A stretch of DNA of 64,000 bases, taken from Hyphomicrobiales bacterium (lineage in GTDB: Bacteria > Pseudomonadota > Alphaproteobacteria > Rhizobiales > Xanthobacteraceae). Made by a program: the position numbers and the translations under genes. Position 1 is the first letter of the stretch. Every line of letters starts with the position of its first letter. Where the stretch lies: the NCBI GenBank assembly GCA_017305715.1, contig JAFKKG010000018.1, positions 124,001 to 188,000 of the forward strand, written 5' to 3'. Shown piece after piece: positions 1 to 64,000 of this stretch. The notes under the pieces are model-generated. The model was not told the DNA's origin, did no database searches, and saw only the letters and a list, made by a program, of their open reading frames with translations.

Positions 1-2
1 CG

Positions 3-983
3 CCGGTCAAGGTGCAATGGACGCGCGAGGACGACGTCCATCACGGCTTCCTGCACACCGTTTCGGTGGAACGCATCGAGGCGGGCCTCGACAAGAACGG
101 CAGGGTGATCGCGTGGCGGCACCGCAGCGTGGCGCCGACGATCGCCTCGACGTTTGCGGCCGGTGCCAACCATGCGGCGGCGTTCGAACTCGGCATGGGG
201 CTGATCGACAACCCGTTCGAGATCGCGAATCTGCAATGCGAGAACCCCGAGGCGGCCGCCCATACCAGGATCGGCTGGTTCCGATCGGTGTCGAACATCC
301 CGCGCGCCTTCGCGGTGCAGTCGATGGTCGCCGAAATCGCGGCGGCGACCAAGCGCGACCCGAAGGAGATGCTGCTGGAGCTGATCGGATCGCCGCGGAT
401 CGTCAACCTGTCGTCGGTGAAGGACCCCTGGAACTACGGCGAGCCCTATGACAGTTATCCCATCGACACAGGTCGCCTGCGCAAGGTGGTCGAACTGGTC
501 GCGGACAAGGGCGGCTGGGGACGGTCATTGCCGAAGGGCCATGGGCTCGGCATCGCCGCGCACCGGAGCTTTGTCAGCTATATCGCGACCATTGTCGAGG
601 TCGCCGTTGACGACAAGGGCAAGCTCACGGTGCCGAGGGTCGACACCGCGATCGATTGCGGCACCTACGTCAATCCGGAGCGCATCGAGTCGCAGATCGA
701 GGGCGCAGCGATCATGGGGCTGAGCCTTGCGAAATATGGCGAGATCACCTTCAAGGACGGCAGGGTGCAGCAGAGCAATTACGACGACTTCCCCGTGATC
801 CGGATGGACGAGTCGCCGCTCGTGACCAACGTCTATATCGCGCCGCCCGGCCCCGACACGCCGCCCAGCGGCGTCGGCGAACCCGGCGTGCCACCGTTTG
901 CGCCGGCGTTGATCAACGCGATCTTCGCCGCCACCGGCAAACGCATCCGGAATTTGCCGATCGGCAAGCAACTGGAGGCGTGA
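3..983 (+). CDS. Molybdopterin-binding subunit of xanthine dehydrogenase/isoquinoline 1-oxidoreductase type, 5'-truncated
   Basis: The gene enters from the left edge; the reading frame is open from base 3, so only the C-terminal ~326 residues are visible. They match the large molybdenum subunit of the xanthine oxidase family, closest in feel to the isoquinoline 1-oxidoreductase beta subunit or aldehyde dehydrogenase branch. Visible family marks are the segment DCGTYVNPE followed by a Gln/Glu/Gly-rich stretch (residues ~215-240 of the visible part), which lines the cofactor, and GVGEPG near residue 295, whose Glu corresponds to the catalytic base of the family. Such enzymes hydroxylate aldehydes or N-heterocycles and pass electrons to a 2Fe-2S subunit, expected upstream outside the window. 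The substrate cannot be read from this fragment. The in-frame GTG at base 12 is not a start; coding sense clearly continues before it. Confidence 0.88.
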
Positions 984-1038
984 GGCGGAACGTTGACGAG
1001 CATCGGCCGTTTTCATCGATCTGACAGGAGCCAGGTCG

Positions 1039-1306
1039 ATGAAAACCAGAATGGTGAAATGCGGGAGGCTCGCAGCCTTGCTGTCGAGTGTCCTTGTTTT
1101 TGGCGCGCAGGCCGCAAACGCATAGACCAGCGCGGCCCCCGACGCCACGGCAACGCGCCCGGCGAAAACGCCGCCGGATCAGACTCGATTACAACGAGCG
1201 GCCCGCCCGCCACCGCAACCAAACCACCGACGAAGCCAGCCGAGATCCGACCATCAAGCAAATGAACGAAGACGAGAAGTGGAAGGTCGATAGCAAGACG
1301 AAGTGA
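1039..1306 (+). pseudogene. Decayed small exported protein (signal peptide, stop, frameshift)
   Basis: An ATG at 1039 opens a convincing signal peptide: basic start (KTRMVKCGR), hydrophobic core (LAALLSSVLVFG) and an AQAANA cleavage site. TAG follows immediately at the cleavage site. The same frame continues as a Pro/Thr/Ala-rich stretch, then coding sense moves to the next frame, which ends TIKQMNEDEKWKVDSKTK and TGA at 1306. The simplest reading is a secreted small protein of ~85 residues inactivated by one nonsense change and one frameshift. The original function is unknown. Alternatively the two pieces are unrelated, so confidence is moderate. Confidence 0.4.
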
Positions 1307-1511
1307 CGGGTGACCAAATCGAAGCGGCGGGCGACGGAAAGAACGCAAGGCCTTCCAGCGATAGTGCGATGCGCGCCTCGGCTCCGACGATATCCCGATT
1401 TATCTGCCAGGGGTCGTCGCCGAGGACATAGGGCGAAAGCAAGCTCTCGAAGGTAACGTACTCCAAGTACAGCCGAATGCGGCTGATGAGTATAGCGCGT
1501 CGCCTATCAAT

Positions 1512-2837
1512 CTAGCGGAGATGCAACTGTTGTCTCGCGGCACTGCAACTAACAATGGTTGATTCAGTGGCTCGTTTTTCAACGTCATGCTGACTCTGCA
1601 GGGCGGCGATCAACTCGACGAGCCATTTGCTGAATGTAGCATTCCAAATGTCGTTGTGGTTTGAAATGACATCCGAAGTAGTCGTCGCCACGATGAATGG
1701 GTTATGCTCCGCTCGTTTCTCGACCAACCGTCGCATACACAGCTCGGCGGTTCCGAATTGCTCTGTAATTGGGTGACCAAGAGCAGTCGGGCAACTGGCT
1801 TTGTCGAGCGAGTGGGTCCAAAACGGCTTGTAGTTGCCGAGTGTTTGCAACTCGCGCTCGTCACGCGCCAGCCCTAGCCACTGCCCTAGCGGAAATGCAA
1901 ATCTGGTTGCCCAATCACCCTTTGACGAAATCGTCACCATTAGCGGAGCCTGAGCGCGAGAAAAGCATTCGCGACTACGAATAAATCCATCAATCGCCGA
2001 ATATCTGGTCGCTTCAAATGCCGGGTTCAATAAAATGATTGCGTCGGACAGACCATCGATGACCCGATAAGAGTATCCGGGGAAGCCCGGATGGGCCAGG
2101 GCTACATCAGCAACAAGCGGCTGAGCGGTCGCTGAGTAAAGAATGCGAGCTCCGAAGCTGTGGCCGATCGCTATGAACTGGTCCTGCGGCCTTCTACTAG
2201 TTATCGAACCTATTGCACTATAGATTTCTGTAACCGATGAGCTTTGAGCGATACGATCGGCGTTAGTCTTTTTTACCCAGAACGTAAGGTTTTCGAACCA
2301 TCTCCACAGAGGTGCCTCCGCATTCCAGCCTACGTAAATTCCCACAACATATCGTTTGCCGTCCTCCTTCCGTTTACCCTCTTCCTTCTTCCTTAGGTCA
2401 TCGATCAATTTTTTGAAATTCTCCAGATCAGTATCGTCGCTATCGGCATTGTGTTTCCAACCGTGAACGTAAAGGACAGCCAATTTTGGAAGAGGAATAG
2501 CGTCAGGCCTGACGTCCACTTTGAACGAGTCGAAGGGTACTGGTCGGTCCCAATTCAACTCATAGAGGACATTTGTAAGTTGGCAACGGTTTGCAAACTC
2601 GCCTGAATTTGTAAGACGAATGATTTTAAATCCATCTGTAGGACGCGGAATTTGTGGCGGATCGATTGACGGATTTCGAAGATGTTCATCACATTGATTC
2701 TGCTGACCGGGCCGCGGCTCGTCCACATTGAAATAGAATGTTGAAACCACGTAGCAACAAAAAGCTGCCACAAGACCGGGAAGATATTTACGGGTCCAAC
2801 GAGCAATGATCGCCTGTGCCAAAAGCACGAATTTCAT
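1512..2837 (-). CDS. Membrane-anchored alpha/beta-hydrolase-like protein, low GC
   Basis: The 441-residue product has an N-terminal hydrophobic anchor (about residues 15-35, LPGLVAAFCCYVVSTFYF) followed by a likely periplasmic domain. The centre carries LYVHGWKHN, the usual oxyanion-side strand of alpha/beta hydrolases, and IAIGHSFGAR, a nucleophile elbow G-H-S-F-G with the catalytic Ser. The substrate is unknown; the pattern resembles esterase/lipase-like proteins such as DUF900. The start at 2837 is chosen over an upstream in-frame ATG at 2885 because GGGGGAG sits 8 bases before it. Base composition is clearly lower in GC than the flanking genes and codon use is AT-tolerant (many AAA, AAT, TTT), which points to recent transfer. 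It stands alone, with no obvious operon partner. Confidence 0.72.
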   Translation of the reverse strand: MKFVLLAQAIIARWTRKYLPGLVAAFCCYVVSTFYFNVDEPRPGQQNQCDEHLRNPSIDPPQIPRPTDGFKIIRLTNSGEFANRCQLTNVLYELNWDRPVPFDSFKVDVRPDAIPLPKLAVLYVHGWKHNADSDDTDLENFKKLIDDLRKKEEGKRKEDGKRYVVGIYVGWNAEAPLWRWFENLTFWVKKTNADRIAQSSSVTEIYSAIGSITSRRPQDQFIAIGHSFGARILYSATAQPLVADVALAHPGFPGYSYRVIDGLSDAIILLNPAFEATRYSAIDGFIRSRECFSRAQAPLMVTISSKGDWATRFAFPLGQWLGLARDERELQTLGNYKPFWTHSLDKASCPTALGHPITEQFGTAELCMRRLVEKRAEHNPFIVATTTSDVISNHNDIWNATFSKWLVELIAALQSQHDVEKRATESTIVSCSAARQQLHLR

Positions 2838-3252
2838 TTTCGAACTCCCCCAGAAGCTTCTAGGGATAGCAAGTTCCTGGCGCATCTACCAATGATAGTC
2901 GATACCTTTCGGACATAACCCGATCATTCACTCAGCCATTTCGGACAGGAGCTCGCTCGTCCTGTCTTGCCAAACGGTGTCCAACGCTTTGCGCCATGAA
3001 CGGCCGACGCGCCATTCGTCTCGCTTTCTTGACCGACTTGCGACGGCATGAAAGCCGACCAGCTCAGCGCTGGTGCGCATCAGGCAATCGACTTGACCAC
3101 AGATGTGGGCGTGATTGACGCCGATCGCGGCGAACGCGTTTGCTCGGGGGTTTTCTTCCTTGGTAGCAGCCGATGCAGGATGCGTACGAGGCCGTCAGCC
3201 TTCAAGCCCGTGGTGACGATCAATAGACTTTAGGACAGCTGAAACGAACGCC
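2838..3252. other. Gene-poor stretch right of the low-GC hydrolase
   Basis: About 415 bases hold no convincing gene. A 61-codon frame at 3048-3233 lacks a ribosome site and protein-like composition. Base composition returns to genomic values across this stretch, so it may contain the right edge of the acquired segment, but no direct repeats or transposase remnants are visible. Confidence 0.4.
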
Positions 3253-3588
3253 TCAAGGCTCACTCACAAACTTCAGCTTCCCTGCCGGTTTCAGCGTCTT
3301 GGCATCAAATGTGCGGATTTCGGTCACGCCGCCTATATCAAGGGTCAGGACCAGCCGGTCGCCGGCGACGGCGGTCGAGGTGATGCGGGCGCCCTTTGGC
3401 AGCGGCGCCGTGATATCGGTCAGGACAGCGGGACTTCCCTCGCCGCGGTAAAGACGGTAGCCAACGGCGATCAGCACCACGGCAACCGCGAGCGCCGAGG
3501 TCAGGCCTGCGATCAGCATCATCCGCCGCACCCGCGCAAACAGCGCGGCCTGCTCGGGGGTCGGTTCGGGCGCAACGGTATCGGTCAT
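3253..3588 (-). CDS. Small single-pass membrane protein, DUF6476-like
   Basis: The 111-residue protein has a short acidic N-terminus (residues 1-20), one transmembrane helix (about 24-46, MMLIAGLTSALAVAVVLIAVGY) and a periplasmic part with ITAPLPKGARI and a beta-rich tail. This is the layout of the DUF6476 family, which in alphaproteobacteria commonly sits beside the RluA/RluD gene. Here it diverges from rluD with only 14 bases between starts, so the two must share a regulatory region. Function unknown. The family name is from memory of gene neighbourhood and length. Confidence 0.75.
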   Translation of the reverse strand: MTDTVAPEPTPEQAALFARVRRMMLIAGLTSALAVAVVLIAVGYRLYRGEGSPAVLTDITAPLPKGARITSTAVAGDRLVLTLDIGGVTEIRTFDAKTLKPAGKLKFVSEP

Positions 3589-3602
3589 GCAGAGGCTCTT
3601 CT

Positions 3603-4631
3603 TTGGAACAAGGCAAGTCGTCGAGTAGCACGCCGAACAACGGCGAGAGATTGGAGGTCACCGTCGGCGGCGACGAGGGATCGCCCCGGCTCGACCGCGT
3701 GCTCGCGGTGCTTCGCCCGGAACTGTCGCGGTCCCGCCTGAAGGCGCTGATCCTCGCCGGTTCCGTCACCGCTGATGGCGCCCCCATCCGCGACCCCGCT
3801 TATCATGTCGCGAAAGGCGATACGATCACAATCGACGTCCCCGAGGCCGTCCCGCCGGAGCCCAAGGGCGAGGATATCGCGCTCGATATCGTGTTCGAGG
3901 ACGACGACATTATCGTCATCGACAAGCCGAAAGGCCTCGTCGTGCATCCCGCCGCCGGCCACGAGACCGGCACGCTGGTGAACGCGCTGATCGCCCATTG
4001 CGGCGCCAGCCTTTCCGGCATCGGCGGCGTCCGCCGCCCCGGCATCGTGCACCGGCTCGACAAGGACACCACGGGATTGATGGTCGTCGCCAAGAACGAC
4101 CACGCGCATCAATCGCTGACGGCGCAATTCGCCGACCATGGCCGCACCGGGCCGATGCGGCGTGGCTATCTGGCCTTTATCTGGGGCGTGCCGAACCGCC
4201 AGCGCGGCACCATCGATGCACCGATCGACCGGCATCCGTTTGCCCGCGAGAAAATGGCGGTGCGCGACAGCGGCCGCGAGGCCATCACCCATTGGGAGCT
4301 GCAGGCCACCTTTAATGGCCGGGACGGCAAGCCGGTCGCCTCGCTGCTGGCCTGCCAGCTCGAGACCGGACGTACCCATCAGATCCGGGTGCATCTCTCC
4401 CATATCGGCCACCCCCTGATGGGCGATGCCGTCTATGGCCCGCACTTCAAGACCAAGGCGGGGCAGCTTCGGCCCGGGGCTCAGACCGCCCTGGCGGCCT
4501 TGGGACGGCAGGCCCTGCACGCTTACCGGCTTACCTTGGAACATCCGCGGACCGGGGAACTTTTGCACTGGGAGGCGGCTTTGCCGGAGGATTTGCTTCT
4601 CCTGCAGGGGGCCCTCGAAGCGGCGCTATGA
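3603..4631 (+). CDS. rluD: 23S rRNA pseudouridine synthase, RluA/RluD family
   Basis: The 342-residue protein has an N-terminal S4 RNA-binding domain (about residues 28-80) and an RluA catalytic domain (about 95-330). The signature HRLDKDTTG carries the catalytic Asp (D153), and the second signature RTHQIRVHLSHIGHPLMGD follows near residue 255. RluD makes pseudouridines in helix 69 of 23S rRNA; members of this subfamily can also act on tRNA, so target assignment is by similarity. The visible start is TTG at 3603; no ATG lies before the S4 domain in this frame. It is divergent from the DUF6476-like gene and 216 bases upstream of rpoH, the same neighbourhood seen in many alphaproteobacteria. 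Confidence 0.92.
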   Translation: MEQGKSSSSTPNNGERLEVTVGGDEGSPRLDRVLAVLRPELSRSRLKALILAGSVTADGAPIRDPAYHVAKGDTITIDVPEAVPPEPKGEDIALDIVFEDDDIIVIDKPKGLVVHPAAGHETGTLVNALIAHCGASLSGIGGVRRPGIVHRLDKDTTGLMVVAKNDHAHQSLTAQFADHGRTGPMRRGYLAFIWGVPNRQRGTIDAPIDRHPFAREKMAVRDSGREAITHWELQATFNGRDGKPVASLLACQLETGRTHQIRVHLSHIGHPLMGDAVYGPHFKTKAGQLRPGAQTALAALGRQALHAYRLTLEHPRTGELLHWEAALPEDLLLLQGALEAAL

Positions 4632-4847
4632 CGCAGGCCCTTCAGAAAACCCACGTTATGCCAACAGGTTATGGCTGACACACGGGGACGTGACGTCAGC
4701 AATCCTTCCCTATCGAGCCCCATTTGGTGTATGTTGCACCTGCGTTGAATATCCAACGCGGAACATCGCAGCCCGGCTGGCTTTAACCCAGCGGCCGCCT
4801 GCCTGGCCCGCCGCTATCGGGGGCCTGAACCACTGGAGGGCGCTAAA

Positions 4848-5747
4848 ATGGCCCGTACAGCTACATTACCGGTTCTCAATGGAGAATCCGGTCTTTCCCG
4901 GTACCTCGCCGAGATCCGGAAATTTCCGATGCTGGAACCCCAGCAGGAATACATGTTCGCCAAGCGTTGGCGTGAACATGACGATCGCGACGCGGCACAT
5001 CACCTTGTCACCAGCCATCTCCGGCTCGTCGCCAAGATCGCCATGGGCTATCGCGGCTACGGCCTGCCGATTTCCGAGGTCGTCTCGGAAGGCAATGTCG
5101 GCCTGATGCAGGCGGTCAAGCGGTTCGAGCCTGAAAAGGGCTTCCGACTCGCTACCTACGCCATGTGGTGGATCAAGGCGTCAATACAAGAGTACATCCT
5201 GCGTTCGTGGTCGCTCGTGAAGATGGGCACCACCGCGAACCAGAAGAAGCTGTTCTTCAACCTGCGCAAGGCGAAGAGCAAGATCTCCGCGCTGGACGAG
5301 GGCGATCTCCGCCCCGATCAGGTGGCGATCATTGCCAAGCGCCTCGGCGTGACGAATCAGGACGTGATCGACATGAACCGCCGCCTCGGTGGCGACGCGT
5401 CGCTCAACGCGCCGATTCGCGACGACGGTGAAGCCGGCGAATGGCAGGACTGGCTGGTCGATAACTCGCCCAACCAGGAAGCCATCATGGCCGAGCACGA
5501 GGAGTTCGATCACCGCCGGCAGGCGCTGAACGGCGCCATCGGTGTGCTCAACCCGCGCGAACGCCGCATCTTCGAGGCGCGGCGCCTGGCGGAAGAGCCG
5601 ATGACGCTGGAAGACCTCGCCGCCGAATTCGGTGTGTCGCGAGAGCGCGTGCGGCAGATCGAGGTCCGTGCTTTCGAGAAGGTGCAGTCGGCCGTCAAGG
5701 GCACGATCGCCCGGCAGGAAGCCGCCGTCCTGGAAGCCGCGCACTAA
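4848..5747 (+). CDS. rpoH: RNA polymerase heat-shock sigma factor sigma-32
   Basis: The 299-residue protein is a full-length group 3 sigma-70 factor. Region 2 spans about 52-122, including the melting/-10 motif TYAMWWIKASIQEYI. The RpoH box QKKLFFNLR lies at residues 132-140 and separates RpoH from RpoD. Region 4 covers about 230-285, with the -35 helix GVSRERVRQIEVRAFEKV. It directs RNA polymerase to chaperone and protease genes. The ATG is preceded by TGGAGG at good spacing. A strong intrinsic terminator follows 26 bases after the stop, so it is transcribed alone. Many Bradyrhizobium strains carry several rpoH copies; which one this is cannot be told here. Confidence 0.96.
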   Translation: MARTATLPVLNGESGLSRYLAEIRKFPMLEPQQEYMFAKRWREHDDRDAAHHLVTSHLRLVAKIAMGYRGYGLPISEVVSEGNVGLMQAVKRFEPEKGFRLATYAMWWIKASIQEYILRSWSLVKMGTTANQKKLFFNLRKAKSKISALDEGDLRPDQVAIIAKRLGVTNQDVIDMNRRLGGDASLNAPIRDDGEAGEWQDWLVDNSPNQEAIMAEHEEFDHRRQALNGAIGVLNPRERRIFEARRLAEEPMTLEDLAAEFGVSRERVRQIEVRAFEKVQSAVKGTIARQEAAVLEAAH

Positions 5748-5773
5748 TCGCGCAGCCAAGACGATGAACGACG

Positions 5774-5805
5774 AAAGCCGGCGGCAACGCCGGCTTTTTG
5801 TTTTT
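5774..5805 (+). terminator. Intrinsic terminator of rpoH
   Basis: AAAGCCGGCG and CGCCGGCTTT pair around a GCAA tetraloop and run into a T-rich tail (TTTTTGTTTTT). An almost identical hairpin lies at 6656-6685. Confidence 0.9.
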
Positions 5806-5841
5806 GGGGGTGTGGTGGTGCGCCGCCTCAACACCACCGCT

Positions 5842-5970
5842 GTCGTCCCCGCGAAGGCGGGGACCCATATGCCGCAGCCGATGTGAGAGGGGCAGTGTTA
5901 GTTGCCTTTCTTGCTACGTCGCATCAATGAACATTTGTGGCTATGGGTCCCGGCTCAAGGCCGGACGACG
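5842..5970. repeat. Bipartite palindromic intergenic element, copy 1
   Basis: The left palindrome GTCGTCCCCGCGAAGGCGGGGACCCAT and the right palindrome ATGGGTCCCGGCTCAAGGCC..GACGAC face each other across ~75 bases. Outer ends GTCGTC and GACGAC make the whole unit an inverted repeat. Related units lie at 6714, 13288 and 26571. The rest of the 490-base gap between rpoH and 6239 shows no gene. Confidence 0.7.
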
Positions 5971-6238
5971 AATACTCGAGCCGGACGATGACAGCGGCCT
6001 CAATCGAGCTTGCCGCAACACGTTACCTCGTGTACGTCCTGCCGCCCGGCGCAATACCGCGCCGCTTGGTTCAGCGCACGCAAGGGAGGCGGCATGAAAA
6101 GCAGATCGATACGTTGCGACCGCCGCCACCCACCGGTGACCGGCGATCGGTCATGAGCTGAACGCCGCTTCGCGGCTGTTCTTCCATCCATTCTGGTTAC
6201 GAGGGGCGTGACGCGACACGGCGTCGCGCCGTGTCGTC

Positions 6239-6631
6239 ATGTATCTGCGGTTCGTTACACCGCTCGTCCACCCGCGCAGCCGTGTGGAGAGCGGCTTCTT
6301 TCGTGCGTCCTGGTATATCGACCGGAACGACTGTCCCGGCTGGATTCGACAGGAACTGTCGGACCAGTTCGACTGGTTCGCGCAGCATCTGCCGATTCCC
6401 GGGCGTATCGCGCGACACTTCAAGCGGCGCGATACGATCTGGGGCATTTGCTGGTTCGATCCCGAGGCCCGCGAGGCGGTCAGCCGCGCGCGCTACTGCG
6501 CCTGGCTGCTTGAAGAGGGTGGCCTGCCGGTGCGCACGATCACGACCTCGCGCGAGCGTGAAGTGATCTGGCGCGATGCGCATCAGATCGTCACCAAGCC
6601 TTCGGCAGACTTGCCCAAGGCGTTCTCTTGA
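6239..6631 (+). CDS. Conserved hypothetical protein, 130 aa
   Basis: The protein has no signal peptide or transmembrane helix. It is rich in Trp, Arg and Asp, with blocks such as YIDRNDCPGWIRQEL and GICWFDPEAREAV that look like a folded globular domain. It reads as a true gene, because codon positions follow genomic GC3 bias in this frame, and as a family restricted to this bacterial group. I do not recognise a function. The first ATG (6239) has no strong ribosome site. An intrinsic terminator follows at 6656-6685. Confidence 0.72.
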   Translation: MYLRFVTPLVHPRSRVESGFFRASWYIDRNDCPGWIRQELSDQFDWFAQHLPIPGRIARHFKRRDTIWGICWFDPEAREAVSRARYCAWLLEEGGLPVRTITTSREREVIWRDAHQIVTKPSADLPKAFS

Positions 6632-6655
6632 GCGTGGGAAGGCCGATCAACGGCG

Positions 6656-6685
6656 AAGGCCGGCGGCAACGCCGGCTTTCGTTTT
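6656..6685 (+). terminator. Intrinsic terminator, near-copy of the rpoH terminator
   Basis: AAGGCCGGCGGCAACGCCGGCTTTCGTTTT has the same stem and GCAA loop as the rpoH terminator 880 bases upstream, and the following bases (CGGGGGG, then a GTCGTCCC palindrome) also parallel it. Confidence 0.82.
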
Positions 6686-6713
6686 CGGGGGGAGATGTTT
6701 CACAACCGCCAAT

Positions 6714-6838
6714 GTCGTCCCGGCCTTGAGCCGGGACCCATGGCCACCGGCCTCAATTGTCCTGAAGAGTATCAACTCCGACCGCTCAAAATCGAGAAGC
6801 CGCGGAGTATGGGCCCCGGCTCAAGGCCGGGGCGACGA
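6714..6838. repeat. Bipartite palindromic intergenic element, copy 2
   Basis: GTCGTCCCGGCCTTGAGCCGGGACCCAT on the left is answered by ATGGGCCCCGGCTCAAGGCCGGGGCGAC on the right, with ~70 bases between. Same family as the elements at 5842, 13288 and 26571. Confidence 0.7.
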
Positions 6839-6841
6839 GGT

Positions 6842-7039
6842 TCAATAATACGTCCGCAAATAATCCGCCATGCTGGTCGGCTGGTTGAGCGCATTCCAGT
6901 CATAGGGATCGCCGTACGGCAAGGCGCTGGCCTGGGTCTTGTCGTCGGGCGCGACATTGTCGGGCTGATCAACGTTTTGCCAGGATATCGCGATAGCCCC
7001 GGTAATTGGCCCCAGTGCCGATGAAGATGCGCCGAGGAG
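6842..7039 (-). other. 65-codon open extension in frame with, and just after, the amidase stop
   Basis: Directly after the TAG of the amidase gene (7040-7042) the same frame stays open for 65 codons and ends at TGA 6842-6844. The translation looks protein-like: a hydrophobic beginning (LGPITGAIAIS), then DQPDNVAPDDKTQ, YGDPYDWNALNQP and the end MADYLRTYY. No ATG, GTG or TTG lies near its beginning. It is either the former C-terminus of a longer protein cut by a nonsense change, the remnant of a separate gene that lost its start, or a readthrough product. Confidence 0.4.
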
Positions 7040-7663
7040 CTACTCCCCCCACTCGCGCGCCAGCTTTGCGAGCTCACAGCCTTCGCAATAGCGGGCGTCC
7101 TTGTAGTCGATCCAGTTATGCGCGTAGACGCGATCGAGTGGGATACCGTAGCGCGCGCGCAGCACCTTGACCAGGATGCGCCACGCCGCGATTTGCGCCT
7201 CGGTGGGGCCGCGCGTCACATCGGGGAAATTGCCGGCGAATTCCACGCCGACCGAATTGCTGCCGATGACCTGGCGAAAGGTCGGGCCGTTATCGATGTA
7301 TTTGTTGTCGTTGCGGTTGCCGCCGTCGCCATGGGTCGGGACGAGATTTTCCGCCACCGCCCAGTACACGGTGCCGTCGGTTTCGACCCAGACCATGACG
7401 CCGCGCCGGGTCGGGTTTTTGGCTTGCGCCTGCGCGCCGCCGCGGGCCGAACCGGCCGGGCCTTCGGTCTGGTGCACGATGATGTTGCGCCAGGGATGGG
7501 CCTTGGCGATGTCGCCCCATGGCGCCAGCCACACCATTTTCAGACCGGGGATATCGGGCGTGCCGGACGATCGCGCGATGGCGGCAAGGTCGGGCGTTTG
7601 GGCGAGTGCGGGAAAAGCGAACGCGACGGCGCAGAGCACGATCGCAAGATGGCGGTGGTTCAT
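7040..7663 (-). CDS. N-acetylmuramoyl-L-alanine amidase, exported
   Basis: The 207-residue protein begins with a signal peptide (residues 1-21, ending PALAQ) and continues as an Amidase_2 (PGRP-like) domain. Zinc ligands of the family are recognisable: H64 in IIVHQTEG and the later AHNWIDYKDARYCEG segment near residue 185. VGVEFAGN fits the core strand. The enzyme would cut the amide between muramic acid and the stem peptide, in the periplasm or during recycling. The ATG at 7663 is chosen because it begins the signal peptide; the frame stays open far upstream only by GC bias. The gene lies downstream of and in the same direction as the diguanylate cyclase, 38 bases away. An open extension follows its stop codon. 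Confidence 0.85.
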   Translation of the reverse strand: MNHRHLAIVLCAVAFAFPALAQTPDLAAIARSSGTPDIPGLKMVWLAPWGDIAKAHPWRNIIVHQTEGPAGSARGGAQAQAKNPTRRGVMVWVETDGTVYWAVAENLVPTHGDGGNRNDNKYIDNGPTFRQVIGSNSVGVEFAGNFPDVTRGPTEAQIAAWRILVKVLRARYGIPLDRVYAHNWIDYKDARYCEGCELAKLAREWGE

Positions 7664-7701
7664 GCGCGGGGATCCCGTGGCGTCCCCTTGAGTAACATGC
7701 T

Positions 7702-8919
7702 TCAGGCGCGATTGCGCAAGCCCGCATCGGGCACAAGGGCAATGTCGATCCCGGGCGCCAGCGGCGGCGCGGGCTCGTAGGCCGCAAGCCGGTTGCGGCC
7801 GCCCTTCTTGGCGTCGTAGAGCGCGTGGTCGGCCGCCGCGATCAGGCGATCGGGGAATGCGCCCATTTCCCGGGTCCACTGCGCGACACCGATCGAGACC
7901 GAGATCGGGATATCGGCGCCCACGCATTGCTCGGCGTCGGCGCGGCATACTTCCAGCACCCGGCGCGCGATCATCGTGCCTTCGCGCAAGGTCGAGGACG
8001 GCAGCACGATGCAGAATTCGTCGCCGCCGGAGCGCGCCAGCATGTCGCCGGGGCGCAAGCGGGTTTGCGCCATCAGCGTGAAATGCTGCAGGCAGGCATC
8101 GCCGGCGGCATGGCCGTGGGTGTCGTTGATGCCCTTGAAGCCGTCGAGGTCGATCACCAGCAGCGCAAAGGGCTGGTTGCTGCGTTCCGAGCGGGCGCAC
8201 TCCTCGGTCAGGCGCTGCACCAGATGGCGGCGATTGCCGACGCCGGTGAGGTCGTCGAGCAGCGCCAGATCGGCGACTTCGTTGCGCAGATGGTCCATCG
8301 CCATCAGCAGGAAGCCGAAATTCAGCGCCATCGACAGGAATACCAACATCAGGATCACCACCGACTGCATCGAATTGAAATGCATGTAGGTGACGCCGCC
8401 GGCGATGCCGCCGATCAGCCGGATGGCGTAAATGGCAATGATCAGGCTGGCGACGATGGCGGCCAGCCGCGCGCCGGGATTGAGGCGGCCATCATGCGGG
8501 GTCAGCAGCAGCTTGACGCTCAGCGCCAGCGGGAGAATCTGGGCGACGGAGAAAATGGCGATGCGCACGGGCGCGCTGTCATAACCGAACATGAAGAACG
8601 ACAGGCCGGCCAGGGTCAGCCCCATCAGCAGCCAGGTGGCGCGCCACGAGACCGGTCTGTCGAAGAATTTCTGGACACCCATCGCCGCGAAACAGAGGGC
8701 CGCCGTCATCGCGGTGCCGGCGATCAGCAACGGCCAGAGTGCGTCCGTCGCCACCCGCAGCATCGCAACGGCCGCGCCTGTCGCCGCCAGGAACGAAGAG
8801 CCGGCCCAGTGTCGCGCGGGATAGAATGACGGATAGCTGTGGATCACGTAGGCCCAGATCAGGCCGAGCGCGAGAAAATTGATGACGAACACCGTCCACA
8901 GCGTCGGAACGCTCAGCAT
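7702..8919 (-). CDS. Membrane-bound diguanylate cyclase (GGDEF)
   Basis: The 405-residue protein has a hydrophobic sensor half (residues 5-210) with about six or seven transmembrane helices, then a GGDEF domain (about 218-380). The active site is SGGDEF (GGDEF at 298-302), with the substrate motif LTGVGNRRH at 224-232. RPGD at 289-292 lies exactly five residues before GGDEF, the position of the RxxD inhibitory site, so the enzyme should be active and feedback-inhibited by c-di-GMP. It makes c-di-GMP from GTP at the inner membrane. No known ligand-binding domain is visible in the membrane half. The amidase gene follows closely. Confidence 0.9.
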   Translation of the reverse strand: MLSVPTLWTVFVINFLALGLIWAYVIHSYPSFYPARHWAGSSFLAATGAAVAMLRVATDALWPLLIAGTAMTAALCFAAMGVQKFFDRPVSWRATWLLMGLTLAGLSFFMFGYDSAPVRIAIFSVAQILPLALSVKLLLTPHDGRLNPGARLAAIVASLIIAIYAIRLIGGIAGGVTYMHFNSMQSVVILMLVFLSMALNFGFLLMAMDHLRNEVADLALLDDLTGVGNRRHLVQRLTEECARSERSNQPFALLVIDLDGFKGINDTHGHAAGDACLQHFTLMAQTRLRPGDMLARSGGDEFCIVLPSSTLREGTMIARRVLEVCRADAEQCVGADIPISVSIGVAQWTREMGAFPDRLIAAADHALYDAKKGGRNRLAAYEPAPPLAPGIDIALVPDAGLRNRA

Positions 8920-9200
8920 CGCGAACCCGGGACCTTTGCGATCCCGTCTCCCCTGTTAGATCGCCCCACCAGATCGCTCGAGGCTTTCACCTCCGCGGGC
9001 GTTTCCCCGATCGACAATCCCCGTTGTCTTACGGACTGAACGTGCGCCGGGGGCGCTTAACGGAGTCTCACCGCCGCCGGCTAATCAACGCCGTGGTTTT
9101 AAATTGATGAAGAGCCGCGCGTTCGGGCATCGTTAAGCATGACGTGCGCGGCGTGGGGTGATGGGTTTTGGCGCAAAAAAACGTCAAAATGCATAACAGC

Positions 9201-9209
9201 TGTGGATAA
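9201..9209 (-). other. Perfect DnaA-box-like 9-mer
   Basis: TGTGGATAA is the complement of the consensus DnaA box TTATCCACA. It sits in the 430-base gap between the diguanylate cyclase and the Lys/Ala peptide gene, in an AT-rich patch (AAAAAAACGTCAAAATGCAT). Only one box is seen, so this is not an origin; it may be a DnaA titration or regulatory site, or chance. Confidence 0.3.
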
Positions 9210-9349
9210 CGTCACGACGGCGGCGTGACAGCACGCGGCAGCGGCCCACGAATCTGTTGCAATTGCAATCGAGGATGTTGCGAGGTTGGCCCTCCGCCAA
9301 GCATGCCTCGGAGTCGCGTTTCAATCCATGAAAACCTTGAGAGGATACT

Positions 9350-9418
9350 ATGGCTAAGAAAGCGAAGAAGGCGAAAAAGGCGAAGAAGGCGAAGAAGGCC
9401 AAGAAGTCGAAGAAGTGA
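9350..9418 (+). CDS. 22-residue Lys/Ala repeat peptide (histone-tail-like)
   Basis: ATG at 9350 starts a 22-codon frame that encodes M followed by seven Ala(or Ser)-Lys-Lys triplets: six AKK and one final SKK, ending at TGA 9416-9418. GAGAGG lies five bases before the ATG, an excellent ribosome site, and a strong terminator follows at 9471-9497, so a short monocistronic transcript is likely. The product would carry 14 lysines and resembles the tails of H1-like proteins and lysine-rich nucleoid proteins; nucleic-acid binding is an inference. The codons vary (AAG/AAA, GCG/GCC/GCT), which argues for selection on protein rather than a simple DNA repeat. Confidence 0.6.
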   Translation: MAKKAKKAKKAKKAKKAKKSKK

Positions 9419-9470
9419 ATTTCGGCCCGGGTGGGGTGCTCAGCTCCGCCCGGGCTTCCAATTTGAAAAC

Positions 9471-9497
9471 AGCGGGCCGCGGGCCCGCTTTTTTGTT
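9471..9497 (+). terminator. Intrinsic terminator after the Lys/Ala peptide gene
   Basis: AGCGGGCC and GGCCCGCT pair almost without a loop, followed by TTTTTTG. It lies 53 bases after the peptide stop. Confidence 0.85.
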
Positions 9498-9532
9498 TCC
9501 GGGATCATCGCCCGCCCCGCCTGGCGACGTCG

Positions 9533-10147
9533 CTACCGCTCCGCAAAAGCCAGCTTGGCGCCCAGTGCGGCGAAGCCGGCGGCAAAGCTGCGGCGCAGCC
9601 AGGCCATCACCTTCGGCCGGCTGATGACGCGGTCGCGGACGCCGGCCGCGAACAGGCCATAGAGCGCGAACACCGCAAACGTCATCGCCATGAACACCCC
9701 GCTCAATTCCAGCATCCGCGCCAGCGGCCAGGCCTCGTCGGCAGCGATGAACTGCGGCAGGAACGCCAGGAAGAAGATCGACAGTTTCGGGTTGAGGATG
9801 TTGATCAGGATCGCCGTGACGATCACCCGCCGGTTCGATCGCCCCCCGGCCGGCCGGGCGTTGATCGCCAGCGCCCCGGTCTCGCGCAGCGCCTGCCAGG
9901 CCATATAGAGCAGATACACCACCCCGCACCATTTCAGCGCCGCAAACGCCAATGCGCTGGTGTGCATGATCGCGGCGAGCCCGAGCATCGCAGCCATCAT
10001 CTGCGGCACGATCCCGAGCGTGCAGCCAAGGGCGGCCGCGATCGAGGCGCGCCCGCCTTGCGTCAGCGCCACGGCCAGCGTGTAGAGCACGCCGGTGCCG
10101 GGGGATGCGACCACGATCAGCGTGGTCAGCAGGAAGGACCAAGTCAT
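9533..10147 (-). CDS. LysE/RhtB family amino-acid exporter
   Basis: The 204-residue protein has six hydrophobic segments and the family marks SPGTGVLYTLAVALTQG near the N-terminus (about residues 16-33) and ILINILNPKLSIFFLAFLPQF in the middle (about 112-132). LysE/RhtB proteins export amino acids such as homoserine, threonine or lysine across the inner membrane; the substrate cannot be assigned. The ATG at 10147 is preferred over the upstream one at 10207 because GGGGGAA lies just before it and the first helix begins there (MTWSFLLTTLIVV). It lies downstream of the response regulator on the same strand, about 90 bases away. Confidence 0.88.
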   Translation of the reverse strand: MTWSFLLTTLIVVASPGTGVLYTLAVALTQGGRASIAAALGCTLGIVPQMMAAMLGLAAIMHTSALAFAALKWCGVVYLLYMAWQALRETGALAINARPAGGRSNRRVIVTAILINILNPKLSIFFLAFLPQFIAADEAWPLARMLELSGVFMAMTFAVFALYGLFAAGVRDRVISRPKVMAWLRRSFAAGFAALGAKLAFAER

Positions 10148-10235
10148 CGGCAAAATTCCCCCCAAATTTCCCCCATGGGCTCGCCGAAGCTTAAGCGAAG
10201 GCGGCAAGCCTGGCCATGGCGAATTGGCGTGCCCG

Positions 10236-10631
10236 CTACGCCTCGCCCATCCGGCTCCAGGCGCTCGTCATCTTTTCCGCCTCGCGGATCACGTCCAGCG
10301 GCGCCCACGGCTTGGTCCAGAATTTCGCGCCGTCCGGCAGCTCCTGCCGCAGCGGATTGCCCGAGGTGATGATCACATCGATATCCGGATTGAATTTCTT
10401 GGCGACATAAGCGAGCTCCACGCCGTTCTTGTGGCCGGCGAGCTGCACGTCGGTCATCATCAGGACCAGGCTGGCGCCGGCTTCTTCCAGCACAAGTTCG
10501 GCGGCCTCCGCGCTTTCGCATTCGATCACCTCCATGTCGCTCTCCTCCAGCAACAGGCAGATCATTTCCCGTTGCATCGGATCGTCCTCGACGACGAGTG
10601 CGGTCGCGCGATACGGCTTCGATTGTCCCAT
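10236..10631 (-). CDS. Stand-alone response regulator receiver protein
   Basis: A single REC domain fills the 131-residue protein. The acidic pair is VVEDD (about residues 14-18), the phosphoacceptor Asp lies in LMMTDVQLAG (about 61), the switch Thr/Ser in VIITSGNP (about 89), and the conserved Lys in FWTKPW (about 107). No output domain is present, so it probably passes phosphate or acts by protein contact, in the CheY/DivK style. The ATG has a strong GGGAGG ribosome site. No partner kinase is adjacent. Confidence 0.9.
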   Translation of the reverse strand: MGQSKPYRATALVVEDDPMQREMICLLLEESDMEVIECESAEAAELVLEEAGASLVLMMTDVQLAGHKNGVELAYVAKKFNPDIDVIITSGNPLRQELPDGAKFWTKPWAPLDVIREAEKMTSAWSRMGEA

Positions 10632-10770
10632 AGGTCGCCTCCCTTGATGGACATAACGGGGGGTTAAGGTCCGAAACGGCCATATGGTTCAGTTCCAATT
10701 TGCGGAGCATGATGGAACCCGGTAGGCAACGCCTCCTGCCCGTTTTTTCATCTGCTGGAGCTGACCTCGT

Positions 10771-11619
10771 ATGACCCAAATCAATGGATCGGCCGCAGCC
10801 TTGACCGGTGCGGCCAGCGGCATCGGCCGCGCGCTGGCGCTGGAATTGGCCGCGCGCGGCTGCGATCTGGCGCTCGCCGATCGCGACGAGGCGGGGCTGC
10901 AATCGGTCGCCGCCGAGATCGCGACGACGCAGCAGCGCAAGGTCTCGACGCACCGCGTCGATGTCGGCGAGCCCGGCCAGATCGCGGAATTCGCCGAAGC
11001 CGCCGGCGCCGCGCATCCGAAGCTGAACATCGTCATCAACAATGCCGGCGTCGCCCTGCTCGGCCAGTTCAGCGAGATCGAACAGGCGCAGATGGACTGG
11101 CTGTTCAACATCAATTTCTGGGGCACGGTGCACGGCACGCGCGCGTTCCTGCCGATCCTGGCGAAGCAGCCGGAAGCGCATATCGTCAATCTCTCCTCGA
11201 TCTTCGGCATCATCGCGCCGCCCGGCCAGACCGCGTATTGCGCGGCGAAGTTCGCGGTGCGCGGATTTTCCGAGAGCCTGCGGCACGAGCTTGCGATGGC
11301 GAACAGTCCGGTGCGGTTGTCGGTGGTGCATCCCGGCGGCGTCGCCACCAACATCGCGCGCAATTCGCGCACCGGCGCCGGCGTCACCGACAATACCCGC
11401 CGCGCGCAATCGATCGACCGTTTCGATGCGGTTGCCAAGACCACGCCGCAGGCCGCGGCCCAGCGCATCATCCTCGGCATCGAGAAGAACCAGCCGCGGA
11501 TTTTGATCGGCAACGACGCCTGGTTCATGGATCTGCTGCAACGGTTTCGCCCCGCGACGTATTGGACGGTGTTGGCCAAACGGCTGGAGAAGGCGATGAA
11601 TGCGGGGAAGGTTTCGTAA
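10771..11619 (+). CDS. Short-chain dehydrogenase/reductase
   Basis: The 282-residue protein is a classical SDR. The nucleotide site TGAASGIG lies at about residues 12-19, NNAG at about 90-93, and the catalytic set Ser (LSSIFG) plus YCAAK at about 132-160. An Asp-Arg pair (DRDEAG) after the second strand would sit near the adenosine ribose, so cofactor preference is not settled by eye. The C-terminal part (MDLLQRFRPATYWTVLAKRLEK) resembles SDRs annotated as acetoin reductases. Substrate unknown. It is transcribed away from the response regulator and has no operon partner; repeats follow. Confidence 0.85.
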   Translation: MTQINGSAAALTGAASGIGRALALELAARGCDLALADRDEAGLQSVAAEIATTQQRKVSTHRVDVGEPGQIAEFAEAAGAAHPKLNIVINNAGVALLGQFSEIEQAQMDWLFNINFWGTVHGTRAFLPILAKQPEAHIVNLSSIFGIIAPPGQTAYCAAKFAVRGFSESLRHELAMANSPVRLSVVHPGGVATNIARNSRTGAGVTDNTRRAQSIDRFDAVAKTTPQAAAQRIILGIEKNQPRILIGNDAWFMDLLQRFRPATYWTVLAKRLEKAMNAGKVS

Positions 11620-11654
11620 GCCGGGCGACATACATGAGATGTCGTCCCGGCGAA

Positions 11655-11765
11655 GGCTGGTGCCTTCCCCCTCCCCTTGCGGGAGAGGGTTAGGGAGAGG
11701 GGTGGCGGCATCGGGACTGCCCGTGTGGCCCCCTCTCCCCCGCAAGGGGGGAGGGAGCGCACTGT
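11655..11765. repeat. Inverted-repeat intergenic element (CTCCCCTTGCGGGAGAGGG type)
   Basis: CCCTCCCCTTGCGGGAGAGGG at the left end and CCCCTCTCCCCCGCAAGGGGGGAGGG at the right end are mutually complementary and each self-complementary. A longer relative lies at 41410-41563. Confidence 0.65.
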
Positions 11766-11789
11766 ACGTGTCGCTCGCATTGCGATTCA

Positions 11790-12180
11790 AGTTTCAAAGA
11801 GCAGATACACCTTCGCCTTCTCGCGGCGCGTTGCGTCCGAGCTTTGCTGGAAAATTCCCGCCCTCTTCAAACAGAGGGCGCAGGGAAGACCGGGTGCGCG
11901 CTGCACCCGCGGTCTCATGTGCGTCGTGCACAAAACAAAATGCACATGAGCATACAGGTCCAGCGGAGAACACCCGGCCTTCCCTGCGCAATGGCTTTAC
12001 GGCGTCGAACGCCCCCAGGTGCATTGACGCCAGCAACGCGACGTCGGGACCACACGCTTTTGCCGTACGCCTCCGCCACGATCGTCTCCGTGACATCGGC
12101 GTCCACCGCAACCCGCCCCTCGTTGTGACGATGGCCAACGCCCCTCTGAGTGGGACGGGATGGGCAAATTCGTAGAGATG
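11790..12180. repeat. Long intergenic repeat-like sequence without a real gene
   Basis: This stretch translates in one frame to GAGKTGCALHPRSHV and similar strings, a pattern I recognise as an over-annotated non-coding repeat family in Bradyrhizobium-type genomes. It contains short inverted repeats (for example GCGCGCTGCACCCGCGGTC) and no ribosome site. I see no gene between the SDR stop (11619) and the transglycosylase (12417); the gap is filled by this sequence and two palindromic elements. Confidence 0.45.
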
Positions 12181-12243
12181 ATTTGCCCGACGAGAAAAGC
12201 GGAATTTTGCCCGTCGGGTTAATTTGTCGCACGGCTATCTCCC

Positions 12244-12319
12244 CGTCATTGCGAGCGTAGCGAAGCAATCCATGCCTCGGCTTGCAGCCATATGGATTGC
12301 TTCGTTCGCAATGACGGAG
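12244..12319. repeat. GTCATTGCGAGCG palindromic element, copy 1
   Basis: GTCATTGCGAGCGTAGCGAAGCAATCCAT reads into its own complement ATGGATTGCTTCGTTCGCAATGACGG after a short spacer. Other copies lie at 22197, 38919 and 48865. Confidence 0.85.
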
Positions 12320-12416
12320 ATGGATTCGCAGGGCCGGTAAGCGCAGCGTAACCCGCCGCATGGGAGACGAAGAGGATGGGTTACGCTTCGCTAACCCACC
12401 CTTCGCGATTGGCGCC

Positions 12417-13226
12417 CTACCGCCCGACCAGTTGATCGGCAAAATACCCGATCGTCTTGCGATAGATCGTGGCCCTGTTCCACTCGCGCATCGCCTCGAA
12501 GTTCGCGGTGCCCTCGCCGTAGGGTTGGCCGTTCTTGAAGCCGGAGACGTGCAGGAGGTTGGCGGTCGAGGCGAGCACATCGGGGACACTGTGGCGCAAA
12601 TCGACGTGGCCGTTGCCGTCGAAATCGACGCCGTATTTGATGTAGGACGACGGCAGGAATTGCGTCTGGCCGATTTCGCCGGCGAAGGCGCCGATCAAAT
12701 CACCCAATGGGAGATCGCCGCGCTGCACGATCTTCAGCGCCGCGAGCAATTCGCCCTGGAACAGTTCGGTGCGGCGGCAGTCATGCGCCATGGTGGCCAG
12801 CGTCCGGATCACCGGCATCTTGCCGATGTCGCCCTTGCCGAAATCGGATTCCAGCCCCCAGATCGCCACCACGATCTGCGGCGGGACGCCGAATTGTTTT
12901 TCGATCCGCGCCAGCAGCGAGCCGTGCTTTTGCAGCATCTGCCGGCCCATGTTGATCCGCCCCGGGCCGACGCGGGTCGAGACATATTGCTCGAACGTCT
13001 TGTTGAAGGTGCCGCGCTGGCGGCGGTCGAATGCCAGCACCTTCGGATCCGGCGTCACTCCCGACAGCGCCTGGCTGATCACGGCCTGCGAAACGCCCGC
13101 TGCCGCGGCCTCCTGCGACATCGCCGCGAGGAAGGCGTTGAAGTCGCCGCCGCAGCGCGCGGCCTGGGCCGGGCTGGCGGCGACGGTGATGGCGCTGAAC
13201 AAGAAGGCCAAAACAAATTTGCGCAT
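12417..13226 (-). CDS. MltB-type lytic murein transglycosylase, exported
   Basis: The 269-residue protein opens with a signal peptide (about residues 1-22, ending SPAQA). The rest is an SLT_2/MltB domain with QYVSTRVGPGRI, the catalytic Glu in AIWGLESDFGKG, and the conserved block GEIGQTQFLPSSYIKYGVDFDGNG. Such enzymes cleave the MurNAc-GlcNAc bond to give anhydro-muropeptides. No lipobox is seen, so it is likely soluble in the periplasm, and no peptidoglycan-binding repeat follows the catalytic domain. The ATG at 13226 is chosen because it starts the signal peptide. A second, diverged relative lies next to it at 13458-14264 in the same direction. Confidence 0.9.
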   Translation of the reverse strand: MRKFVLAFLFSAITVAASPAQAARCGGDFNAFLAAMSQEAAAAGVSQAVISQALSGVTPDPKVLAFDRRQRGTFNKTFEQYVSTRVGPGRINMGRQMLQKHGSLLARIEKQFGVPPQIVVAIWGLESDFGKGDIGKMPVIRTLATMAHDCRRTELFQGELLAALKIVQRGDLPLGDLIGAFAGEIGQTQFLPSSYIKYGVDFDGNGHVDLRHSVPDVLASTANLLHVSGFKNGQPYGEGTANFEAMREWNRATIYRKTIGYFADQLVGR

Positions 13227-13287
13227 GCGAATCCCTTGTGTGTTCCGGTGCCGATCATGCCATGAGAAAAGGGCGTGGGCTAATTTT

Positions 13288-13432
13288 CGTCGTCCCGGCC
13301 TCGGGACCCATACGCCGCGGCCGGCGTTGTGGGAAAAGGAAGACAACGCCTTTCGTGCAACAACAACTACGGCCTGTGGTTATGGGTCCCCCCGATGTGC
13401 AATTGCACATCTGAGGTCAAGCCCGGGACGAC
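13288..13432. repeat. Bipartite palindromic intergenic element, copy 3
   Basis: CGTCGTCCCGGCCTCGGGACCCATACGCCGCGGCCG on the left and ATGGGTCCCCCC..GCCCGGGACGAC on the right enclose a core with TGTGGGAAAAGGAAGACAAC. The core resembles that at 26571-26690, so whole units, not only the palindromes, are shared. Confidence 0.75.
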
Positions 13433-13457
13433 AATCATCGTGGCTACACCGCGTCCT

Positions 13458-14264
13458 TCACTCACTGCCCCCGTCAATCTGCCGTCCCATCAGCGCGATC
13501 GCCTTCTGATAGACGCCCGCCGCGTTCCAGGCCTGGATGGCGGCGAAGTTGGGCTGGCCGGGCTGGTAGCCGGCACCCGCTTGCCAGCCATGGGCTTTCA
13601 AAAAGTTCGCGGTCGAGTTCAGCGCGGCGGCGGCGTTTTCCAGATTGCCGGTGCCGTAAGCCAAAATCGCCTTGGGCATGAACTGGGTCTGGCCGACTTC
13701 GCCATGCATGGAGCCGCGTTGCGACGGCGACAGCGCGCCGCGATCGATCAATTGCAGCGCCGCGTAGAGGTGCTCGGTGAAATAGGCCGAGCGGCGGCAG
13801 TCATAGGCCAGCGTCGTGATCGACGACAGCATGTTCTGGTTGCCGCGCTGGCTGCCAAAGCCGGTCTCCATGCCCCAGATCGCGAGCAGCGGCCCGGGCG
13901 GCACGCCGTAGCGCTGCTGGATCGAGGCGAACAAGGCGGCCTGCGAGTTCTTCAATTGACGTCCCTTGGCGACGATGGTGGTGGCGCCGCGCTTGGCGAG
14001 GAATTGATCGAGCGATAATTGAAAGCTGCGCTGGCCGCGATCGGCATTGATGGTCGCCTGCGCGTAAGTCGTCGCCATCAGGGCCTGGATGGTCGAGGCG
14101 CCGATGCCCTTGGCCCGCGCCTCGCCAGCGAAGGCCTGCTTCCAGGCCTCGAAGCCGGCCGCAGAGCTGCCACATGTCGCGACATTGGCTTGCGAGTTCA
14201 GGGATATCAGGAGCAGCGCCAGAACGGAAAAAACAGCGGCAAGGGCATGGCGGAACAATTGCAT
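13458..14264 (-). CDS. Second MltB-type lytic murein transglycosylase, exported
   Basis: The 268-residue protein has a signal peptide (about 1-27, ending NSQANVA) and an SLT_2 domain. The catalytic Glu lies in LAIWGMETGFGSQRG, followed by GEVGQTQFMPKAILAYGTG. It shares the order of blocks with the neighbour at 12417-13226, but where that one has SSYIKYGVDFDGNGHVD this one is shorter, so the two are diverged paralogues rather than a recent duplication. The role is the same: periplasmic cleavage of glycan strands. A bipartite repeat lies between the two genes. Confidence 0.88.
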   Translation of the reverse strand: MQLFRHALAAVFSVLALLLISLNSQANVATCGSSAAGFEAWKQAFAGEARAKGIGASTIQALMATTYAQATINADRGQRSFQLSLDQFLAKRGATTIVAKGRQLKNSQAALFASIQQRYGVPPGPLLAIWGMETGFGSQRGNQNMLSSITTLAYDCRRSAYFTEHLYAALQLIDRGALSPSQRGSMHGEVGQTQFMPKAILAYGTGNLENAAAALNSTANFLKAHGWQAGAGYQPGQPNFAAIQAWNAAGVYQKAIALMGRQIDGGSE

Positions 14265-14421
14265 GGGTAAACCATCTCTGGTGGGTGCGCCGGAATATCA
14301 GCTCTGCTTCTAGCACGTCCGCCCGATCACTTCGAGCGTTGCGGCGAAATGACTTGGCCGATATCTTTTCTTGAAAACGCTGCAATTGAAACAGCGGGAA
14401 TTGAAATAGCTGGAATTTCGG

Positions 14422-15354
14422 ATGGCCTCATTCATCAACCGACTCCTGGTCCTGACAGCCTTTGCCCTGCTCGCGCCGGCGGCCTCGGCGCAAACCCGCG
14501 ACGTGGCGGGCTCAAAGGATTTCCCCGGCATCGGCCGCTTCGCCGGCAGCGTCATCTCGGGGCATCAGGTGAGGAATTTCGATGTCGCGCGGATGCAGGC
14601 CGCGCCCTTCAAGGACGGCAAGCCGTCGGACACGCCACGGCTCGAAGGCCGCATCACCCGCATCGCCTATCGCACGGGCGCCGGCCCCTCGATCACGGAA
14701 GTCTCGCGGAATTTCGAGACCCAACTGACAAAGGCCGGATTCGCCCCGCTGCTCGATTGCGACACCGACGCCTGCGGCGGCATACCCTTCACCGAGGCGA
14801 TCGAGGCGCTGCCAATCCCGCAGATGTGGGTCGACGGTTTCAACTATCATTACTTCGCCGGCAGGAAGACCGAGAACGGCCGCGCGACCTATGCCAGCGT
14901 ACTCGTCAGCGAGAACAATCACGAGATTTACACGCAGCTCACGGTCGCCGAACTCGGCGCGATCGAAAACAAGATGGTGGATGCGGATACGATGGCCAAG
15001 GGCCTGCGCGAGGCCGGCCGCATCGCGCTCTATGGCATCTATTTCGACACCGACAAGGCGGTCATCCGACCCGAAAGCCGCCCCACCCTCGACCAGATCG
15101 CAAAGCTGCTGGCCTCGCAGGTGTCGCTCAGCGTCTACATCGTCGGCCACACCGACAGCCAGGGCCCCTACACCTATAATCTCGACCTCTCGCGTCGCCG
15201 CGCCGAGGCGATCGCTCAAGAGCTGGTGAAGACCTATCACATCGGCGCGCCGCGGCTGCAGACCGCGGGCGTGGCGCATCTGTCGCCGGTGGGGTCGAAT
15301 GCCAGTGAGGCGGGACGGGCGTTGAACAGGCGGGTGGAGCTGGTGGCGCCGTAG
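14422..15354 (+). CDS. OmpA-family protein with N-terminal envelope domain
   Basis: The 310-residue protein has a signal peptide (residues 1-23, ending ASAQ). Residues ~30-190 resemble a DUF4892-type domain, with DFPGIGRFAGSVI and repeated beta strands. The C-terminal OmpA/MotB peptidoglycan-binding domain (~200-310) shows IYFDTDKAVIRPES, VYIVGHTDSQGPYTYNLDLSRRRAEA and the closing NRRVEL. It should tether the outer envelope to peptidoglycan. It diverges from the transglycosylase gene 158 bases away, consistent with a cell-envelope cluster. No transmembrane barrel is visible, so it is not a classical OmpA porin. Confidence 0.85.
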   Translation: MASFINRLLVLTAFALLAPAASAQTRDVAGSKDFPGIGRFAGSVISGHQVRNFDVARMQAAPFKDGKPSDTPRLEGRITRIAYRTGAGPSITEVSRNFETQLTKAGFAPLLDCDTDACGGIPFTEAIEALPIPQMWVDGFNYHYFAGRKTENGRATYASVLVSENNHEIYTQLTVAELGAIENKMVDADTMAKGLREAGRIALYGIYFDTDKAVIRPESRPTLDQIAKLLASQVSLSVYIVGHTDSQGPYTYNLDLSRRRAEAIAQELVKTYHIGAPRLQTAGVAHLSPVGSNASEAGRALNRRVELVAP

Positions 15355-15460
15355 GGCGATAGGGGCAAGGGAACAGGCGTTGAAATTTCGCTCGGGCCGG
15401 GCCTCGAATTTGCACCGCAATTTGCTTTGACAGCGGCGCGCTTATCGACCAAAAGCCCGC

Positions 15461-15697
15461 ATGGCCAAGAAACCCGGCACCAATCCCAAAGGCGAATTCG
15501 CCTTTTTCAATGTCGTTTATGAAGACGACACCCAGCGCTCGAACCGGCGCGTGCCTTCCGAACTGCTCGGCGGGCTCGACGGCGACGAGCCGGCGCGTGC
15601 CTACATCCTCGAACAGGATCGCGAGATCGCCGAGAAAAGTGGCCGCACGCCGCTGGAGATCAAGAGCATCAGCCGGGTCGGGGCGAAGAAGAAGTAA
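15461..15697 (+). CDS. Conserved small hypothetical protein, 78 aa
   Basis: A soluble, charged protein with a basic N-terminus (MAKKPGTNPKGEF), the core FFNVVYEDDTQRSNRRVPSELLGGLDGDE and a basic C-terminus ending GAKKK. The compact composition and GC3 bias support a real gene, and I recognise the type as conserved in Bradyrhizobium. No function is known to me. It lies 106 bases after the OmpA-like gene on the same strand. Confidence 0.72.
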   Translation: MAKKPGTNPKGEFAFFNVVYEDDTQRSNRRVPSELLGGLDGDEPARAYILEQDREIAEKSGRTPLEIKSISRVGAKKK

Positions 15698-15716
15698 ATT
15701 CCAGTCTGCATATGAT

Positions 15717-15804
15717 CGTCATGCCCGGGCTCGTCCCGGGCATCCACGTCTTGGCTTCCAGCAGGAAAGACGTGGATGGCCGGGTCAAGCCCGGCCATGA
15801 CAGC
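15717..15804. repeat. Bipartite palindromic element, ATGCCCGGG type
   Basis: GTCATGCCCGGGCTCGTCCCGGGCATCCACGTCTT is followed, after 11 bases, by AAAGACGTGGATGGCCGGGTCAAGCCCGGCCATGAC. Each half is a hairpin and the halves are complementary to each other. It lies between converging genes. Confidence 0.8.
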
Positions 15805-15822
15805 GTAGACGTTGCGCGCGCC

Positions 15823-16002
15823 TCACCAACGCCCCTTCCGGCTGTTCCAGGCGAACAGCACGTCCGCAAAACGGTCATACGCGAACCGCGTCACCGGCGG
15901 CATCGCCGGGTTGCCGAACAGCGAGGCCAGCCAGCCCTCGCCCTTTGTGACGCGCCAGATCGCGATCGCGACGTCGGCGCCGACGATCAGGCGGCCGCTC
16001 AT
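15823..16002 (-). CDS. Small hypothetical protein, 59 aa, coupled to upstream gene
   Basis: The frame starts at ATG 16002, which overlaps the TGA of the upstream gene as ATGA, a typical translational coupling. The product begins with a hydrophobic stretch ([18 protein letters not shown]) and ends [15 protein letters not shown]. It is Trp- and Phe-rich; no known domain. The longer in-frame opening further upstream lies inside the partner gene and is not used. Confidence 0.6.
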
Positions 16003-16373
16003 CGCGGCGCGCAGCTCGTGGCAAAGCGCGTGCGGGCGTGGACAAAGCCCTGCGTGTTGATCTTGTTGTCTTCGATGGCATCCAACATGGCGAGCGCCAG
16101 CTTGCGGCATTCCTCGCGGGGCGATGGCGGTTGCGCGGACGGCATGCCGGCCGGGCCGCAGGTCTGCACGACGGCCTCATAGACACGGCGATAATCCGGC
16201 GTGTTGTCTTCGTTGGCGTCGAGCATCGCGATGAGCGACAGCGCGCCTTGGCGGCACGGACCGGTGCCGCTGCGTCTTGTCTGCTGCGCGTGTGCGGATG
16301 CGAGGGTGCCACATACGAGAATGGCGACCACGAGGGTCGCCATTCGGGAATACATCTGCCGGGAGATCGTCAT
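15999..16373 (-). CDS. Exported hypothetical protein, 124 aa
   Basis: A signal peptide covers residues ~1-30 (hydrophobic core [20 protein letters not shown]). The mature part has four cysteines ([25 protein letters not shown]) in two similar halves, each with a motif of the type A-x-LDA-x-EDN ([14 protein letters not shown] and [14 protein letters not shown]), so it is an internal duplication. Two disulphides are likely in the periplasm. It is the first gene of a two-gene operon with the 59-residue protein. Function unknown. Confidence 0.72.
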
Positions 16374-16390
16374 CGTCCAGCTTCTCGATC

Positions 16391-16418
16391 GATGCCCGGG
16401 TCTAGCCCGGGCATGACA
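16391..16418. terminator. Palindrome between rpoD and the exported protein gene
   Basis: ATGCCCGGGTCTAGCCCGGGCAT is a perfect hairpin of the same family as 15717-15804. It lies just after the rpoD stop; there is no T-run, so a terminator role is uncertain. Confidence 0.45.
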
Positions 16419-16426
16419 GTCGGAAT

Positions 16427-18565
<2,139 letters not shown>

Positions 18566-18688
18566 TCATCAAGCTCCCGAAACGCGCTCATGCAGGATGC
18601 GGGTGCCGCATCTGCAAACGAAAAGTAAGTCACCAAACGCGACGCCGGTTCTTCGAACCGACATCCCGCTTTATCTTTTATTTTGGCG

Positions 18689-18737
18689 CGTGATCTTTCG
18701 GAAAACCGGTATCCATTTTTCCGGACCACGCACCGAT
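18689..18737. repeat. GGAAAACCGGTATCC-type palindromic element, copy 1
   Basis: GCGTGATCTTTCGGAAAACCGG..CCGGACCACGC is an imperfect hairpin of a family common in Rhizobiales; relatives are at 21736, 37549 and 61594. It lies in the 335-base dnaG-rpoD gap, which otherwise shows no gene. Confidence 0.65.
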
Positions 18738-18900
18738 GCGAAAAGGGCGGCGCAGACTGTCGCCACCCCAACTTCCATTCGCCGGTTATGTTCTACCTAG
18801 CCGTCAAGCCCTTAAGCTTCGCTTAACCCTGTTTTTGCAGCCAAACCATGGGTTTGGCGAGTCTTTTAACGGCTCTGGCAGCAGCCGTCCGCATGATTTT

Positions 18901-20934
18901 TCAAGCGCCGTTTTGCCGGAACCGGCCCGAAAGTTCGCCAAAACCCTCGATCAGGGCCTCGGTACCGTCCAGCGACTCCAGCCGGGCGCTGACATCCTTC
19001 AGCCAGGCCAGATGGGCCTCGCTGGGCTCCTCCCCGAGCGCCAGCTCGGCATCCTTCTTTTCCCTAAGTAGGGCGTGGGTTTTCTGATGCAAGGCAACGA
19101 GTTGCTGCCAGGTGGAAAGAACGTCTTCGCGGGCGGCGCCGAGTTGCACGCCCCACACCGCCTGGGTCGTGATGGCATTGCCAACCCGTTGAAGTACCTG
19201 GGAAAATCCGCGCGCTTCGAGATCGGCGCGCATTTTTTCGGCCTGTTCCTCGACGTCAGGGGAATGGTGATGATCCCCCGCAAAGGCCGCGATAATGCCG
19301 GCGCGGAGCTTGTTGGCCTCCGGATGGGCCAGTTCCAGGGCCGCCACCTCCTCCAGATGGTCGTGCAGCAGCCAGGGGTGGTTGATCAGGGATTGCAGGA
19401 TCAGGGCCTCGCGGCGGGACATCGCGCTGCGCTGGCCGCGCATGATCGGGCTATTGGCGAGCTGGGGACTGACCGCCTGGTAGGGGCCGCGGTTGATGGT
19501 CTGGCTGGCGGACGAGCCCAGCCCGCGGCCGCCGCCGGCGAATCGGCCGGCCGGACCCGGGGTGAAGGAGCGCGGGGCAAAACGGCGGCCTGATTCGCCG
19601 GCCCTTCCGCCGCCGAATTTGCCGCCGCCGAAATTGCCTCTGGCGTAACCGCCGCGGCCGCCCTCGGGGGCAAAGGTGTTGCGGAGCCGCTCGGCGAGAT
19701 CCTGGCGATAATAGCGCCGCACCACCTCGTCGCGGATGCCGTTACTGAGTTCGCCGATCCGTGCTTCCAGCGCCGCGCGCCGTTCGGGCGTTGCATAGGT
19801 GCCGCCTTCGATCTCGCGCGACCAGATGATGTCGGCCAGCCCGCGCGCCGCCGATATCACTTCCTCGATCGCCGCGCGGCCGCCGGAACGCGCCAGATCG
19901 TCCGGGTCCTGTCCCTCGGGCAGCAGCGCGAAACGAAGGCTCTTTCCGGGTTTGAGATGCGGCAACGCCAGATCGGCGGCGCGCCACGCCGCTTTCTGTC
20001 CCGCCTTGTCGCCGTCGAAACAAAGGATCGGCTCGTCCGCCATCTTCCAGAGCAGCGCGAGCTGGTTTTCGGTGAGCGCCGTGCCGAGCGGCGCGACGCT
20101 GGCGGCAAACCCGGTCGTCACCATCGCGATGACGTCGACATAGCCTTCGACCACGATCAAGGGCGCGCCGTTGTGGGTGGCCTGCCGCGCGGCCGCCAGA
20201 TTGTAGAGATTGTCGCCCTTGTGAAACAGCGGGGTTTCCGGCGAATTCATGTATTTGGCGGGGACGTCCTTTTCCAGCGCCCGGCCGCCGAAGGCGATTA
20301 CGCGATTGCGGACGTCGGTGATTGGAAACATCACGCGGTCGCGGAACTTGTCATACGGCACCGGGATATCGTCGCCGCCGTTCAGAAGCCCCGCCTCGAC
20401 CATGTCCTCGGTCGGGATGCCCTGCGCGCCCAGATATTCCTTCAGCGCAAAGCGTTCGCCCGGCGCGTAGCCGATGCGGAATTGCAGCTGCGTCGCCGGC
20501 GAGATCGCGCGGTCGGCAAGATAGCCGCGCGCCTTGGCGCCATTGCGGGAAGCCAGCGTGTCGGCGAAGAACTTTGCGGCGAGCTCCATCACGTCATAGA
20601 GCGTCTTGCGGCGCTGCTCGTGCCTTGCGGCATCCGGCGTCACCGCCGGCAGCGCCATGCCGGCCATCGACGCCAGCCGTTCGACGGCTTCGGTAAAGCC
20701 GACGCCCTCGGTTTCCATCAGGAACGAGATGATGTCGCCGTGCTTGCCAGAGGAGAAGTCGTGGTAAAAACCCTTCTGGTCGTTGACAGTGAACGAGGGC
20801 GATTTCTCCTGCTGAAACGGCGACAGCCCCTTCCACTCCCGCCCCGCCTTCTTCAACTTGACGCGCCGGCCCACGATCTCCGAGACTGGAAGCCGGGCGC
20901 GCAGTTCTTCGAGGAATTGGGGCGTAAAGCGCAT
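18901..20934 (-). CDS. dnaG: DNA primase
   Basis: The 677-residue protein has the N-terminal CHC2-type domain (about 1-95), the primase core with the Toprim segment (about 255-345: VVEGYVDVIAM, then CFDGDKAG with the metal-binding Asp pair), a Gly/Arg-rich linker (about 425-490) and a C-terminal helicase-binding domain. It makes RNA primers at replication forks. In the zinc-ribbon region the usual ligands are absent: the CPFH position reads SPFQ and the CxxC position reads DFSS, so this primase should not bind zinc there. Start at 20934 opens the conserved MRFTPQFLEELRARLPVSEI. It is divergent from the chlorite-dismutase-family gene and upstream of rpoD. Confidence 0.95.
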   Translation of the reverse strand: MRFTPQFLEELRARLPVSEIVGRRVKLKKAGREWKGLSPFQQEKSPSFTVNDQKGFYHDFSSGKHGDIISFLMETEGVGFTEAVERLASMAGMALPAVTPDAARHEQRRKTLYDVMELAAKFFADTLASRNGAKARGYLADRAISPATQLQFRIGYAPGERFALKEYLGAQGIPTEDMVEAGLLNGGDDIPVPYDKFRDRVMFPITDVRNRVIAFGGRALEKDVPAKYMNSPETPLFHKGDNLYNLAAARQATHNGAPLIVVEGYVDVIAMVTTGFAASVAPLGTALTENQLALLWKMADEPILCFDGDKAGQKAAWRAADLALPHLKPGKSLRFALLPEGQDPDDLARSGGRAAIEEVISAARGLADIIWSREIEGGTYATPERRAALEARIGELSNGIRDEVVRRYYRQDLAERLRNTFAPEGGRGGYARGNFGGGKFGGGRAGESGRRFAPRSFTPGPAGRFAGGGRGLGSSASQTINRGPYQAVSPQLANSPIMRGQRSAMSRREALILQSLINHPWLLHDHLEEVAALELAHPEANKLRAGIIAAFAGDHHHSPDVEEQAEKMRADLEARGFSQVLQRVGNAITTQAVWGVQLGAAREDVLSTWQQLVALHQKTHALLREKKDAELALGEEPSEAHLAWLKDVSARLESLDGTEALIEGFGELSGRFRQNGA

Positions 20935-21122
20935 GGTGTGGATTGGGGCCTTTGAGTCGCTGGAACCGATTTTAGCACGCCAGCCAACCGGCCATGGATA
21001 TAGGGACGGCGGGGCGAAATACGAAGCTTGTCAGGCTTCTCGCCGCTATTCACAGGCGCAGTTGCCCTGGATGCCCCGGATGACACCTTGCCCCCCGCCC
21101 GGTTCCACGCTTCCATAGGCCC

Positions 21123-21689
21123 ATGTTCACAACCTTCAGAGGCGGGCAGAGCGGGGCCTGGCAGGTGGTGTCGCAGGCCGCGGTCAAAGGAGCCGGTTTG
21201 CTGCGGACGCCGGCGCTGTCGATCGTGCATTCCTCGTCCATCGCACTGCCGATCCTGCCCTCGCAGACCTCCTGGCGGCTCGCCGGGGTGGCGAGCCATC
21301 TGCGCTATGTCGAGCGGGCCGAGAAGGAAAAACTGGCGGCCGCGCAGGCCGGGCTCGGCCGCCCCGAGGCGACCCGCGCCGCCCTGATCCCGATCAAGAA
21401 GGACGCCGCATGGTGGGAGCTGACCCAGGAAGAGCGGCGGAAAATTTTCGAGGACAAGTCGCAGCACATCGCCGCCAGCCTGAAATATCTGCCCGCGATC
21501 GCGCGGCAGCTCTATCACTGCCGCGATCTGGGCGAGCCGTTCGATTTCCTGACCTGGTTCGAATACGAACCGGCGAATGCCGCGCTGTTCGAGGAACTGG
21601 TGGCAATGCTGCGCGCCACGGAAGAATGGAGTTACGTCGAGCGCGAGGTGGATCTGCGGCTCGAGCAGGAACCGCTTGGCGCAACCTAG
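21123..21689 (+). CDS. Chlorite-dismutase-family heme protein, short form
   Basis: The 188-residue protein matches the short (clade 2, dimeric) chlorite dismutase family. It shows RYVERAEKEKL, the block KKDAAWWELTQEERRKIFEDKSQHI and the heme-binding region LPAIARQLYHCRDLGEPFDFLTWFEYEP, whose His is the likely proximal ligand. The C-terminus (EEWSYVEREVDLRLEQEP) is also typical. Nitrobacter and Bradyrhizobium relatives of this size include active chlorite dismutases, but whether the distal Arg is present cannot be assured by eye, so activity on chlorite is not claimed. It stands alone, divergent from dnaG. Confidence 0.82.
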   Translation: MFTTFRGGQSGAWQVVSQAAVKGAGLLRTPALSIVHSSSIALPILPSQTSWRLAGVASHLRYVERAEKEKLAAAQAGLGRPEATRAALIPIKKDAAWWELTQEERRKIFEDKSQHIAASLKYLPAIARQLYHCRDLGEPFDFLTWFEYEPANAALFEELVAMLRATEEWSYVEREVDLRLEQEPLGAT

Positions 21690-21735
21690 AGCCCTTTCCG
21701 TTCCGATGGAATCGGAACGGGGCTCTGGATTCCTT

Positions 21736-21785
21736 GACGCGTTTTCTTGACGCGAACCGGTATCCACTTCGCGCGAAACGCCCTA
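21736..21785. repeat. GGAAAACCGGTATCC-type palindromic element, diverged copy 2
   Basis: GCGTTTTCTTGACGCGAACCGGTATCCACTTCGCGCGAAACGCC keeps the central CCGGTATCCACTT core with changed arms (GCGTTT/AAACGC). It overlaps the end of the next gene by a few bases. Confidence 0.55.
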
Positions 21786-22181
21786 GTGATCGAGGAACTT
21801 CCCCGAGGCGATGCGCGGCAGGCCGGTGACCGGCCAGTTGTAGACATAGGTCCATGCTTCGCCCGCGCTGCCGTCGCGGAGCGTGACGCTCAGCATCTGC
21901 CGCAGATATTCGGTCGGCGCCTGAAAGCCCGGGCCGCAGGCTTCATACATGTCGAACTCGCCGAGCAACGCGTCGCGGTCGCGCAGGCGATACAATTCGC
22001 CGAACACGATGTCATCGGCGTCATCCGACAGCACGAGGCCCGGATAATGCTTGATGAGGTAGAGCCGGCCGCGGCAGGTGGCCTCGCCGAGAAAATCGGC
22101 GCTGCGCGACAACAGCTTCGCCATCGGATGGTCGAAGCCGCGCATCAGGGTGCCGTAGACGAACAGACGATCGGAGATCAT
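21783..22181 (-). CDS. Gamma-glutamylcyclotransferase-like protein (AIG2/GGCT fold)
   Basis: The 132-residue protein starts MISDRLFVYGTLMRGFDHP; the YGTLM loop is the hallmark substrate-binding turn of the GGCT fold. A conserved acidic helix (LLGEFDMYEACGPGF, about residues 75-90) supplies the likely catalytic Glu, and the C-terminal YVYN strand closes the barrel. Members remove gamma-glutamyl groups as 5-oxoproline or act on related amides. The ATG at 22181 is chosen because the YGTL motif always lies near the N-terminus; the open frame upstream is not coding. Confidence 0.85.
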   Translation of the reverse strand: MISDRLFVYGTLMRGFDHPMAKLLSRSADFLGEATCRGRLYLIKHYPGLVLSDDADDIVFGELYRLRDRDALLGEFDMYEACGPGFQAPTEYLRQMLSVTLRDGSAGEAWTYVYNWPVTGLPRIASGKFLDH

Positions 22182-22196
22182 GGGGTGTCTATAGCC

Positions 22197-22277
22197 GTCA
22201 TTGCGAGCGAAGCGAAGCAATCCATTCTTTCTTTTCCGGGGTGAGATGGATTGCTTCGCTGCGCGCGCAATGACGCA
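22197..22277. repeat. GTCATTGCGAGCG palindromic element, copy 2
   Basis: CGTCATTGCGAGCGAAGCGAAGCAATCCAT and ATGGATTGCTTCGCTGCGCGCGCAATGACG form a long inverted repeat between the cyclotransferase-like gene and the transglutaminase-like gene. Confidence 0.85.
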
Positions 22278-22285
22278 GAGCCGGG

Positions 22286-23098
22286 TTACGCCGGCACCAC
22301 CTCGTCGCTGATGACGACGAATTTGACGAGGTCCATGCGGCCAAAGCTCGTGGTCAGCGCGACGTCGGCGGCGTCGCGGCCGGTGCCCATCAGGATGCGG
22401 CCGATCCGCGGGTAGTTGTGGCGCGCATCGAAGGTGTACCACTGGCCGGAGAGGTAGGCCTGGAACCAGCCGGAGAAATCCATCGGCGCCGGATCGGGCG
22501 GAATCCCGATATCGCCCATATAGCCGGTGCAATAGCGCGCCGGGATATTCATGCAGCGGCAGAATGTCAGCGCCAGATGCGCAAAATCGCGGCAAACGCC
22601 GGCGCGCTGCTCATAGACGTCATGCGCCGACTTCATGTGATGGGCGTGCTCGTAGCCGAAGGTGACATGGTTGTGGACGAACCCCACGATCGCCTGCACC
22701 CGCGCCCAGCCCTCCGGCGTATTGCCGAACAGCGACCAGGCGATATCGGTGAGCTTGTCGGTCTCGCAATAGCGGCTCGGCATCAGATATTGCAGCACCT
22801 CGTCCGGCAACTGATCGATCGGGAGCTGCTGCGCGGTCGGCATCACGATGTCGGGCAGGCCGGAATCGCGCACCAGCGCGTCGCCACGCAAGGTGACGCC
22901 GCCGGCCGGCGCCACCAGGCGGCCGCAGACATTGCCAAAGCCGTCGCGGTAGAACCCGATCGGGACGTCGGGTTCGGCGACGATGCGCTCGGTGCCCACG
23001 ATGTCGGAGAAGCGTGACGGATGGATCGAGAGCATGATCACCATCGGCGTCGGCTGCGCCGCCGCATACGCAATCTCGAATCCGACCCTGATCTCCAT
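22286..23098 (-). CDS. Transglutaminase-like cysteine peptidase-fold protein
   Basis: The 270-residue protein carries a transglutaminase core: Cys in QRAGVCRDFAHLALTFCR (about residue 170), His in WYTFDARHNYPRIGR (about 222) with the following Asn/Asp. The N-terminal ~110 residues form a beta-rich domain typical of bacterial transglutaminase-like proteins. These proteins are thought to hydrolyse peptide or isopeptide amides. It lies 2 bases after the stop of the upstream paralogue (23101-24000), so the two form an operon. The usual companions of such pairs (ATP-grasp and alpha-E proteins) are not adjacent. Confidence 0.85.
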   Translation of the reverse strand: MEIRVGFEIAYAAAQPTPMVIMLSIHPSRFSDIVGTERIVAEPDVPIGFYRDGFGNVCGRLVAPAGGVTLRGDALVRDSGLPDIVMPTAQQLPIDQLPDEVLQYLMPSRYCETDKLTDIAWSLFGNTPEGWARVQAIVGFVHNHVTFGYEHAHHMKSAHDVYEQRAGVCRDFAHLALTFCRCMNIPARYCTGYMGDIGIPPDPAPMDFSGWFQAYLSGQWYTFDARHNYPRIGRILMGTGRDAADVALTTSFGRMDLVKFVVISDEVVPA

Positions 23099-23100
23099 GC

Positions 23101-24000
23101 TCAGACCTTCTCTGCCTGCCGCTCGTCGCCGACCGAGACGACATTGATGCTGACTTCCATGCCGACGAACGCGTCCGCCGAGCCGAGATAGGCGCCATGC
23201 AGCGGGATCGCCTGGCGCGGATCGCGCGCCACCGCAACGCGGATGAGATCGCGGGTCCCGATGATGCCGTTGGTCGGATCGAACTCGATCCAGCCGGCGC
23301 TCGGCAGATAGACCTGCACCCAGGCATGGGTCGAACCGCCGCCGACATAGCCATGCGCGCTGTCGCCGGGAATGAAGAGATAGCCGGAGACGAAACGCGC
23401 GGCGATGCCGAGCCGCCGCAGCGCCTCGATCATGAACAGCGCATAGTCGCGGCAGGTACCCGACTTCGTCTGCAGCGTATCGAGCGGATGCTGCGTGCCC
23501 TGCTCGTGACGCTTGCGGTAGGTAAACGCCTCGCGGATGCCATGGGTCATGCCGCTGAGGATGTTGTAGGTCGGCGTCGGCCCGTCGGCGTCGAGAAAGC
23601 CCCGCGCCCAGAACGACAATTCGCCGTTCGGGTCGCCATATTGCGGCGTGATGAACTGCACCAGATCGGGAAACTCTTCGTCGTCGTACTGGAACGGATA
23701 GAAATAGGCGGGATCGTCCGGCGTCAGCGCGAACTCCTCGGCCGGGTTGTGCTCGACCGTCGCCATCGACGTGAACGACAATTTTTGCGCGCGCTCGTCA
23801 AACGTCGCGATCGCGACGCTGTTGCCGAACACGTCATGGATCCAGCGCAGCTGCATCGGCTGCGGCTCGATCTCGAGGCTGCCGGAGAGTACGCGCAGAT
23901 CATGGCCGTCGCGCGGGCGCAGCATGATACGGTGTTCGCCGAACGCCACCGGGTGCGTGTAGCGATATACGGTCTTGTGGTGAATCGTCAGTAACGGCAT
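23101..24000 (-). CDS. Transglutaminase-like protein with N-terminal beta domain
   Basis: The 299-residue protein has an N-terminal domain starting MPLLTIHHKTVYRYTHPVAFGEHRIMLRP, a strong signature of this family, and a C-terminal transglutaminase core with Cys in TKSGTCRDYALFMIEALR (about 180), His in GGSTHAWVQVYLP and Asp in WIEFDPTNG. All three catalytic residues are present. The ATG at 24000 is preferred to the TTG two codons earlier. It is the first gene of an operon with 22286-23098 and divergent from the formylglutamate-amidohydrolase-like gene 99 bases away. Confidence 0.87.
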   Translation of the reverse strand: MPLLTIHHKTVYRYTHPVAFGEHRIMLRPRDGHDLRVLSGSLEIEPQPMQLRWIHDVFGNSVAIATFDERAQKLSFTSMATVEHNPAEEFALTPDDPAYFYPFQYDDEEFPDLVQFITPQYGDPNGELSFWARGFLDADGPTPTYNILSGMTHGIREAFTYRKRHEQGTQHPLDTLQTKSGTCRDYALFMIEALRRLGIAARFVSGYLFIPGDSAHGYVGGGSTHAWVQVYLPSAGWIEFDPTNGIIGTRDLIRVAVARDPRQAIPLHGAYLGSADAFVGMEVSINVVSVGDERQAEKV

Positions 24001-24099
24001 CGTCAAACAATCATCGTGATTTTGGGGCGGCTAATCTATACCGATCCGTGCTCATTTGTAGATCGAAATGCCACTTCGATAGGCAATACGTAAGGAAAG

Positions 24100-24903
24100 A
24101 TGGTTTTGAACCACACTGGCGACACATCATTACTCCTGGGGCCTCACGATGTTCCCCCGGTCCGCGAATATAATGCCGCGGGACGCTCGCCGTTTCTGCT
24201 CACATGTGACCATTACGGCCGGCTGATTCCGCAAGCCCTGGGCGATCTCGGATTGCCGGAGAGCGAACTGGTCCGGCACATCGCCTGGGACATCGGCATC
24301 GCCGGGGTCGCCGAGCTGCTGTCGCAGCATCTGGGCGCCCATCTGATCGTGCAGCGCTACTCGCGGCTGGTGATCGACTGCAACCGCCCGCCGCATGTCG
24401 CAAGCTCGATCCCGCTGATCAGCGAAGCCACGACCATTCCCGGCAATGAAGGCATCACGCGGGAAGCCGCGGCGTTGCGCCATGCGGAGATATTCGTTCC
24501 CTATCACCGCCGCATCGACGCGATCATCGACGCGCGCCGGCAGCAGGGCATGCCGACGATACTGGTGTCACTGCACAGCTTCACGCCGGTCTACGCCGGC
24601 ATCGCGCGGCCCTGGCACATCGGCACGCTCTACCAGCGCGACAAGATGCTGCCGCCACTGCTGCTGCAGTTGCTGCGCGCGGAACCTGATCTCGTCGTCG
24701 GCGACAACGAACCCTATGCGGTGAGCGACGAGACCGACTACACCATCCCCATTCACGCCGAAGCGCGCGGGCTGATGAACACCGGAATCGAGATCCGTCA
24801 GGACCTGATTTCGGATCAGGCCGGCGAGAAAGCGTGGGCCGACCGCCTGGCGCGGATTTTCGGTGAGATCGAGGTGGCGTTTCGGTCACGGCAGGTGATT
24901 TAG
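24100..24903 (+). CDS. N-formylglutamate amidohydrolase-like protein
   Basis: The 267-residue protein matches the N-formylglutamate amidohydrolase family: FLLTCDHYGRLIPQALGDLGLPE with the likely metal His/Asp pair (about residues 33-40), HIAWDIGIAGVAELLS, YSRLVIDCNRPP, and VSLHSFTPVY followed by HIGTLY. Members release formate from N-formylglutamate at the end of one route of histidine breakdown or act on related formyl or amide substrates. No hut genes are nearby, so the substrate is unproven; the cluster with amide-active transglutaminase-like proteins suggests a shared amide chemistry, which is inference. Confidence 0.82.
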   Translation: MVLNHTGDTSLLLGPHDVPPVREYNAAGRSPFLLTCDHYGRLIPQALGDLGLPESELVRHIAWDIGIAGVAELLSQHLGAHLIVQRYSRLVIDCNRPPHVASSIPLISEATTIPGNEGITREAAALRHAEIFVPYHRRIDAIIDARRQQGMPTILVSLHSFTPVYAGIARPWHIGTLYQRDKMLPPLLLQLLRAEPDLVVGDNEPYAVSDETDYTIPIHAEARGLMNTGIEIRQDLISDQAGEKAWADRLARIFGEIEVAFRSRQVI

Positions 24904-24914
24904 CTTCAACCGGC

Positions 24915-25646
24915 TTATCGCGCGTCCATCTTATCGAGCCGCTCGCGGGCTTCGGCCTGCCGCTGACGTTCGAGGTCGGATGTCGCGGTCAGCTCGATGC
25001 ATTTGCGATAATCCGCGGCAGCGAGCTCCGAAGCGCCCGTCTCGTCGAACGATGCGGCGCGGCCACACCAGGCCAGTGGCCAGCCGGCATGGATATCGAT
25101 CGTGCGGTCGTAAGCGGCAATGGCCTGGTCGTATTGCCGGGCGTCTTTCAACTGATTGCCGCGCTGCATGTACAACGCGGCAACCATCATTCGATCGAGT
25201 TTCATGGCATTGTTCATATCCGCGATCGACTGATCGCGTTGGCCGACGGCCTGATAGGCGATCGCCCGGCCGAAATGCGCCTGCACCAGATCGGACCTGC
25301 GCGTAATGGCCTCGCTGAAATCGCGTATCGCGGTCAGGTGTTCGCCCTTGGCCTCGTAAGCCAGGCCCCGCTCCAGATACAGCCCGGCAATGTCGGGATT
25401 GATGCGAACCGCGGCGTCGAAATCGGCGATGGCACGGTCATGTTCGCCGTTGATCCGGAGCCAGATGCCTCTGTTGCCCAGCGCGTTGAAGTCCGCGGGA
25501 TTTGATTGAAGAATTTGGGTGCAGGAATCGATCTGGCCGGATTGGCAATCTTTTCTCGCATCCGCGGCCACGCCGGGCGCGGCACCCGACAGGACAAGCA
25601 AGACCATGATCGACTTGCGGCCCGGAAACATCTGCAATCGTCGCAC
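24915..25646 (-). CDS. Exported TPR-repeat protein
   Basis: The 243-residue protein has a signal peptide (about residues 1-28, ending APGVAADA) and then about five tetratricopeptide repeats from residue 45 to 220, with the usual A/L/Y/A pattern (for example GIWLRINGEHDRAIADFDAAVRI..P). TPR arrays bind partner proteins. The start is taken as GTG 25646 because GGGAGAGG lies six bases before it; an in-frame ATG at 25676 contains that ribosome site in its coding part and an ATG at 25631 lacks one. It converges on the formylglutamate-type gene, 11 bases apart. Confidence 0.8.
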   Translation of the reverse strand: MRRLQMFPGRKSIMVLLVLSGAAPGVAADARKDCQSGQIDSCTQILQSNPADFNALGNRGIWLRINGEHDRAIADFDAAVRINPDIAGLYLERGLAYEAKGEHLTAIRDFSEAITRRSDLVQAHFGRAIAYQAVGQRDQSIADMNNAMKLDRMMVAALYMQRGNQLKDARQYDQAIAAYDRTIDIHAGWPLAWCGRAASFDETGASELAAADYRKCIELTATSDLERQRQAEARERLDKMDAR

Positions 25647-25872
25647 GCTGGTCCTCTCCCTGGAAATGGGCGTCAAGCATAGGGCCGCGACATCGCGCCC
25701 TCTGTGATCTTGCGCACAGAACTCCTGGAAGACCTTCGGATCCGTTGCTGGTTCGAGACGCGCGCAAGGGGCGCGCTTCTCACCATGAGGGTCTAATATC
25801 AGACCTCATCCTGAGCAGCGGCCTCTTGGACGCGTCTCGAAGGATGAAAGCCCCGCTAAACCGAAAATCTGA

Positions 25873-26490
25873 TCAACGCGCCCTTGTCAGCGCCAGCCAG
25901 ATACCGCCGCCGATCATGAAGCCGCCCGAAATCCGCGACAGCAGCCGCGTTCGCTGCGCCGAGAAGAACAACCGGGCGCGGCCGGCCAGGATCGCATAGA
26001 TCGAATCGGTGACGGCGCCGGTGACCATGAAGGTGAAACCGAGCAACGCGACCTGCGAGAAATGATCCTTGCTCAAGTCCATGAACTGCGGAATGAAAGC
26101 GCCAAAGAACACCAGCACCTTCGGGTTCGACAGCAGCACCAGAAAGCCCTGCAGGAAAAAGCCGCCGCGCGGCGGCGGGGGCGGCTCGTCGGTCTTGACG
26201 CCCTCGACCGGCGAGCGAACCAGCTTGATGCCGAGCCAGACCAGATAGGCGGCGCCGGCAAACCGGACCCAGTCGAACCAGTAGCCCATGGTCGCCATCA
26301 GCGTGGTCAACCCGACCGCGACGATGCCGATCACGATCGTCAGCCCGGCCTGGACGCCGGCGATGTTGGTCAGCGCCGCGCGCGTGCCGTATCGCAGGCC
26401 ATTGGCGATCACCAGCGTGACAACCGGCCCCGGTATCAGCGCCAGCGCGATGCAGGCGGCGACAAAGGCGAGATAGGCTTGAAAGGACAT
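25873..26490 (-). CDS. LysE/RhtB family amino-acid exporter (second in window)
   Basis: The 205-residue protein has six transmembrane segments, the N-terminal PGPVVTLVIANGLRYG motif (about 20-35) and LLSNPKVLVFFGAFIPQF in the middle (about 119-136). A Pro-rich loop (EPPPPPRGG, about 102-110) separates helices 3 and 4. It should export amino acids or related small molecules. It is not a close paralogue of the LysE protein at 9533. It stands alone between intergenic repeats. Confidence 0.88.
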   Translation of the reverse strand: MSFQAYLAFVAACIALALIPGPVVTLVIANGLRYGTRAALTNIAGVQAGLTIVIGIVAVGLTTLMATMGYWFDWVRFAGAAYLVWLGIKLVRSPVEGVKTDEPPPPPRGGFFLQGFLVLLSNPKVLVFFGAFIPQFMDLSKDHFSQVALLGFTFMVTGAVTDSIYAILAGRARLFFSAQRTRLLSRISGGFMIGGGIWLALTRAR

Positions 26491-26570
26491 GGGAGGACTC
26501 GGGGGTGGGAGGGGATTTGCGCCATTAATGCACGTGAAAGGAGAAGATGGAAGGGAGCGCGCACCACTCG

Positions 26571-26690
26571 GTCATCCCGGCCTGCGCCGGGACCATACGC
26601 CGCGGCCGAACTGTGGGAAAAGAAGATCACACCTAGCGTGCCTGACAATTGCCGCCGGTGGTGATGGGTCCCGGCCTGCGCCGGGACGAC
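26571..26690. repeat. Bipartite palindromic intergenic element, copy 4
   Basis: GTCATCCCGGCCTGCGCCGGGACCATACGCCGCGGCCG on the left and ATGGGTCCCGGCCTGCGCCGGGACGAC on the right enclose a core with TGTGGGAAAAGAAGATCACACC. Left flank and core closely resemble the element at 13288-13432. Confidence 0.78.
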
Positions 26691-26699
26691 GGGCGCGTA

Positions 26700-27236
26700 C
26701 TACCTTCCCTCCATCGCCGCGACCATCCAGCGCGTCATGTCGGGTGAGGCGAGATATTCCAGTGCCACCCGCTTCATCTCCGATGCATCGCCCCGCCCCT
26801 GCACGACCGCGACCATGAGGTCGCAGCGGCGGGACACCGCGATACCAACAGCGCTGCGCCGGGAGCCATCGGACATGTTGAGATCGTAGCCGCGGATGCG
26901 CCCCGGCATGTCGGCGATGCGGATCACGTGGCCCGCCTCGCGCGGAACAAAACGCTCGCTCATCAGATCGAGATCGGCGACGCGGTCGACCTCGTCGTCA
27001 TCGGCGACGCCGGAATCGCAATTGCAGAAGCCGATCTTCGGCCGCAGATAGATTTCGATCTCGCTGCCGCACGCGGCATCCTTGCAACGGAAGGCGCGGC
27101 CCGCGGGCCAGCCGTCGCGTGGAAACGGCCAGGCGATTTCGCGCCAGTCCGCGCGCGGCGCGCTCTCATCGGCCGCGACGCCCGGCAGCGCCCCGAGCGC
27201 GACACCGGCGGCCAATATCGCGAGCCAGTTGCGCAT
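26700..27236 (-). CDS. Exported hypothetical protein, 178 aa
   Basis: A signal peptide (about residues 1-22, ending PGVAADE) precedes a soluble domain with four cysteines (RCKDAACGS, FCNCDSG) and a final helix. The central segment IEIYLRPKIGFCNCDSGVADDDEVDRV looks like a structured core. It starts eight bases after the stop of the LVIVD-repeat protein gene and is its likely operon partner. I do not recognise the family. Confidence 0.75.
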   Translation of the reverse strand: MRNWLAILAAGVALGALPGVAADESAPRADWREIAWPFPRDGWPAGRAFRCKDAACGSEIEIYLRPKIGFCNCDSGVADDDEVDRVADLDLMSERFVPREAGHVIRIADMPGRIRGYDLNMSDGSRRSAVGIAVSRRCDLMVAVVQGRGDASEMKRVALEYLASPDMTRWMVAAMEGR

Positions 27237-27243
27237 CACACCC

Positions 27244-28692
27244 TCACGGCAGGCCGGCGATGGCGCGCGCGGGGCCCGTCAGTTCCAGAATGTGCAGGCC
27301 GGTATTGGCGCGGTCGACGATGTAGACATAGCCGCGTTCGTCGGTCTCGACATTGTTGGTCTGGATCGCGACCTTGCAGCGCTCCTTGCCGTCGACGGTG
27401 ACGCAGCGCTTGTCGGTCGCCTTCGTGATCGATGGAATGAAGTAGCCGACCTCGACCGGATGGTAGGGATCGCGAATGTCGAGCGCGCGAACGCCGGCGT
27501 TGAAGAAGGCGATGAAGGCCATCTTCTTGTAGTACACCGACGCCATGCTCTCGTTCGACGAATGCGAGCCGAACCGCCCGCCACGCTGGCAGAAATGGCC
27601 GCTGGCTTCCGGCACCGTGTAGCTCGAGATCATCATCGGCCGGTTCTCGACGGTGATATCGGCGAACCACACCATCTGCCGCGGTTCGGCGCATTCGTTG
27701 AGGATCGCCTCGTCGACCACCATCATGATGTCGCGCGACTTGCCGTCCTTGTCGTGGGCGAACTCGGCGATCGGCATCTTCAGCATCGGGAATGTTGTGT
27801 GGGCGCCGTTGAAGGACGACATCGCAAGCCGCGAGACTTCCGGCAGGCGAAGGTTTTCCGCCGTCGGCTCCGTTGGCCCGTTGAGCAGCTTTTCGCGGTC
27901 GACGATCTGGATGAAGCCGCCCTTGTTGGTGCCGTAGCCGAAATAGACGCGGTTGCCGTCGGGGCCGGTCGAGATCGGCCCGTGCAGCTCGGTCGGCACC
28001 GCGCCGGTGGAGCCGGGCTCCTGGCCGGGCAAACCAAAATCGCGGATCTTCCTTGGGTTGGCGGGATCGGAGAGATCGTAGACCTGCGTCATGCGGCGGG
28101 TGCGCCAGTCCGGCGCGCCCGACACCAGGAAAGCAATCCCGGTGTCGCACTCCCACCAGTTCTTGTGCGTGTCCTTCAGCCCGCCGGCGATCCGGCTGAC
28201 CAGCACCGGCTTCTCGGGCACGGCGACATTCCAGATCTCATGGGCCTCGCCGCCGAAGGTGCGCAGCATGTAGACCGCATTCGGATTACCCTTCGGCAGC
28301 CCCTTGCCGTCGCAGACACGAACCATCTGCGCGCCGCCGGCTTCGTACTCTCCTTCCTGGCCGGGAATGTGGACCAGATATTTTGGCCTCGCGGGATCGG
28401 TGACATCGACGATCGAGGTGCCGTTCGGCTCGGCGCGTTCGGTCATCGGATTGACCGGCGACGGAATCTCGTCGGTGCCGCCGTGGTGGCCGATATAGGC
28501 GATCCAGCGGTCGCCCTGATGATGGATGGTCGGCTGATAGGCGCTGCGCGCCTGCAAATCGCTGGTTCCCACCAGCTTCATGTTCCGGGCTTCCGGCGGT
28601 GCGCCGATCACCTGACTCTGTGCGCAGGCGATGCTCGAAGACGCAAGAAGAGAAATAGCGACACAGGCTGCGAGTTTGGCGCGACCGCTCAT
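27244..28692 (-). CDS. Exported LVIVD-repeat beta-propeller-like protein
   Basis: The 482-residue protein has a signal peptide (about 1-24, ending SIACAQ) followed by repeats of the LVIVD type, each with a segment such as TSIVDVTDPARPKYLVHIPG, VYDLSDPANPRKIRDFGLPG or ALDIRDPYHPVEVGYFIPS. Such repeats form beta-propellers in surface or periplasmic proteins. Enzymatic activity is not evident. The ATG at 28692 has GGTGGAAG in front and starts the signal peptide; a longer frame runs back over the ArsR gene and is not coding. It forms a likely operon with the Cys-containing exported protein. Confidence 0.83.
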   Translation of the reverse strand: MSGRAKLAACVAISLLASSSIACAQSQVIGAPPEARNMKLVGTSDLQARSAYQPTIHHQGDRWIAYIGHHGGTDEIPSPVNPMTERAEPNGTSIVDVTDPARPKYLVHIPGQEGEYEAGGAQMVRVCDGKGLPKGNPNAVYMLRTFGGEAHEIWNVAVPEKPVLVSRIAGGLKDTHKNWWECDTGIAFLVSGAPDWRTRRMTQVYDLSDPANPRKIRDFGLPGQEPGSTGAVPTELHGPISTGPDGNRVYFGYGTNKGGFIQIVDREKLLNGPTEPTAENLRLPEVSRLAMSSFNGAHTTFPMLKMPIAEFAHDKDGKSRDIMMVVDEAILNECAEPRQMVWFADITVENRPMMISSYTVPEASGHFCQRGGRFGSHSSNESMASVYYKKMAFIAFFNAGVRALDIRDPYHPVEVGYFIPSITKATDKRCVTVDGKERCKVAIQTNNVETDERGYVYIVDRANTGLHILELTGPARAIAGLP

Positions 28693-28775
28693 GCTTCCAC
28701 CCTGACATTCAAAACCAATCTTCGTTGGCTGACGGTACGTTAGCACGGCCCGCGGACGTTCCCAAACACACGCTC

Positions 28776-28805
28776 TTGACATGCAACCATCTGGTTGCCT
28801 ATTAT
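28776..28805 (+). promoter_or_regulatory. Sigma-70 promoter with embedded operator palindrome
   Basis: TTGACA (28776-28781) and TATTAT (28800-28805) are separated by 18 bases. The spacer contains the perfect palindrome GCAACCATCTGGTTGC (28783-28798). A repressor bound there would block polymerase; the ArsR-type regulator encoded immediately downstream is the obvious candidate. Confidence 0.82.
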
Positions 28806-28812
28806 CTTCGCC

Positions 28813-29127
28813 ATGGATGAGGTGTTCAGAGCGCTTGCCGATGCGTCGCGCCGCTCGCTGCTGGACCGGCTTCACGCCAAGAACGGACAGACGCTGAGCG
28901 AATTGTGCGACGGCCTCGCGATGACGCGGCAGGCGGTGACAAAGCACCTGGGGATTCTCGAGGAGGCCAATCTCGTCACCACGCTCCGGCATGGCCGCGA
29001 GAAGCTGCACTATCTCAATCCCGTCCCGATCCATCAGATCGGCGAACGATGGATCAGAAAATTCGAGCGCGGGAAACTTGCCGCGCTCAGCGAGTTGAAA
29101 CGGCAGTTGGAGAAGCGTGATGAGTAA
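28813..29127 (+). CDS. ArsR-family transcriptional repressor
   Basis: The 104-residue protein is a winged helix-turn-helix of the ArsR type: MDEVFRALADASRRSLLDRL, the recognition region LAMTRQAVTKHLGILEEANLV (about 37-57) and the wing TTLRHGREKLHYLNP. It lacks the metal-binding Cys motif, as is usual for ArsR regulators that precede SRPBCC/AHSA1 genes. ATG 28813 lies only seven bases after the -10 box end, so the mRNA is probably leaderless and no ribosome site is needed. It overlaps the next gene by eight bases; three genes form one operon. Confidence 0.9.
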   Translation: MDEVFRALADASRRSLLDRLHAKNGQTLSELCDGLAMTRQAVTKHLGILEEANLVTTLRHGREKLHYLNPVPIHQIGERWIRKFERGKLAALSELKRQLEKRDE

Positions 29128-29581
29128 GCCGGAATTCGTCTACGTCACCTATATCGAGACCACGCCCGAGAAATTGTGGGAGGCGCTGACCAATAGCGAA
29201 TTCAGCAAGCGCTATTGGTTCGACACCGAGGTGCGGTCGGACTGGAAAATGGGCTCTTCCTTTGCGCTGGTCACGGACGGCATCATATCGGACACCGGCG
29301 AGATTCTCGAGGCCGACCCGCCGCGGCGTCTCGCCTACACCTTCAAGCACGAGCGTTTCGAGGAGATGCGCGATGAGGCGGCGACCAAAGTCACCTTCGC
29401 CATCGAGCCCCATGGCGGGATCGTGAAGCTGACGGTGACGCATGAAGGTTTTGCTGCCGGCAGCAAGCTGCTCGGGGCGGTTTCCAACGGATGGCCTGCG
29501 ATCCTCTCCGGCCTCAAGAGCCTGCTGGAGACCGGCCACGCGGTCGCCATCCCGATGGAAGCGCTCGGCAAGATCCGATGA
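29120..29581 (+). CDS. SRPBCC/AHSA1-family protein (first of pair)
   Basis: The 153-residue protein has the START-like fold signature: YIETTPEKLWEALTNSEFSKRYW at the N-terminus, GEILEADPPRRLAYTF in the centre, and the C-terminal helix GWPAILSGLKSLLETG. Such proteins bind hydrophobic ligands in a deep pocket. ATG 29120 has GGAG seven bases upstream and overlaps the arsR-type stop; GTG 29117 is less likely. It shares the operon with the regulator, the common arrangement in which the regulator senses a ligand handled by the SRPBCC protein (inference). Confidence 0.87.
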   Translation: MSKPEFVYVTYIETTPEKLWEALTNSEFSKRYWFDTEVRSDWKMGSSFALVTDGIISDTGEILEADPPRRLAYTFKHERFEEMRDEAATKVTFAIEPHGGIVKLTVTHEGFAAGSKLLGAVSNGWPAILSGLKSLLETGHAVAIPMEALGKIR

Positions 29582-30120
29582 AAATCTACCGAAGGGTGCG
29601 TAGCGACATGAACATCGACAAATTCAAACCCGCGATCGTCTATACCATCTTCATCGCCTCCACCCCCGAGAAGGTGTGGCAGGCGCTGACATCAGCCGAG
29701 TTCAGCCGGAAATATTTCTTCGGCAATGCGGTCGAGGTCGATCTCAAGGTCGGCGGCGCCTACATCGTGCGCACGCCCGACGGTGCGCTGCATATCAGCG
29801 GCGAAGTGATCGAGTGCGATCCGCCGCGGCGGCTGGCCGTCACCTTCAACGTCAACTGGCCGGGGCTGATCGAAAAGCTCGGCCCGACGCTGGTGACCTA
29901 CGAGATCGAACAATCCGGCGACGCGGTGAAGCTGACACTGTTGCAATCGCACGACCGCCCGATCAGCGACGATATCCTCTCCGGCGGCCGCCAGGGCTGG
30001 CCGGCGATCCTTTCCAGCCTCAAGAGCCTGCTGGAGACCGGAAATCCGCTTGTTGTCCAGATGGCCCCGCCGCAGCGCATGCTGGACGCGCTGAAGGCGA
30101 TGGGGATCGCGACGCCGTAG
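29578..30120 (+). CDS. SRPBCC/AHSA1-family protein (second of pair)
   Basis: The 180-residue protein repeats the same fold: FIASTPEKVWQALTSAEFSRKYFF, GEVIECDPPRRLAVTF, and GWPAILSSLKSLLETGNP. It is clearly a paralogue of the gene before it and arose by tandem duplication. ATG 29578 forms an ATGA overlap with the preceding stop; an internal ATG at 29608 (MNIDKFKP) would also fit the family start. It ends the operon; a GTCGTCCC palindrome follows. Confidence 0.86.
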   Translation: MKIYRRVRSDMNIDKFKPAIVYTIFIASTPEKVWQALTSAEFSRKYFFGNAVEVDLKVGGAYIVRTPDGALHISGEVIECDPPRRLAVTFNVNWPGLIEKLGPTLVTYEIEQSGDAVKLTLLQSHDRPISDDILSGGRQGWPAILSSLKSLLETGNPLVVQMAPPQRMLDALKAMGIATP

Positions 30121-30141
30121 GCGTTGCGAGCACATATCTTA

Positions 30142-30170
30142 CGTCGTCCCGGCGAACGCCGGGACGACGG
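30142..30170. repeat. GTCGTCCCGGCG palindrome (single hairpin)
   Basis: CGTCGTCCCGGCGAACGCCGGGACGACGG is a near-perfect hairpin, the single-unit form of the bipartite family. The remaining 220 bases to the kinase start show no gene. Confidence 0.75.
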
Positions 30171-30390
30171 TTGAGTTTGGCGCTCTGCCGGCGCCCGCCC
30201 CGATTGCGATAGCCGAACGGAATCTGTAGGGTCGCTTCGAGGGATTCCTGCACGAAGCTATTTGAAACGACCGCCTCAAACTGACGCAAAGCGTATTTCC
30301 AATCGTCCGTTGTGGACGGAGCGGCACACGATCGCCGCATATTATTGATTAAACGAAACGACTTGATTCGAGCGCAAAAATACCGAACCG

Positions 30391-32610
30391 ATGAGTCTGC
30401 GCACCCGGCTACTGATACTCGTGATCGCGGCCATGCTGGTGCCGGCCATCCTGGTGGGACTGCGCTTTGCGCAGAACCGCACCAGCGAGATCAGTGCGGC
30501 GCTCGCCAACCTGTCGGCAACAGCCGATGATATCTCAAAGGACCTCGACGAAAAGATTCAGGGCACGGCCCAGTTGCACTATGGCCTCGCCCGCGCCCGC
30601 GACCTCGACACGTCGGACAAGGCCGCCTGCTCGGCCTTCCTCTCCGCGGTGCGCGAGGAATACCCGCAATTCACGGGCATCCTGACCATTACGCCGGACG
30701 GCGCCCTGTTCTGCGACTCGCTGCGGACCAACCGCACCCTCGACCTGCGAAATCGTGCCTATTTCAAGCAAGCCCTGACCTCGCACGGGGTCGTGACGCT
30801 GGAGCCCGTATTCGGCGGCCTGACCGGGATCGCCGTGCTGCAGATCGCCTATCCCGCACGCACGGAATCCGGCGAGCTGAAGTTCGTCCTGCTGGCCTCG
30901 CTCAACCTACGCAAATTCGCCGAGTACGACACGCGTCTGCTCAATGCCAAGCAGGTTCTGCTCGTCGACCGCAAGGGCACCGTCCTTGTTGCCCCGCAGG
31001 ACAAGACATGGACCGTGCCCGTCGGCGCGTCGATCGCGGGCTCGGAGCTGTTCCGGTTTGCCGCCGCGGCCGACCGCGCGCCTTTCCACGAGATGAAGAA
31101 TGCCGAAGGCCGCACGCAGGTCTGGGCCGTGGCCCGTTCGCCTTCGGTGCGGGATACCGGCCTCTACATCATGGTCGGGCTCTCCAAGGACGGCCTAGTG
31201 GCCGCCGCCAACCGCCGCCTCTACGAGGATATGGCGATGCTCGCGGTGGCCTCGCTGCTGCTGCTCGCCGGCGTGTGGCTGCTGGCGACACTGGGTGTCG
31301 GCCGTCAGGTCGGACGCCTCGCGGCGATGGCGCGCAGGCTCGGGCTCGGCGATTTGAGCGCGCGAATTCCGGAGCCCCATCCGCGCGGCGAACTGGGCGG
31401 GTTGATGACGCTGCTCAACGATACCGCAGGATCGCTCGAGCGCCAGCGCGCCGCCATCGACGAACTCAACCATAAACTCAGCCAGTCCCAGAAGATGGAG
31501 GCGATGGGCCAGCTCACCGGCGGCGTGGCGCACGATTTCAACAATCTGCTGACGGTCATATTGGGCAATGCGGAATATCTCGCCGAGAAGCTGGCGGCCA
31601 ACCGTGAACTGCACAAGATCGCCGACAGCATCGCCACCGCCGCCGAGCGCGGCTCGGATCTCACACGAAGCCTGCTCGCCTTCGCACGCAAGCAGCCCCT
31701 GATGCCCGTCGATATCGACATCGGACAGAAAATCCTCGGCATGGAGCAATTGCTGCGGCGGACCCTTGGCGAGCATATCGAGGGTGAATTCCGGATCGAC
31801 CGCGACGTGTGGCTGGCAAGCGTCGACCCCGGCCAGTTGACATCCGCGCTGCTCAATCTCGTGCTCAATGCGCGCGATGCGATGCCGCAGGGCGGCAAGC
31901 TGACGGTGGAGGTCCGCAATTCGTCGCTCGGCGAATCCGACCTCGACGTCAATGGCGAGGCGCGGCCGGGCGATTATGTCATGATTGCCGTGACGGATAC
32001 CGGCAGCGGCATGATTGCCGAAGTCGCCAGCCGCGCCTTCGAGCCGTTCTTCACCACCAAGGAGGTGGGCAAGGGAACCGGGCTCGGCCTCAGCATGGTC
32101 TACGGATTCGCAAAGCAGTCCGGCGGCTCGATGCAAATACGCTCCGAACCCGGTCATGGCACCGTGGTCAGGCTGTTCTTCCCGCGGGTAGGTTTGCCAC
32201 GCCGGAGCGATGCGCCGTCAGCGGGCCCTGTCGCGACGCCTTCCGGCAGCGAGACCATTCTCGTCGTCGAGGACAATGATCTGGTGCGCGGTTATGTCGA
32301 GAAGGAGTTGAAGGAGCTCGGTTATCGCGTCATCGCGGCCCGCAATGCCCCCGACGCGCTGGCGATATTGCGCGAGCCTTGTAAGATCGACCTGCTGTTC
32401 ACCGATGTCGTGATGCCCGGCGGCATGTTCGGACCCGAACTTGCCAAGCAGGCAACAAAGCTGCGGCCGGGGCTCAAAGTGCTCTTCACGTCCGGCTACA
32501 CCGAAGACCGGCCGCTCGAGGGCCTCGGCGACGAAGCGCGAATTCTGAACAAGCCGTACCGGCGAAACGATCTGGCGCTGATGCTGCGGACGGTGCTGAC
32601 GCGGAGCTGA
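30391..32610 (+). CDS. Hybrid sensor histidine kinase with Cache, HAMP and receiver domains
   Basis: The 739-residue protein has a first transmembrane helix (about 7-25), an extracytoplasmic Cache-type sensor (about 30-275), a second helix (about 281-302), a HAMP linker (about 303-355), a histidine kinase core with phosphoacceptor H381 in GGVAHDFNNLL, an ATPase domain (N box LNLVLNARDAM near 492, G boxes DTGSGM and GKGTGLGLSMV) and a C-terminal receiver domain (about 625-739) with D672 in LFTDVVMPGG. It senses an external small molecule and phosphorylates its own receiver. No separate regulator gene is adjacent, so the output is unknown. Confidence 0.92.
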   Translation: MSLRTRLLILVIAAMLVPAILVGLRFAQNRTSEISAALANLSATADDISKDLDEKIQGTAQLHYGLARARDLDTSDKAACSAFLSAVREEYPQFTGILTITPDGALFCDSLRTNRTLDLRNRAYFKQALTSHGVVTLEPVFGGLTGIAVLQIAYPARTESGELKFVLLASLNLRKFAEYDTRLLNAKQVLLVDRKGTVLVAPQDKTWTVPVGASIAGSELFRFAAAADRAPFHEMKNAEGRTQVWAVARSPSVRDTGLYIMVGLSKDGLVAAANRRLYEDMAMLAVASLLLLAGVWLLATLGVGRQVGRLAAMARRLGLGDLSARIPEPHPRGELGGLMTLLNDTAGSLERQRAAIDELNHKLSQSQKMEAMGQLTGGVAHDFNNLLTVILGNAEYLAEKLAANRELHKIADSIATAAERGSDLTRSLLAFARKQPLMPVDIDIGQKILGMEQLLRRTLGEHIEGEFRIDRDVWLASVDPGQLTSALLNLVLNARDAMPQGGKLTVEVRNSSLGESDLDVNGEARPGDYVMIAVTDTGSGMIAEVASRAFEPFFTTKEVGKGTGLGLSMVYGFAKQSGGSMQIRSEPGHGTVVRLFFPRVGLPRRSDAPSAGPVATPSGSETILVVEDNDLVRGYVEKELKELGYRVIAARNAPDALAILREPCKIDLLFTDVVMPGGMFGPELAKQATKLRPGLKVLFTSGYTEDRPLEGLGDEARILNKPYRRNDLALMLRTVLTRS

Positions 32611-32745
32611 GGCCGTACATCGCTGTGGTCGCAGCGCACAAAGACGTCGGTGCACTGCACAACCCGAAATTGCTTTGGGCTGGTGGCCGGCGCGACCCCA
32701 TGCTTTAATACTTCCTTAAGTAAAAAGTATGGGGAGCGTGCGTCC

Positions 32746-33732
32746 ATGAAGCATTCATTCTTAGGCAGGGTCCTGCCTGCATTTACCTTGGCGGCCATCG
32801 CATTCACGGCCCTGCCTGCCATCGCAAGTCCGTATGACTCGATGGTCGTGTTCGGCGACAGCCTGTCGGATAGCGGCAACAACGCGCTGGTGCCAGGTCT
32901 CTATCAGCCCAACCAGGTGATCACCGGCAACAGCTATGTTCCTTCCGCGACCTATGGGCCGGCAGGCACCTACAGCAATGGGCCGGTGTGGGCATCCTAC
33001 GTTGCCGCGGCGCTCGGGGTGACGCTCACGCCGTCGCTCGCAGGGGGCACCAACTATGCCTTTGGCGGCGCGAAGACAGGGCCCGACCCGAGTGGCTTCC
33101 CCTACAGCCTCCTCACCCAGGCCAACCAATATCTCACCGCTACGAACAACACGGCTTCGGCCAACGGGCTCTATGTTATCGCCGGCGGCGGCAACGACGC
33201 GCGCGCCGTGCTCAACGGGCAAGCGACTGCGGCTGCGACGATCGCCGCTTTCGCGGCCAATGTCGGCGCCATTGTCGACCAGCTCCAGGCGGCGGGCGCC
33301 AAGCACATCGTGGTCTGGAACACGCCCAATCTCGGTCTCGCGCCGGCGGTTGCAGCCGCCGGTTTGGCCGCATCGGCCTTTGGCACATCGCTCGCGATGC
33401 AGATGAACCAGGCGCTTGCCGCCAGGCTCGCGGGTGAAGCCGGCGTCTCGATCTTCGATATTTTTGATCTTGGCGCGGATCTCGCGGCACTCGGATTCAC
33501 CAACACGACCGATGCCTGCGGCGCCGTGGCCGGTGCAGACTGCAGCAAGTATGTGTATTGGGACGGCATTCACCCGACGACGGCCGCGCATCACGAAATC
33601 GCCGACGCATTCCTTGCGATCGCCTCGCCGGTCCCCGAGACTTCCACCTGGGCCATGATGATCATCGGCTTCGCCGGTGTTGCCTTCATCACCTATCGCC
33701 GGAAGTCGAGGCCCGCAGCGATCGCGGCCTGA
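32746..33732 (+). CDS. SGNH-family lipase/esterase with PEPxxWA-CTERM sorting signal
   Basis: The 328-residue protein begins with a signal peptide (about 1-28, ending PAIAS). The GDSL block VVFGDSLSDSGNN carries nucleophile S39; GGGND and WDGIHPTTAAH supply the other family blocks, with the catalytic Asp-His pair near residue 280. The C-terminus VPETSTWAMMIIGFAGVAF followed by TYRRKSR is a PEPxxWA-CTERM tail: motif, hydrophobic helix, basic cluster. Such tails are processed by exosortase, linking the enzyme to exopolysaccharide or surface sorting; no exosortase gene lies in the window. ATG 32746 has GGGGAG nine bases upstream. A terminator follows. Confidence 0.9.
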   Translation: MKHSFLGRVLPAFTLAAIAFTALPAIASPYDSMVVFGDSLSDSGNNALVPGLYQPNQVITGNSYVPSATYGPAGTYSNGPVWASYVAAALGVTLTPSLAGGTNYAFGGAKTGPDPSGFPYSLLTQANQYLTATNNTASANGLYVIAGGGNDARAVLNGQATAAATIAAFAANVGAIVDQLQAAGAKHIVVWNTPNLGLAPAVAAAGLAASAFGTSLAMQMNQALAARLAGEAGVSIFDIFDLGADLAALGFTNTTDACGAVAGADCSKYVYWDGIHPTTAAHHEIADAFLAIASPVPETSTWAMMIIGFAGVAFITYRRKSRPAAIAA

Positions 33733-33754
33733 TCGGATCGATCATGATGGAATT

Positions 33755-33782
33755 GAGCCGCCTTCGGGCGGCTCTTTTCGTT
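33755..33782 (+). terminator. Intrinsic terminator of the SGNH hydrolase gene
   Basis: GAGCCGCC and GGCGGCTC pair around TTCG and run into TTTTCGTT, 23 bases after the stop. Confidence 0.88.
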
Positions 33783-34122
33783 GCGACACCCACGTCCCGC
33801 TCGCCTGAGCCAACGTCCGCAACCCGTGCCGTGGCAGACGGCGCCGGAGGATAAGTGAGGCGCCGGGCCATCCACGTCTGCCAGCATCAGCCATATGCAC
33901 AGTATCCATCATAACGTCCCGTACAATTACGGGCGTGGCCGCGCTGGTTTCACTTCAAGGTAACCCTTCATCAGAAAACAGCGAATGCTCCAGCTCCGAC
34001 ACCTTGCCATTTAGGAGTGCATTAGGCGCATCTTGCCAACCTCGTGGCCTGCCTGGAGACGATCCACAGGTACCGAGCGCACATGCGAGACGAAGCGGGC
34101 TGACCGATTTTCAACTTACCCG
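33783..34122. other. Intergenic stretch before the GGDEF-EAL gene
   Basis: About 340 bases without a gene. A small hairpin CCCGTACAATTACGGG lies near 33918. The region presumably holds the promoter of the GGDEF-EAL gene but no clear consensus is visible. Confidence 0.35.
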
Positions 34123-36204
34123 ATGAAGGGGCGTCGCTTGTTGAATGGCAATTGCTATCGATTGCTGAGGCTGGTTTCGCCGTTCATCGCGGTCGTGCTT
34201 TTGCAGGCCTGCATAGCCGTTGTCAGCCTCGAGGTTCTATCGTCGGTCAGAGCCTATGTTGCCGGCGAGGCCATCTGGTCCCGGGCTCAAAAGAACGCGG
34301 TCTATTCCCTGAATCTGTATCTGCGTTCGGGACAGCGGATATTCTTCGATCAGTACAGGCAGTCGCTCGCGATCCCGCTCGGCGACCAGTTTGCACGGGT
34401 CGCCTTGCAACGAGGCACGCCCGACATCGAGGCCGCGCGCAGCGGATTCCTGCAAGGTGGAAATCACCTTGACGACATTTCCGGCATGATATGGCTGTTC
34501 CGTTACTTCGGCGAGGTCAGCTATCTGAAGGCCGCCATCCGGCAATGGGAGGCGACCGATCCCCTGCTGCTGCAGCTCACCGTATTCGGAGACGCCATCA
34601 GATCCGAGATCAACGGCGGACTGCTCCAGGACAAGCCGCGGCTGCAGCACCTTTCATCCGAGCTCTACCAGCTCAATGGCGCGATGACCGTGCGGGCCAA
34701 CGCATTTTCGGAAGTTCTCGGGGAAGGCTCGCGGGCGATCAAGACCATTCTCACGCTGGCCAACGTCGTCGCGGCGGCCATACTGATCGTGCTCGTCGTC
34801 TGGCATACACGGCGGCTTATGGCGCAGCGCAGAATTTTCGAGACCGCCCTGAATGACGAAAAGAAGCGCCTTGCCTGGCAGGCCACACATGATCCCCTCA
34901 CCAATCTCGCCAACCGGCGGGAATTCGAAGCCAGGCTGACGCAGGAACTCGAGCAATTCCGGGACGGCGACCTGCCCCACGCGCTCGTCTTCCTCGATCT
35001 CGACCAGTTCAAGATCGTCAACGATACCTGCGGTCACCTCGCGGGTGACGAGCTGCTCCGTCAAGTCTCGCAGATACTCAAGGGCGGGATGCGACCGGGC
35101 GACGCGCTTGCGCGATTGGGCGGAGACGAATTCGGTCTCTTGTTGCCGCATTGCGAGCCTCGGCAGGCCGAGGCCATCGCCGAACGCCTGAGGGCGGACG
35201 TCGAGAAACTCAATTTGGTCTGGCAGGGGCGGACCTTCAACGTGACCGCCAGCATCGGCATCGCCACCATCTCGGAAGCCGGCGTCTCCATTGAAGACGC
35301 GCTCAGCCATGCCGACATCGCGTGCTATGGCGCAAAGGAAAAGGGTCGAAACCGGCTGCAGATGTATCATTCCGGCGATGCCGAATTGCGCCAGCGCGTC
35401 GAACAGATGGGCTGGGTGCACAAAATCCAGGAGGCGCTCGAGAATCAGCGATTCTGCCTGTACGCCCAGGACATCATGCCGTTGCGAAAGGAACACGCGG
35501 CCGGACGGCATTTCGAAGTATTGCTGCGGCTGAGAGATCGGGAAGGCAACATCATATCACCGGCCGAATTCATTCCGCCGGCGGAGCGCTATGGCTTGAT
35601 GCCGCTGATCGATCGCTGGGTCGTGCGCAATACATTCAGCCTGCTGGCCGCCGAGTCAGCCGGGACGACACCTGCTCACATTGCGCGATGCTGCATCAAT
35701 CTGTGCGGCCAAACGTTCGGTGACGAGAGCTTTGTCGAATTCGTCCGCGAGCAACTGCAAGCCTTCGATGTGCCCGCCAATATCATTTGCTTCGAGATAA
35801 CCGAGACCAGCGCGATCTCCAATCTGGACAACGCCCGGCGGTTCATTTCATCGCTTCGGGGCATGGGTTGCCGGTTTGCGCTGGACGATTTTGGCAGCGG
35901 AATGTCGTCGTTCACCTACTTGAAGCACCTGCCGGTCGACTACATCAAGATCGACGGATCGTTCGTCAAGGACATGTTGAACAACAAGGTCGATCGCACG
36001 ATGGTGGAAATGATCGACCGGATCGCAAAAGTCCTCGGGATCAGGACGGTCGCGGAGTTCGTCACGAGCCATTCCATCCTGGAGGCTGTTCGCAACATCG
36101 GCGTCGATTACGCGCAAGGATATGCCATCGGCGCGCCGCGCCCGCTTCAAGCCAGCTCAATCACGTCCGGCGAACAACAGGACCGGCCGCGCGAAGTGGC
36201 CTGA
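34123..36204 (+). CDS. Membrane c-di-GMP turnover protein, GGDEF plus EAL
   Basis: The 693-residue protein has an N-terminal helix (about 20-42), a periplasmic helical domain (about 45-205), a second helix (about 208-228), a GGDEF domain (about 245-415) and an EAL domain (about 430-680). GGDEF is intact (333-337) and RPGD at 324-327 is a proper inhibitory site. In the EAL domain the signature reads EVLLR (465-469) instead of EALLR, with later motifs FEITET, LDDFGSG and KIDGSF present, so both activities remain possible. ATG 34123 is taken as start; TTG 34138 has a better ribosome site (GAAGGGG). Confidence 0.9.
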
Positions 36205-36237
36205 GTCCGTTCAAGTCGTCCCTGACTTTATCATCAT

Positions 36238-36266
36238 CATCGTCCTGGCGGACGCCGGGACGACGG
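36238..36266. repeat. GTCC/GGAC palindrome (single hairpin)
   Basis: CATCGTCCTGGCGGACGCCGGGACGACGG is a degenerate single hairpin of the GTCGTCCCGG family between two converging genes. Confidence 0.55.
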
Positions 36267-36280
36267 CCGGTGAGTCGCGA

Positions 36281-36736
36281 TCACCCCGTGAGCGCGGCCT
36301 TCACCAGGCCGCTGGCTTTGCCAAAGTCCATCTGGCCGGCATATTTCGCCTTCAGCACGCCGATCACCTTGCCCATGTCCTTGATCCCGGCGGCGTTGGT
36401 CTCGGCGATGATAGACGCGATCGCGGCCTTGACGTCGTCCTCCGACATCTGCTTCGGCAAATAAGCGGAGATGACCGCGATCTCCTCGCGCTCCTGCGCG
36501 GCGAGTTCGGCGCGGCCGCCCTTGTCGTAGAGTTCGACGGATTCCTGGCGCTGCTTGATCATCTTCTGGAATACGCCGAGCAGCTCGGCGTCGCTGAGCG
36601 GCGGCTTGCCCTCCCCGCGTGCGGCGATGTCGGCGTTCTTGATGGTCGAATTGACCATGCGCAGCGTAGAGAGCTTGCGCTCGTCCTTGGCCCGCATCGC
36701 GTCCTTGACCGCATTGTTGATGTCGTCGCGCAGCAT
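36281..36736 (-). CDS. GatB/YqeY domain protein
   Basis: The 151-residue protein matches the stand-alone YqeY family: MLRDDINNAVKDAMRAKDERKLSTLRMV at the start, a middle helix and the C-terminal segment AETNAAGIKDMGKVIGVLKAKYAGQMD with the tail-like fold shared with GatB. It is thought to contact tRNA or assist tRNA amidation, but the role of the stand-alone form is not settled. In many bacteria it lies near rpsU, dnaG or carA; here it is 980 bases from carA, in opposite orientation. Confidence 0.9.
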   Translation of the reverse strand: MLRDDINNAVKDAMRAKDERKLSTLRMVNSTIKNADIAARGEGKPPLSDAELLGVFQKMIKQRQESVELYDKGGRAELAAQEREEIAVISAYLPKQMSEDDVKAAIASIIAETNAAGIKDMGKVIGVLKAKYAGQMDFGKASGLVKAALTG

Positions 36737-36793
36737 GTTCGTATCCTTTGGCTTCAGCGCCCTGATCTAGGCGTTTCGCGGCTCCCAAACAAC

Positions 36794-37495
36794 CTAGCTT
36801 CTGAGCCACTCGGTCAGCGCGTCCGCGGTCGCCTGCGGCTGTTCCACCTGCGACAGGTGCCCGCAATTCGGCAGCACCACCAGTTTGGCGCCGGGGATGC
36901 CGCTCGACATCTCCATCGAGAGCGAATTGGGAATGGTGTTGTCCTGGTCGCCGGTCAAAACCAGCGTCGGACATCTGATCCAGGCCAGAGCCGGGCGCGA
37001 ATCCGGACGGCCGATCACCGCCGTCTGCTGGCGGACGAACGCCTCTGGCCCGATATCGTCGCCCATATCGAGGACAAGCTGGCGCAGTTGCGCATCGCCA
37101 TGCCGCGACGGATGCACCAGTCCCGGGAACATCTCGTCGAGCACGGCATGAAAGCCGCCGCTGCCGGCGCGGGCCATCAGGCCCTGGCGGCGCGCCGTCG
37201 CTTCGGCGGTGTCGGGCCGCGCCTGGGTGTTGATCAGGGCCAGCTTCGCCACCCGCTCGGCCGCCTGCCGCATGATCTCGAAGGCGATGTAGCCGCCCAT
37301 CGAATGCCCGGCGAGCGCAAAGCGCGGCGGCGCTTCGGCCAGGATTCGCCGGGCGATCGCGCCCATATTGTCGTCGCGGATGTGGTTGGCGACCGTGACC
37401 GGCCCGAGCCGCCACAGGGCCGGCAGGACAGGCCCAAAAATCCGCGGCGATGACGCCAGGCCGGGAACGAGCAGGATCGGCATCGTATCGTCCAT
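36794..37495 (-). CDS. Alpha/beta-hydrolase fold protein
   Basis: The 233-residue protein shows the full triad: nucleophile in LAGHSMGGYIAFE (Ser about 64), Asp in LTGDQDNTIP (about 182), His in NCGHLSQVEQP (about 210). No signal peptide. Its size and lack of a large lid fit small-molecule esterases or C-C hydrolases; the substrate is unknown. It lies 57 bases upstream of the yqeY-like gene, on the same strand. Confidence 0.86.
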   Translation of the reverse strand: MDDTMPILLVPGLASSPRIFGPVLPALWRLGPVTVANHIRDDNMGAIARRILAEAPPRFALAGHSMGGYIAFEIMRQAAERVAKLALINTQARPDTAEATARRQGLMARAGSGGFHAVLDEMFPGLVHPSRHGDAQLRQLVLDMGDDIGPEAFVRQQTAVIGRPDSRPALAWIRCPTLVLTGDQDNTIPNSLSMEMSSGIPGAKLVVLPNCGHLSQVEQPQATADALTEWLRS

Positions 37496-37548
37496 GGCGG
37501 CTCCTGATGGGCGCTTTCTTCTGGGAAAATCGGGGCTAGCCTGTTGTT

Positions 37549-37602
37549 TTGACGCGTATTCCTGACGCGGCCGGTATCCGCTTCGCTCGCAAGCGCTATG
37601 GA
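37549..37602. repeat. GGAAAACCGGTATCC-type element, diverged copy 3
   Basis: GACGCGTATTCCTGACGCGGCCGGTATCCGCTTCGCTCGCAAGCGC shares the CCGGTATCC core and flanks with the copy at 21736. Confidence 0.5.
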
Positions 37603-37716
37603 CCGGAACCCCAGATTAAGACAGCGCGACGGCCTGTCAAATTTGCAGGGAAACCCATGTGAATCTGCGTTTTTTGGGGTTCACGCGGCACGGCGTGGCG
37701 ACTATGTAATGCGCTC

Positions 37717-38907
37717 ATGACAACACCTGAAAACTCGTCAGCCTGGCCGGACCTCAAACCGACCGCGCTCCTCGTGCTCGCCGATGGCACCGTGCTGGAA
37801 GGCTTTGGCCTCGGCGCGGAAGGCCAGGCGGTCGGCGAAGTCTGCTTCAACACCGCGATGACCGGTTATGAGGAGATCCTCACCGATCCATCCTATGCCG
37901 GCCAGCTCATCACCTTCACCTTCCCGCATATCGGCAACGTCGGCACCAACGACGAGGACATCGAGACGGTGAACATGGCGGCGACGCCGGGTGCGCGCGG
38001 CGTGATCCTGCGCTCCGCGATCACCGATCCGTCGAACTACCGCTCCGCCAAACATCTCGACGCTTGGCTGAAGGCGCGCGGCATCATCGGCCTTTCCGGT
38101 ATCGACACCCGCGCGTTGACCGCGCTGATCCGCTCCAAGGGCATGCCCAACGCCGTGATCGCGCACGCCAAGGACGGCAAGTTCGACCTCCATGGCCTCA
38201 AGGAAGAAGCGCGCGAATGGCCCGGCCTCGAAGGCATGGACCTGGTGCCGATGGTGACGTCGAGCCAGCGCTTCACCTGGGACGAGACGCCGTGGGGCTG
38301 GGAAAAGGGTTTTGGCCGGCAGACCGCGCCCGAGTTCAACGTGGTCGCGGTCGATTACGGCATCAAGCGCAACATCCTGCGGCTGCTCGCGGGCGAAGGC
38401 TGCAAGATCACCGTGGTGCCGGCGACGACGTCGGCCGAGGACATCCTGGCGATGAAGCCGGACGGCATATTCCTGTCCAACGGCCCCGGCGACCCCGCCG
38501 AAACCGGCAAATATGCGGTGCCGGTGATCCAGAAGCTGATCGCCTCGGGCACGCCGACCTTCGGCATCTGCCTCGGCCATCAGATGCTGGGGCTCGCCGT
38601 CGGCGCCAAGACCAAGAAGATGCACCAGGGCCATCACGGCGCCAATCATCCGGTCAAGGACGAGACCACCGGCAAGGTCGAGATCACCTCGATGAACCAC
38701 GGCTTTGCGGTCGACGAAAAGACGCTGCCGAAGGGCGCCACGCAAACCCACATCTCGCTGTTCGACGGCTCCAATTGCGGCATCCAGCTCGACGGCAAGC
38801 CGGTGTTCTCGGTGCAGTATCACCCGGAAGCCTCGCCGGGCCCGCGCGACTCGCATTATTTGTTCAAGCGGTTTGCCGATCTGATGCGGTCGAAGAAGCG
38901 GGCGTAA
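37717..38907 (+). CDS. carA: Carbamoyl-phosphate synthase small subunit
   Basis: The 396-residue protein has the CarA N-terminal domain (about 15-155, with [14 protein letters not shown]) and a C-terminal class I glutamine amidotransferase. Triad residues are C285 in FGICLGHQ, H369 and E371 in [10 protein letters not shown]. It releases ammonia from glutamine and channels it to CarB to make carbamoyl phosphate for arginine and pyrimidines. carB is not adjacent but 4.4 kb downstream, with seven genes (counting none shared) between, an arrangement seen in Bradyrhizobium. A GTCATTGCGAG palindrome follows the stop. Confidence 0.97.
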
Positions 38908-38918
38908 CGGCCGCTGCT

Positions 38919-38998
38919 GTCATTGCGAGGAACAAGGCGAGCAGGCGATCCATCCGTTCTGCCGCGCGATGGATTGCTTCGCTTCGCGCGCCATGACG
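38919..38998. repeat. GTCATTGCGAG palindromic element, copy 3
   Basis: GTCATTGCGAGGAACAAGGCGAGCAGGCGATCCAT and ATGGATTGCTTCGCTTCGCGCGCCATGAC are the two arms; the left arm is more diverged than in the other copies. Confidence 0.75.
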
Positions 38999-39081
38999 TG
39001 GAGGGAGTATCCCTCGTTAACATCCATCCATGACCGGATCGACGCCCGATCATGATGAGATATCATGTGGCGAAACGTCCG

Positions 39082-39109
39082 TTGCCGCACTATTTTCTTT
39101 ATATTATAA
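39082..39109 (+). promoter_or_regulatory. Possible sigma-70 promoter of the thioesterase gene
   Basis: TTGCCG (39082-39087) and TTATAA (39104-39109) with 16 bases between, in an AT-rich patch 28 bases upstream of ATG 39137. Fair match only. Confidence 0.4.
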
Positions 39110-39136
39110 GCGACATCTAACGCACGGGAAATTGCC

Positions 39137-39631
39137 ATGGACACTTCAGCCGGCCCCAAGGTCGAGTACGGCGTGACGCCGACCAGCGTGATGGCGTCGA
39201 TGACGGGCCTCGAATTCGTCCGCGCCATGTTCGGGGGCAAATTCCCGGCGCCGCCGATCATGCAGGGCATCGAGCCCTTTGATCAGACCGCCGAGAACGG
39301 TGTCGTGTCGTTTCACAGCGTGCCGGGCTTCCGGCACTATAACCCGATCGGCTCGGTGCATGGCGGTTATGCGGCGATCCTGCTGGATTCCGCGATGGGG
39401 CTTGCGGTCCACACCACGCTGCCGGCCGGCACCGGCTACACCACGCTGGAATTCAAGGTCTCCTTCATCAAGGGCATGAGCAAGGACACCGGTCCCGTGA
39501 AGTCGGAAGGCCGCACGCTCAGCGTCGGCCGCCGCGCCGCGACCGCGGAAGCCCGCATCACCGACAGCAAGGGCCGCCTGCTCGCGCACGCCACCACGAC
39601 CTGCCTGGTGTTCGAGCTTCCCAAGACATGA
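39137..39631 (+). CDS. PaaI-type hotdog-fold thioesterase
   Basis: The 164-residue protein has a hotdog fold with the motif GSVHGGYAAILLDSAMGLA (about residues 72-90), in which the Asp/Gly-rich helix binds the thioester, followed by LEFKVSFIKGMSKDTGPVKSEGR. PaaI-like thioesterases hydrolyse acyl-CoA intermediates, often of aromatic degradation. The substrate is not assigned. The next gene (cupin) starts 69 bases later and is probably cotranscribed. Confidence 0.88.
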   Translation: MDTSAGPKVEYGVTPTSVMASMTGLEFVRAMFGGKFPAPPIMQGIEPFDQTAENGVVSFHSVPGFRHYNPIGSVHGGYAAILLDSAMGLAVHTTLPAGTGYTTLEFKVSFIKGMSKDTGPVKSEGRTLSVGRRAATAEARITDSKGRLLAHATTTCLVFELPKT

Positions 39632-39699
39632 GCGCATGGGAACACGGGGCGCTGACAGCGGTTGATTCCCTGCGTAAGCTTTCGCGTGGGAGAACGATC

Positions 39700-40221
39700 A
39701 TGTCCGTCGTCAGCGCAAAACTTCAGCCGCTCAGCTTCGACTTCGCCGATGACGGCCTGGTGCCGAACAGCAGGATGCCGCTCCTCGTCTACATGCGCGC
39801 GGTCGATGTCGCCAACGACCAGCCCGAAAAGACCATCGAGGGGCTGTTCGGCGCCAACGGCTGGGGCGCGACGTGGCGCAACGGCATCTATGATTACCTG
39901 CACTACCACGCCACCGTGCACGAGGTGCTCGGCATCGCGCGTGGCAACGCCGTCGTGCGGTTCGGCGGCGACAATGGCGCGACGCTCGCCATCGCCGCCG
40001 GCGACGTCGCGATCCTGCCCGCGGGCACCGGGCATCAATGCCTGTCGTCCAGCGACGATTTCTCCGTCGTCGGCGCCTATCCGCCCGGCCCGCCGGTCGA
40101 GATCACGCGCGCGACGCCGGAGAACCACGCCAAGGCATTGAAGACGATTCCGAATGTAAAACTGCCGAAGACCGACCCGGTCATGGGCGCGGATGGACCG
40201 CTGCTGAAATTATGGAAGTAA
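39700..40221 (+). CDS. Cupin-domain protein
   Basis: The 173-residue protein has one cupin barrel: motif 1 in YDYLHYHATVHEVLGIARGNAVV (two His and a Glu as metal ligands) and motif 2 in AGDVAILPAGTGHQCL. The C-terminal tail (KTIPNVKLPKTDPVMGADGPL) is typical of a Bradyrhizobium cupin family. Binding of a divalent metal is likely; function unknown. ATG 39700 has GTGGGAG in front. It lies between the thioesterase and the enolase-superfamily enzyme, which may form a small catabolic operon. Confidence 0.85.
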   Translation: MSVVSAKLQPLSFDFADDGLVPNSRMPLLVYMRAVDVANDQPEKTIEGLFGANGWGATWRNGIYDYLHYHATVHEVLGIARGNAVVRFGGDNGATLAIAAGDVAILPAGTGHQCLSSSDDFSVVGAYPPGPPVEITRATPENHAKALKTIPNVKLPKTDPVMGADGPLLKLWK

Positions 40222-40310
40222 CGCGCTGGATCAGCGCCGCCATTGTGTGTTTGACTTTCCCGGCCCGAGATCAGGCGAACATGATCCGGAGAGAAAAAGG
40301 GAAATGCCCG

Positions 40311-41408
40311 ATGACTTCCAAATCAGACATGACCATCCGTGACATCAGCGTAACGATGCTGCGCCTGCCCTGGGCCGACGATCCCTGGCTGAAAGGCGCA
40401 GCCCTTGGCGCGACGCGCGACATCCTGGTCTGCGAGGTCGAGACATCGGGCGGCATCACCGGCATGGGCTATCTGTTCGTGTTCCGCCCGGGAATGGCGT
40501 CCATCGCGGCTTGTCTCGACGAGTGCATCATCCCGCGCGTCAAGGGCAAGGACGCCACCGCGATCGAGGCGATCTGGCGCGATCTGTGGACGGCGACGAT
40601 GACCTATGGCCGCGGCGGCATCGCCGCGATGGCGATGTCGGCGATCGACATCGCGCTGTGGGATGCGGTGGGCAAGCGCGCCGGGCTGCCGCTGCACCGG
40701 CTGTGGGGCCACTATCGCTCGGAAATCCCGGTCTACGGCTCGGGCTGCTTCCGCGGCGCCGGCGGCGACGGCATGATCGAGAAGGCGCTGCATTTCGTCA
40801 AACAGGGCTACAAGGCGATCAAGATGCAGGTCGCGCACGTCCACACGCCGGCGCAGGATCTCGACAATGTGCGTCGCATGCGCGAGGCGCTCGGGCCCGA
40901 CATCGACATCATGATCGACGTCAATATGGGCTGGAGCGCCGATGTCGCGATCGAGATGGGCCGCAAGTTCGAGAAGTACGACATCTACTGGCTGGAGGAG
41001 CCGGTGCCGGCCGACGATTTTGCCGGCTACCAGCGGATCGCGGCAGCCCTAGACATGCGCGTGGTCGGCGGCGAGACCCATTTCACGCGCTACGATCTGC
41101 GGCCGTTCTTCATCAATCCCTGCCTGCCGATCCTGCAGCCCGATCCGATGCGCGGCGGCATGACGGATTTGCGCAAGATTGCCGCGTTAGCGGACACTTG
41201 GGGGATCACCATCGCGCCGCATCTGTTTCCGGAGCTGAACGTCCACCTGCTGGCCTCGATCCCGAACGGGATCTGGTGCGAAAATATGGGGCTGATCGAC
41301 GACCTCTGGGTCGATCCGCCGCAAATCGCGGGCGGCATGATCACGGCCCCGGAGCGGCCCGGTCACGGGCTGCAGTTCAAGGAAGAGGTGATGAAGTTCA
41401 GGATTTAG
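40311..41408 (+). CDS. Mandelate racemase/muconate-lactonizing (enolase superfamily) enzyme
   Basis: The 365-residue protein has the N-terminal capping domain (about 1-125) and a C-terminal barrel with a Lys pair position AIKMQ (about 165), metal ligands Asp in IMIDVNMGW (about 197), Glu in WLEEPVP (about 223) and Glu in GGETHF (about 248), and the His of TIAPHLFPEL (about 300). These residues fit the mandelate-racemase subgroup: proton abstraction next to a carboxylate. The likely substrate is a sugar acid or related hydroxy acid. ATG 40311 is favoured by AAGGG upstream; ATG 40281 is possible. Confidence 0.9.
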   Translation: MTSKSDMTIRDISVTMLRLPWADDPWLKGAALGATRDILVCEVETSGGITGMGYLFVFRPGMASIAACLDECIIPRVKGKDATAIEAIWRDLWTATMTYGRGGIAAMAMSAIDIALWDAVGKRAGLPLHRLWGHYRSEIPVYGSGCFRGAGGDGMIEKALHFVKQGYKAIKMQVAHVHTPAQDLDNVRRMREALGPDIDIMIDVNMGWSADVAIEMGRKFEKYDIYWLEEPVPADDFAGYQRIAAALDMRVVGGETHFTRYDLRPFFINPCLPILQPDPMRGGMTDLRKIAALADTWGITIAPHLFPELNVHLLASIPNGIWCENMGLIDDLWVDPPQIAGGMITAPERPGHGLQFKEEVMKFRI

Positions 41409-41409
41409 T

Positions 41410-41563
41410 TCTTCCCTTCTCCCTTTGCGGGAGAAGGTGGCGCGAAGCGCCGGATGAGGGGTTCTATCCTCATCGCAAAGTGTACGTGAGGAGAGAACCC
41501 CTCACCCGGCCGCGAGGCTACACCTCGCGGCCACCCTCTCCCACAAGGGGAGAGGGTGAAAAA
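41410..41563. repeat. Long inverted-repeat intergenic element (CTCCC..GGGAG type)
   Basis: CTTCTCCCTTTGCGGGAGAAGGTGGCGCGAAGCGCCGG at the left end is answered by CCGGCCGCGAGG..CACCCTCTCCCACAAGGGGAGAGGGTG at the right end, with an inner inverted pair GAGGGGTTCT/AGAACCCCTC. It fills the gap between two converging genes and resembles 11655-11765. Confidence 0.8.
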
Positions 41564-41576
41564 GAGGTGCACCTAC

Positions 41577-42107
41577 CTACGCCGCGTTGCTGCCTTCCTG
41601 GCGGCTGGCTTCGAACAGAAACCATGTCCGGCGCTCGGTCTCGTCAATGAAGAGTTCGAGCAGACCGGCGGTGCCGGAATCCTCGTGGTCGTCGGCGAGC
41701 TTGTGGGCTTTGCGCATCGCAGCCGCGACATGCTTGTTGTCTTCCATCAGCTCGCGCAGCATTTCGCGCGGCGGAACATAGGCCTCGTTGTTGTCCTGGA
41801 TGGTCTGCAACTTGGAAATTTCGCCGATCGAGTGCAGCGTGGTGCCGCCGAGCTTGCGCACCCGTTCCGCGAGCTGGTCGGTGGTCGCAAAGATCGCGTC
41901 CGACTGCTCGTCCAGCATCAAATGATAGTCACGGAATTGCCGGCCCGAGACGTGCCAGTGGAAATTCTTGGTCTTCATGTAGAGCGCGAAGGCGTCGGCC
42001 AGCAGCACATTGAGCGAGGCCGAAATCTTGTCGACGGCGGCCTGCGGCAGGTCGGTCGGGGTATCGAGCTCGGGGGACACTTTTGCGGGTTTGGTGGCTT
42101 TGCTCAC
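41577..42107 (-). CDS. dps: Dps-family ferritin-like DNA-protection protein
   Basis: The 176-residue protein is a four-helix Dps: KTKNFHWHVSG with ferroxidase His50, then H62 and D66 in YHLMLDEQSD and E81 in QLAER, followed by DNKHVAAAMRKAHKLADDHEDSGTAGLLELFIDETERRTWFL. Dodecamers oxidise and store iron with hydrogen peroxide, and some bind DNA through Lys-rich N-termini; residues 2-12 here contain SKATKPAK. The GTG at 42107 is chosen because AGGAAGG stands six bases before it; an in-frame ATG at 42152 would lack a ribosome site. Divergent from the methyltransferase gene. Confidence 0.92.
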   Translation of the reverse strand: MSKATKPAKVSPELDTPTDLPQAAVDKISASLNVLLADAFALYMKTKNFHWHVSGRQFRDYHLMLDEQSDAIFATTDQLAERVRKLGGTTLHSIGEISKLQTIQDNNEAYVPPREMLRELMEDNKHVAAAMRKAHKLADDHEDSGTAGLLELFIDETERRTWFLFEASRQEGSNAA

Positions 42108-42230
42108 GTTGAACCTTCCTGTTAGGAACCGGACACCGGCGGCAATGGACATTGGCCGTCGAACACCCTAACGCATCACCTTCCCGGCAGTTCCTATGCC
42201 GGAACCCCTGTTCTTGCCGGATACCGCCCG

Positions 42231-42929
42231 ATGGACGAATGGATCGACTATTACGATTCAACGCATACGATCTATGCCAGCAAGCTGCATCGCGACCTGC
42301 ATTTCCAGATCATCGCGCGCGACATTATCGGCTACATCCCATCACCAAATGCGGTCGTGCTGGACTATGCCTGCGGAGAAGCGCTGTCGGCGGCCAAGGT
42401 GGCGGACGCCTGCGCAAAACTCTACCTCGCCGAACCCGCGCCCGGCGTGCGTGGCCGGCTGATCGCGCGCTTTGCGCCGAATACGAAAATCCGTGTCCGT
42501 TCGCTCGATGAACTGCGGAATATGGCCGAGCAATCGGTCGATCTCGTCGTCATGAATTCGGTGGCGCAATACATGACGCCGCAAGAACTGGATTTCGCCT
42601 TCGCCGTCGTTCGCCGGCTGCTGAAGCCAGGCGGACTGCTGGTGCTGGGCGATATCCTGCGGCCCGAGGTCGGCATGGGGCGAGACGTGCTGGCGCTGCT
42701 GAAATTCGCCAGCTCCCACGGCTTCCTGACCGACGCCCTATACGGCCTCGCCTCGACCGCGCTGTCGGATTACCGGCAATTGCGCACCCGCGTCGGCCTG
42801 CAGCGCTATAGCGAAAGCGAGATGATCGACAAACTCGGCCGCGCCGGCTTTGCCGCCTCGCGGGCCCAGCACAATATCGGGCACAATCCCTGGCGCATGA
42901 CCTTCCTGGCGCGCCCTCTGGTTCCGTAA
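42231..42929 (+). CDS. Class I SAM-dependent methyltransferase
   Basis: The 232-residue protein has the SAM-binding motif I VVLDYACGEALSA (about residues 42-54; DYACGE is the Gly loop), motif LYLAEPA after strand 2, VDLVVMNSVAQYM (motif post II) and LLKPGGLLVLGDIL (motif III). The N-terminus MDEWIDYYDSTHTIYASKLH is typical of small-molecule methyltransferases. Substrate unknown. It is divergent from dps and 97 bases upstream of the tRNA-like element. Confidence 0.85.
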   Translation: MDEWIDYYDSTHTIYASKLHRDLHFQIIARDIIGYIPSPNAVVLDYACGEALSAAKVADACAKLYLAEPAPGVRGRLIARFAPNTKIRVRSLDELRNMAEQSVDLVVMNSVAQYMTPQELDFAFAVVRRLLKPGGLLVLGDILRPEVGMGRDVLALLKFASSHGFLTDALYGLASTALSDYRQLRTRVGLQRYSESEMIDKLGRAGFAASRAQHNIGHNPWRMTFLARPLVP

Positions 42930-43025
42930 CACCCTTCTTGCGGCGCCCTTCCGGATGACCCTGCCGGTTAGGGTTAATAGGCAGCAAGCATGGCTCACCG
43001 TCCCGTGATCGGTAATGATCGCCTT

Positions 43026-43101
43026 GGCCCGGTGGCGGAAGCGATAACGCGAGAACGGTGCATCGTTCTTTATCCTGGTTCAAATCCAGGCCGGGCCTCC
43101 A
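43026..43101 (+). tRNA. tRNA-Cys-like element with unusual anticodon and D arms
   Basis: A 76-base unit has a perfect 7-bp acceptor (GGCCCGG with CCGGGCC), U8-G9, discriminator T73, encoded CCA, and a perfect T arm CCTGG-TTCAAAT-CCAGG. T73 and a central GCA fit tRNA-Cys. The anticodon arm is odd: AGAAC/GTTCT leaves an 8-base loop (GGTGCATC), or pairing one more G-C leaves a 6-base loop, and the variable region is 4 bases. The D arm has a 3-bp stem and lacks the G18G19 pair. So it is a diverged or decayed tRNA-Cys, or a tRNA mimic; a working elongator is doubtful. It lies upstream of the carB leader. Confidence 0.5.
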
Positions 43102-43184
43102 CGCTTCGCCCTGGCGTAGCTGGGCGCAGCCAAAGCGAAGACGGACCGGGCCGGGCCACCACTACGGCCGGCAAGCCCAAAATT

Positions 43185-43287
43185 CCCGCAAAATCCCCGT
43201 TGATGGCCCTTTTTCGGGGTTTCGCGGGTGCGGAATCTGGTCTAAAGACCACCCGCGCGCGAGGGTAACCCGCGCTCTTGGCTTAGG
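43185..43287 (+). promoter_or_regulatory. carB leader with mutually exclusive hairpins (candidate attenuator)
   Basis: CCCGCAAAATCCCCG (43185-43199) can pair with CGGGGTTTCGCGGG (43215-43228). The segment CGCGGGTG (43223-43230), part of that stem, can instead pair with CACCCGCG (43250-43257). A later arm GCGCGCGAGGGTAACCCGCGC lies before a strong terminator (43288-43317). Competing stems followed by a terminator 27 bases before the carB start are the layout of transcription attenuation. Pairing is by eye only; the signal that would decide between forms is unknown. Confidence 0.5.
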
Positions 43288-43317
43288 GGACGCGCAGCAT
43301 GCGCGCCCTTTTTTTGT
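43288..43317 (+). terminator. Intrinsic terminator between the leader and carB
   Basis: GGG-A-CGCGCA, a GCA loop and TGCGCG-CCC form a long GC stem followed by seven T. It ends 26 bases before the carB ATG, so it must either end an upstream transcript or act as an attenuator for carB. Confidence 0.85.
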
Positions 43318-43343
43318 GCCCAAAATCCAGTCCGCGAGACCTG

Positions 43344-46808
<3,465 letters not shown>

Positions 46809-47026
46809 TCGTTCACCGGGCCAGATTGCCCGCTAAACGATTGGCAACAAAGCCGGTATGGCTGGAACCCACCGCTCGTTGGTATGTTGGTTCGGCCCCT
46901 GACGGGGCCGAAAGTTAATAGGCTGGCAGGCTCGCGTTTGGGCCCGCTCAGTCCCGAATCGAAATCGAAGAGAGTGCTTCGTGCGCGCAACTCCTTAGCG
47001 GCTCGCACGGGCCAAGGACGGAAGAG

Positions 47027-47503
47027 ATGATGGAAAAGGTTCCGATGACCGCCGGCGGCTACGCCGCCCTCGAGGTCGAGTTGAAGAAGCGCCAGTCCGA
47101 GGACCGGCCGCGCATCATCGAGCATATCGCCGAGGCGCGTTCGCATGGCGACCTTTCGGAGAACGCGGAATATCACGCCGCCAAGGAAGAGCAGTCGCAC
47201 AATGAAGGCCGCATCGCCGAGATCGAAGACAAGCTCGCGCGCGCCGACATCATCGACATCTCGAAGCTCTCCGGCGACACCATCATGTTCGGCGCCACCG
47301 TGACGCTGGTCGACGAGGACACCGAGAAGAAGGCGGTGTGGCAGATCGTCGGCGAGCCCGAAGCCGACGCCAAGAAGGGCCGCATCTCGATCACCTCGCC
47401 GCTGGCGCGCGCGTTGATCGGCAAGAAGAAGGGCACGACGGTGGAGGTCATGGCGCCCGGCGGGGCCAAGGCCTACGAGATTACCAAGGTCGAGTGGCGT
47501 TAG
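47027..47503 (+). CDS. greA: Transcription elongation factor GreA
   Basis: The 158-residue protein has the N-terminal coiled coil (about 5-75) with the tip region [20 protein letters not shown], whose acidic residues enter the polymerase channel, and the C-terminal FKBP-like domain (about 80-158) with [25 protein letters not shown]. It rescues back-tracked polymerase by stimulating transcript cleavage. GGAAGAG precedes tandem ATGATG; either can start. A hairpin TTCGGCCCC-TGAC-GGGGCCGAA lies 115 bases upstream (46891-46912) in the gap after carB. Confidence 0.95.
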
Positions 47504-47585
47504 GCTGAAAGCAGTCTTGCCCCGGCGGGCATCGCCCGCCGGTTGCGGACCAGGACGTGCGTTGATCCCGATCGAGGAGAACGAC

Positions 47586-47855
47586 ATGCGGCCAGATCGC
47601 CATCTCGTTGCCCGCCTCGCTTTCGCCCTGACGATCGTCATCGCCGGCTATGACGCCGCCGTTGCGGCCGACCTTCCGGTTCCGCCGCGCGTCGTGCCGA
47701 AGAATGTCTCGGTGCAATCAGGCCCGCCACATTGCAGCCGATGGACCGACGATTGCGTCAACTGCACGCGCGGCACCGGCGGCGCCTCGCCGACCTGCTC
47801 CAACATCGGCTTTGCCTGTCAGCCCAAGTCCATCCGCTGCCTCGACGCGCGATAG
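47586..47855 (+). CDS. Exported cysteine-rich small protein, 89 aa
   Basis: A signal peptide (about 1-28, ending AAVAAD) is followed by a short Pro-rich linker and a cysteine-rich tail with seven Cys (CSRWTDDCVNC, TCSN, FACQ, IRCLD). Disulphide-stabilised periplasmic or secreted protein; function unknown. The ATG at 47586 has GAGGAG seven bases before it. It lies 82 bases after greA. Cys spacing does not match a known metal-binding motif. Confidence 0.7.
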   Translation: MRPDRHLVARLAFALTIVIAGYDAAVAADLPVPPRVVPKNVSVQSGPPHCSRWTDDCVNCTRGTGGASPTCSNIGFACQPKSIRCLDAR

Positions 47856-48040
47856 CGGCAGAAGGCCGCAGTGGAAGTCACCTTGAAGTAACCGCGCGCG
47901 CGATGCGGCAAACACTTTGCGCGCCGCATTATTCCTTTTGCTGCTCCGCAAAACGTCATCGAATTGTGAGCCCCGCGCGCTTTTCCTCGACGCCGCTACA
48001 CGATACCAATCGTACCTCGATCCAAACCTGGGGGACTCTC

Positions 48041-48436
48041 ATGACAGAAGCACTCGCGGCGTGGGCGCCGCGCGTATTGAGCATATTGCGCATCATCACC
48101 GGCTTGCTGATCATCCAGCATGGCATGGGCAAGCTGATCGGCTGGCCGGTGGTCGCGATGTACGCCAACGTAAAGCCGTTCTCGCTGGTCGGCACGGCCG
48201 GTTTCATCGAATTGATCGGCGGTGCGCTTCTGATCGTCGGCCTGTGCACGCGGCCCGTCGCCTTCGTGCTGTCCGGCATGATGGCGTTCGCCTATTTCAT
48301 CGGCCATTTCCCGAAGGACTTCTTGCCGCTGGTCAATGGCGGCACGCTGGCGATCCTGTATTGCTTCACCTGTCTGTATCTGTCGACCGCCGGCGCAGGG
48401 CCGTGGAGCGTCGACGCAGCAACCAAGCGGGCTTGA
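48041..48436 (+). CDS. DoxX-family membrane protein (first of tandem pair)
   Basis: The 131-residue protein has four transmembrane helices and the DoxX signature RIITGLLIIQHGMGKLIG at the start, with VGTAGFIELIGGALLIVGLCTRPVAF in the middle. DoxX proteins are small inner-membrane proteins linked to sulfur or oxidative stress chemistry in some bacteria. ATG 48041 has GGGGGA upstream and begins the first helix; the longer frame upstream is not coding. The paralogue starts 11 bases after its stop, so both are cotranscribed. Confidence 0.87.
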   Translation: MTEALAAWAPRVLSILRIITGLLIIQHGMGKLIGWPVVAMYANVKPFSLVGTAGFIELIGGALLIVGLCTRPVAFVLSGMMAFAYFIGHFPKDFLPLVNGGTLAILYCFTCLYLSTAGAGPWSVDAATKRA

Positions 48437-48447
48437 GGGAGCAGACC

Positions 48448-48855
48448 ATGAACAAGTTCAACAAGCTGCTCGCCGGCGGCGAGCCGATGGTTCTCAGCGT
48501 CTTCCGCTTCATCACCGGACTGCTGCTGTTTCAATACGGCATCGCCAAGCTGTTCAAGTTTCCGCCGCTGCCGATGTTCGCCAAGGTCGAGCTGATGTCG
48601 CTGTACGGCGCCGCCGGTTCGCTCGAACTGGTGCTCGGCGGCCTCTTGATGATCGGCCTGCTGACCCGGCCGGTGGCCTTCATCTTGTCGGGTGAAATGG
48701 CGTTCGCCTATTTCATGGGGCACTATCCCAAAGGCTTCATCCCGATCCTCAACGGCGGCAGCGCCGCGATCCTGTTCTGCTTCGCCTGCCTCTATTTCTT
48801 CTTCGCCGGCGGCGGCGTGTGGAGCGTGGATGCGATGATGGGAAAGAAGCGCTGA
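48448..48855 (+). CDS. DoxX-family membrane protein (second of tandem pair)
   Basis: The 135-residue protein matches its neighbour block for block: RFITGLLLFQYGIAKLFKFPP, YGAAGSLELVLGGLLMIGLLTRPVAF, SGEMAFAYFMGHYPKGFIPILNGGSAAILFCF. The two are tandem duplicates, with the ends WSVDAATKRA and WSVDAMMGKKR alike. ATG 48448 is preceded by GAGGGAG. They may form a hetero-oligomer (inference). A GTCATTGCG palindrome follows. Confidence 0.87.
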   Translation: MNKFNKLLAGGEPMVLSVFRFITGLLLFQYGIAKLFKFPPLPMFAKVELMSLYGAAGSLELVLGGLLMIGLLTRPVAFILSGEMAFAYFMGHYPKGFIPILNGGSAAILFCFACLYFFFAGGGVWSVDAMMGKKR

Positions 48856-48864
48856 TAAGCCATT

Positions 48865-48948
48865 CGTCATTGCGGGCGAAGCGAAGCAATCCATAGCGCG
48901 GCAAACCGATCAATGGATTGCTTCGTCGCTGCGCTCGTCGCAATGACG
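48865..48948. repeat. GTCATTGCGGGCG palindromic element, copy 4
   Basis: CGTCATTGCGGGCGAAGCGAAGCAATCCAT and ATGGATTGCTTCGTCGCTGCGCTCGTCGCAATGACGG, between converging genes. Confidence 0.85.
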
Positions 48949-48967
48949 GCGGCGGCTGATGCTCGCC

Positions 48968-49447
48968 TCAGCCCGTCACCTTCAGATCGAGCGGCACCGC
49001 CGCCTCGTATTTCGAATTGTGCAGCACCAGCGACGTCCGGACATTGCGCACATGGGGCGCGGCGGTCAGGTGCGTGACGAAATCCTGGAACGTCGCCATG
49101 TCGGGCGCCACGCATTTCAGGATGAAATCGACTTCGCCCGACAGCATCCAGCATTCGCGCACCAGGGGCTCGGCGCGGACGAATTGCTCGAACGCACGCA
49201 GATCGGCTTCGGCCTGGCTGGACAGATGAACCGAGGCGAACACGGTGACGTCGAAACCGAGCCGGCGCGGGTCCAGCAGGCCGCGGTAGCCCTGAATGTA
49301 GCCCTCCTCCTCCAGCGTCCGAACCCGGCGCAGGCAGGGCGGCGGTGAAATTCCGACCCGTTTGGCCAGTTCGACATTGGTGATTCGGCCGTCGGCCTGG
49401 ATTTCGGAAAGAATTCTAAGGTCGATTTCGTCGAGATTCTTCGACAC
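48968..49447 (-). CDS. Lrp/AsnC-family transcriptional regulator
   Basis: The 159-residue protein has an N-terminal AsnC-type helix-turn-helix (residues 5-60: LDEIDLRILSEIQADGRITNVELAKRVGISPPPCLRRVRTLEEEG) and a C-terminal RAM ligand-binding domain (about 70-150). Such regulators respond to amino acids and often act as octamers. Start is GTG 49447, with AAGGAA 11 bases upstream. Divergent from trxB by ~310 bases, so a link to redox genes is possible but not shown. Confidence 0.9.
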   Translation of the reverse strand: MSKNLDEIDLRILSEIQADGRITNVELAKRVGISPPPCLRRVRTLEEEGYIQGYRGLLDPRRLGFDVTVFASVHLSSQAEADLRAFEQFVRAEPLVRECWMLSGEVDFILKCVAPDMATFQDFVTHLTAAPHVRNVRTSLVLHNSKYEAAVPLDLKVTG

Positions 49448-49759
49448 GCGGTCGGGTTCCTTTGGGGTTCCTTGAGGGGTTTCCGGGGGCAGCTGGCCTG
49501 GACGGTGTTGCCAGCAACACTCTTAGCGCAGGCCGCACCCATTGCGCAATTTTATTGCGCGTGCAGTGCGCCATTTTTCGCAATTCGAGGGAAAATGCCG
49601 CAGTTCCGGGGAAAATTCGCTGATATGGATTGCAATTCTTGCATAGCTACCCAGATATCATAGACTTGGATTTGACACTTTTAGCGCCGCGTGACGCATT
49701 TCCCGGCGCTTCCTCGCACAAGTCCTCATCAAAATCCTCCAAAGAGAGGGAATCTGCCG

Positions 49760-50725
49760 ATGCCCGCGCCTATCCATGCCAAGGTCGTCATTATCGGTTC
49801 CGGCCCTGCCGGGTACACCGCAGCGATCTACGCAGCGCGGGCGATGCTTGAGCCGGTTCTGATCCAGGGCATCCAGGCCGGCGGGCAGCTCACCATCACC
49901 ACCGACGTCGAGAACTATCCGGGTTTTGCGGATGTGATCCAGGGTCCGTGGCTGATGGAGCAGATGGAAAAACAGGCCGCCCATGTCGGCACCAAGATCG
50001 TCTCCGATCTCGTCACCAAGCTCGAACTGGGCCAGCGGCCGTTCCGCCTGACCTGCGATTCCGGCGACGTCTATCTCGCCGAAACCGTGATCCTGGCCAC
50101 CGGCGCGCAGGCGCGCTGGCTCGGGATACCGTCCGAGGTGAAGTTCCAGGGCGGCGGCGTGTCCGCCTGCGCCACGTGCGACGGTTTCTTTTATCGGGGC
50201 AAGCAGGTCGTGGTGGTCGGCGGAGGCAACACCGCGGTCGAAGAGGCCCTGTACCTCACCAATCATGCCACGCAGGTCACGATCGTGCATCGCCGCGATC
50301 ACTTCCGCGCCGAGCGTATCCTTCAGGAACGCTTGTTCCGGCACCCGAAAATCAAGGTGATCTGGGATTCCGCCGTCGACGAGATCTGCGGCTCGGAGAA
50401 CCCGAACAAGGTCACCCATGTGCGGCTGAAGAACGTCAAGTCGGGCGCATTGACCGATGTGCCGACCGACGGCGTCTTCATCGCGATCGGCCACGCGCCG
50501 GCGACCGAGTTGGTCAAGGACCAGGTCAAGCTGAAACCATCCGGCTATGTCGAGGTGGCGCCGAACTCGACCGCGACATCGATTCCCGGCCTGTTTGCCG
50601 CCGGCGACGTGGCGGACGAAACCTATCGGCAGGCGGTCACGGCCGCCGGCCTTGGCTGCATGGCGGCTCTCGAGGCCGAACGCTTCCTCGCTCTGCGCGC
50701 GAGCGATCGCGCGGCGGCGGAATGA
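49760..50725 (+). CDS. trxB: Thioredoxin reductase
   Basis: The 321-residue flavoprotein has the FAD-binding GSGPAGYTAAIYAARA (about 13-28), the redox pair CATC (C137, C140) and the NADPH-binding GGGNTAVEEALYL (about 157), ending with the FAD segment GLFAAGDVADETYRQAVTAAGLG. It passes electrons from NADPH to thioredoxin. ATG 49760 has GAGAGGG before it; the ATG at 49691 lacks one. The next gene overlaps by four bases (ATGA), tying a LysR regulator to it. Confidence 0.95.
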   Translation: MPAPIHAKVVIIGSGPAGYTAAIYAARAMLEPVLIQGIQAGGQLTITTDVENYPGFADVIQGPWLMEQMEKQAAHVGTKIVSDLVTKLELGQRPFRLTCDSGDVYLAETVILATGAQARWLGIPSEVKFQGGGVSACATCDGFFYRGKQVVVVGGGNTAVEEALYLTNHATQVTIVHRRDHFRAERILQERLFRHPKIKVIWDSAVDEICGSENPNKVTHVRLKNVKSGALTDVPTDGVFIAIGHAPATELVKDQVKLKPSGYVEVAPNSTATSIPGLFAAGDVADETYRQAVTAAGLGCMAALEAERFLALRASDRAAAE

Positions 50726-51651
50726 TCATGCGACGAACACGGGACGGATTTACGGACATGGATTGGGACAAGCTGAAGGTGTTTCACGCGGCGGCCGAAG
50801 CGGGAAGCTTCACGCATGCCGGCGAGCAACTGGGGCTTTCGCAGTCGGCGGTCTCGCGGCAGGTCTCGGCCCTGGAGCAGGAGCTTGCGGTGTCGCTGTT
50901 CCATCGCCACGCGCGCGGGCTGATCCTCACCGAACAGGGCGACCTCTTGTTCCGCACCGCGCATGACGTGTTCATGCAGTTGCAGGCGGCGCGCGCCAAG
51001 CTCACCGACAGCCGCGAGCGGCCGTCGGGCGACCTCAAGATCACCACGCCGCCGGCACTCGGCATCAACTGGCTGATCCCGCGGCTCGACGAGTTCACCG
51101 GCCTCTATCCGGATATCCGCATTTCGCTGATCGTGACCGACGAGGATCTCGATCTGTCGATGCGCGAGGCCGACGTCGCGATAAGGACCCGCAAGCCGAC
51201 CCAGCCGGACCTGATCCAGCGCAAGCTGTTCTCGATCGGCTTCCACGCCTATTGCTCGCCGGAATACATCAAGCGCTTCGGCACGCCACGCACGCTCGAC
51301 GACCTCGACTCGCACCGCATCATCATGCTCGGCGATGCGCAGGTGCCGGTGCATCTGCAGAACCGTAGCTGGCTGATCGACGCCGGCCGCAACGGCTCGG
51401 GACCGCGCGAGGCCTATTTCAAGGTCAACAACATCCTCGGACTTGTCAGGGCCTGTCAGCAGGGGCTCGGCATCGCGGCGCTACCGGACTATCTGGTCGA
51501 AGATAACAGTCGCCTGGTGCAGCTGTTCGGCGAGACCGATTCGATCCAGATCGACACCTATTTCGTCTATCCGGAAGAGCTGAAGACGGTGGCGCGCGTG
51601 CAGGTTTTCCGCGACTTCGTGGTGAGCAAGGCGCAGCGCTGGCCCTCGTAG
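50722..51651 (+). CDS. LysR-family transcriptional regulator
   Basis: The protein (309 residues from ATG 50722) has a LysR helix-turn-helix (KLKVFHAAAEAGSFTHAGEQLGLSQSAVSRQVSALE) and a substrate-binding domain (about 100-305) with TPPALGINWLIPRLDEF and ADVAIRTRKP. The start is ambiguous: ATG 50722 overlaps the trxB stop as ATGA, while ATG 50758 begins the usual MDWDKLKVF. Overlap with trxB suggests cotranscription and a regulator of redox or detoxification genes, but targets cannot be read. Confidence 0.9.
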   Translation: MIMRRTRDGFTDMDWDKLKVFHAAAEAGSFTHAGEQLGLSQSAVSRQVSALEQELAVSLFHRHARGLILTEQGDLLFRTAHDVFMQLQAARAKLTDSRERPSGDLKITTPPALGINWLIPRLDEFTGLYPDIRISLIVTDEDLDLSMREADVAIRTRKPTQPDLIQRKLFSIGFHAYCSPEYIKRFGTPRTLDDLDSHRIIMLGDAQVPVHLQNRSWLIDAGRNGSGPREAYFKVNNILGLVRACQQGLGIAALPDYLVEDNSRLVQLFGETDSIQIDTYFVYPEELKTVARVQVFRDFVVSKAQRWPS

Positions 51652-51774
51652 AGAAGGGGCGACGCTGCGTTATTCTGCCGGCGGATTAGCCGCTCTTATA
51701 AAGCCCCCGGTCTCCGCATGTCTGACATGCGACCTCGACTGTTTACGCAAGGCGGCGATGGGGATCATAGTGTC

Positions 51775-51914
51775 TACACGCTGAGCGATCGTGTCGCGCA
51801 TATGTCCCCCTCCTCCAGTGGCGCGGGCGCTCAGTAATCCCTCTTGGAAGGTGATTGTGTCGGCCTCACGTGGCCAATACCTTAAGCCGGGCTCTTTTGG
51901 GCCCGGCTTTTTTT
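51775..51914 (+). ncRNA. Candidate small RNA with exposed CCUCCUCC
   Basis: The segment CGCGCATATGTCCCCCTCCTCCAGTGGCGCG can form a hairpin whose loop presents CCCCCTCCTCC, complementary to Shine-Dalgarno sequences. A second stem AAGGT..GGCCTCACGTGGCC..ACCTT follows (51847-51882), then an intrinsic terminator AAGCCGGGC-TCTTTTG-GCCCGGCTTTTTTT (51883-51914). Such CCUCCUCC-loop RNAs are known in alphaproteobacteria (for example the alpha-r14/'cuckoo' types). The 5' end is unknown and no clean promoter is visible. The 577-base gap has no protein gene. Confidence 0.5.
51883..51914 (+). terminator. Intrinsic terminator of the candidate small RNA
   Basis: AAGCCGGGC pairs with GCCCGGCTT, followed by TTTTTTTC. 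Confidence 0.88.
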
Positions 51915-52084
51915 CTTCTCCGGACCGGATCGCCCGCAGATGTTTTTGCTCCGGCTTCGCCGGCTCCGGATCGTTTCATCTCTAAAATAAATTGATAGCA
52001 AAACCGTCATCCACCATGCGCCGATTGACAACGCGCCGCTGTCCCATCATATCAGGCTCATGATCACGAATTCGTGCGCCGCTC

Positions 52085-52188
52085 TGTCGTCGAAAAAAGG
52101 TCCCCACACGGGGACCCGAGATCGACGCGCGCGATAGATCAACCGCCAGACCGATCCCGAAACCCCGCCGCCTGGACGGGGTTTTTTT
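52085..52188 (+). ncRNA. Structured segment ending in a terminator, upstream of the DapA-like gene
   Basis: The hairpin GGTCCCCACACGGGGACC (52099-52116) is followed by an intrinsic terminator AAACCCCGCCGCCTGGACGGGGTTTTTTT (52159-52188), 40 bases before the DapA-like start. It may be a short RNA, the tail of the upstream transcript, or a leader attenuator. No known riboswitch is recognised. Confidence 0.4.
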
Positions 52189-52228
52189 ATGTGTCCCGTC
52201 TCCGGCAAAGCCCCCAGGAGATGGAACC

Positions 52229-53149
52229 ATGACGACCGATTTACAAAGCCGATTACAGGGCCTGTGGCTGCCCCTCGTTACACCATTTCGCAATGGCGAA
52301 CTCGACCAGCCATCGCTGCGCCGCATGGTCAGGCACTATGCCAATGGCCCCGTGGACGGCTTGATCCTCGCCGCCACCTCGGGCGAGGGCATGGCGCTCG
52401 GCATGGGCGAACTCGAACAACTGGTAACCGTGACGCGGGCGGAGATCGCAAACAGCGGGCGCTATATCCCGATCTGTCTCGGCCTCTCCGGCGCCGGCAC
52501 GGACAAGATGCTGGATACGCTCGACGAGACCGCCGCCTGGCCGATCGACGGCTATCTGATCGCCAGCCCCTATTACACCCGGCCGTCGCAGCGCGGGCTG
52601 CTGCGGCATTTCACGGTGCTTGCCGACCACGCCTCATGGCCGATCGTGCTCTACAACATCCCCTACCGCACCGCGGTCAATCTCACCAACGAGACCCTGT
52701 TGCAACTCGCCGCACATCGCAACATCGTCGGCATCAAGGACTGTTCCGCCGACCGCGCGCAGTCGATCGACTTCCTGGCGCGGCGGCCGAAAGGGTTTCG
52801 CGTATTGACCGGCGAGGACGCGCATTATCACGAGGCGCTCACCGACGGTGCGGACGGTGCGATCCTGTTGTCGGCGCATCTGGAGACCGAAGCCTTTGCA
52901 TCCGTTCGCGCGCTGATGCAGCAGGGCGACCATAACGGCGCGCGGGCGTGCTGGGACGGTGTTTCCGAACTGACCCGGCTGTTGTTTGCCGAACCGAGCC
53001 CGGCGCCGGCCAAATACTGGCTGGCACAGAGCGGGCTGATCGACAGCGCCGAGGTCCGGTTGCCGATGGTGGAAGTGAGCGCGGAGCTTGCGGCACGACT
53101 GGATGCGGAGCGCGCGCGGCGCACGCCACCGCTGTTGCGGCGCGCGTAA
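52229..53149 (+). CDS. DapA-family class I aldolase/lyase
   Basis: The 306-residue protein is a TIM-barrel of the dihydrodipicolinate synthase/N-acetylneuraminate lyase family. The Schiff-base Lys is K170 in GIKDCS, Tyr142 lies in LYNIPYRT, and the substrate loop reads TSGEG (50-54) rather than the TTGES of most DapA proteins. That change, and the lack of the usual dapA neighbour smpB, leave open whether it is DHDPS or another pyruvate-dependent lyase. AGGAGATGG precedes the ATG. Two structured segments lie upstream. Confidence 0.85.
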   Translation: MTTDLQSRLQGLWLPLVTPFRNGELDQPSLRRMVRHYANGPVDGLILAATSGEGMALGMGELEQLVTVTRAEIANSGRYIPICLGLSGAGTDKMLDTLDETAAWPIDGYLIASPYYTRPSQRGLLRHFTVLADHASWPIVLYNIPYRTAVNLTNETLLQLAAHRNIVGIKDCSADRAQSIDFLARRPKGFRVLTGEDAHYHEALTDGADGAILLSAHLETEAFASVRALMQQGDHNGARACWDGVSELTRLLFAEPSPAPAKYWLAQSGLIDSAEVRLPMVEVSAELAARLDAERARRTPPLLRRA

Positions 53150-53200
53150 TAACTTTCGCGCTGGACAGCCTCTCCTCCCCTTCGGCAGAGGCGACGCCAG

Positions 53201-53238
53201 AAGCCGCCGCGCGCGCAACCGCGGCGGCGGCTTTTTCC
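53201..53238 (+). terminator. Intrinsic terminator of the DapA-like gene
   Basis: AAGCCGCCGC and GCGGCGGCGGCTT pair around GCGCGCAACC and run into TTTT; the spacing from the stop is about 50 bases. Confidence 0.8.
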
Positions 53239-53389
53239 GCGGCTCCGCCGGCCCGGATGACGCGGCGCATGCGCGGCGCTGGTTAACGTCTGATGATCGC
53301 AGCTCGTCGAAATCGCGCCAAGCTTCGCCCGCAACCTTAAAATCCCGGATGTATCGATGTCCCCATCGAGAAAAACCGGGGGACACCAA

Positions 53390-53539
53390 GTGAGCGACTA
53401 TACGACCGATAATTGGAAATTTCCGGCCAGCGAGCGCGTCCAGAGATTGCAGGACGTCATGCTGGTCTCGTCCTTTGCCCTGTGGGCGATGCTGATCGGC
53501 TTCGCGCCTGTCGTCACCTATCGCCTGCTGACGGCCTGA
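53390..53539 (+). CDS. Miniature single-TM protein A, 49 aa
   Basis: GTG 53390, preceded by GGGGGA seven bases upstream, starts a 49-residue protein with a soluble N-terminus (SDYTTDNWKFPASERVQRL) and one hydrophobic helix (MLVSSFALWAMLIGFAPVV) before TYRLLTA. A longer start at ATG 53357 would add an unlikely basic stretch. It resembles protein B 134 bases downstream in layout: acidic/charged head, helix containing W..(I)..P-V-V, and a short tail. Function unknown. Confidence 0.6.
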   Translation: MSDYTTDNWKFPASERVQRLQDVMLVSSFALWAMLIGFAPVVTYRLLTA

Positions 53540-53672
53540 TGCGCGGCGCGGGATGCCATCGTGGTTAATCGGCGGTAGCACCTGCGGTCAAATGCGAGCG
53601 AAATCGTGACCGGGATTTTAAAAGCGGCCGCGTATCAAACCCGCATTAACGGCAAAAACGCGGGGGCGCGTC

Positions 53673-53807
53673 TTGGAATTCGAAAGCAAACCTCTCCCTG
53701 ATCAACAGGGCTTTACGACCGAGGATATCCTCTGGGCGGTCGGCATCTGGTCGGTGATCCTGACCATGTCGCCGGTCGTCGTGTTCTACATGCTGATGGT
53801 GGCGTGA
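53673..53807 (+). CDS. Miniature single-TM protein B, 44 aa
   Basis: TTG 53673, with GGGGG five to nine bases upstream, opens a 44-residue protein: EFESKPLPDQQGFTTEDI, then the helix LWAVGIWSVILTMSPVVVFYMLMVA. The pattern W-x(2,5)-(I/L)-x-P-V-V matches protein A, so the two look like paralogues. Both starts are non-ATG, both have strong ribosome sites. No partner gene is identified; they lie between the DapA-like gene and a ParA gene. Confidence 0.55.
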   Translation: MEFESKPLPDQQGFTTEDILWAVGIWSVILTMSPVVVFYMLMVA

Positions 53808-53973
53808 GCCGCCATTGCTCTTTCTGTCATTCCGGAGCGATGCGTTGGCATCGAATCCGGACTCTCGAGATTCCGGGCTCGGCGCCTTGCGCCGCCCCGG
53901 AATGACAACATCCAATCAGGCAAAGAAAAACGCGCGGAGCCCCGCGCGTCTTTGAAAGTCGTAAGCGGCGTTG

Positions 53974-54654
53974 TTACGCCGCTTGCTTGTGCATGGCGCC
54001 GGACGCCGAGGCGTTGCCGCGGATGGCCTTGATCGAACGCTCGATCGCCGCCCACAGCCGGCTGATTTCCGCAGCAGCGCGGCCTTCCGCATAATATTCG
54101 CGGGCGCCCTCGCCGTTGCCGAGCGCCAGCAACAGATCGGCACGGTTGGTGATCTGACCGCTCCACACCGGCGCGCGGAATTTGACCAGTGCTTCACGCG
54201 CGATGGTGACGATGCGGCTTTCGACGCCGTCCCGGCTCGCGGGTGCGCCATTGATGACGACCGCGTAGGGCTTGCGTGCGGTACGGCAGGTCTGAATGGT
54301 TTCCTGCACGGCATTGACGTCAAACACGCCGGGCCGCGCCGGAATAATCACCATGGTGGCGTTCTTGATGGCGTCGTCGACGACGGCCGAAAGATTCGGC
54401 GGCGTGTCGATGAACACCCATTCGATACCGTCGCGCTTGGCGGCGGCGATAATTCCGCTGACCGAATTCACCGCGGCCTTGATCGGCGGCTCGTTCGTTC
54501 CGCGCAGCTTGTGCCAGAGAGTTAGCGATCCCTGCGGATCTGCATCGATCATCAGACAGGGCTTGGTCGACTTGTGTACATGCGCAGCAATGTGAGCGGC
54601 CAGGGTACTTTTTCCCGAGCCCCCCTTACGCGAAGCGAAAACAATGACGTTCAT
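53974..54654 (-). CDS. Orphan ParA/MipZ-type ATPase
   Basis: The 226-residue protein has the deviant Walker A motif RKGGSGKST (9-17) with the signature Lys, IDADPQGS (about 38-45) as Walker A' region, and FIDTPPNLSA (about 80) as Walker B. It lacks a ParB partner next door and an N-terminal DNA-binding domain, so it is likely an orphan ParA that positions a cellular cargo or controls a process rather than plasmid partition. ATG 54654 begins at the conserved MNVIVFASRKGG. The neighbour upstream is 190 bases away. Confidence 0.88.
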   Translation of the reverse strand: MNVIVFASRKGGSGKSTLAAHIAAHVHKSTKPCLMIDADPQGSLTLWHKLRGTNEPPIKAAVNSVSGIIAAAKRDGIEWVFIDTPPNLSAVVDDAIKNATMVIIPARPGVFDVNAVQETIQTCRTARKPYAVVINGAPASRDGVESRIVTIAREALVKFRAPVWSGQITNRADLLLALGNGEGAREYYAEGRAAAEISRLWAAIERSIKAIRGNASASGAMHKQAA

Positions 54655-54845
54655 ACCTTGGCCTCCAGATTGACCCCAGGAGGCGAAAATGAATCAGCGC
54701 GCTGATTCGTGGAAGAAAAATTTACTGGCAATCGCGAAGAAGCCTCTGATTAGCCAGCAAAGTTGCTTTTTGAGTCACACCGCGCGCGACGCTGCAACCC
54801 ATGATGGAATCGCAAAAACGGAATCGTCAGAATGGCTTGACCGAT

Positions 54846-55157
54846 TCAGCGCATGCTTTTTGTGCGCTGTCGTTCGATCCACTTGCGCTCGATCCATCCG
54901 AGCATCCGCGCCATCGGCTTCTGCAGGATCGGCACGTCCTGCGCGAACAAAAGGAGTCCGAGCGGCAGCATCCAGAGCCCGAGCACCGGCAGGAAGCTGA
55001 AAATGCCGCCGATGATCAGCAGAATGGCGATCGGAATCCGCACATAGCGCGACGACGGCTTGCGCAGCCAGCTAATGAATCTGGCTGGCCCCGCCGGCAG
55101 CTTGGATTCGAACCAGGCAAAATGCCGGTCGAGTTCCGCCTGGGATTCCTTGCTCAC
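54846..55157 (-). CDS. Small membrane protein, 103 aa
   Basis: The protein has a soluble N-terminus (about 1-38), two hydrophobic segments (about 41-57 IPIAILLIIGGIFSFLP and 60-73 LWMLPLGLLLFAQ) and a basic amphipathic C-terminus (KPMARMLGWIERKWIERQR). The LPVLGLWMLPLGLLLFAQDVP stretch is a conserved motif in a family of small PGPGW-like membrane proteins. Function unknown. It is transcribed in the same direction as the ParA gene. Confidence 0.68.
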   Translation of the reverse strand: MSKESQAELDRHFAWFESKLPAGPARFISWLRKPSSRYVRIPIAILLIIGGIFSFLPVLGLWMLPLGLLLFAQDVPILQKPMARMLGWIERKWIERQRTKSMR

Positions 55158-55252
55158 TCAGATCTCTCCTCGCATGGACAGATGTTGATGAGCGATAGCG
55201 CCGCAAGGCGTCAGTCTGTCGCGCAAAGGGGACTTGAAATCGTGCAGCGCAC

Positions 55253-55597
55253 TCAGGTCGCGGGTCTTGCCGGCTTCCGGTGCTTGCGCACTTTGCCTGC
55301 GGACTTGCGCGGCGCGGCCGGCTTGATCGCCATCGGGCTGCCGGCCGGTGCGGAACGCACCTGGCTCGGTTCAGGGCCCCTGAATTGCGCCCGGCATCCC
55401 GGCGACAACTGCGACTTCTTGGCGACCATGCAGGCCGTGACGCGGTCGACATTGGGGATTTCGGAGCTGCAGAGCCGGAAGGCGTCGCCGGTGCAGGCCT
55501 GCTCCTGTTCGGCGGTGTAGGCCTGGCTCGAGCTGGACCACATTGAAACCGAGAGCGCGGTCGCCAGCATGATGCCGAAATGGAAACTCCTGGTCAT
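55253..55597 (-). CDS. Exported small protein with Cys pair, 114 aa
   Basis: A signal peptide (about 1-26, ending SSQAY) is followed by a short globular part with four cysteines (QACTGDAFRLCSSEIP, TACMVAKK, PGCRAQF) and a basic Ala/Pro/Lys-rich tail (KPAAPRKSAGKVRKHRKPARP). The Cys pattern C-x7-C..C-x11-C resembles small secreted proteins of the group. ATG 55597 has GGGGGA. Function unknown. Confidence 0.7.
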   Translation of the reverse strand: MTRSFHFGIMLATALSVSMWSSSSQAYTAEQEQACTGDAFRLCSSEIPNVDRVTACMVAKKSQLSPGCRAQFRGPEPSQVRSAPAGSPMAIKPAAPRKSAGKVRKHRKPARPAT

Positions 55598-56502
55598 AAA
55601 TCCCCCGAAGCATTGGTTTGCGCGAATTGTGGGTGAACGGTGCGGGATTGGCAAGCAGGAGTGGACAACACACGCATCGCATATCCGTCATGAGGGGATT
55701 GATCTTGCTGCCATGGCGGGTGCCATGGGTCGACCTTAACGAGGCCGATTTGGGCGGGAAGGGCGTGGAATTGGCGCGCCGGACAGCCTTCGCAGACGGG
55801 ACTACCTGGAGTAGTATGACGTCGTATTTTCAAAAATTTTTCCCGGCAGCGGCCGCATGTCCGTTCCATCCAGTCTATCCTTCGGGGCTGTTTTCCGCTC
55901 CGTGTGGGGCGGCATAGTCGAAGTGTTGCGCTTGCTGTTGTCGCTGATGTCGGTCGGACACCTTATCGGTGGAAATGCCGCAGCGATGAGAGGGATCGCT
56001 TTCGACGTTCCCACGGCGATTCTCCGGCAGTAGCTGGGGCAATCATTGGCGCTCGCAGAAAACTGACCGGCATCGCCAACCGAGGTGACCCAGAGCAGAT
56101 GCATGGCACCAGGCAGGCACTGCCAGTCGTCGGGTCGGTTGCGGCGCGGATGTCCTCGCGCTCGCCTGCCATTTCCTTTTCGCCTATCCGAGCCTGATTT
56201 CGTTCCTTCTCTTTTTCGGAATCGTTCGGATGTTATTGATCCTCGGTCCCGATTTTCTGGATCGCCGGAAATCAAGAATGGGACATTCCTGGATTTTACT
56301 TAGGACGCGGCCGCGAAGCCACGGCCGGCGAAGCGCTGGCGGTTCCACCCGGGCATGCACGAACCCCACGCTATATTGTTCTGGAAACAACGAAGTTCCC
56401 CTGCGACAAATTGGCCAGGAAACTCAATTGAAGAATTCTTTTAATACAACCTAAAGAAAGCAACGCCTAGGGTAACCCAGTTCAATCTGAAAGGGAGCAT
56501 CA
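55598..56502. other. 900-base stretch without a convincing gene
   Basis: Several open frames on both strands lack ribosome sites and protein-like composition. The region holds a segment (56290-56390) that translates as VGFVHARVEPPALRRPWLRG, typical of over-annotated intergenic sequence, and presumably the promoter of the Flp pilin gene. I see no gene, RNA or repeat that I can support here. Confidence 0.4.
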
Positions 56503-56670
56503 TTGGCTATGACAATCTTGAGGCGATTCTTGAAAGATGAATCCGGTGCAACTGCCATTGAATACGGTTTGATCGCCACAGGTATCGCAATTGCAATCAT
56601 CGCTGCTGTGAACGGCGTCGGCACCGCGCTCAGCGGCAAGTTTGGCACGATCAGCACTTCGCTGAAGTAA
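56503..56670 (+). CDS. Flp/Fap-type pilin, 55 aa
   Basis: The protein begins MAMTILRRFLKDESGATAIEYG and continues into the helix LIATGIAIAIIAAVNGVG, ending TISTSLK. The G/ATAIEYGLIA segment is the Flp pilin hallmark; prepilin peptidase would cut before A-T-A-I-E (the G-A-T-A-I-E-Y context). TTG 56503 has AAGGGAG six bases upstream; ATG 56509 is the next start and yields 53 residues. The gene is isolated: no tad/cpa cluster lies in the window, so assembly must be provided elsewhere. A terminator follows. Confidence 0.9.
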   Translation: MAMTILRRFLKDESGATAIEYGLIATGIAIAIIAAVNGVGTALSGKFGTISTSLK

Positions 56671-56721
56671 CACCCTCGCTGTCGTAGCTACCGTGGCTGG
56701 TCGCTTAGAAGGCTGGGTTGA

Positions 56722-56760
56722 GGGCTCCGATCCCAAAGGTCGGGGCCCTTTCTTTTTTTC
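56722..56760 (+). terminator. Intrinsic terminator of the Flp pilin gene
   Basis: GGGCTCCGATCCC..GGTCGGGGCCC forms a long stem, then CTTTCTTTTTTT. Very strong. Confidence 0.92.
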
Positions 56761-57179
56761 AGAACGGGCACCTTTTGCCAAATCAAGCCAGGCCCCGTGC
56801 GCGCAACACGCCGCGCTTACCCATATCGGTGCGAGCCGGTTCTCTCCCGGAGCTACCTCCAGGATAGCTATCCGAGCCGCCCGGCGCATGTCGGGTCATG
56901 GCCGGCCAAACATGCGAAGCGAATGACGCATCGACCGCGTTGAGGCCAAGCAACCAGCGGCTCACGGTCCAAAAGCGCCCTTACCGACAAGCCTGACATC
57001 GCCAAGTTCGCCACGCTCAAAAGAGCGGCGCATGCCGTGAGCGAATGGTACCCGCGCTGTTTGCAACGCGTCTCATTTTCTTGACCGGCCGTCTCATTTC
57101 CGCGCGGCCACCTTCCCCGGATGATGCAGCACCGATAGGGGAAGATGCAAACGGCATTCAATCAACAGAGGGCGGTAGC
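56761..57179. other. Intergenic stretch before the accessory island
   Basis: About 420 bases without a supportable gene. Frames here are mostly antisense artefacts of GC bias. Confidence 0.35.
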
Positions 57180-57572
57180 GTGAAACTCAGCCGGTTCAAA
57201 TCGATCATTTGGGCGTTGTCGTTCCTTTCGGTCGCATATGCCTCCCCAAGCCATGCCGTGATTGTGTACGACACGATCACGGGCTCATCCTTTAACAACG
57301 GCTATTGGCCCGTCGGTCCCAGTGCTCCTGGTCCGTTCTCATCGAGCACCTCAGCCGGTGTGCAATTCACGGCAACGGTTGCAGGCTACATCGACAGCCT
57401 TACGCTCTCCCTCCACGGAGGCACTTCCGCCGACGTTTATCTGTTTAGCGACGACAGCCGATCGATCGTGGCGACGTCGGCCGGCCGCGACCACAGGCTG
57501 GACTTTTGTTCTCTTTATGTTCTAATCGGGCATGACGGATCGACCGGCGAGCTGGCGAATGCCTACCCCTAA
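57180..57572 (+). pseudogene. Truncated choice-of-anchor (PEP-CTERM-type) surface protein
   Basis: GTG 57180, with GAGGGCGG upstream, starts a signal peptide (about 1-25, SLSVAYASPSHA type) and then the conserved core of choice-of-anchor proteins: DTITGSSFNNGYWPVGPSAPG, VQFTATVAGYIDSL, LHGGTSADVYLF. Similarity stops abruptly after VYLFSDDS; the rest of the frame (to TAA 57572) is unrelated and overlaps the next gene. The normal ~200-residue protein would end in a PEP-CTERM tail. Truncation at the boundary of the accessory genes marks a likely insertion or deletion junction near 57450-57500. Confidence 0.68.
57508..57522 (+). promoter_or_regulatory. LexA-type SOS box GTTC-N7-GTTC
   Basis: GTTCTCTTTATGTTC fits the alphaproteobacterial LexA consensus (GTTC, seven bases, GTTC) and ends nine bases before ATG 57532. 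TCTAAT (57521-57526) with CTGGAC 17 bases upstream could be the promoter, overlapping the box. About two such matches are expected by chance in 64 kb on both strands, so position gives the weight. Confidence 0.5.
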
Positions 57573-57933
57573 GCAGATGGATAAGCTGGCGCGCGAGGTT
57601 GCGCTCCGGCGAGATCGCGCGACCCCTGACCCTGGCCCGAGCGATCCGATCCCAGACGCGTTATGGGATGCTGCGCTGGCCGACCCGCGCACCGCCGGAA
57701 AGCCGGCGCAGGCCATCCAGCAGTGCCGGCTTGCGGATATCCAACGTCATTTGCTGCGCGTCGAGTGCCAGCGCTGCACTCGGATCGTCGAAATTCAGAA
57801 GACCGATGCGGTCCGGCTTTATGGCCAGCAAGCGATTTGGAAGGATGTCGGGCAGCGCTTGCTAGACGATACCTGTATCAATCGTACCGGCCGGCTCGAA
57901 GAAGATGGATGCTGGCCGGATTGGCGCAGCTAG
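57532..57933 (+). CDS. Hypothetical protein with CxxC motif, possibly DNA-damage inducible
   Basis: The 133-residue protein has a helical N-terminus (TPKQMDKLAREVALRRD), then HLLRVECQRCTRIVEIQKTDAVRLYG, a CxxC knuckle in a small zinc-ribbon-like context, and DDTCINRTGRLEEDGCWPDW with two more Cys. The four Cys could bind zinc. I recognise the type as recurrent in Bradyrhizobium accessory regions; no function is known to me. A LexA-type box overlaps its likely promoter. It ends four bases into the convergent HEPN-like gene. Confidence 0.68.
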   Translation: MTDRPASWRMPTPKQMDKLAREVALRRDRATPDPGPSDPIPDALWDAALADPRTAGKPAQAIQQCRLADIQRHLLRVECQRCTRIVEIQKTDAVRLYGQQAIWKDVGQRLLDDTCINRTGRLEEDGCWPDWRS

Positions 57934-58505
57934 AGTTGCGTATCCTCGAAATGAGGTACCCAAGGGAGGATGAAGTCCTTCACGAAATTATGCTGCGGTC
58001 GAGCATACTTTCGCGCCATCGTTCTCATGACGTGCTCAACGGCCTGCTCTGACAACGTCATGCGAGCTTCGCTGAAGGCGCTGACATCATCGGGCTCGAA
58101 ATGCTTCTTAGTATTTTGGATGTGCAAGCGGTTCCTGATCTTTCGAAGATCATCTAGCGCCTCGTAGAAGCCGCTATCACCCTGATCGAAGAGGTCATGC
58201 TTCTTTGCGCTCGCAATGTACCGCTCAAGCTCGTCTATCTTCTTGCCTCGAATATATTCGATCACCGTCGCTTGGAGATTTGCGACCCCTTCGCTGGTGA
58301 ACGTCTTCACGCGCAGATGCAGATCATAGAGGATTGCCTCAATGATCGAAACGTTCATGACCGTGATCGGCTTTTGCAAATGCCTTTTTTGCAAGGCATT
58401 GCCTGCCGCGCGGAGATCATAGAGCGTCTTGAGAATAGCTAGATTGAAGCAGATGTTATCCCCGAGCTTGAAGTTACCCATGAAGTTGCTTTTGATCGTG
58501 ACCAT
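57930..58505 (-). CDS. HEPN-like hypothetical protein, 191 aa
   Basis: An all-helical protein. The segment DDLRKIRNRLHIQNTKKHF (residues 118-136) contains R121-x6-H128, compatible with the Rx4-6H motif of HEPN ribonucleases, in the usual place near the end of a helical bundle; later KYARPQHNF adds basic residues. HEPN proteins often act as RNase effectors in abortive defence, but catalytic identity here is inference. It starts 11 bases after the stop of the winged-helix protein gene, so the two form an operon. GC is below the genomic level. Confidence 0.6.
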   Translation of the reverse strand: MVTIKSNFMGNFKLGDNICFNLAILKTLYDLRAAGNALQKRHLQKPITVMNVSIIEAILYDLHLRVKTFTSEGVANLQATVIEYIRGKKIDELERYIASAKKHDLFDQGDSGFYEALDDLRKIRNRLHIQNTKKHFEPDDVSAFSEARMTLSEQAVEHVMRTMARKYARPQHNFVKDFILPWVPHFEDTQL

Positions 58506-58516
58506 CGCGACACCGC

Positions 58517-59614
58517 TCAGAAGGTCCGAACTCCGACCGCCCTCAACTCAGCCAAATCGCTTTGGCTCGCATCATCCGGCGCGATAACGCGAAAGATGAC
58601 ACCGGGCACGGCCTTCTTGAATTCGGTCATGAAATTCTGCACTTCGGCCCAATCGGACAAAAGGTAATGCTCTTCTGCCTTTGTGGACGTCGGCGTGTAC
58701 CACTCGACGTACCATTTCGAGGAAACGGACTTCTCAGCCAATGACACCATGACATCCACCCATGACTTCAAAGCTTCAAAGCTCTTGCGCGAAAGCCTTG
58801 CTGGAATTTCGAGAGCAGCAATCCCCTCCGGCAAAGGCAGCGTCGCGCGCGGGGATCCCGCTGCTCGGGGTGCGATAAACCGCTGCGCGATTGCGGCGCG
58901 CGATCGTCCCGCACCAGGAGGGGTCTCGACTGGCTCGCCGCCGTAAAATCGAGGCGGTGCAGCTGGGCTTCGTTGCTGCCAAGGAAAGGCGAAGGGTGCA
59001 GCTTCCTCAGGGACCGTTAGTTCCCCGCGCTCCGCCGCCGCCAAGATCTCCGCTATTTCCTCATCGTCGCTCTCAGAGGAGACTTTAACCGGGAGATGAG
59101 ATACGTTATCTTCTCCTGAGAGATTAACAAAGGAAAAGGTCTCGTCGAAGGATCGCAGAAAGACCTTGGAAGCGGCTTCGGTGAAGCCGCGATCAAGCCG
59201 AAGCTCGCTAAGGCAATGGCTATCGCTGGGACGGATTGGAAGCCATTTATTGGCATATTCGGCGAATAGTCGTGGACTAAGTGCGGCATCTTTGACCGCA
59301 GCTTCTTTCGCACCCGGCCGGGCATCGTGCAGAATTCTTTGGGCAAGCTCAGTTAACTGAACTTTTCTGTCCTGCCCTTTTCCGGTATCTTCCAACAGCC
59401 CATAAGCCTTCATGGCTGAAAGGGTCTGCAGCAGTCCGCTGCTTGATTGAGCATATCGCCATGTATCAGCGACCGTGGCTACGCGAGCCGGACTTCGACG
59501 ATGAGCATCGCTGAACTGCTGCGCCCGCTCAATCGCCCGAGGCAATGAAATGAAGGGATAGGAGGGGCTGCGCTCTTTCTTCGCGCGATCTTCGGTATCT
59601 TCAGTGTTGGTCAT
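58517..59614 (-). CDS. Winged-helix-like hypothetical protein, 365 aa
   Basis: ATG 59614 has GGAGG seven bases upstream. Residues ~12-110 resemble a winged-helix regulator (PFISLPRAIERAQQF, VATVADTWRYAQSSSGLLQTL as a DNA-recognition helix pair, YGLLED..VQLTELAQRIL as wing). The middle (~115-260) is variable and Pro-rich. The C-terminus (EVQNFMTEFKKAVPGVIF, SDLAELRAVGVRTF) is not recognised. It is the first gene of an operon with the HEPN-like gene. Such pairs of a DNA-binding protein and a small helical effector occur in defence islands; this is inference. Codon use is less GC-biased than in flanking core genes. Confidence 0.62.
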   Translation of the reverse strand: MTNTEDTEDRAKKERSPSYPFISLPRAIERAQQFSDAHRRSPARVATVADTWRYAQSSSGLLQTLSAMKAYGLLEDTGKGQDRKVQLTELAQRILHDARPGAKEAAVKDAALSPRLFAEYANKWLPIRPSDSHCLSELRLDRGFTEAASKVFLRSFDETFSFVNLSGEDNVSHLPVKVSSESDDEEIAEILAAAERGELTVPEEAAPFAFPWQQRSPAAPPRFYGGEPVETPPGAGRSRAAIAQRFIAPRAAGSPRATLPLPEGIAALEIPARLSRKSFEALKSWVDVMVSLAEKSVSSKWYVEWYTPTSTKAEEHYLLSDWAEVQNFMTEFKKAVPGVIFRVIAPDDASQSDLAELRAVGVRTF

Positions 59615-59832
59615 GGCTGGTGCCTCCGAGCGCAGCTTTACCACACCTCGAAGACTGGAACAAGATAAGCTGTGGATTACTGATAAAATTTCTGATTAAA
59701 AATTTTATTCAGAAATTTTTGGATGCCTATTGACTAAGATGGTGGCTCGGTTAATAGTCCGTGTCGTTCGGTCGGCCCGTAGTATGCGGCCATTGCTGGA
59801 CCCCGGAGAGCGCCGGCCGCGCTCGATGGCGC

Positions 59833-59864
59833 AAAAAGCCCCCGTACGCGACGGGGGCTTTTTT
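59833..59864. terminator. Symmetric intrinsic terminator upstream of the DUF3800 gene
   Basis: AAAAAGCCCCCGT and ACGGGGGCTTTTTT pair around ACGCG, with A- and T-runs on both sides, so it can act in both directions. It lies 24 bases before ATG 59888; on the minus strand it could also end a transcript from the right. Confidence 0.75.
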
Positions 59865-59887
59865 CTTGGCAACGGAGCGGTAGCTCG

Positions 59888-60682
59888 ATGCACTATTCGT
59901 TCTATCTCGATGAAACCGATACGCACGGTCCCGCCCCCACCATCATCATGGCTGGATACCTCGGCCACGATTACCAATGGCGGCGCTTCGACGTGAAGCT
60001 CGCTCGGCTTCAAGCACAATATGGCTTCCGGAATTTCCACGCTCACGAATTTGACGCGAAGAGGAACGAGTTCGCCGGCTGGTCGGATCGGAAATGCCTC
60101 GACCTTGTCACCGACATCGGGGAATTGGCACGCGCAAACTTGACCGAGGGCATGGCGGTATCGCTAGAGCATGCGCGATACATGGGCGAATACCGAGCGC
60201 CGCCGATCCCAAAGAAGATGTTGCTGGACAGCCAATATGGTGTCTGCTTCCGTGCCTGCTTGGCACGATTATTCGATGTGATGGAAGCGCGAAATCATCG
60301 CGATACCGTCGACGTGATAGTTGAAAGCGGTCACAAGAATGCCGGCGACTGCCAGCGCATCTTCAATGACCTAAAGCGCCGCTTCGATCACTTGGGCATC
60401 CCAGCCCTCGGGACATTCTCGACGGCGAGCAAAGCGGCTGCCCCAAGATTAATGATCGCCGATTTCCTCGCCTCTGCTCACTCGAAGGGACGAGCGGCAA
60501 TCGCGCGAGGCGAAGCTGATCCTCAAGTAGCCGCTCCTCTCCCCGCAAAGATCAGCGGACGCCTAGCATTTCTTGAGTTAATGCCGGACGCATTGGTCAA
60601 TTTGAAATTAGGCTTCGAGAAGGTTCGCGATCTGGAAATCGCCGAGTGGCGCGCGAGGCGCCCGCCCCGTTCTACGAAGTAA
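59888..60682 (+). CDS. DUF3800-family protein
   Basis: The 264-residue protein starts MHYSFYLDETDTHG, the DUF3800 opening in which the Asp-Glu pair (about residues 8-9) lies on the first strand of a possible RNase H-like fold. Later acidic positions are IVESGHKNAGD (about 137-147) and MIADFLASA (about 195-203), compatible with metal-dependent nucleotidyl chemistry. DUF3800 proteins are frequent in phage-related and defence islands; a nuclease role is inferred. GGAGCGG precedes the ATG. tRNA-His lies 74 bases downstream. Confidence 0.82.
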   Translation: MHYSFYLDETDTHGPAPTIIMAGYLGHDYQWRRFDVKLARLQAQYGFRNFHAHEFDAKRNEFAGWSDRKCLDLVTDIGELARANLTEGMAVSLEHARYMGEYRAPPIPKKMLLDSQYGVCFRACLARLFDVMEARNHRDTVDVIVESGHKNAGDCQRIFNDLKRRFDHLGIPALGTFSTASKAAAPRLMIADFLASAHSKGRAAIARGEADPQVAAPLPAKISGRLAFLELMPDALVNLKLGFEKVRDLEIAEWRARRPPRSTK

Positions 60683-60755
60683 GGCAATCTCCGCTATGGC
60701 CTCCACTAAGCGAATACCACGAAGCAGCGATTTCGATCTAAGCTGTTGATTTTAA

Positions 60756-60832
60756 TGGTACAGTTGGGTGGGCTCGAACCACCGACCTCCTGTTCCACAG
60801 ACAGGCGCTCTAACCAACTGAGCTACAACTGC
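60756..60832 (-). tRNA. tRNA-His (GTG)
   Basis: The cloverleaf is complete: acceptor GCAGTTG/CAACTGT with A73 and encoded CCA, D arm, anticodon arm CCTGT-CTGTGGA-ACAGG with anticodon GTG, and T arm with TTCGAGC. G1.U72 and A73 without an encoded G-1 match the alphaproteobacterial tRNA-His type. It forms the right edge of the accessory island, a common integration landmark, but no integrase or attachment repeat is visible. Confidence 0.95.
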
Positions 60833-61001
60833 ATCCTGCGCGAAGCCCCAAAAAGGGGGTCGCGGAATGGGCCGGAAACTAGGTGCAACGCCCCGCTTTG
60901 GCAAGCCGCGAAGCACCGGAAATATGGTCGTTTTGGGGACCTGCGAAGTTCACTTGCAGCCCTCAAACTGACCTTGGGCCTCGATGGCGCCCTTGGTCCA
61001 C

Positions 61002-61034
61002 AAAAAAGCCCGGGCTGACCCGCCCGGGCTTCTT
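61002..61034 (-). terminator. Intrinsic terminator of the phasin gene (minus strand)
   Basis: AAGCCCGGGCGGGTCAGCCCGGGCTT followed by TTTT on the minus strand, 18 bases after the phasin stop. Confidence 0.88.
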
Positions 61035-61051
61035 CGAATCTCGATGCGGGT

Positions 61052-61486
61052 TCAGGCGGCCGGTTGCTGGTACTTCGCAGCCGTTGCCTTGATCGGCTCG
61101 ACGGTTTCGGTCGCAACCTTCTGGCCGAGCTCGGCGAGTTCCTTGACCTGGGCCGAGAAGGTCTCGAACTGCTTTTTGGCGTGCGCGGTCCACAGCTCCA
61201 TGGCGGCCGCGGGCGTCTTCACGCTGAACAGTTCCTGCGCGAAGTCGAGCGAGGAGCTGGTGTTGGCCTTGAAGAATTCGATCAGCTTGGCGCTGTAGGC
61301 GCTGGCGCCCTTGCTGGCCGAGGTGAACACGGCTTCGATGGTGCCGTTATGGGCTTCGGCGGCATCCTTGAACTTGGCGTAGTTGTCGCGGGCCTGCGAA
61401 ACGCCTTTTTCGGCGAAGGCGCGCATCTGCTCGGGGACTTCGAAGGGGATGATGGAGGCGGAGAACGGATCGGTCGAATTGCTCAT
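61052..61486 (-). CDS. Phasin-family protein (first)
   Basis: The 144-residue protein is a helical, Ala/Lys/Glu-rich phasin: PFEVPEQMRAFAEKGVSQARDNYAKFKDAAEAH, the central TSSSLDFAQELFSVKTPAAAMELWTAHAKKQFETF, and a PATAAKYQQPAA-like tail. Phasins coat polyhydroxyalkanoate granules or associate with membranes. The ATG at 61486 is preferred (AAGGA nine bases upstream) over ATG 61492. A second phasin lies 316 bases upstream in the same direction. Confidence 0.9.
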   Translation of the reverse strand: MSNSTDPFSASIIPFEVPEQMRAFAEKGVSQARDNYAKFKDAAEAHNGTIEAVFTSASKGASAYSAKLIEFFKANTSSSLDFAQELFSVKTPAAAMELWTAHAKKQFETFSAQVKELAELGQKVATETVEPIKATAAKYQQPAA

Positions 61487-61593
61487 TCGCATGCTTCCTT
61501 GGCAACAGGTGAAACAGTGTGAGCCCTTGCGAACGCCAGCGGCAAAGACGCCGGTAGCGCCGTACTGGATCACGCAGCCACTTCTTGTTTGAG

Positions 61594-61639
61594 CATGATC
61601 TTCTCGGAAAACCGGTCCCCAGCTCTCCGGATCATGCTC
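61594..61639. repeat. GGAAAACCGG palindromic element, best-preserved copy
   Basis: GAGCATGATCTTCTCGGAAAACCGGTC and the complement arm CCGGATCATGCTC form a 13-bp inverted repeat, a typical Rhizobiales intergenic element. It lies between the phasin genes. Confidence 0.8.
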
Positions 61640-61802
61640 TCATCAGGGGATTTGCCCATCCGCGGGCACAGCCAATAGACACTCATAACATGTCAAATTT
61701 GTGCAACGCAAAGCAATATTGTGTGCGTTGCGTCATTATTGCCCGGACTGGCTGCATGGCCGGGTCTGGACGCCCCAAAGTAGAGAGAAAGCGCCAAAAC
61801 CG

Positions 61803-62177
61803 TCAGGTTTTCGGCTTGGCCGCATCCATCGCGGCGCGGCTGACGATCTGGCCGATTTCGCTGGCCTGCTCCGCCAGCGAACGCATCTGGCCCTGCACAT
61901 ATTCGCTGTGCAGCCGCATCACTTCGGTCAAATCCTTGGCCTTGAGCAGCGACTGTGCGTAGTCCAGCGAGGCCTGCACGTTCTTCTCCGCATAGGCGAC
62001 CGCCTTGCTGCCGATTTCCCTGGCGTTGGTGCGCGCGGTGGCGCCGCGCTCCTCCAGCGAGCCGGCGGCCTGGTGCGCGGAGGAGAGGAATTTCTCGAAC
62101 GTATTGCGGGCCTGCTCAAAGCTCGCTTCCGCCATCGCCCGCATTTCCTTCGGAATCTCGAAACGGCTGTCGCTCAT
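61803..62177 (-). CDS. Phasin-family protein (second)
   Basis: The 124-residue protein has IPKEMRAMAEASFEQARNTFEKFLSSAHQAAGSLEER and the phasin_2 block VQASLDYAQSLLKAKDLTEVMRLHSEYVQGQMRSLAEQASEI. It shares the phasin helix with the gene before it. GGAGTGGG precedes the ATG. The pair suggests PHA granule or membrane control, with phaC/phaR elsewhere. Confidence 0.92.
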   Translation of the reverse strand: MSDSRFEIPKEMRAMAEASFEQARNTFEKFLSSAHQAAGSLEERGATARTNAREIGSKAVAYAEKNVQASLDYAQSLLKAKDLTEVMRLHSEYVQGQMRSLAEQASEIGQIVSRAAMDAAKPKT

Positions 62178-62446
62178 GGTCCCACTCCTGTCGTATCGGC
62201 TCAGGATCCCGGCAAGGGATTACGTCGGGATATCGCTCACGCTCAACGCCGCAGCGCCCGATCGGTTCAGTCAGATTAAGGTTATCGCGCCTTAGGATAC
62301 CGGGCCGCCGGCCGGGGCCGTGGACCTGCCGCGCTGCGCTTGCGATACTGGCGATCCACTTGCGATGCTGCCGGGCCGCCAGCATCTGATTCCGATTTGC
62401 AAAGGTCATCCCCGGGAAGGCTCGCACCCACGGTCATGTCGCGCTG

Positions 62447-64000
62447 ATGAATAATGCGGAATTCCAGATGCAGGCGCTCGGCGACCCGCGGCTTGCGGTG
62501 CACGCGACGAGCGCCCTGCCCGCATGGCTGTGGTCGGGCGACGGCACGCGGGTGCTGTGGAGCAACCCGGTCGGCGCGCGGGCGTTCGGCGCCGCGAGCA
62601 GCACGGCGCTGGGTGAGCGGATTTTCGGACCGGCCGATCCGCATCGGCGGCAGATCGCGCGGCTCGCGGGACGCCTGCTGGCGAATGGCGCGGTCCGGCT
62701 CGAACGCTTGCCGGGTTTTGGCGCCGCCCCCGGAATGCTCGCGACCTGCGGCTGTTCGCGGCTCGACCTGCCCGATGGCAGCCACGGCATCCTGGTGGCC
62801 GCCGGCAACGGTCCCGGCCGCATCATGCCGCTCGAGGAACGGCTGCAGCGCCTGGTCGCGGGTCTTTCGATGCCGGTCGCGGCCTTTACCCGCGACGGCG
62901 TGCTGATCGGCACCAGCGATGCGGCGCGTCCACTGCTCGGGTTTCACAATCTGGTCGAGGCCGGCCTCGACCATGCCCGCAATGAAGCGCTGAAGCAGGG
63001 CGCGGTCGCAACCGCCATCGGTATCGGCCGCATGGTGTTGCAACGCGTCGGCACCGGCGCCGACACCGGCCTCGTCGCGCTGATCGTACCGGATGCCGTG
63101 CCTGCCGCTACGCCCGCATCGGCACCGGCGCAGCCCGAAGAAAAGCCGCCGGCAGAAAAATCACCAAAACCGTTCGATCCGCCGGTTGCGGTCGTTGCGG
63201 ACGAGCCGGCGCCCGACCCGGAGGCGATGGAACGGACGGCCGAAGTGCTGGCCGGCCTCGCGCTGTTCGATGCGCTCGCCGAAGAGCCGTCCGAGCCCGA
63301 AGCCGAGCCGATCGCCACGGCCGCGCCGTCCAGCGACGAACCGCCGGCTGCACGGCCGCCTGAACCATCGCCTTACGTCGAAGCGGTCGCCGATGAAGCG
63401 GCTTCCTCGCCCGCTGACGAAGTCGCACTGCCCGAAAGCCCGATGGCGCCGATCGCCACGGAGCCTGCCAGGGAATCCGCCAGAGAATCCATCAAACCAC
63501 CGTCCTGGTTCGACGAGCCGTCGCCGCAGTCGCGGCGGCTTCCATTGCGCTTCATGTGGCAAATGGATCGGGAGGGCCGCTTCTCGCTGGGCGCCGATGA
63601 ATTCACCCGCCTGATCGGCCCGCACACGACCGCAAGCTTCGGCCGGCTGTGGAGCGACATCTCCGACGCCTTCGGGCTCGATCCCGATGGCCGCGTGATG
63701 CAGGCGTTTGCCACACGACAGACATGGAGCGGCCTTACCCTGAACTGGCCGGTCGATGGCGCCGGGCATTTGCCGGTCGAATTGTCGGGCCTGCCGATCT
63801 TCGACCGCATGCGGAACTTTGCCGGCTATCGCGGCTTCGGCGTTTGCCGCGATCTCGACGGCCTGGCGCGGCTGGCGGCGCTGCGCCGCTACGAATTCTT
63901 CGGTGGAGCACCGGCCCCGCTGGCGCCGGAACCGCGCTCGCCTGCTATCGTGCAGGCAGGCCCTGCCCCGCACGCGCCGCAAGAAACGTTGCCGCAAGAA
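62447..64000 (+). CDS. PAS-type sensor protein (histidine kinase N-terminus), 3'-truncated
   Basis: From ATG 62447 the frame is open to the right edge (518 codons). The start MNNAEFQMQALGDPRLAVHAT is followed by a PAS-like segment (about 20-125), a second (about 130-210, AFTRDGVLIGTSDAARPLLGF), a long Pro/Ala/Glu-rich linker (about 220-355) and a further sensor segment (LRFMWQMDREGRFSLGADEF, about 365-480). The layout matches large PdhS/DivL-like alphaproteobacterial kinases whose kinase core would lie beyond the window. Dense Pro/Glu linkers are typical. No strong ribosome site is seen. The kinase activity is inferred, as the core is not visible. Confidence 0.6.
   Translation, partial: MNNAEFQMQALGDPRLAVHATSALPAWLWSGDGTRVLWSNPVGARAFGAASSTALGERIFGPADPHRRQIARLAGRLLANGAVRLERLPGFGAAPGMLATCGCSRLDLPDGSHGILVAAGNGPGRIMPLEERLQRLVAGLSMPVAAFTRDGVLIGTSDAARPLLGFHNLVEAGLDHARNEALKQGAVATAIGIGRMVLQRVGTGADTGLVALIVPDAVPAATPASAPAQPEEKPPAEKSPKPFDPPVAVVADEPAPDPEAMERTAEVLAGLALFDALAEEPSEPEAEPIATAAPSSDEPPAARPPEPSPYVEAVADEAASSPADEVALPESPMAPIATEPARESARESIKPPSWFDEPSPQSRRLPLRFMWQMDREGRFSLGADEFTRLIGPHTTASFGRLWSDISDAFGLDPDGRVMQAFATRQTWSGLTLNWPVDGAGHLPVELSGLPIFDRMRNFAGYRGFGVCRDLDGLARLAALRRYEFFGGAPAPLAPEPRSPAIVQAGPAPHAPQETLPQE

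What the first reader, a model, noticed from the sequence alone, without database searches (positions are those of the whole stretch)
43026..43101. tRNA-Cys-like element with a broken canonical anticodon arm upstream of carB
Acceptor, T arm, T73 and CCA are perfect over 76 bases and fit tRNA-Cys, yet the D arm lacks GG and the anticodon loop is 6 or 8 bases with a 5-7 bp stem. A decayed pseudogene should not keep flawless outer pairing, so it may be a selected tRNA mimic, a CysRS substrate with another job, or a variant that reads codons abnormally. Precise T73 identity is rare outside tRNA-Cys.
Basis: partly seen in the sequence, partly recalled or inferred. Interest (0 to 1): 0.72.

Follow-up and report, generated by a model that had tools for sequence, protein, structure and literature searches.

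The report
Conserved cysteine tRNA that cannot decode
A soil-bacterium genome carries, besides its normal cysteine tRNA, a second cysteine-type tRNA whose codon-reading loop has been remodelled; relatives across several bacterial families keep it, which suggests that it has a job outside protein synthesis.

Summary
At 43026-43101 (+) lies a complete 7/5 cloverleaf with encoded CCA, U73, a GCA triplet in a 6-nt loop on a 6-7 bp stem, and no GG in the D loop. It is not a decayed pseudogene. DNA relatives occur in 239 of 391 genomes of the family (26 of 47 genera); non-canonical second Cys-type tRNAs were also seen in seven other families of the order. This genome keeps a separate canonical tRNA-Cys. 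In a 43-sequence alignment all six anticodon-stem pairs show two-sided changes, including the extra pair that shrinks the loop; U73 is kept in 43 and GCA in 42 of 43. Of 116 distinct sequences 105 keep GCA, but only two, perhaps three, have a 7-nt U33-GCA loop. One lineage (Methylopilaceae) has a GGAA tetraloop instead. No second CysRS was seen. Best reading: an old second tRNA-Cys that has left decoding and probably serves as a dedicated Cys-tRNA (or tRNA-like RNA) off the ribosome. Structure and conservation are shown; charging, expression and partner are inferred. My literature searches found no description.

The parts
43026..43101 (+). whole tRNA-Cys-like gene including encoded CCA
   Evidence: ARAGORN tRNA-???; own model R1 100.8 bits against 65.9 for this genome's canonical tRNA-Cys (the element is itself in the model); fold
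43026..43032 (+). acceptor stem 5' strand GGCCCGG
   Evidence: pairs with 43091-43097; all seven pairs standard in 43 of 43 aligned relatives
43035..43050 (+). D arm: 3-bp stem GCG/CGC, 10-nt loop without G18G19
   Evidence: fold; GG after position 14 in only 24 of 116 distinct relatives
43051..43057 (+). anticodon stem 5' strand (GAGAACG)
   Evidence: six aligned pairs, all with two-sided changes; letters checked
43058..43063 (+). 6-nt loop GUGCAU containing GCA at 43060-43062
   Evidence: fold; GCA in 42 of 43 aligned relatives and in the folded loop of 105 of 116 distinct sequences
43064..43070 (+). anticodon stem 3' strand (CGUUCUU)
43074..43090 (+). T arm CCUGG-UUCAAAU-CCAGG
   Evidence: T stem paired in 43 of 43 aligned relatives
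43091..43101 (+). acceptor 3' strand CCGGGCC, discriminator U73 (43098), CCA (43099-43101)
   Evidence: U73 invariant in 43 of 43; C3-G70 43 of 43, G2-C71 40 with G-U 3
42992..43021 (+). upstream block conserved in the genus (GGCTCACC ... GATCGGTAATGATC), possible own promoter; inferred, not shown
   Evidence: pairwise identity 0.75 at -11 to -20 and 0.60 at -31 to -40, against 0.36-0.38 at -61 to -80; no sigma-70 consensus hit
42231..42929 (+). upstream neighbour, class I SAM methyltransferase (Methyltransf_11); syntenic, not a required partner
43299..46808 (+). downstream neighbour carB (longest ORF; the conserved start looks like 43345), not always adjacent

Best explanation
An old duplicate of tRNA-Cys that has left decoding. 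SHOWN: a full cloverleaf is kept by selection; the anticodon arm has been lengthened and its loop shortened to 6 nt (4-5 nt in some lineages), or has 7 nt without U33; most members keep the known bacterial CysRS determinants (U73, G2-C71 or G-U, C3-G70, GCA); a canonical tRNA-Cys coexists in this genome and in most relatives looked at. INFERRED: the gene is transcribed from its own promoter, processed, charged by the single CysRS, and kept off the ribosome by its loop and by the missing G18G19. It would then supply Cys-tRNA to a non-ribosomal aminoacyl transfer, as the non-proteinogenic tRNA-Gly isoacceptors are thought to do for the staphylococcal cell wall. The acceptor enzyme is unknown. 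In Methylopilaceae and genus g34, which lost GCA, charging would rest on the acceptor arm alone or no longer occur.
For: Distribution: 34 of 35 other same-genus genomes, 239 of 391 family genomes. Covariation in 43 relatives: ten pairs with two-sided changes, 0 of 500 shuffles as high on any of five measures; extra pair CG13, GC10, UA8, UG4, AU2, GU1, other 5. Identity set kept: U73 43 of 43, GCA 42 of 43, C3-G70 43, G2-C71 40 plus G-U 3. Decoding features lost: of 116 distinct sequences gathered by pattern, GCA in the loop 105, 7-nt U33-GCA loop 2 (L270 may be a third), GG in the D loop 24; 14 keep GCA but have no U before it (15 listed, less L270). Controls: 22 distinct 74-nt tRNA-Cys all show a 7-nt Y-UGCA loop by eye; their D-loop TGG and length were conditions of the pattern. 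CysRS determinants: PMC9976931 (passages). Precedent without G18G19: PMC4052509 (passages). One strong CysRS match per genome in 19 of 20; the other, G289, is a draft of 800 contigs.
Against: Nothing shows transcription or charging. Seven distinct Methylopilaceae-type sequences (GGAA loop), three of genus g34 (CGAC-type loop) and L142 (GAA) lack GCA, so a Cys donor cannot be the whole story unless a minihelix suffices. L141 and L235 (perhaps L270) have near-canonical 7-nt U33-GCA loops. Second copies in families f41, f23, f36 and f6 (L166, L291, L293, L310, L304, L309) also have 7-nt loops with U33. GG is kept in 24 of 116. Two 5.0-Mb same-genus genomes (G006, G392) and many genera of the family show none, so it is dispensable. 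In G112 (81% complete) and G503 (84%) only odd copies and no canonical tRNA-Cys were seen. No partner enzyme was found.
Confidence: 0.5

Rival explanations
1. An uncharged or incidentally charged tRNA-like RNA that works by its fold: a decoy or regulator that binds CysRS, a tRNA-modifying or processing enzyme, or a riboregulatory protein, like the Bacillus cereus pseudo-tRNA tRNAOther.
For: The acceptor plus T arm is the constant part, while the GCA loop was lost in Methylopilaceae (GGAA) and genus g34. Precedent PMC3399842: tRNAOther is poorly aminoacylated and not on polysomes (passages).
Against: GCA is kept in 105 of 116 distinct sequences, in 14 of them without U33, and U73 and C3-G70 in 43 of 43 aligned relatives; a purely structural decoy need not keep the CysRS set.
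Confidence: 0.3
2. It still decodes, as an unusual tRNA-Cys (UGC/UGU) or as a frameshift or quadruplet reader.
For: ARAGORN proposes 'tgca' quadruplet anticodons for some relatives; L141 and L235 have 7-nt U33-GCA loops; second copies of some other families keep 7-nt loops with U33.
Against: The extra pair that closes a 6-nt loop covaries; 4-nt loops and a GGAA tetraloop occur; this genome has a canonical tRNA-Cys, and in 62 of 119 family genomes the model finds two or more matches (hand count; not every second match was read).
Confidence: 0.06
3. A tRNA pseudogene or integration-site relic.
For: Extra copies lie at scattered sites in some genomes; no Rfam gathering hit.
Against: 93% identity inside the element against 0.29-0.37 from 11 bp downstream on, ungapped; two-sided changes in all six anticodon-stem pairs; synteny in most family loci examined; no match in 50,697 phage or 72,556 plasmid records at E<=0.01.
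Confidence: 0.03
4. A functional unit with the adjacent methyltransferase, for example a dedicated tRNA modification.
For: The methyltransferase lies within the fetched flank in 30 of 30 same-genus loci and 37 of 50 further loci.
Against: Among 35 genomes picked because the element was missing, unlinked or from another family, 22 have the methyltransferase, and only one of those 22 loci has the element beside it. 0 of 5 Methylopilaceae-type genomes, which keep the element, have it at E<=1e-25.
Confidence: 0.05

Closest known systems
Canonical bacterial tRNA-Cys (GCA)
   Same: Acceptor determinants U73, G2-C71, C3-G70; GCA triplet; 7/5 acceptor/T arms; encoded CCA
   Different: 6-nt loop on a 6-7 bp stem instead of 7 nt on 5 bp; no G18G19; no Rfam tRNA hit; exists beside the canonical gene
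Non-proteinogenic tRNA-Gly isoacceptors of Staphylococcus aureus (PMC4052509, passages)
   Same: Extra isoacceptors beside the translational ones; GG at 18-19 replaced
   Different: Those, as I recall, keep an ordinary anticodon loop; Fem transferases use Gly-tRNA there, while here the loop is remodelled and no partner is known
tRNAOther pseudo-tRNA of Bacillus cereus (PMC3399842, passages)
   Same: tRNA-like RNA outside translation
   Different: That one flanks a genomic island and carries a Trp anticodon; this one is kept across an order with CysRS determinants
selC* tRNA-Cys and allo-tRNAs (PMC7609411, passages)
   Same: A second, structurally odd Cys-type tRNA; a longer anticodon stem
   Different: Those have 8/4 or 9/3 acceptor/T arms and a long variable arm; here 7/5 and a short variable region; beside the element in this window lie a methyltransferase and carB, not selB or cysS
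tRNA-Pyl (PMC7609411, passages)
   Same: 6-bp anticodon stem
   Different: CUA anticodon, G73 and a dedicated PylRS; unrelated

Membership tests
Canonical, translation-competent tRNA-Cys | CysRS determinants U73, G2-C71, C3-G70 and GCA | tested here: met
   sequence of the element; in 43 relatives U73 43, GCA 42, C3-G70 43, G2-C71 40 plus G-U 3
Canonical, translation-competent tRNA-Cys | 5-bp anticodon stem with 7-nt loop and U33 | tested here: not met
   7-bp stem and 6-nt loop; extra pair covaries
Canonical, translation-competent tRNA-Cys | G18G19 in the D loop | tested here: not met
   absent here; present in 24 of 116 relatives
Canonical, translation-competent tRNA-Cys | matches the Rfam tRNA model RF00005 | tested here: not met
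Canonical, translation-competent tRNA-Cys | charged with Cys and present on ribosomes | not testable with these tools
   needs biochemistry
Non-proteinogenic tRNA (off-ribosome amino-acid donor) | exists beside a translational isoacceptor of the same amino acid | tested here: met
   L034, canonical tRNA-Cys in the same genome
Non-proteinogenic tRNA (off-ribosome amino-acid donor) | GG 18-19 replaced | tested here: met
Non-proteinogenic tRNA (off-ribosome amino-acid donor) | weak EF-Tu binding | not testable with these tools
   needs a binding assay
Non-proteinogenic tRNA (off-ribosome amino-acid donor) | dedicated aminoacyl transferase | tested here: inconclusive
   PF04738 (LanB/PEARL) 0 of 13 genomes, but the control rang nowhere; no neighbour gene common to the extra copies; Fem and MprF families not searched
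selC* tRNA-Cys / allo-tRNA | 8/4 or 9/3 acceptor/T arms | tested here: not met
   7/5 by fold and alignment
tRNA pseudogene | unconstrained decay of pairing | tested here: not met
   99.0% of cells paired in 43 relatives; conservation
carB leader element | fixed position in the carB leader | tested here: not met
   carB within the fetched flank in 13 of 30 same-genus loci

The most novel reading that the evidence does not exclude
An ancient second tRNA-Cys of Hyphomicrobiales (Rhizobiales) has been turned into a dedicated off-ribosome cysteine carrier: charged by the ordinary CysRS, barred from decoding by a shortened loop, and used by a still unknown Cys-tRNA-dependent transferase in nitrogen fixers, phototrophs and nitrifiers alike; some lineages have gone further and dropped the anticodon altogether.
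Probability: 0.38. Interest if true: 0.85.

Novelty: new variant of a known kind. Interest (0 to 1): 0.68.

Why it matters
tRNAs that work off the ribosome are known in a few cases, mostly (as I recall) with an ordinary anticodon loop. This one is widespread in an order that includes model organisms, has lost decoding geometry while keeping synthetase determinants, and is missed by the general Rfam tRNA model in this window, so annotations may overlook or mislabel it. It predicts an unknown Cys-tRNA-consuming pathway or an unknown tRNA-like regulator, and a single-gene deletion in Rhodopseudomonas or Bradyrhizobium would test it.

Tried and rejected
Methyltransferase as partner: rejected, since it exists without the element and the element without it. 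carB regulation: rejected, since carB is in the fetched flank of only 13 of 30 same-genus loci. A second CysRS without anticodon domain: none seen; one strong PF01406 match per genome in 19 of 20, the remaining weak pieces I take to be other class I synthetases, which I did not check one by one. PEARL/LanB (PF04738): 0 of 13 genomes, but the control was silent, so not a real negative. Neighbours of the extra copies: no gene common to all; G123 and G255 share a locus (CMAS and others), and Methylopilaceae-type loci share ORFs of about 910-940 codons, the one tested having no Pfam match and possibly being spurious. Pfam gave ABC-F-like, DUF4344, CMAS, metallo-beta-lactamase, citrate transporter and a GNAT protein at single sites; proteins 1, 2 and 8 had no hit. 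Phage or plasmid carriage: no match. Class-wide search at E<=1e-15: 1 of 289, the own genome only; that cut-off would have caught most Methylopilaceae-type members (1e-17 to 2e-15) but not the more divergent ones of other families, so it does not show absence outside the order. Quadruplet decoding: rejected because of the covarying sixth pair. Model R2 was built and not used. Papers: PMC5082802 and PMC4842269 (Bradyrhizobium RNA studies) hold no word beginning with 'tRNA' in the main text (passages only; supplements not available).

Limits and rows dropped: the 116-sequence table comes from a pattern of mine that itself demands G1, G2, G70, C72, U73 and parts of the T arm, so its 116-of-116 counts for U73, G1-C72 and C3-G70 are not independent and I rest those on the 43-sequence alignment; only its loop, GCA and D-loop counts are free. 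It misses divergent relatives (for example L131, L138, L143, L151, L160, L263, L266, L303, L305, L306, L312). Loop sizes are from RNAfold on the arm alone. Alignment A2 left out L131, L134, L138, L140, L143, L147, L149, L151 and second copies, among them those with 7-nt loops without U33, so the sixth-pair count leans to the typical form. Many of the 116 come from a few genera. The tree used 38 sequences chosen by me and left out L291, L293, L304, L309 and L310; L166, a second copy with a normal loop, fell with the canonical ones; of 14 genomes, second hits in f31, f32 and f15 and one hit of G542 (f14) were tRNA-Leu cross-hits; f12 and f6 gave near-canonical tRNA-Cys; f23 and f36 gave 7-nt loops.

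Full report
1. The thing itself. 43026-43101 (+) reads GGCCCGG-UG-GCG-GAAGCGAUAA-CGC-GAGAACG-GUGCAU-CGUUCUU-UAU-CCUGG-UUCAAAU-CCAGG-CCGGGCC-U-CCA. ARAGORN marks it 'tRNA-???'. Rfam's tRNA model does not report it at its curated cut-off or at E<=10 on 371 bases. Its fold is a complete cloverleaf with a 7-bp anticodon stem and a 6-nt loop (-33.4 kcal/mol, z -2.67). The same genome (7.45 Mb, 51 contigs, 49 Rfam tRNA hits) has an ordinary tRNA-Cys(gca) elsewhere (L034). My covariance model R1, which includes the element, gives it 100.8 bits and that gene 65.9.

2. Conservation. By DNA search it is in 34 of 35 other same-genus genomes and in 0 of 24 genomes from other families of the order; in the family, 239 of 391 genomes and 26 of 47 genera. 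The two same-genus genomes seen without it (G006, G392, both again) are about 5.0 Mb. A named-genome scan with a pattern chosen to favour non-Bradyrhizobium forms gave 40 stretches, from Bradyrhizobium, Rhodopseudomonas, Nitrobacter, Tardiphaga, Afipia, Methylopila, Hansschlegelia and metagenome-assembled genomes. That the window's genus is Bradyrhizobium is my inference: a named Bradyrhizobium record (L218) has the same element sequence as a same-genus genome (L077).

3. Structure is selected. In 43 diverse relatives 99.0% of cells pair; ten pairs change on both sides; 71 cells do so against 17.9 in shuffles; 0 of 500 shuffles reach any of the five measures, and slid versions pair in 57% of cells at most. 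All six anticodon-stem pairs have two-sided changes. The decisive one is the extra pair (columns 35-42): CG 13, GC 10, UA 8, UG 4, AU 2, GU 1, other 5. Within the genus (19 distinct sequences, structure without the extra pair) the signal is weaker: two pairs with two-sided changes, a number that 113 of 500 shuffles reach. Over 30 same-genus loci element identity is 93%, while downstream DNA, compared without gaps, falls to 0.29-0.37 after 10 bp; a block just upstream is also conserved, as expected for an own promoter, though no sigma-70 consensus match was found.

4. What is kept and what is lost. In the 43 aligned relatives U73 is invariant and GCA is in 42; C3-G70 43, G2-C71 40 plus G-U 3, acceptor and T stems paired in every cell. 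A wider set of 116 distinct sequences was collected by a pattern that itself demands U73 and parts of the acceptor and T arm, so only its free regions count: GCA in the loop 105; GG after A14 in 24; loop size by fold 6 nt in 70, 4 in 16, 5 in 10, 8 in 9, 7 in 11. A 7-nt loop with U33-GCA is found in two (L141, L235), possibly a third (L270). Fourteen keep GCA without a U before it, for example CCGCAAA in Afipia (L208). The published bacterial CysRS set is U73, G2-C71, C3-G70, G34, C35, A36, and U73 alone can confer Cys identity on minihelices (PMC9976931, passages). So synthetase determinants stay while decoding features go. Twenty-two distinct 74-nt tRNA-Cys gathered as controls show the 7-nt Y-UGCA loop (read by eye); their length and D-loop TGG were conditions of the pattern.

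5. Counter-cases. Seven distinct Methylopilaceae-type sequences (unnamed family f35; Methylopila and Hansschlegelia by name) keep the same acceptor and T arm, but have a GGAA tetraloop on a 7-8 bp stem; genus g34 has CGAC-type loops. These two group together in a tree of short sequences (support 0.88), so they may be one event. There GCA-based charging is impossible; either the acceptor arm suffices or the RNA has another role. Second copies in families f41, f23, f36 and f6 have 7-nt loops with U33 and may still decode.

6. Breadth and origin. An order sample with R1 (249 genomes) and a closer look at 14 genomes with two or more hits show further non-canonical second Cys-type tRNAs: family f29 (L306, GTGCAA), f14 (L312, ATGCAA), f25 (L305, GTGCAA), f52 (L303, CGCAA), f24 (L314, CGGCAAA, no U33), and f6 (L160, GTGCAA). 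L305, L160, L303 and L314 have other acceptor stems. In a 38-sequence tree all 30 odd copies except L314 form one group apart from the eight canonical-type ones (split support 0.94; about 75 nt only, so weak). In the family sample 110 of 119 genomes have a match and 62 (my count) have two or more; the listing shows a 74-nt hit of about 65-74 bits beside the odd one in many, but it is capped and I did not read every second hit. In G112 and G503, both incomplete, only odd copies were seen.

7. Neighbourhood. Methyltransferase and carB flank it in most family loci fetched: methyltransferase in 30 of 30 same-genus loci and 37 of 50 others, carB in 13 of 30 and 41 of 50 (flanks of 1.5-2.5 kb). The methyltransferase is not a partner. 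Extra copies lie at other sites.

8. Mechanism. Shown: a selected cloverleaf, kept at one locus through most of the family, that cannot form a normal decoding loop and carries CysRS determinants. Inferred: charging by the single CysRS, escape from EF-Tu and the ribosome, use by a non-ribosomal transferase. The closest precedent is the S. aureus tRNA-Gly set with GG18-19 replaced (PMC4052509, passages). The main rival is a structural or regulatory RNA such as tRNAOther (PMC3399842, passages).

9. Novelty. Searches for tRNA-Cys with Bradyrhizobium, tRNA-like small RNAs, non-canonical Cys tRNAs, pseudo-tRNAs, short anticodon loops and alphaproteobacterial tRNA-Cys (listings, with passages read) gave no description of it; most subscription papers are not held. 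A review states that anticodon stems consistently have 5 bp and loops 7 nt, with tRNA-Pyl and a mitochondrial tRNA-Ser as 6-bp exceptions (PMC7609411, passages).

Noticed in passing
L031 4903-6508 (G000:C25:268902-270507): Cluster of seven tRNA genes including a UGA-reading (tca) one and Pro, Arg, Asn, Gly, Tyr and Arg forms, several with low Rfam scores; looks like a mobile-element tRNA array.
   Followed up: no
L074 29-106 (G000:C30:64468-64545): A tRNA-His-like gene with an 8-nt anticodon loop (tttg); another tRNA that may not decode normally.
   Followed up: no
L205, L210, L212, L222, L234, L236 and L281-L289: Nitrobacter genomes and one relative (G170) carry, 0.1-0.9 kb from the Cys-like gene, a tRNA-Gly-like gene, mostly with a 6-nt loop (cc); L236 and L285 have a normal 7-nt loop (tcc). 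Found in 9 of 248 family genomes.
   Followed up: partly
window 43102-43140 and same-genus loci: A GCCTTCGC/CGCTTCGC hairpin-like sequence abuts the CCA end in nearly all of the 30 same-genus copies and then diverges; perhaps a Bradyrhizobium palindromic repeat.
   Followed up: no
window 60756-60832: Ordinary tRNA-His on the minus strand.
   Followed up: no
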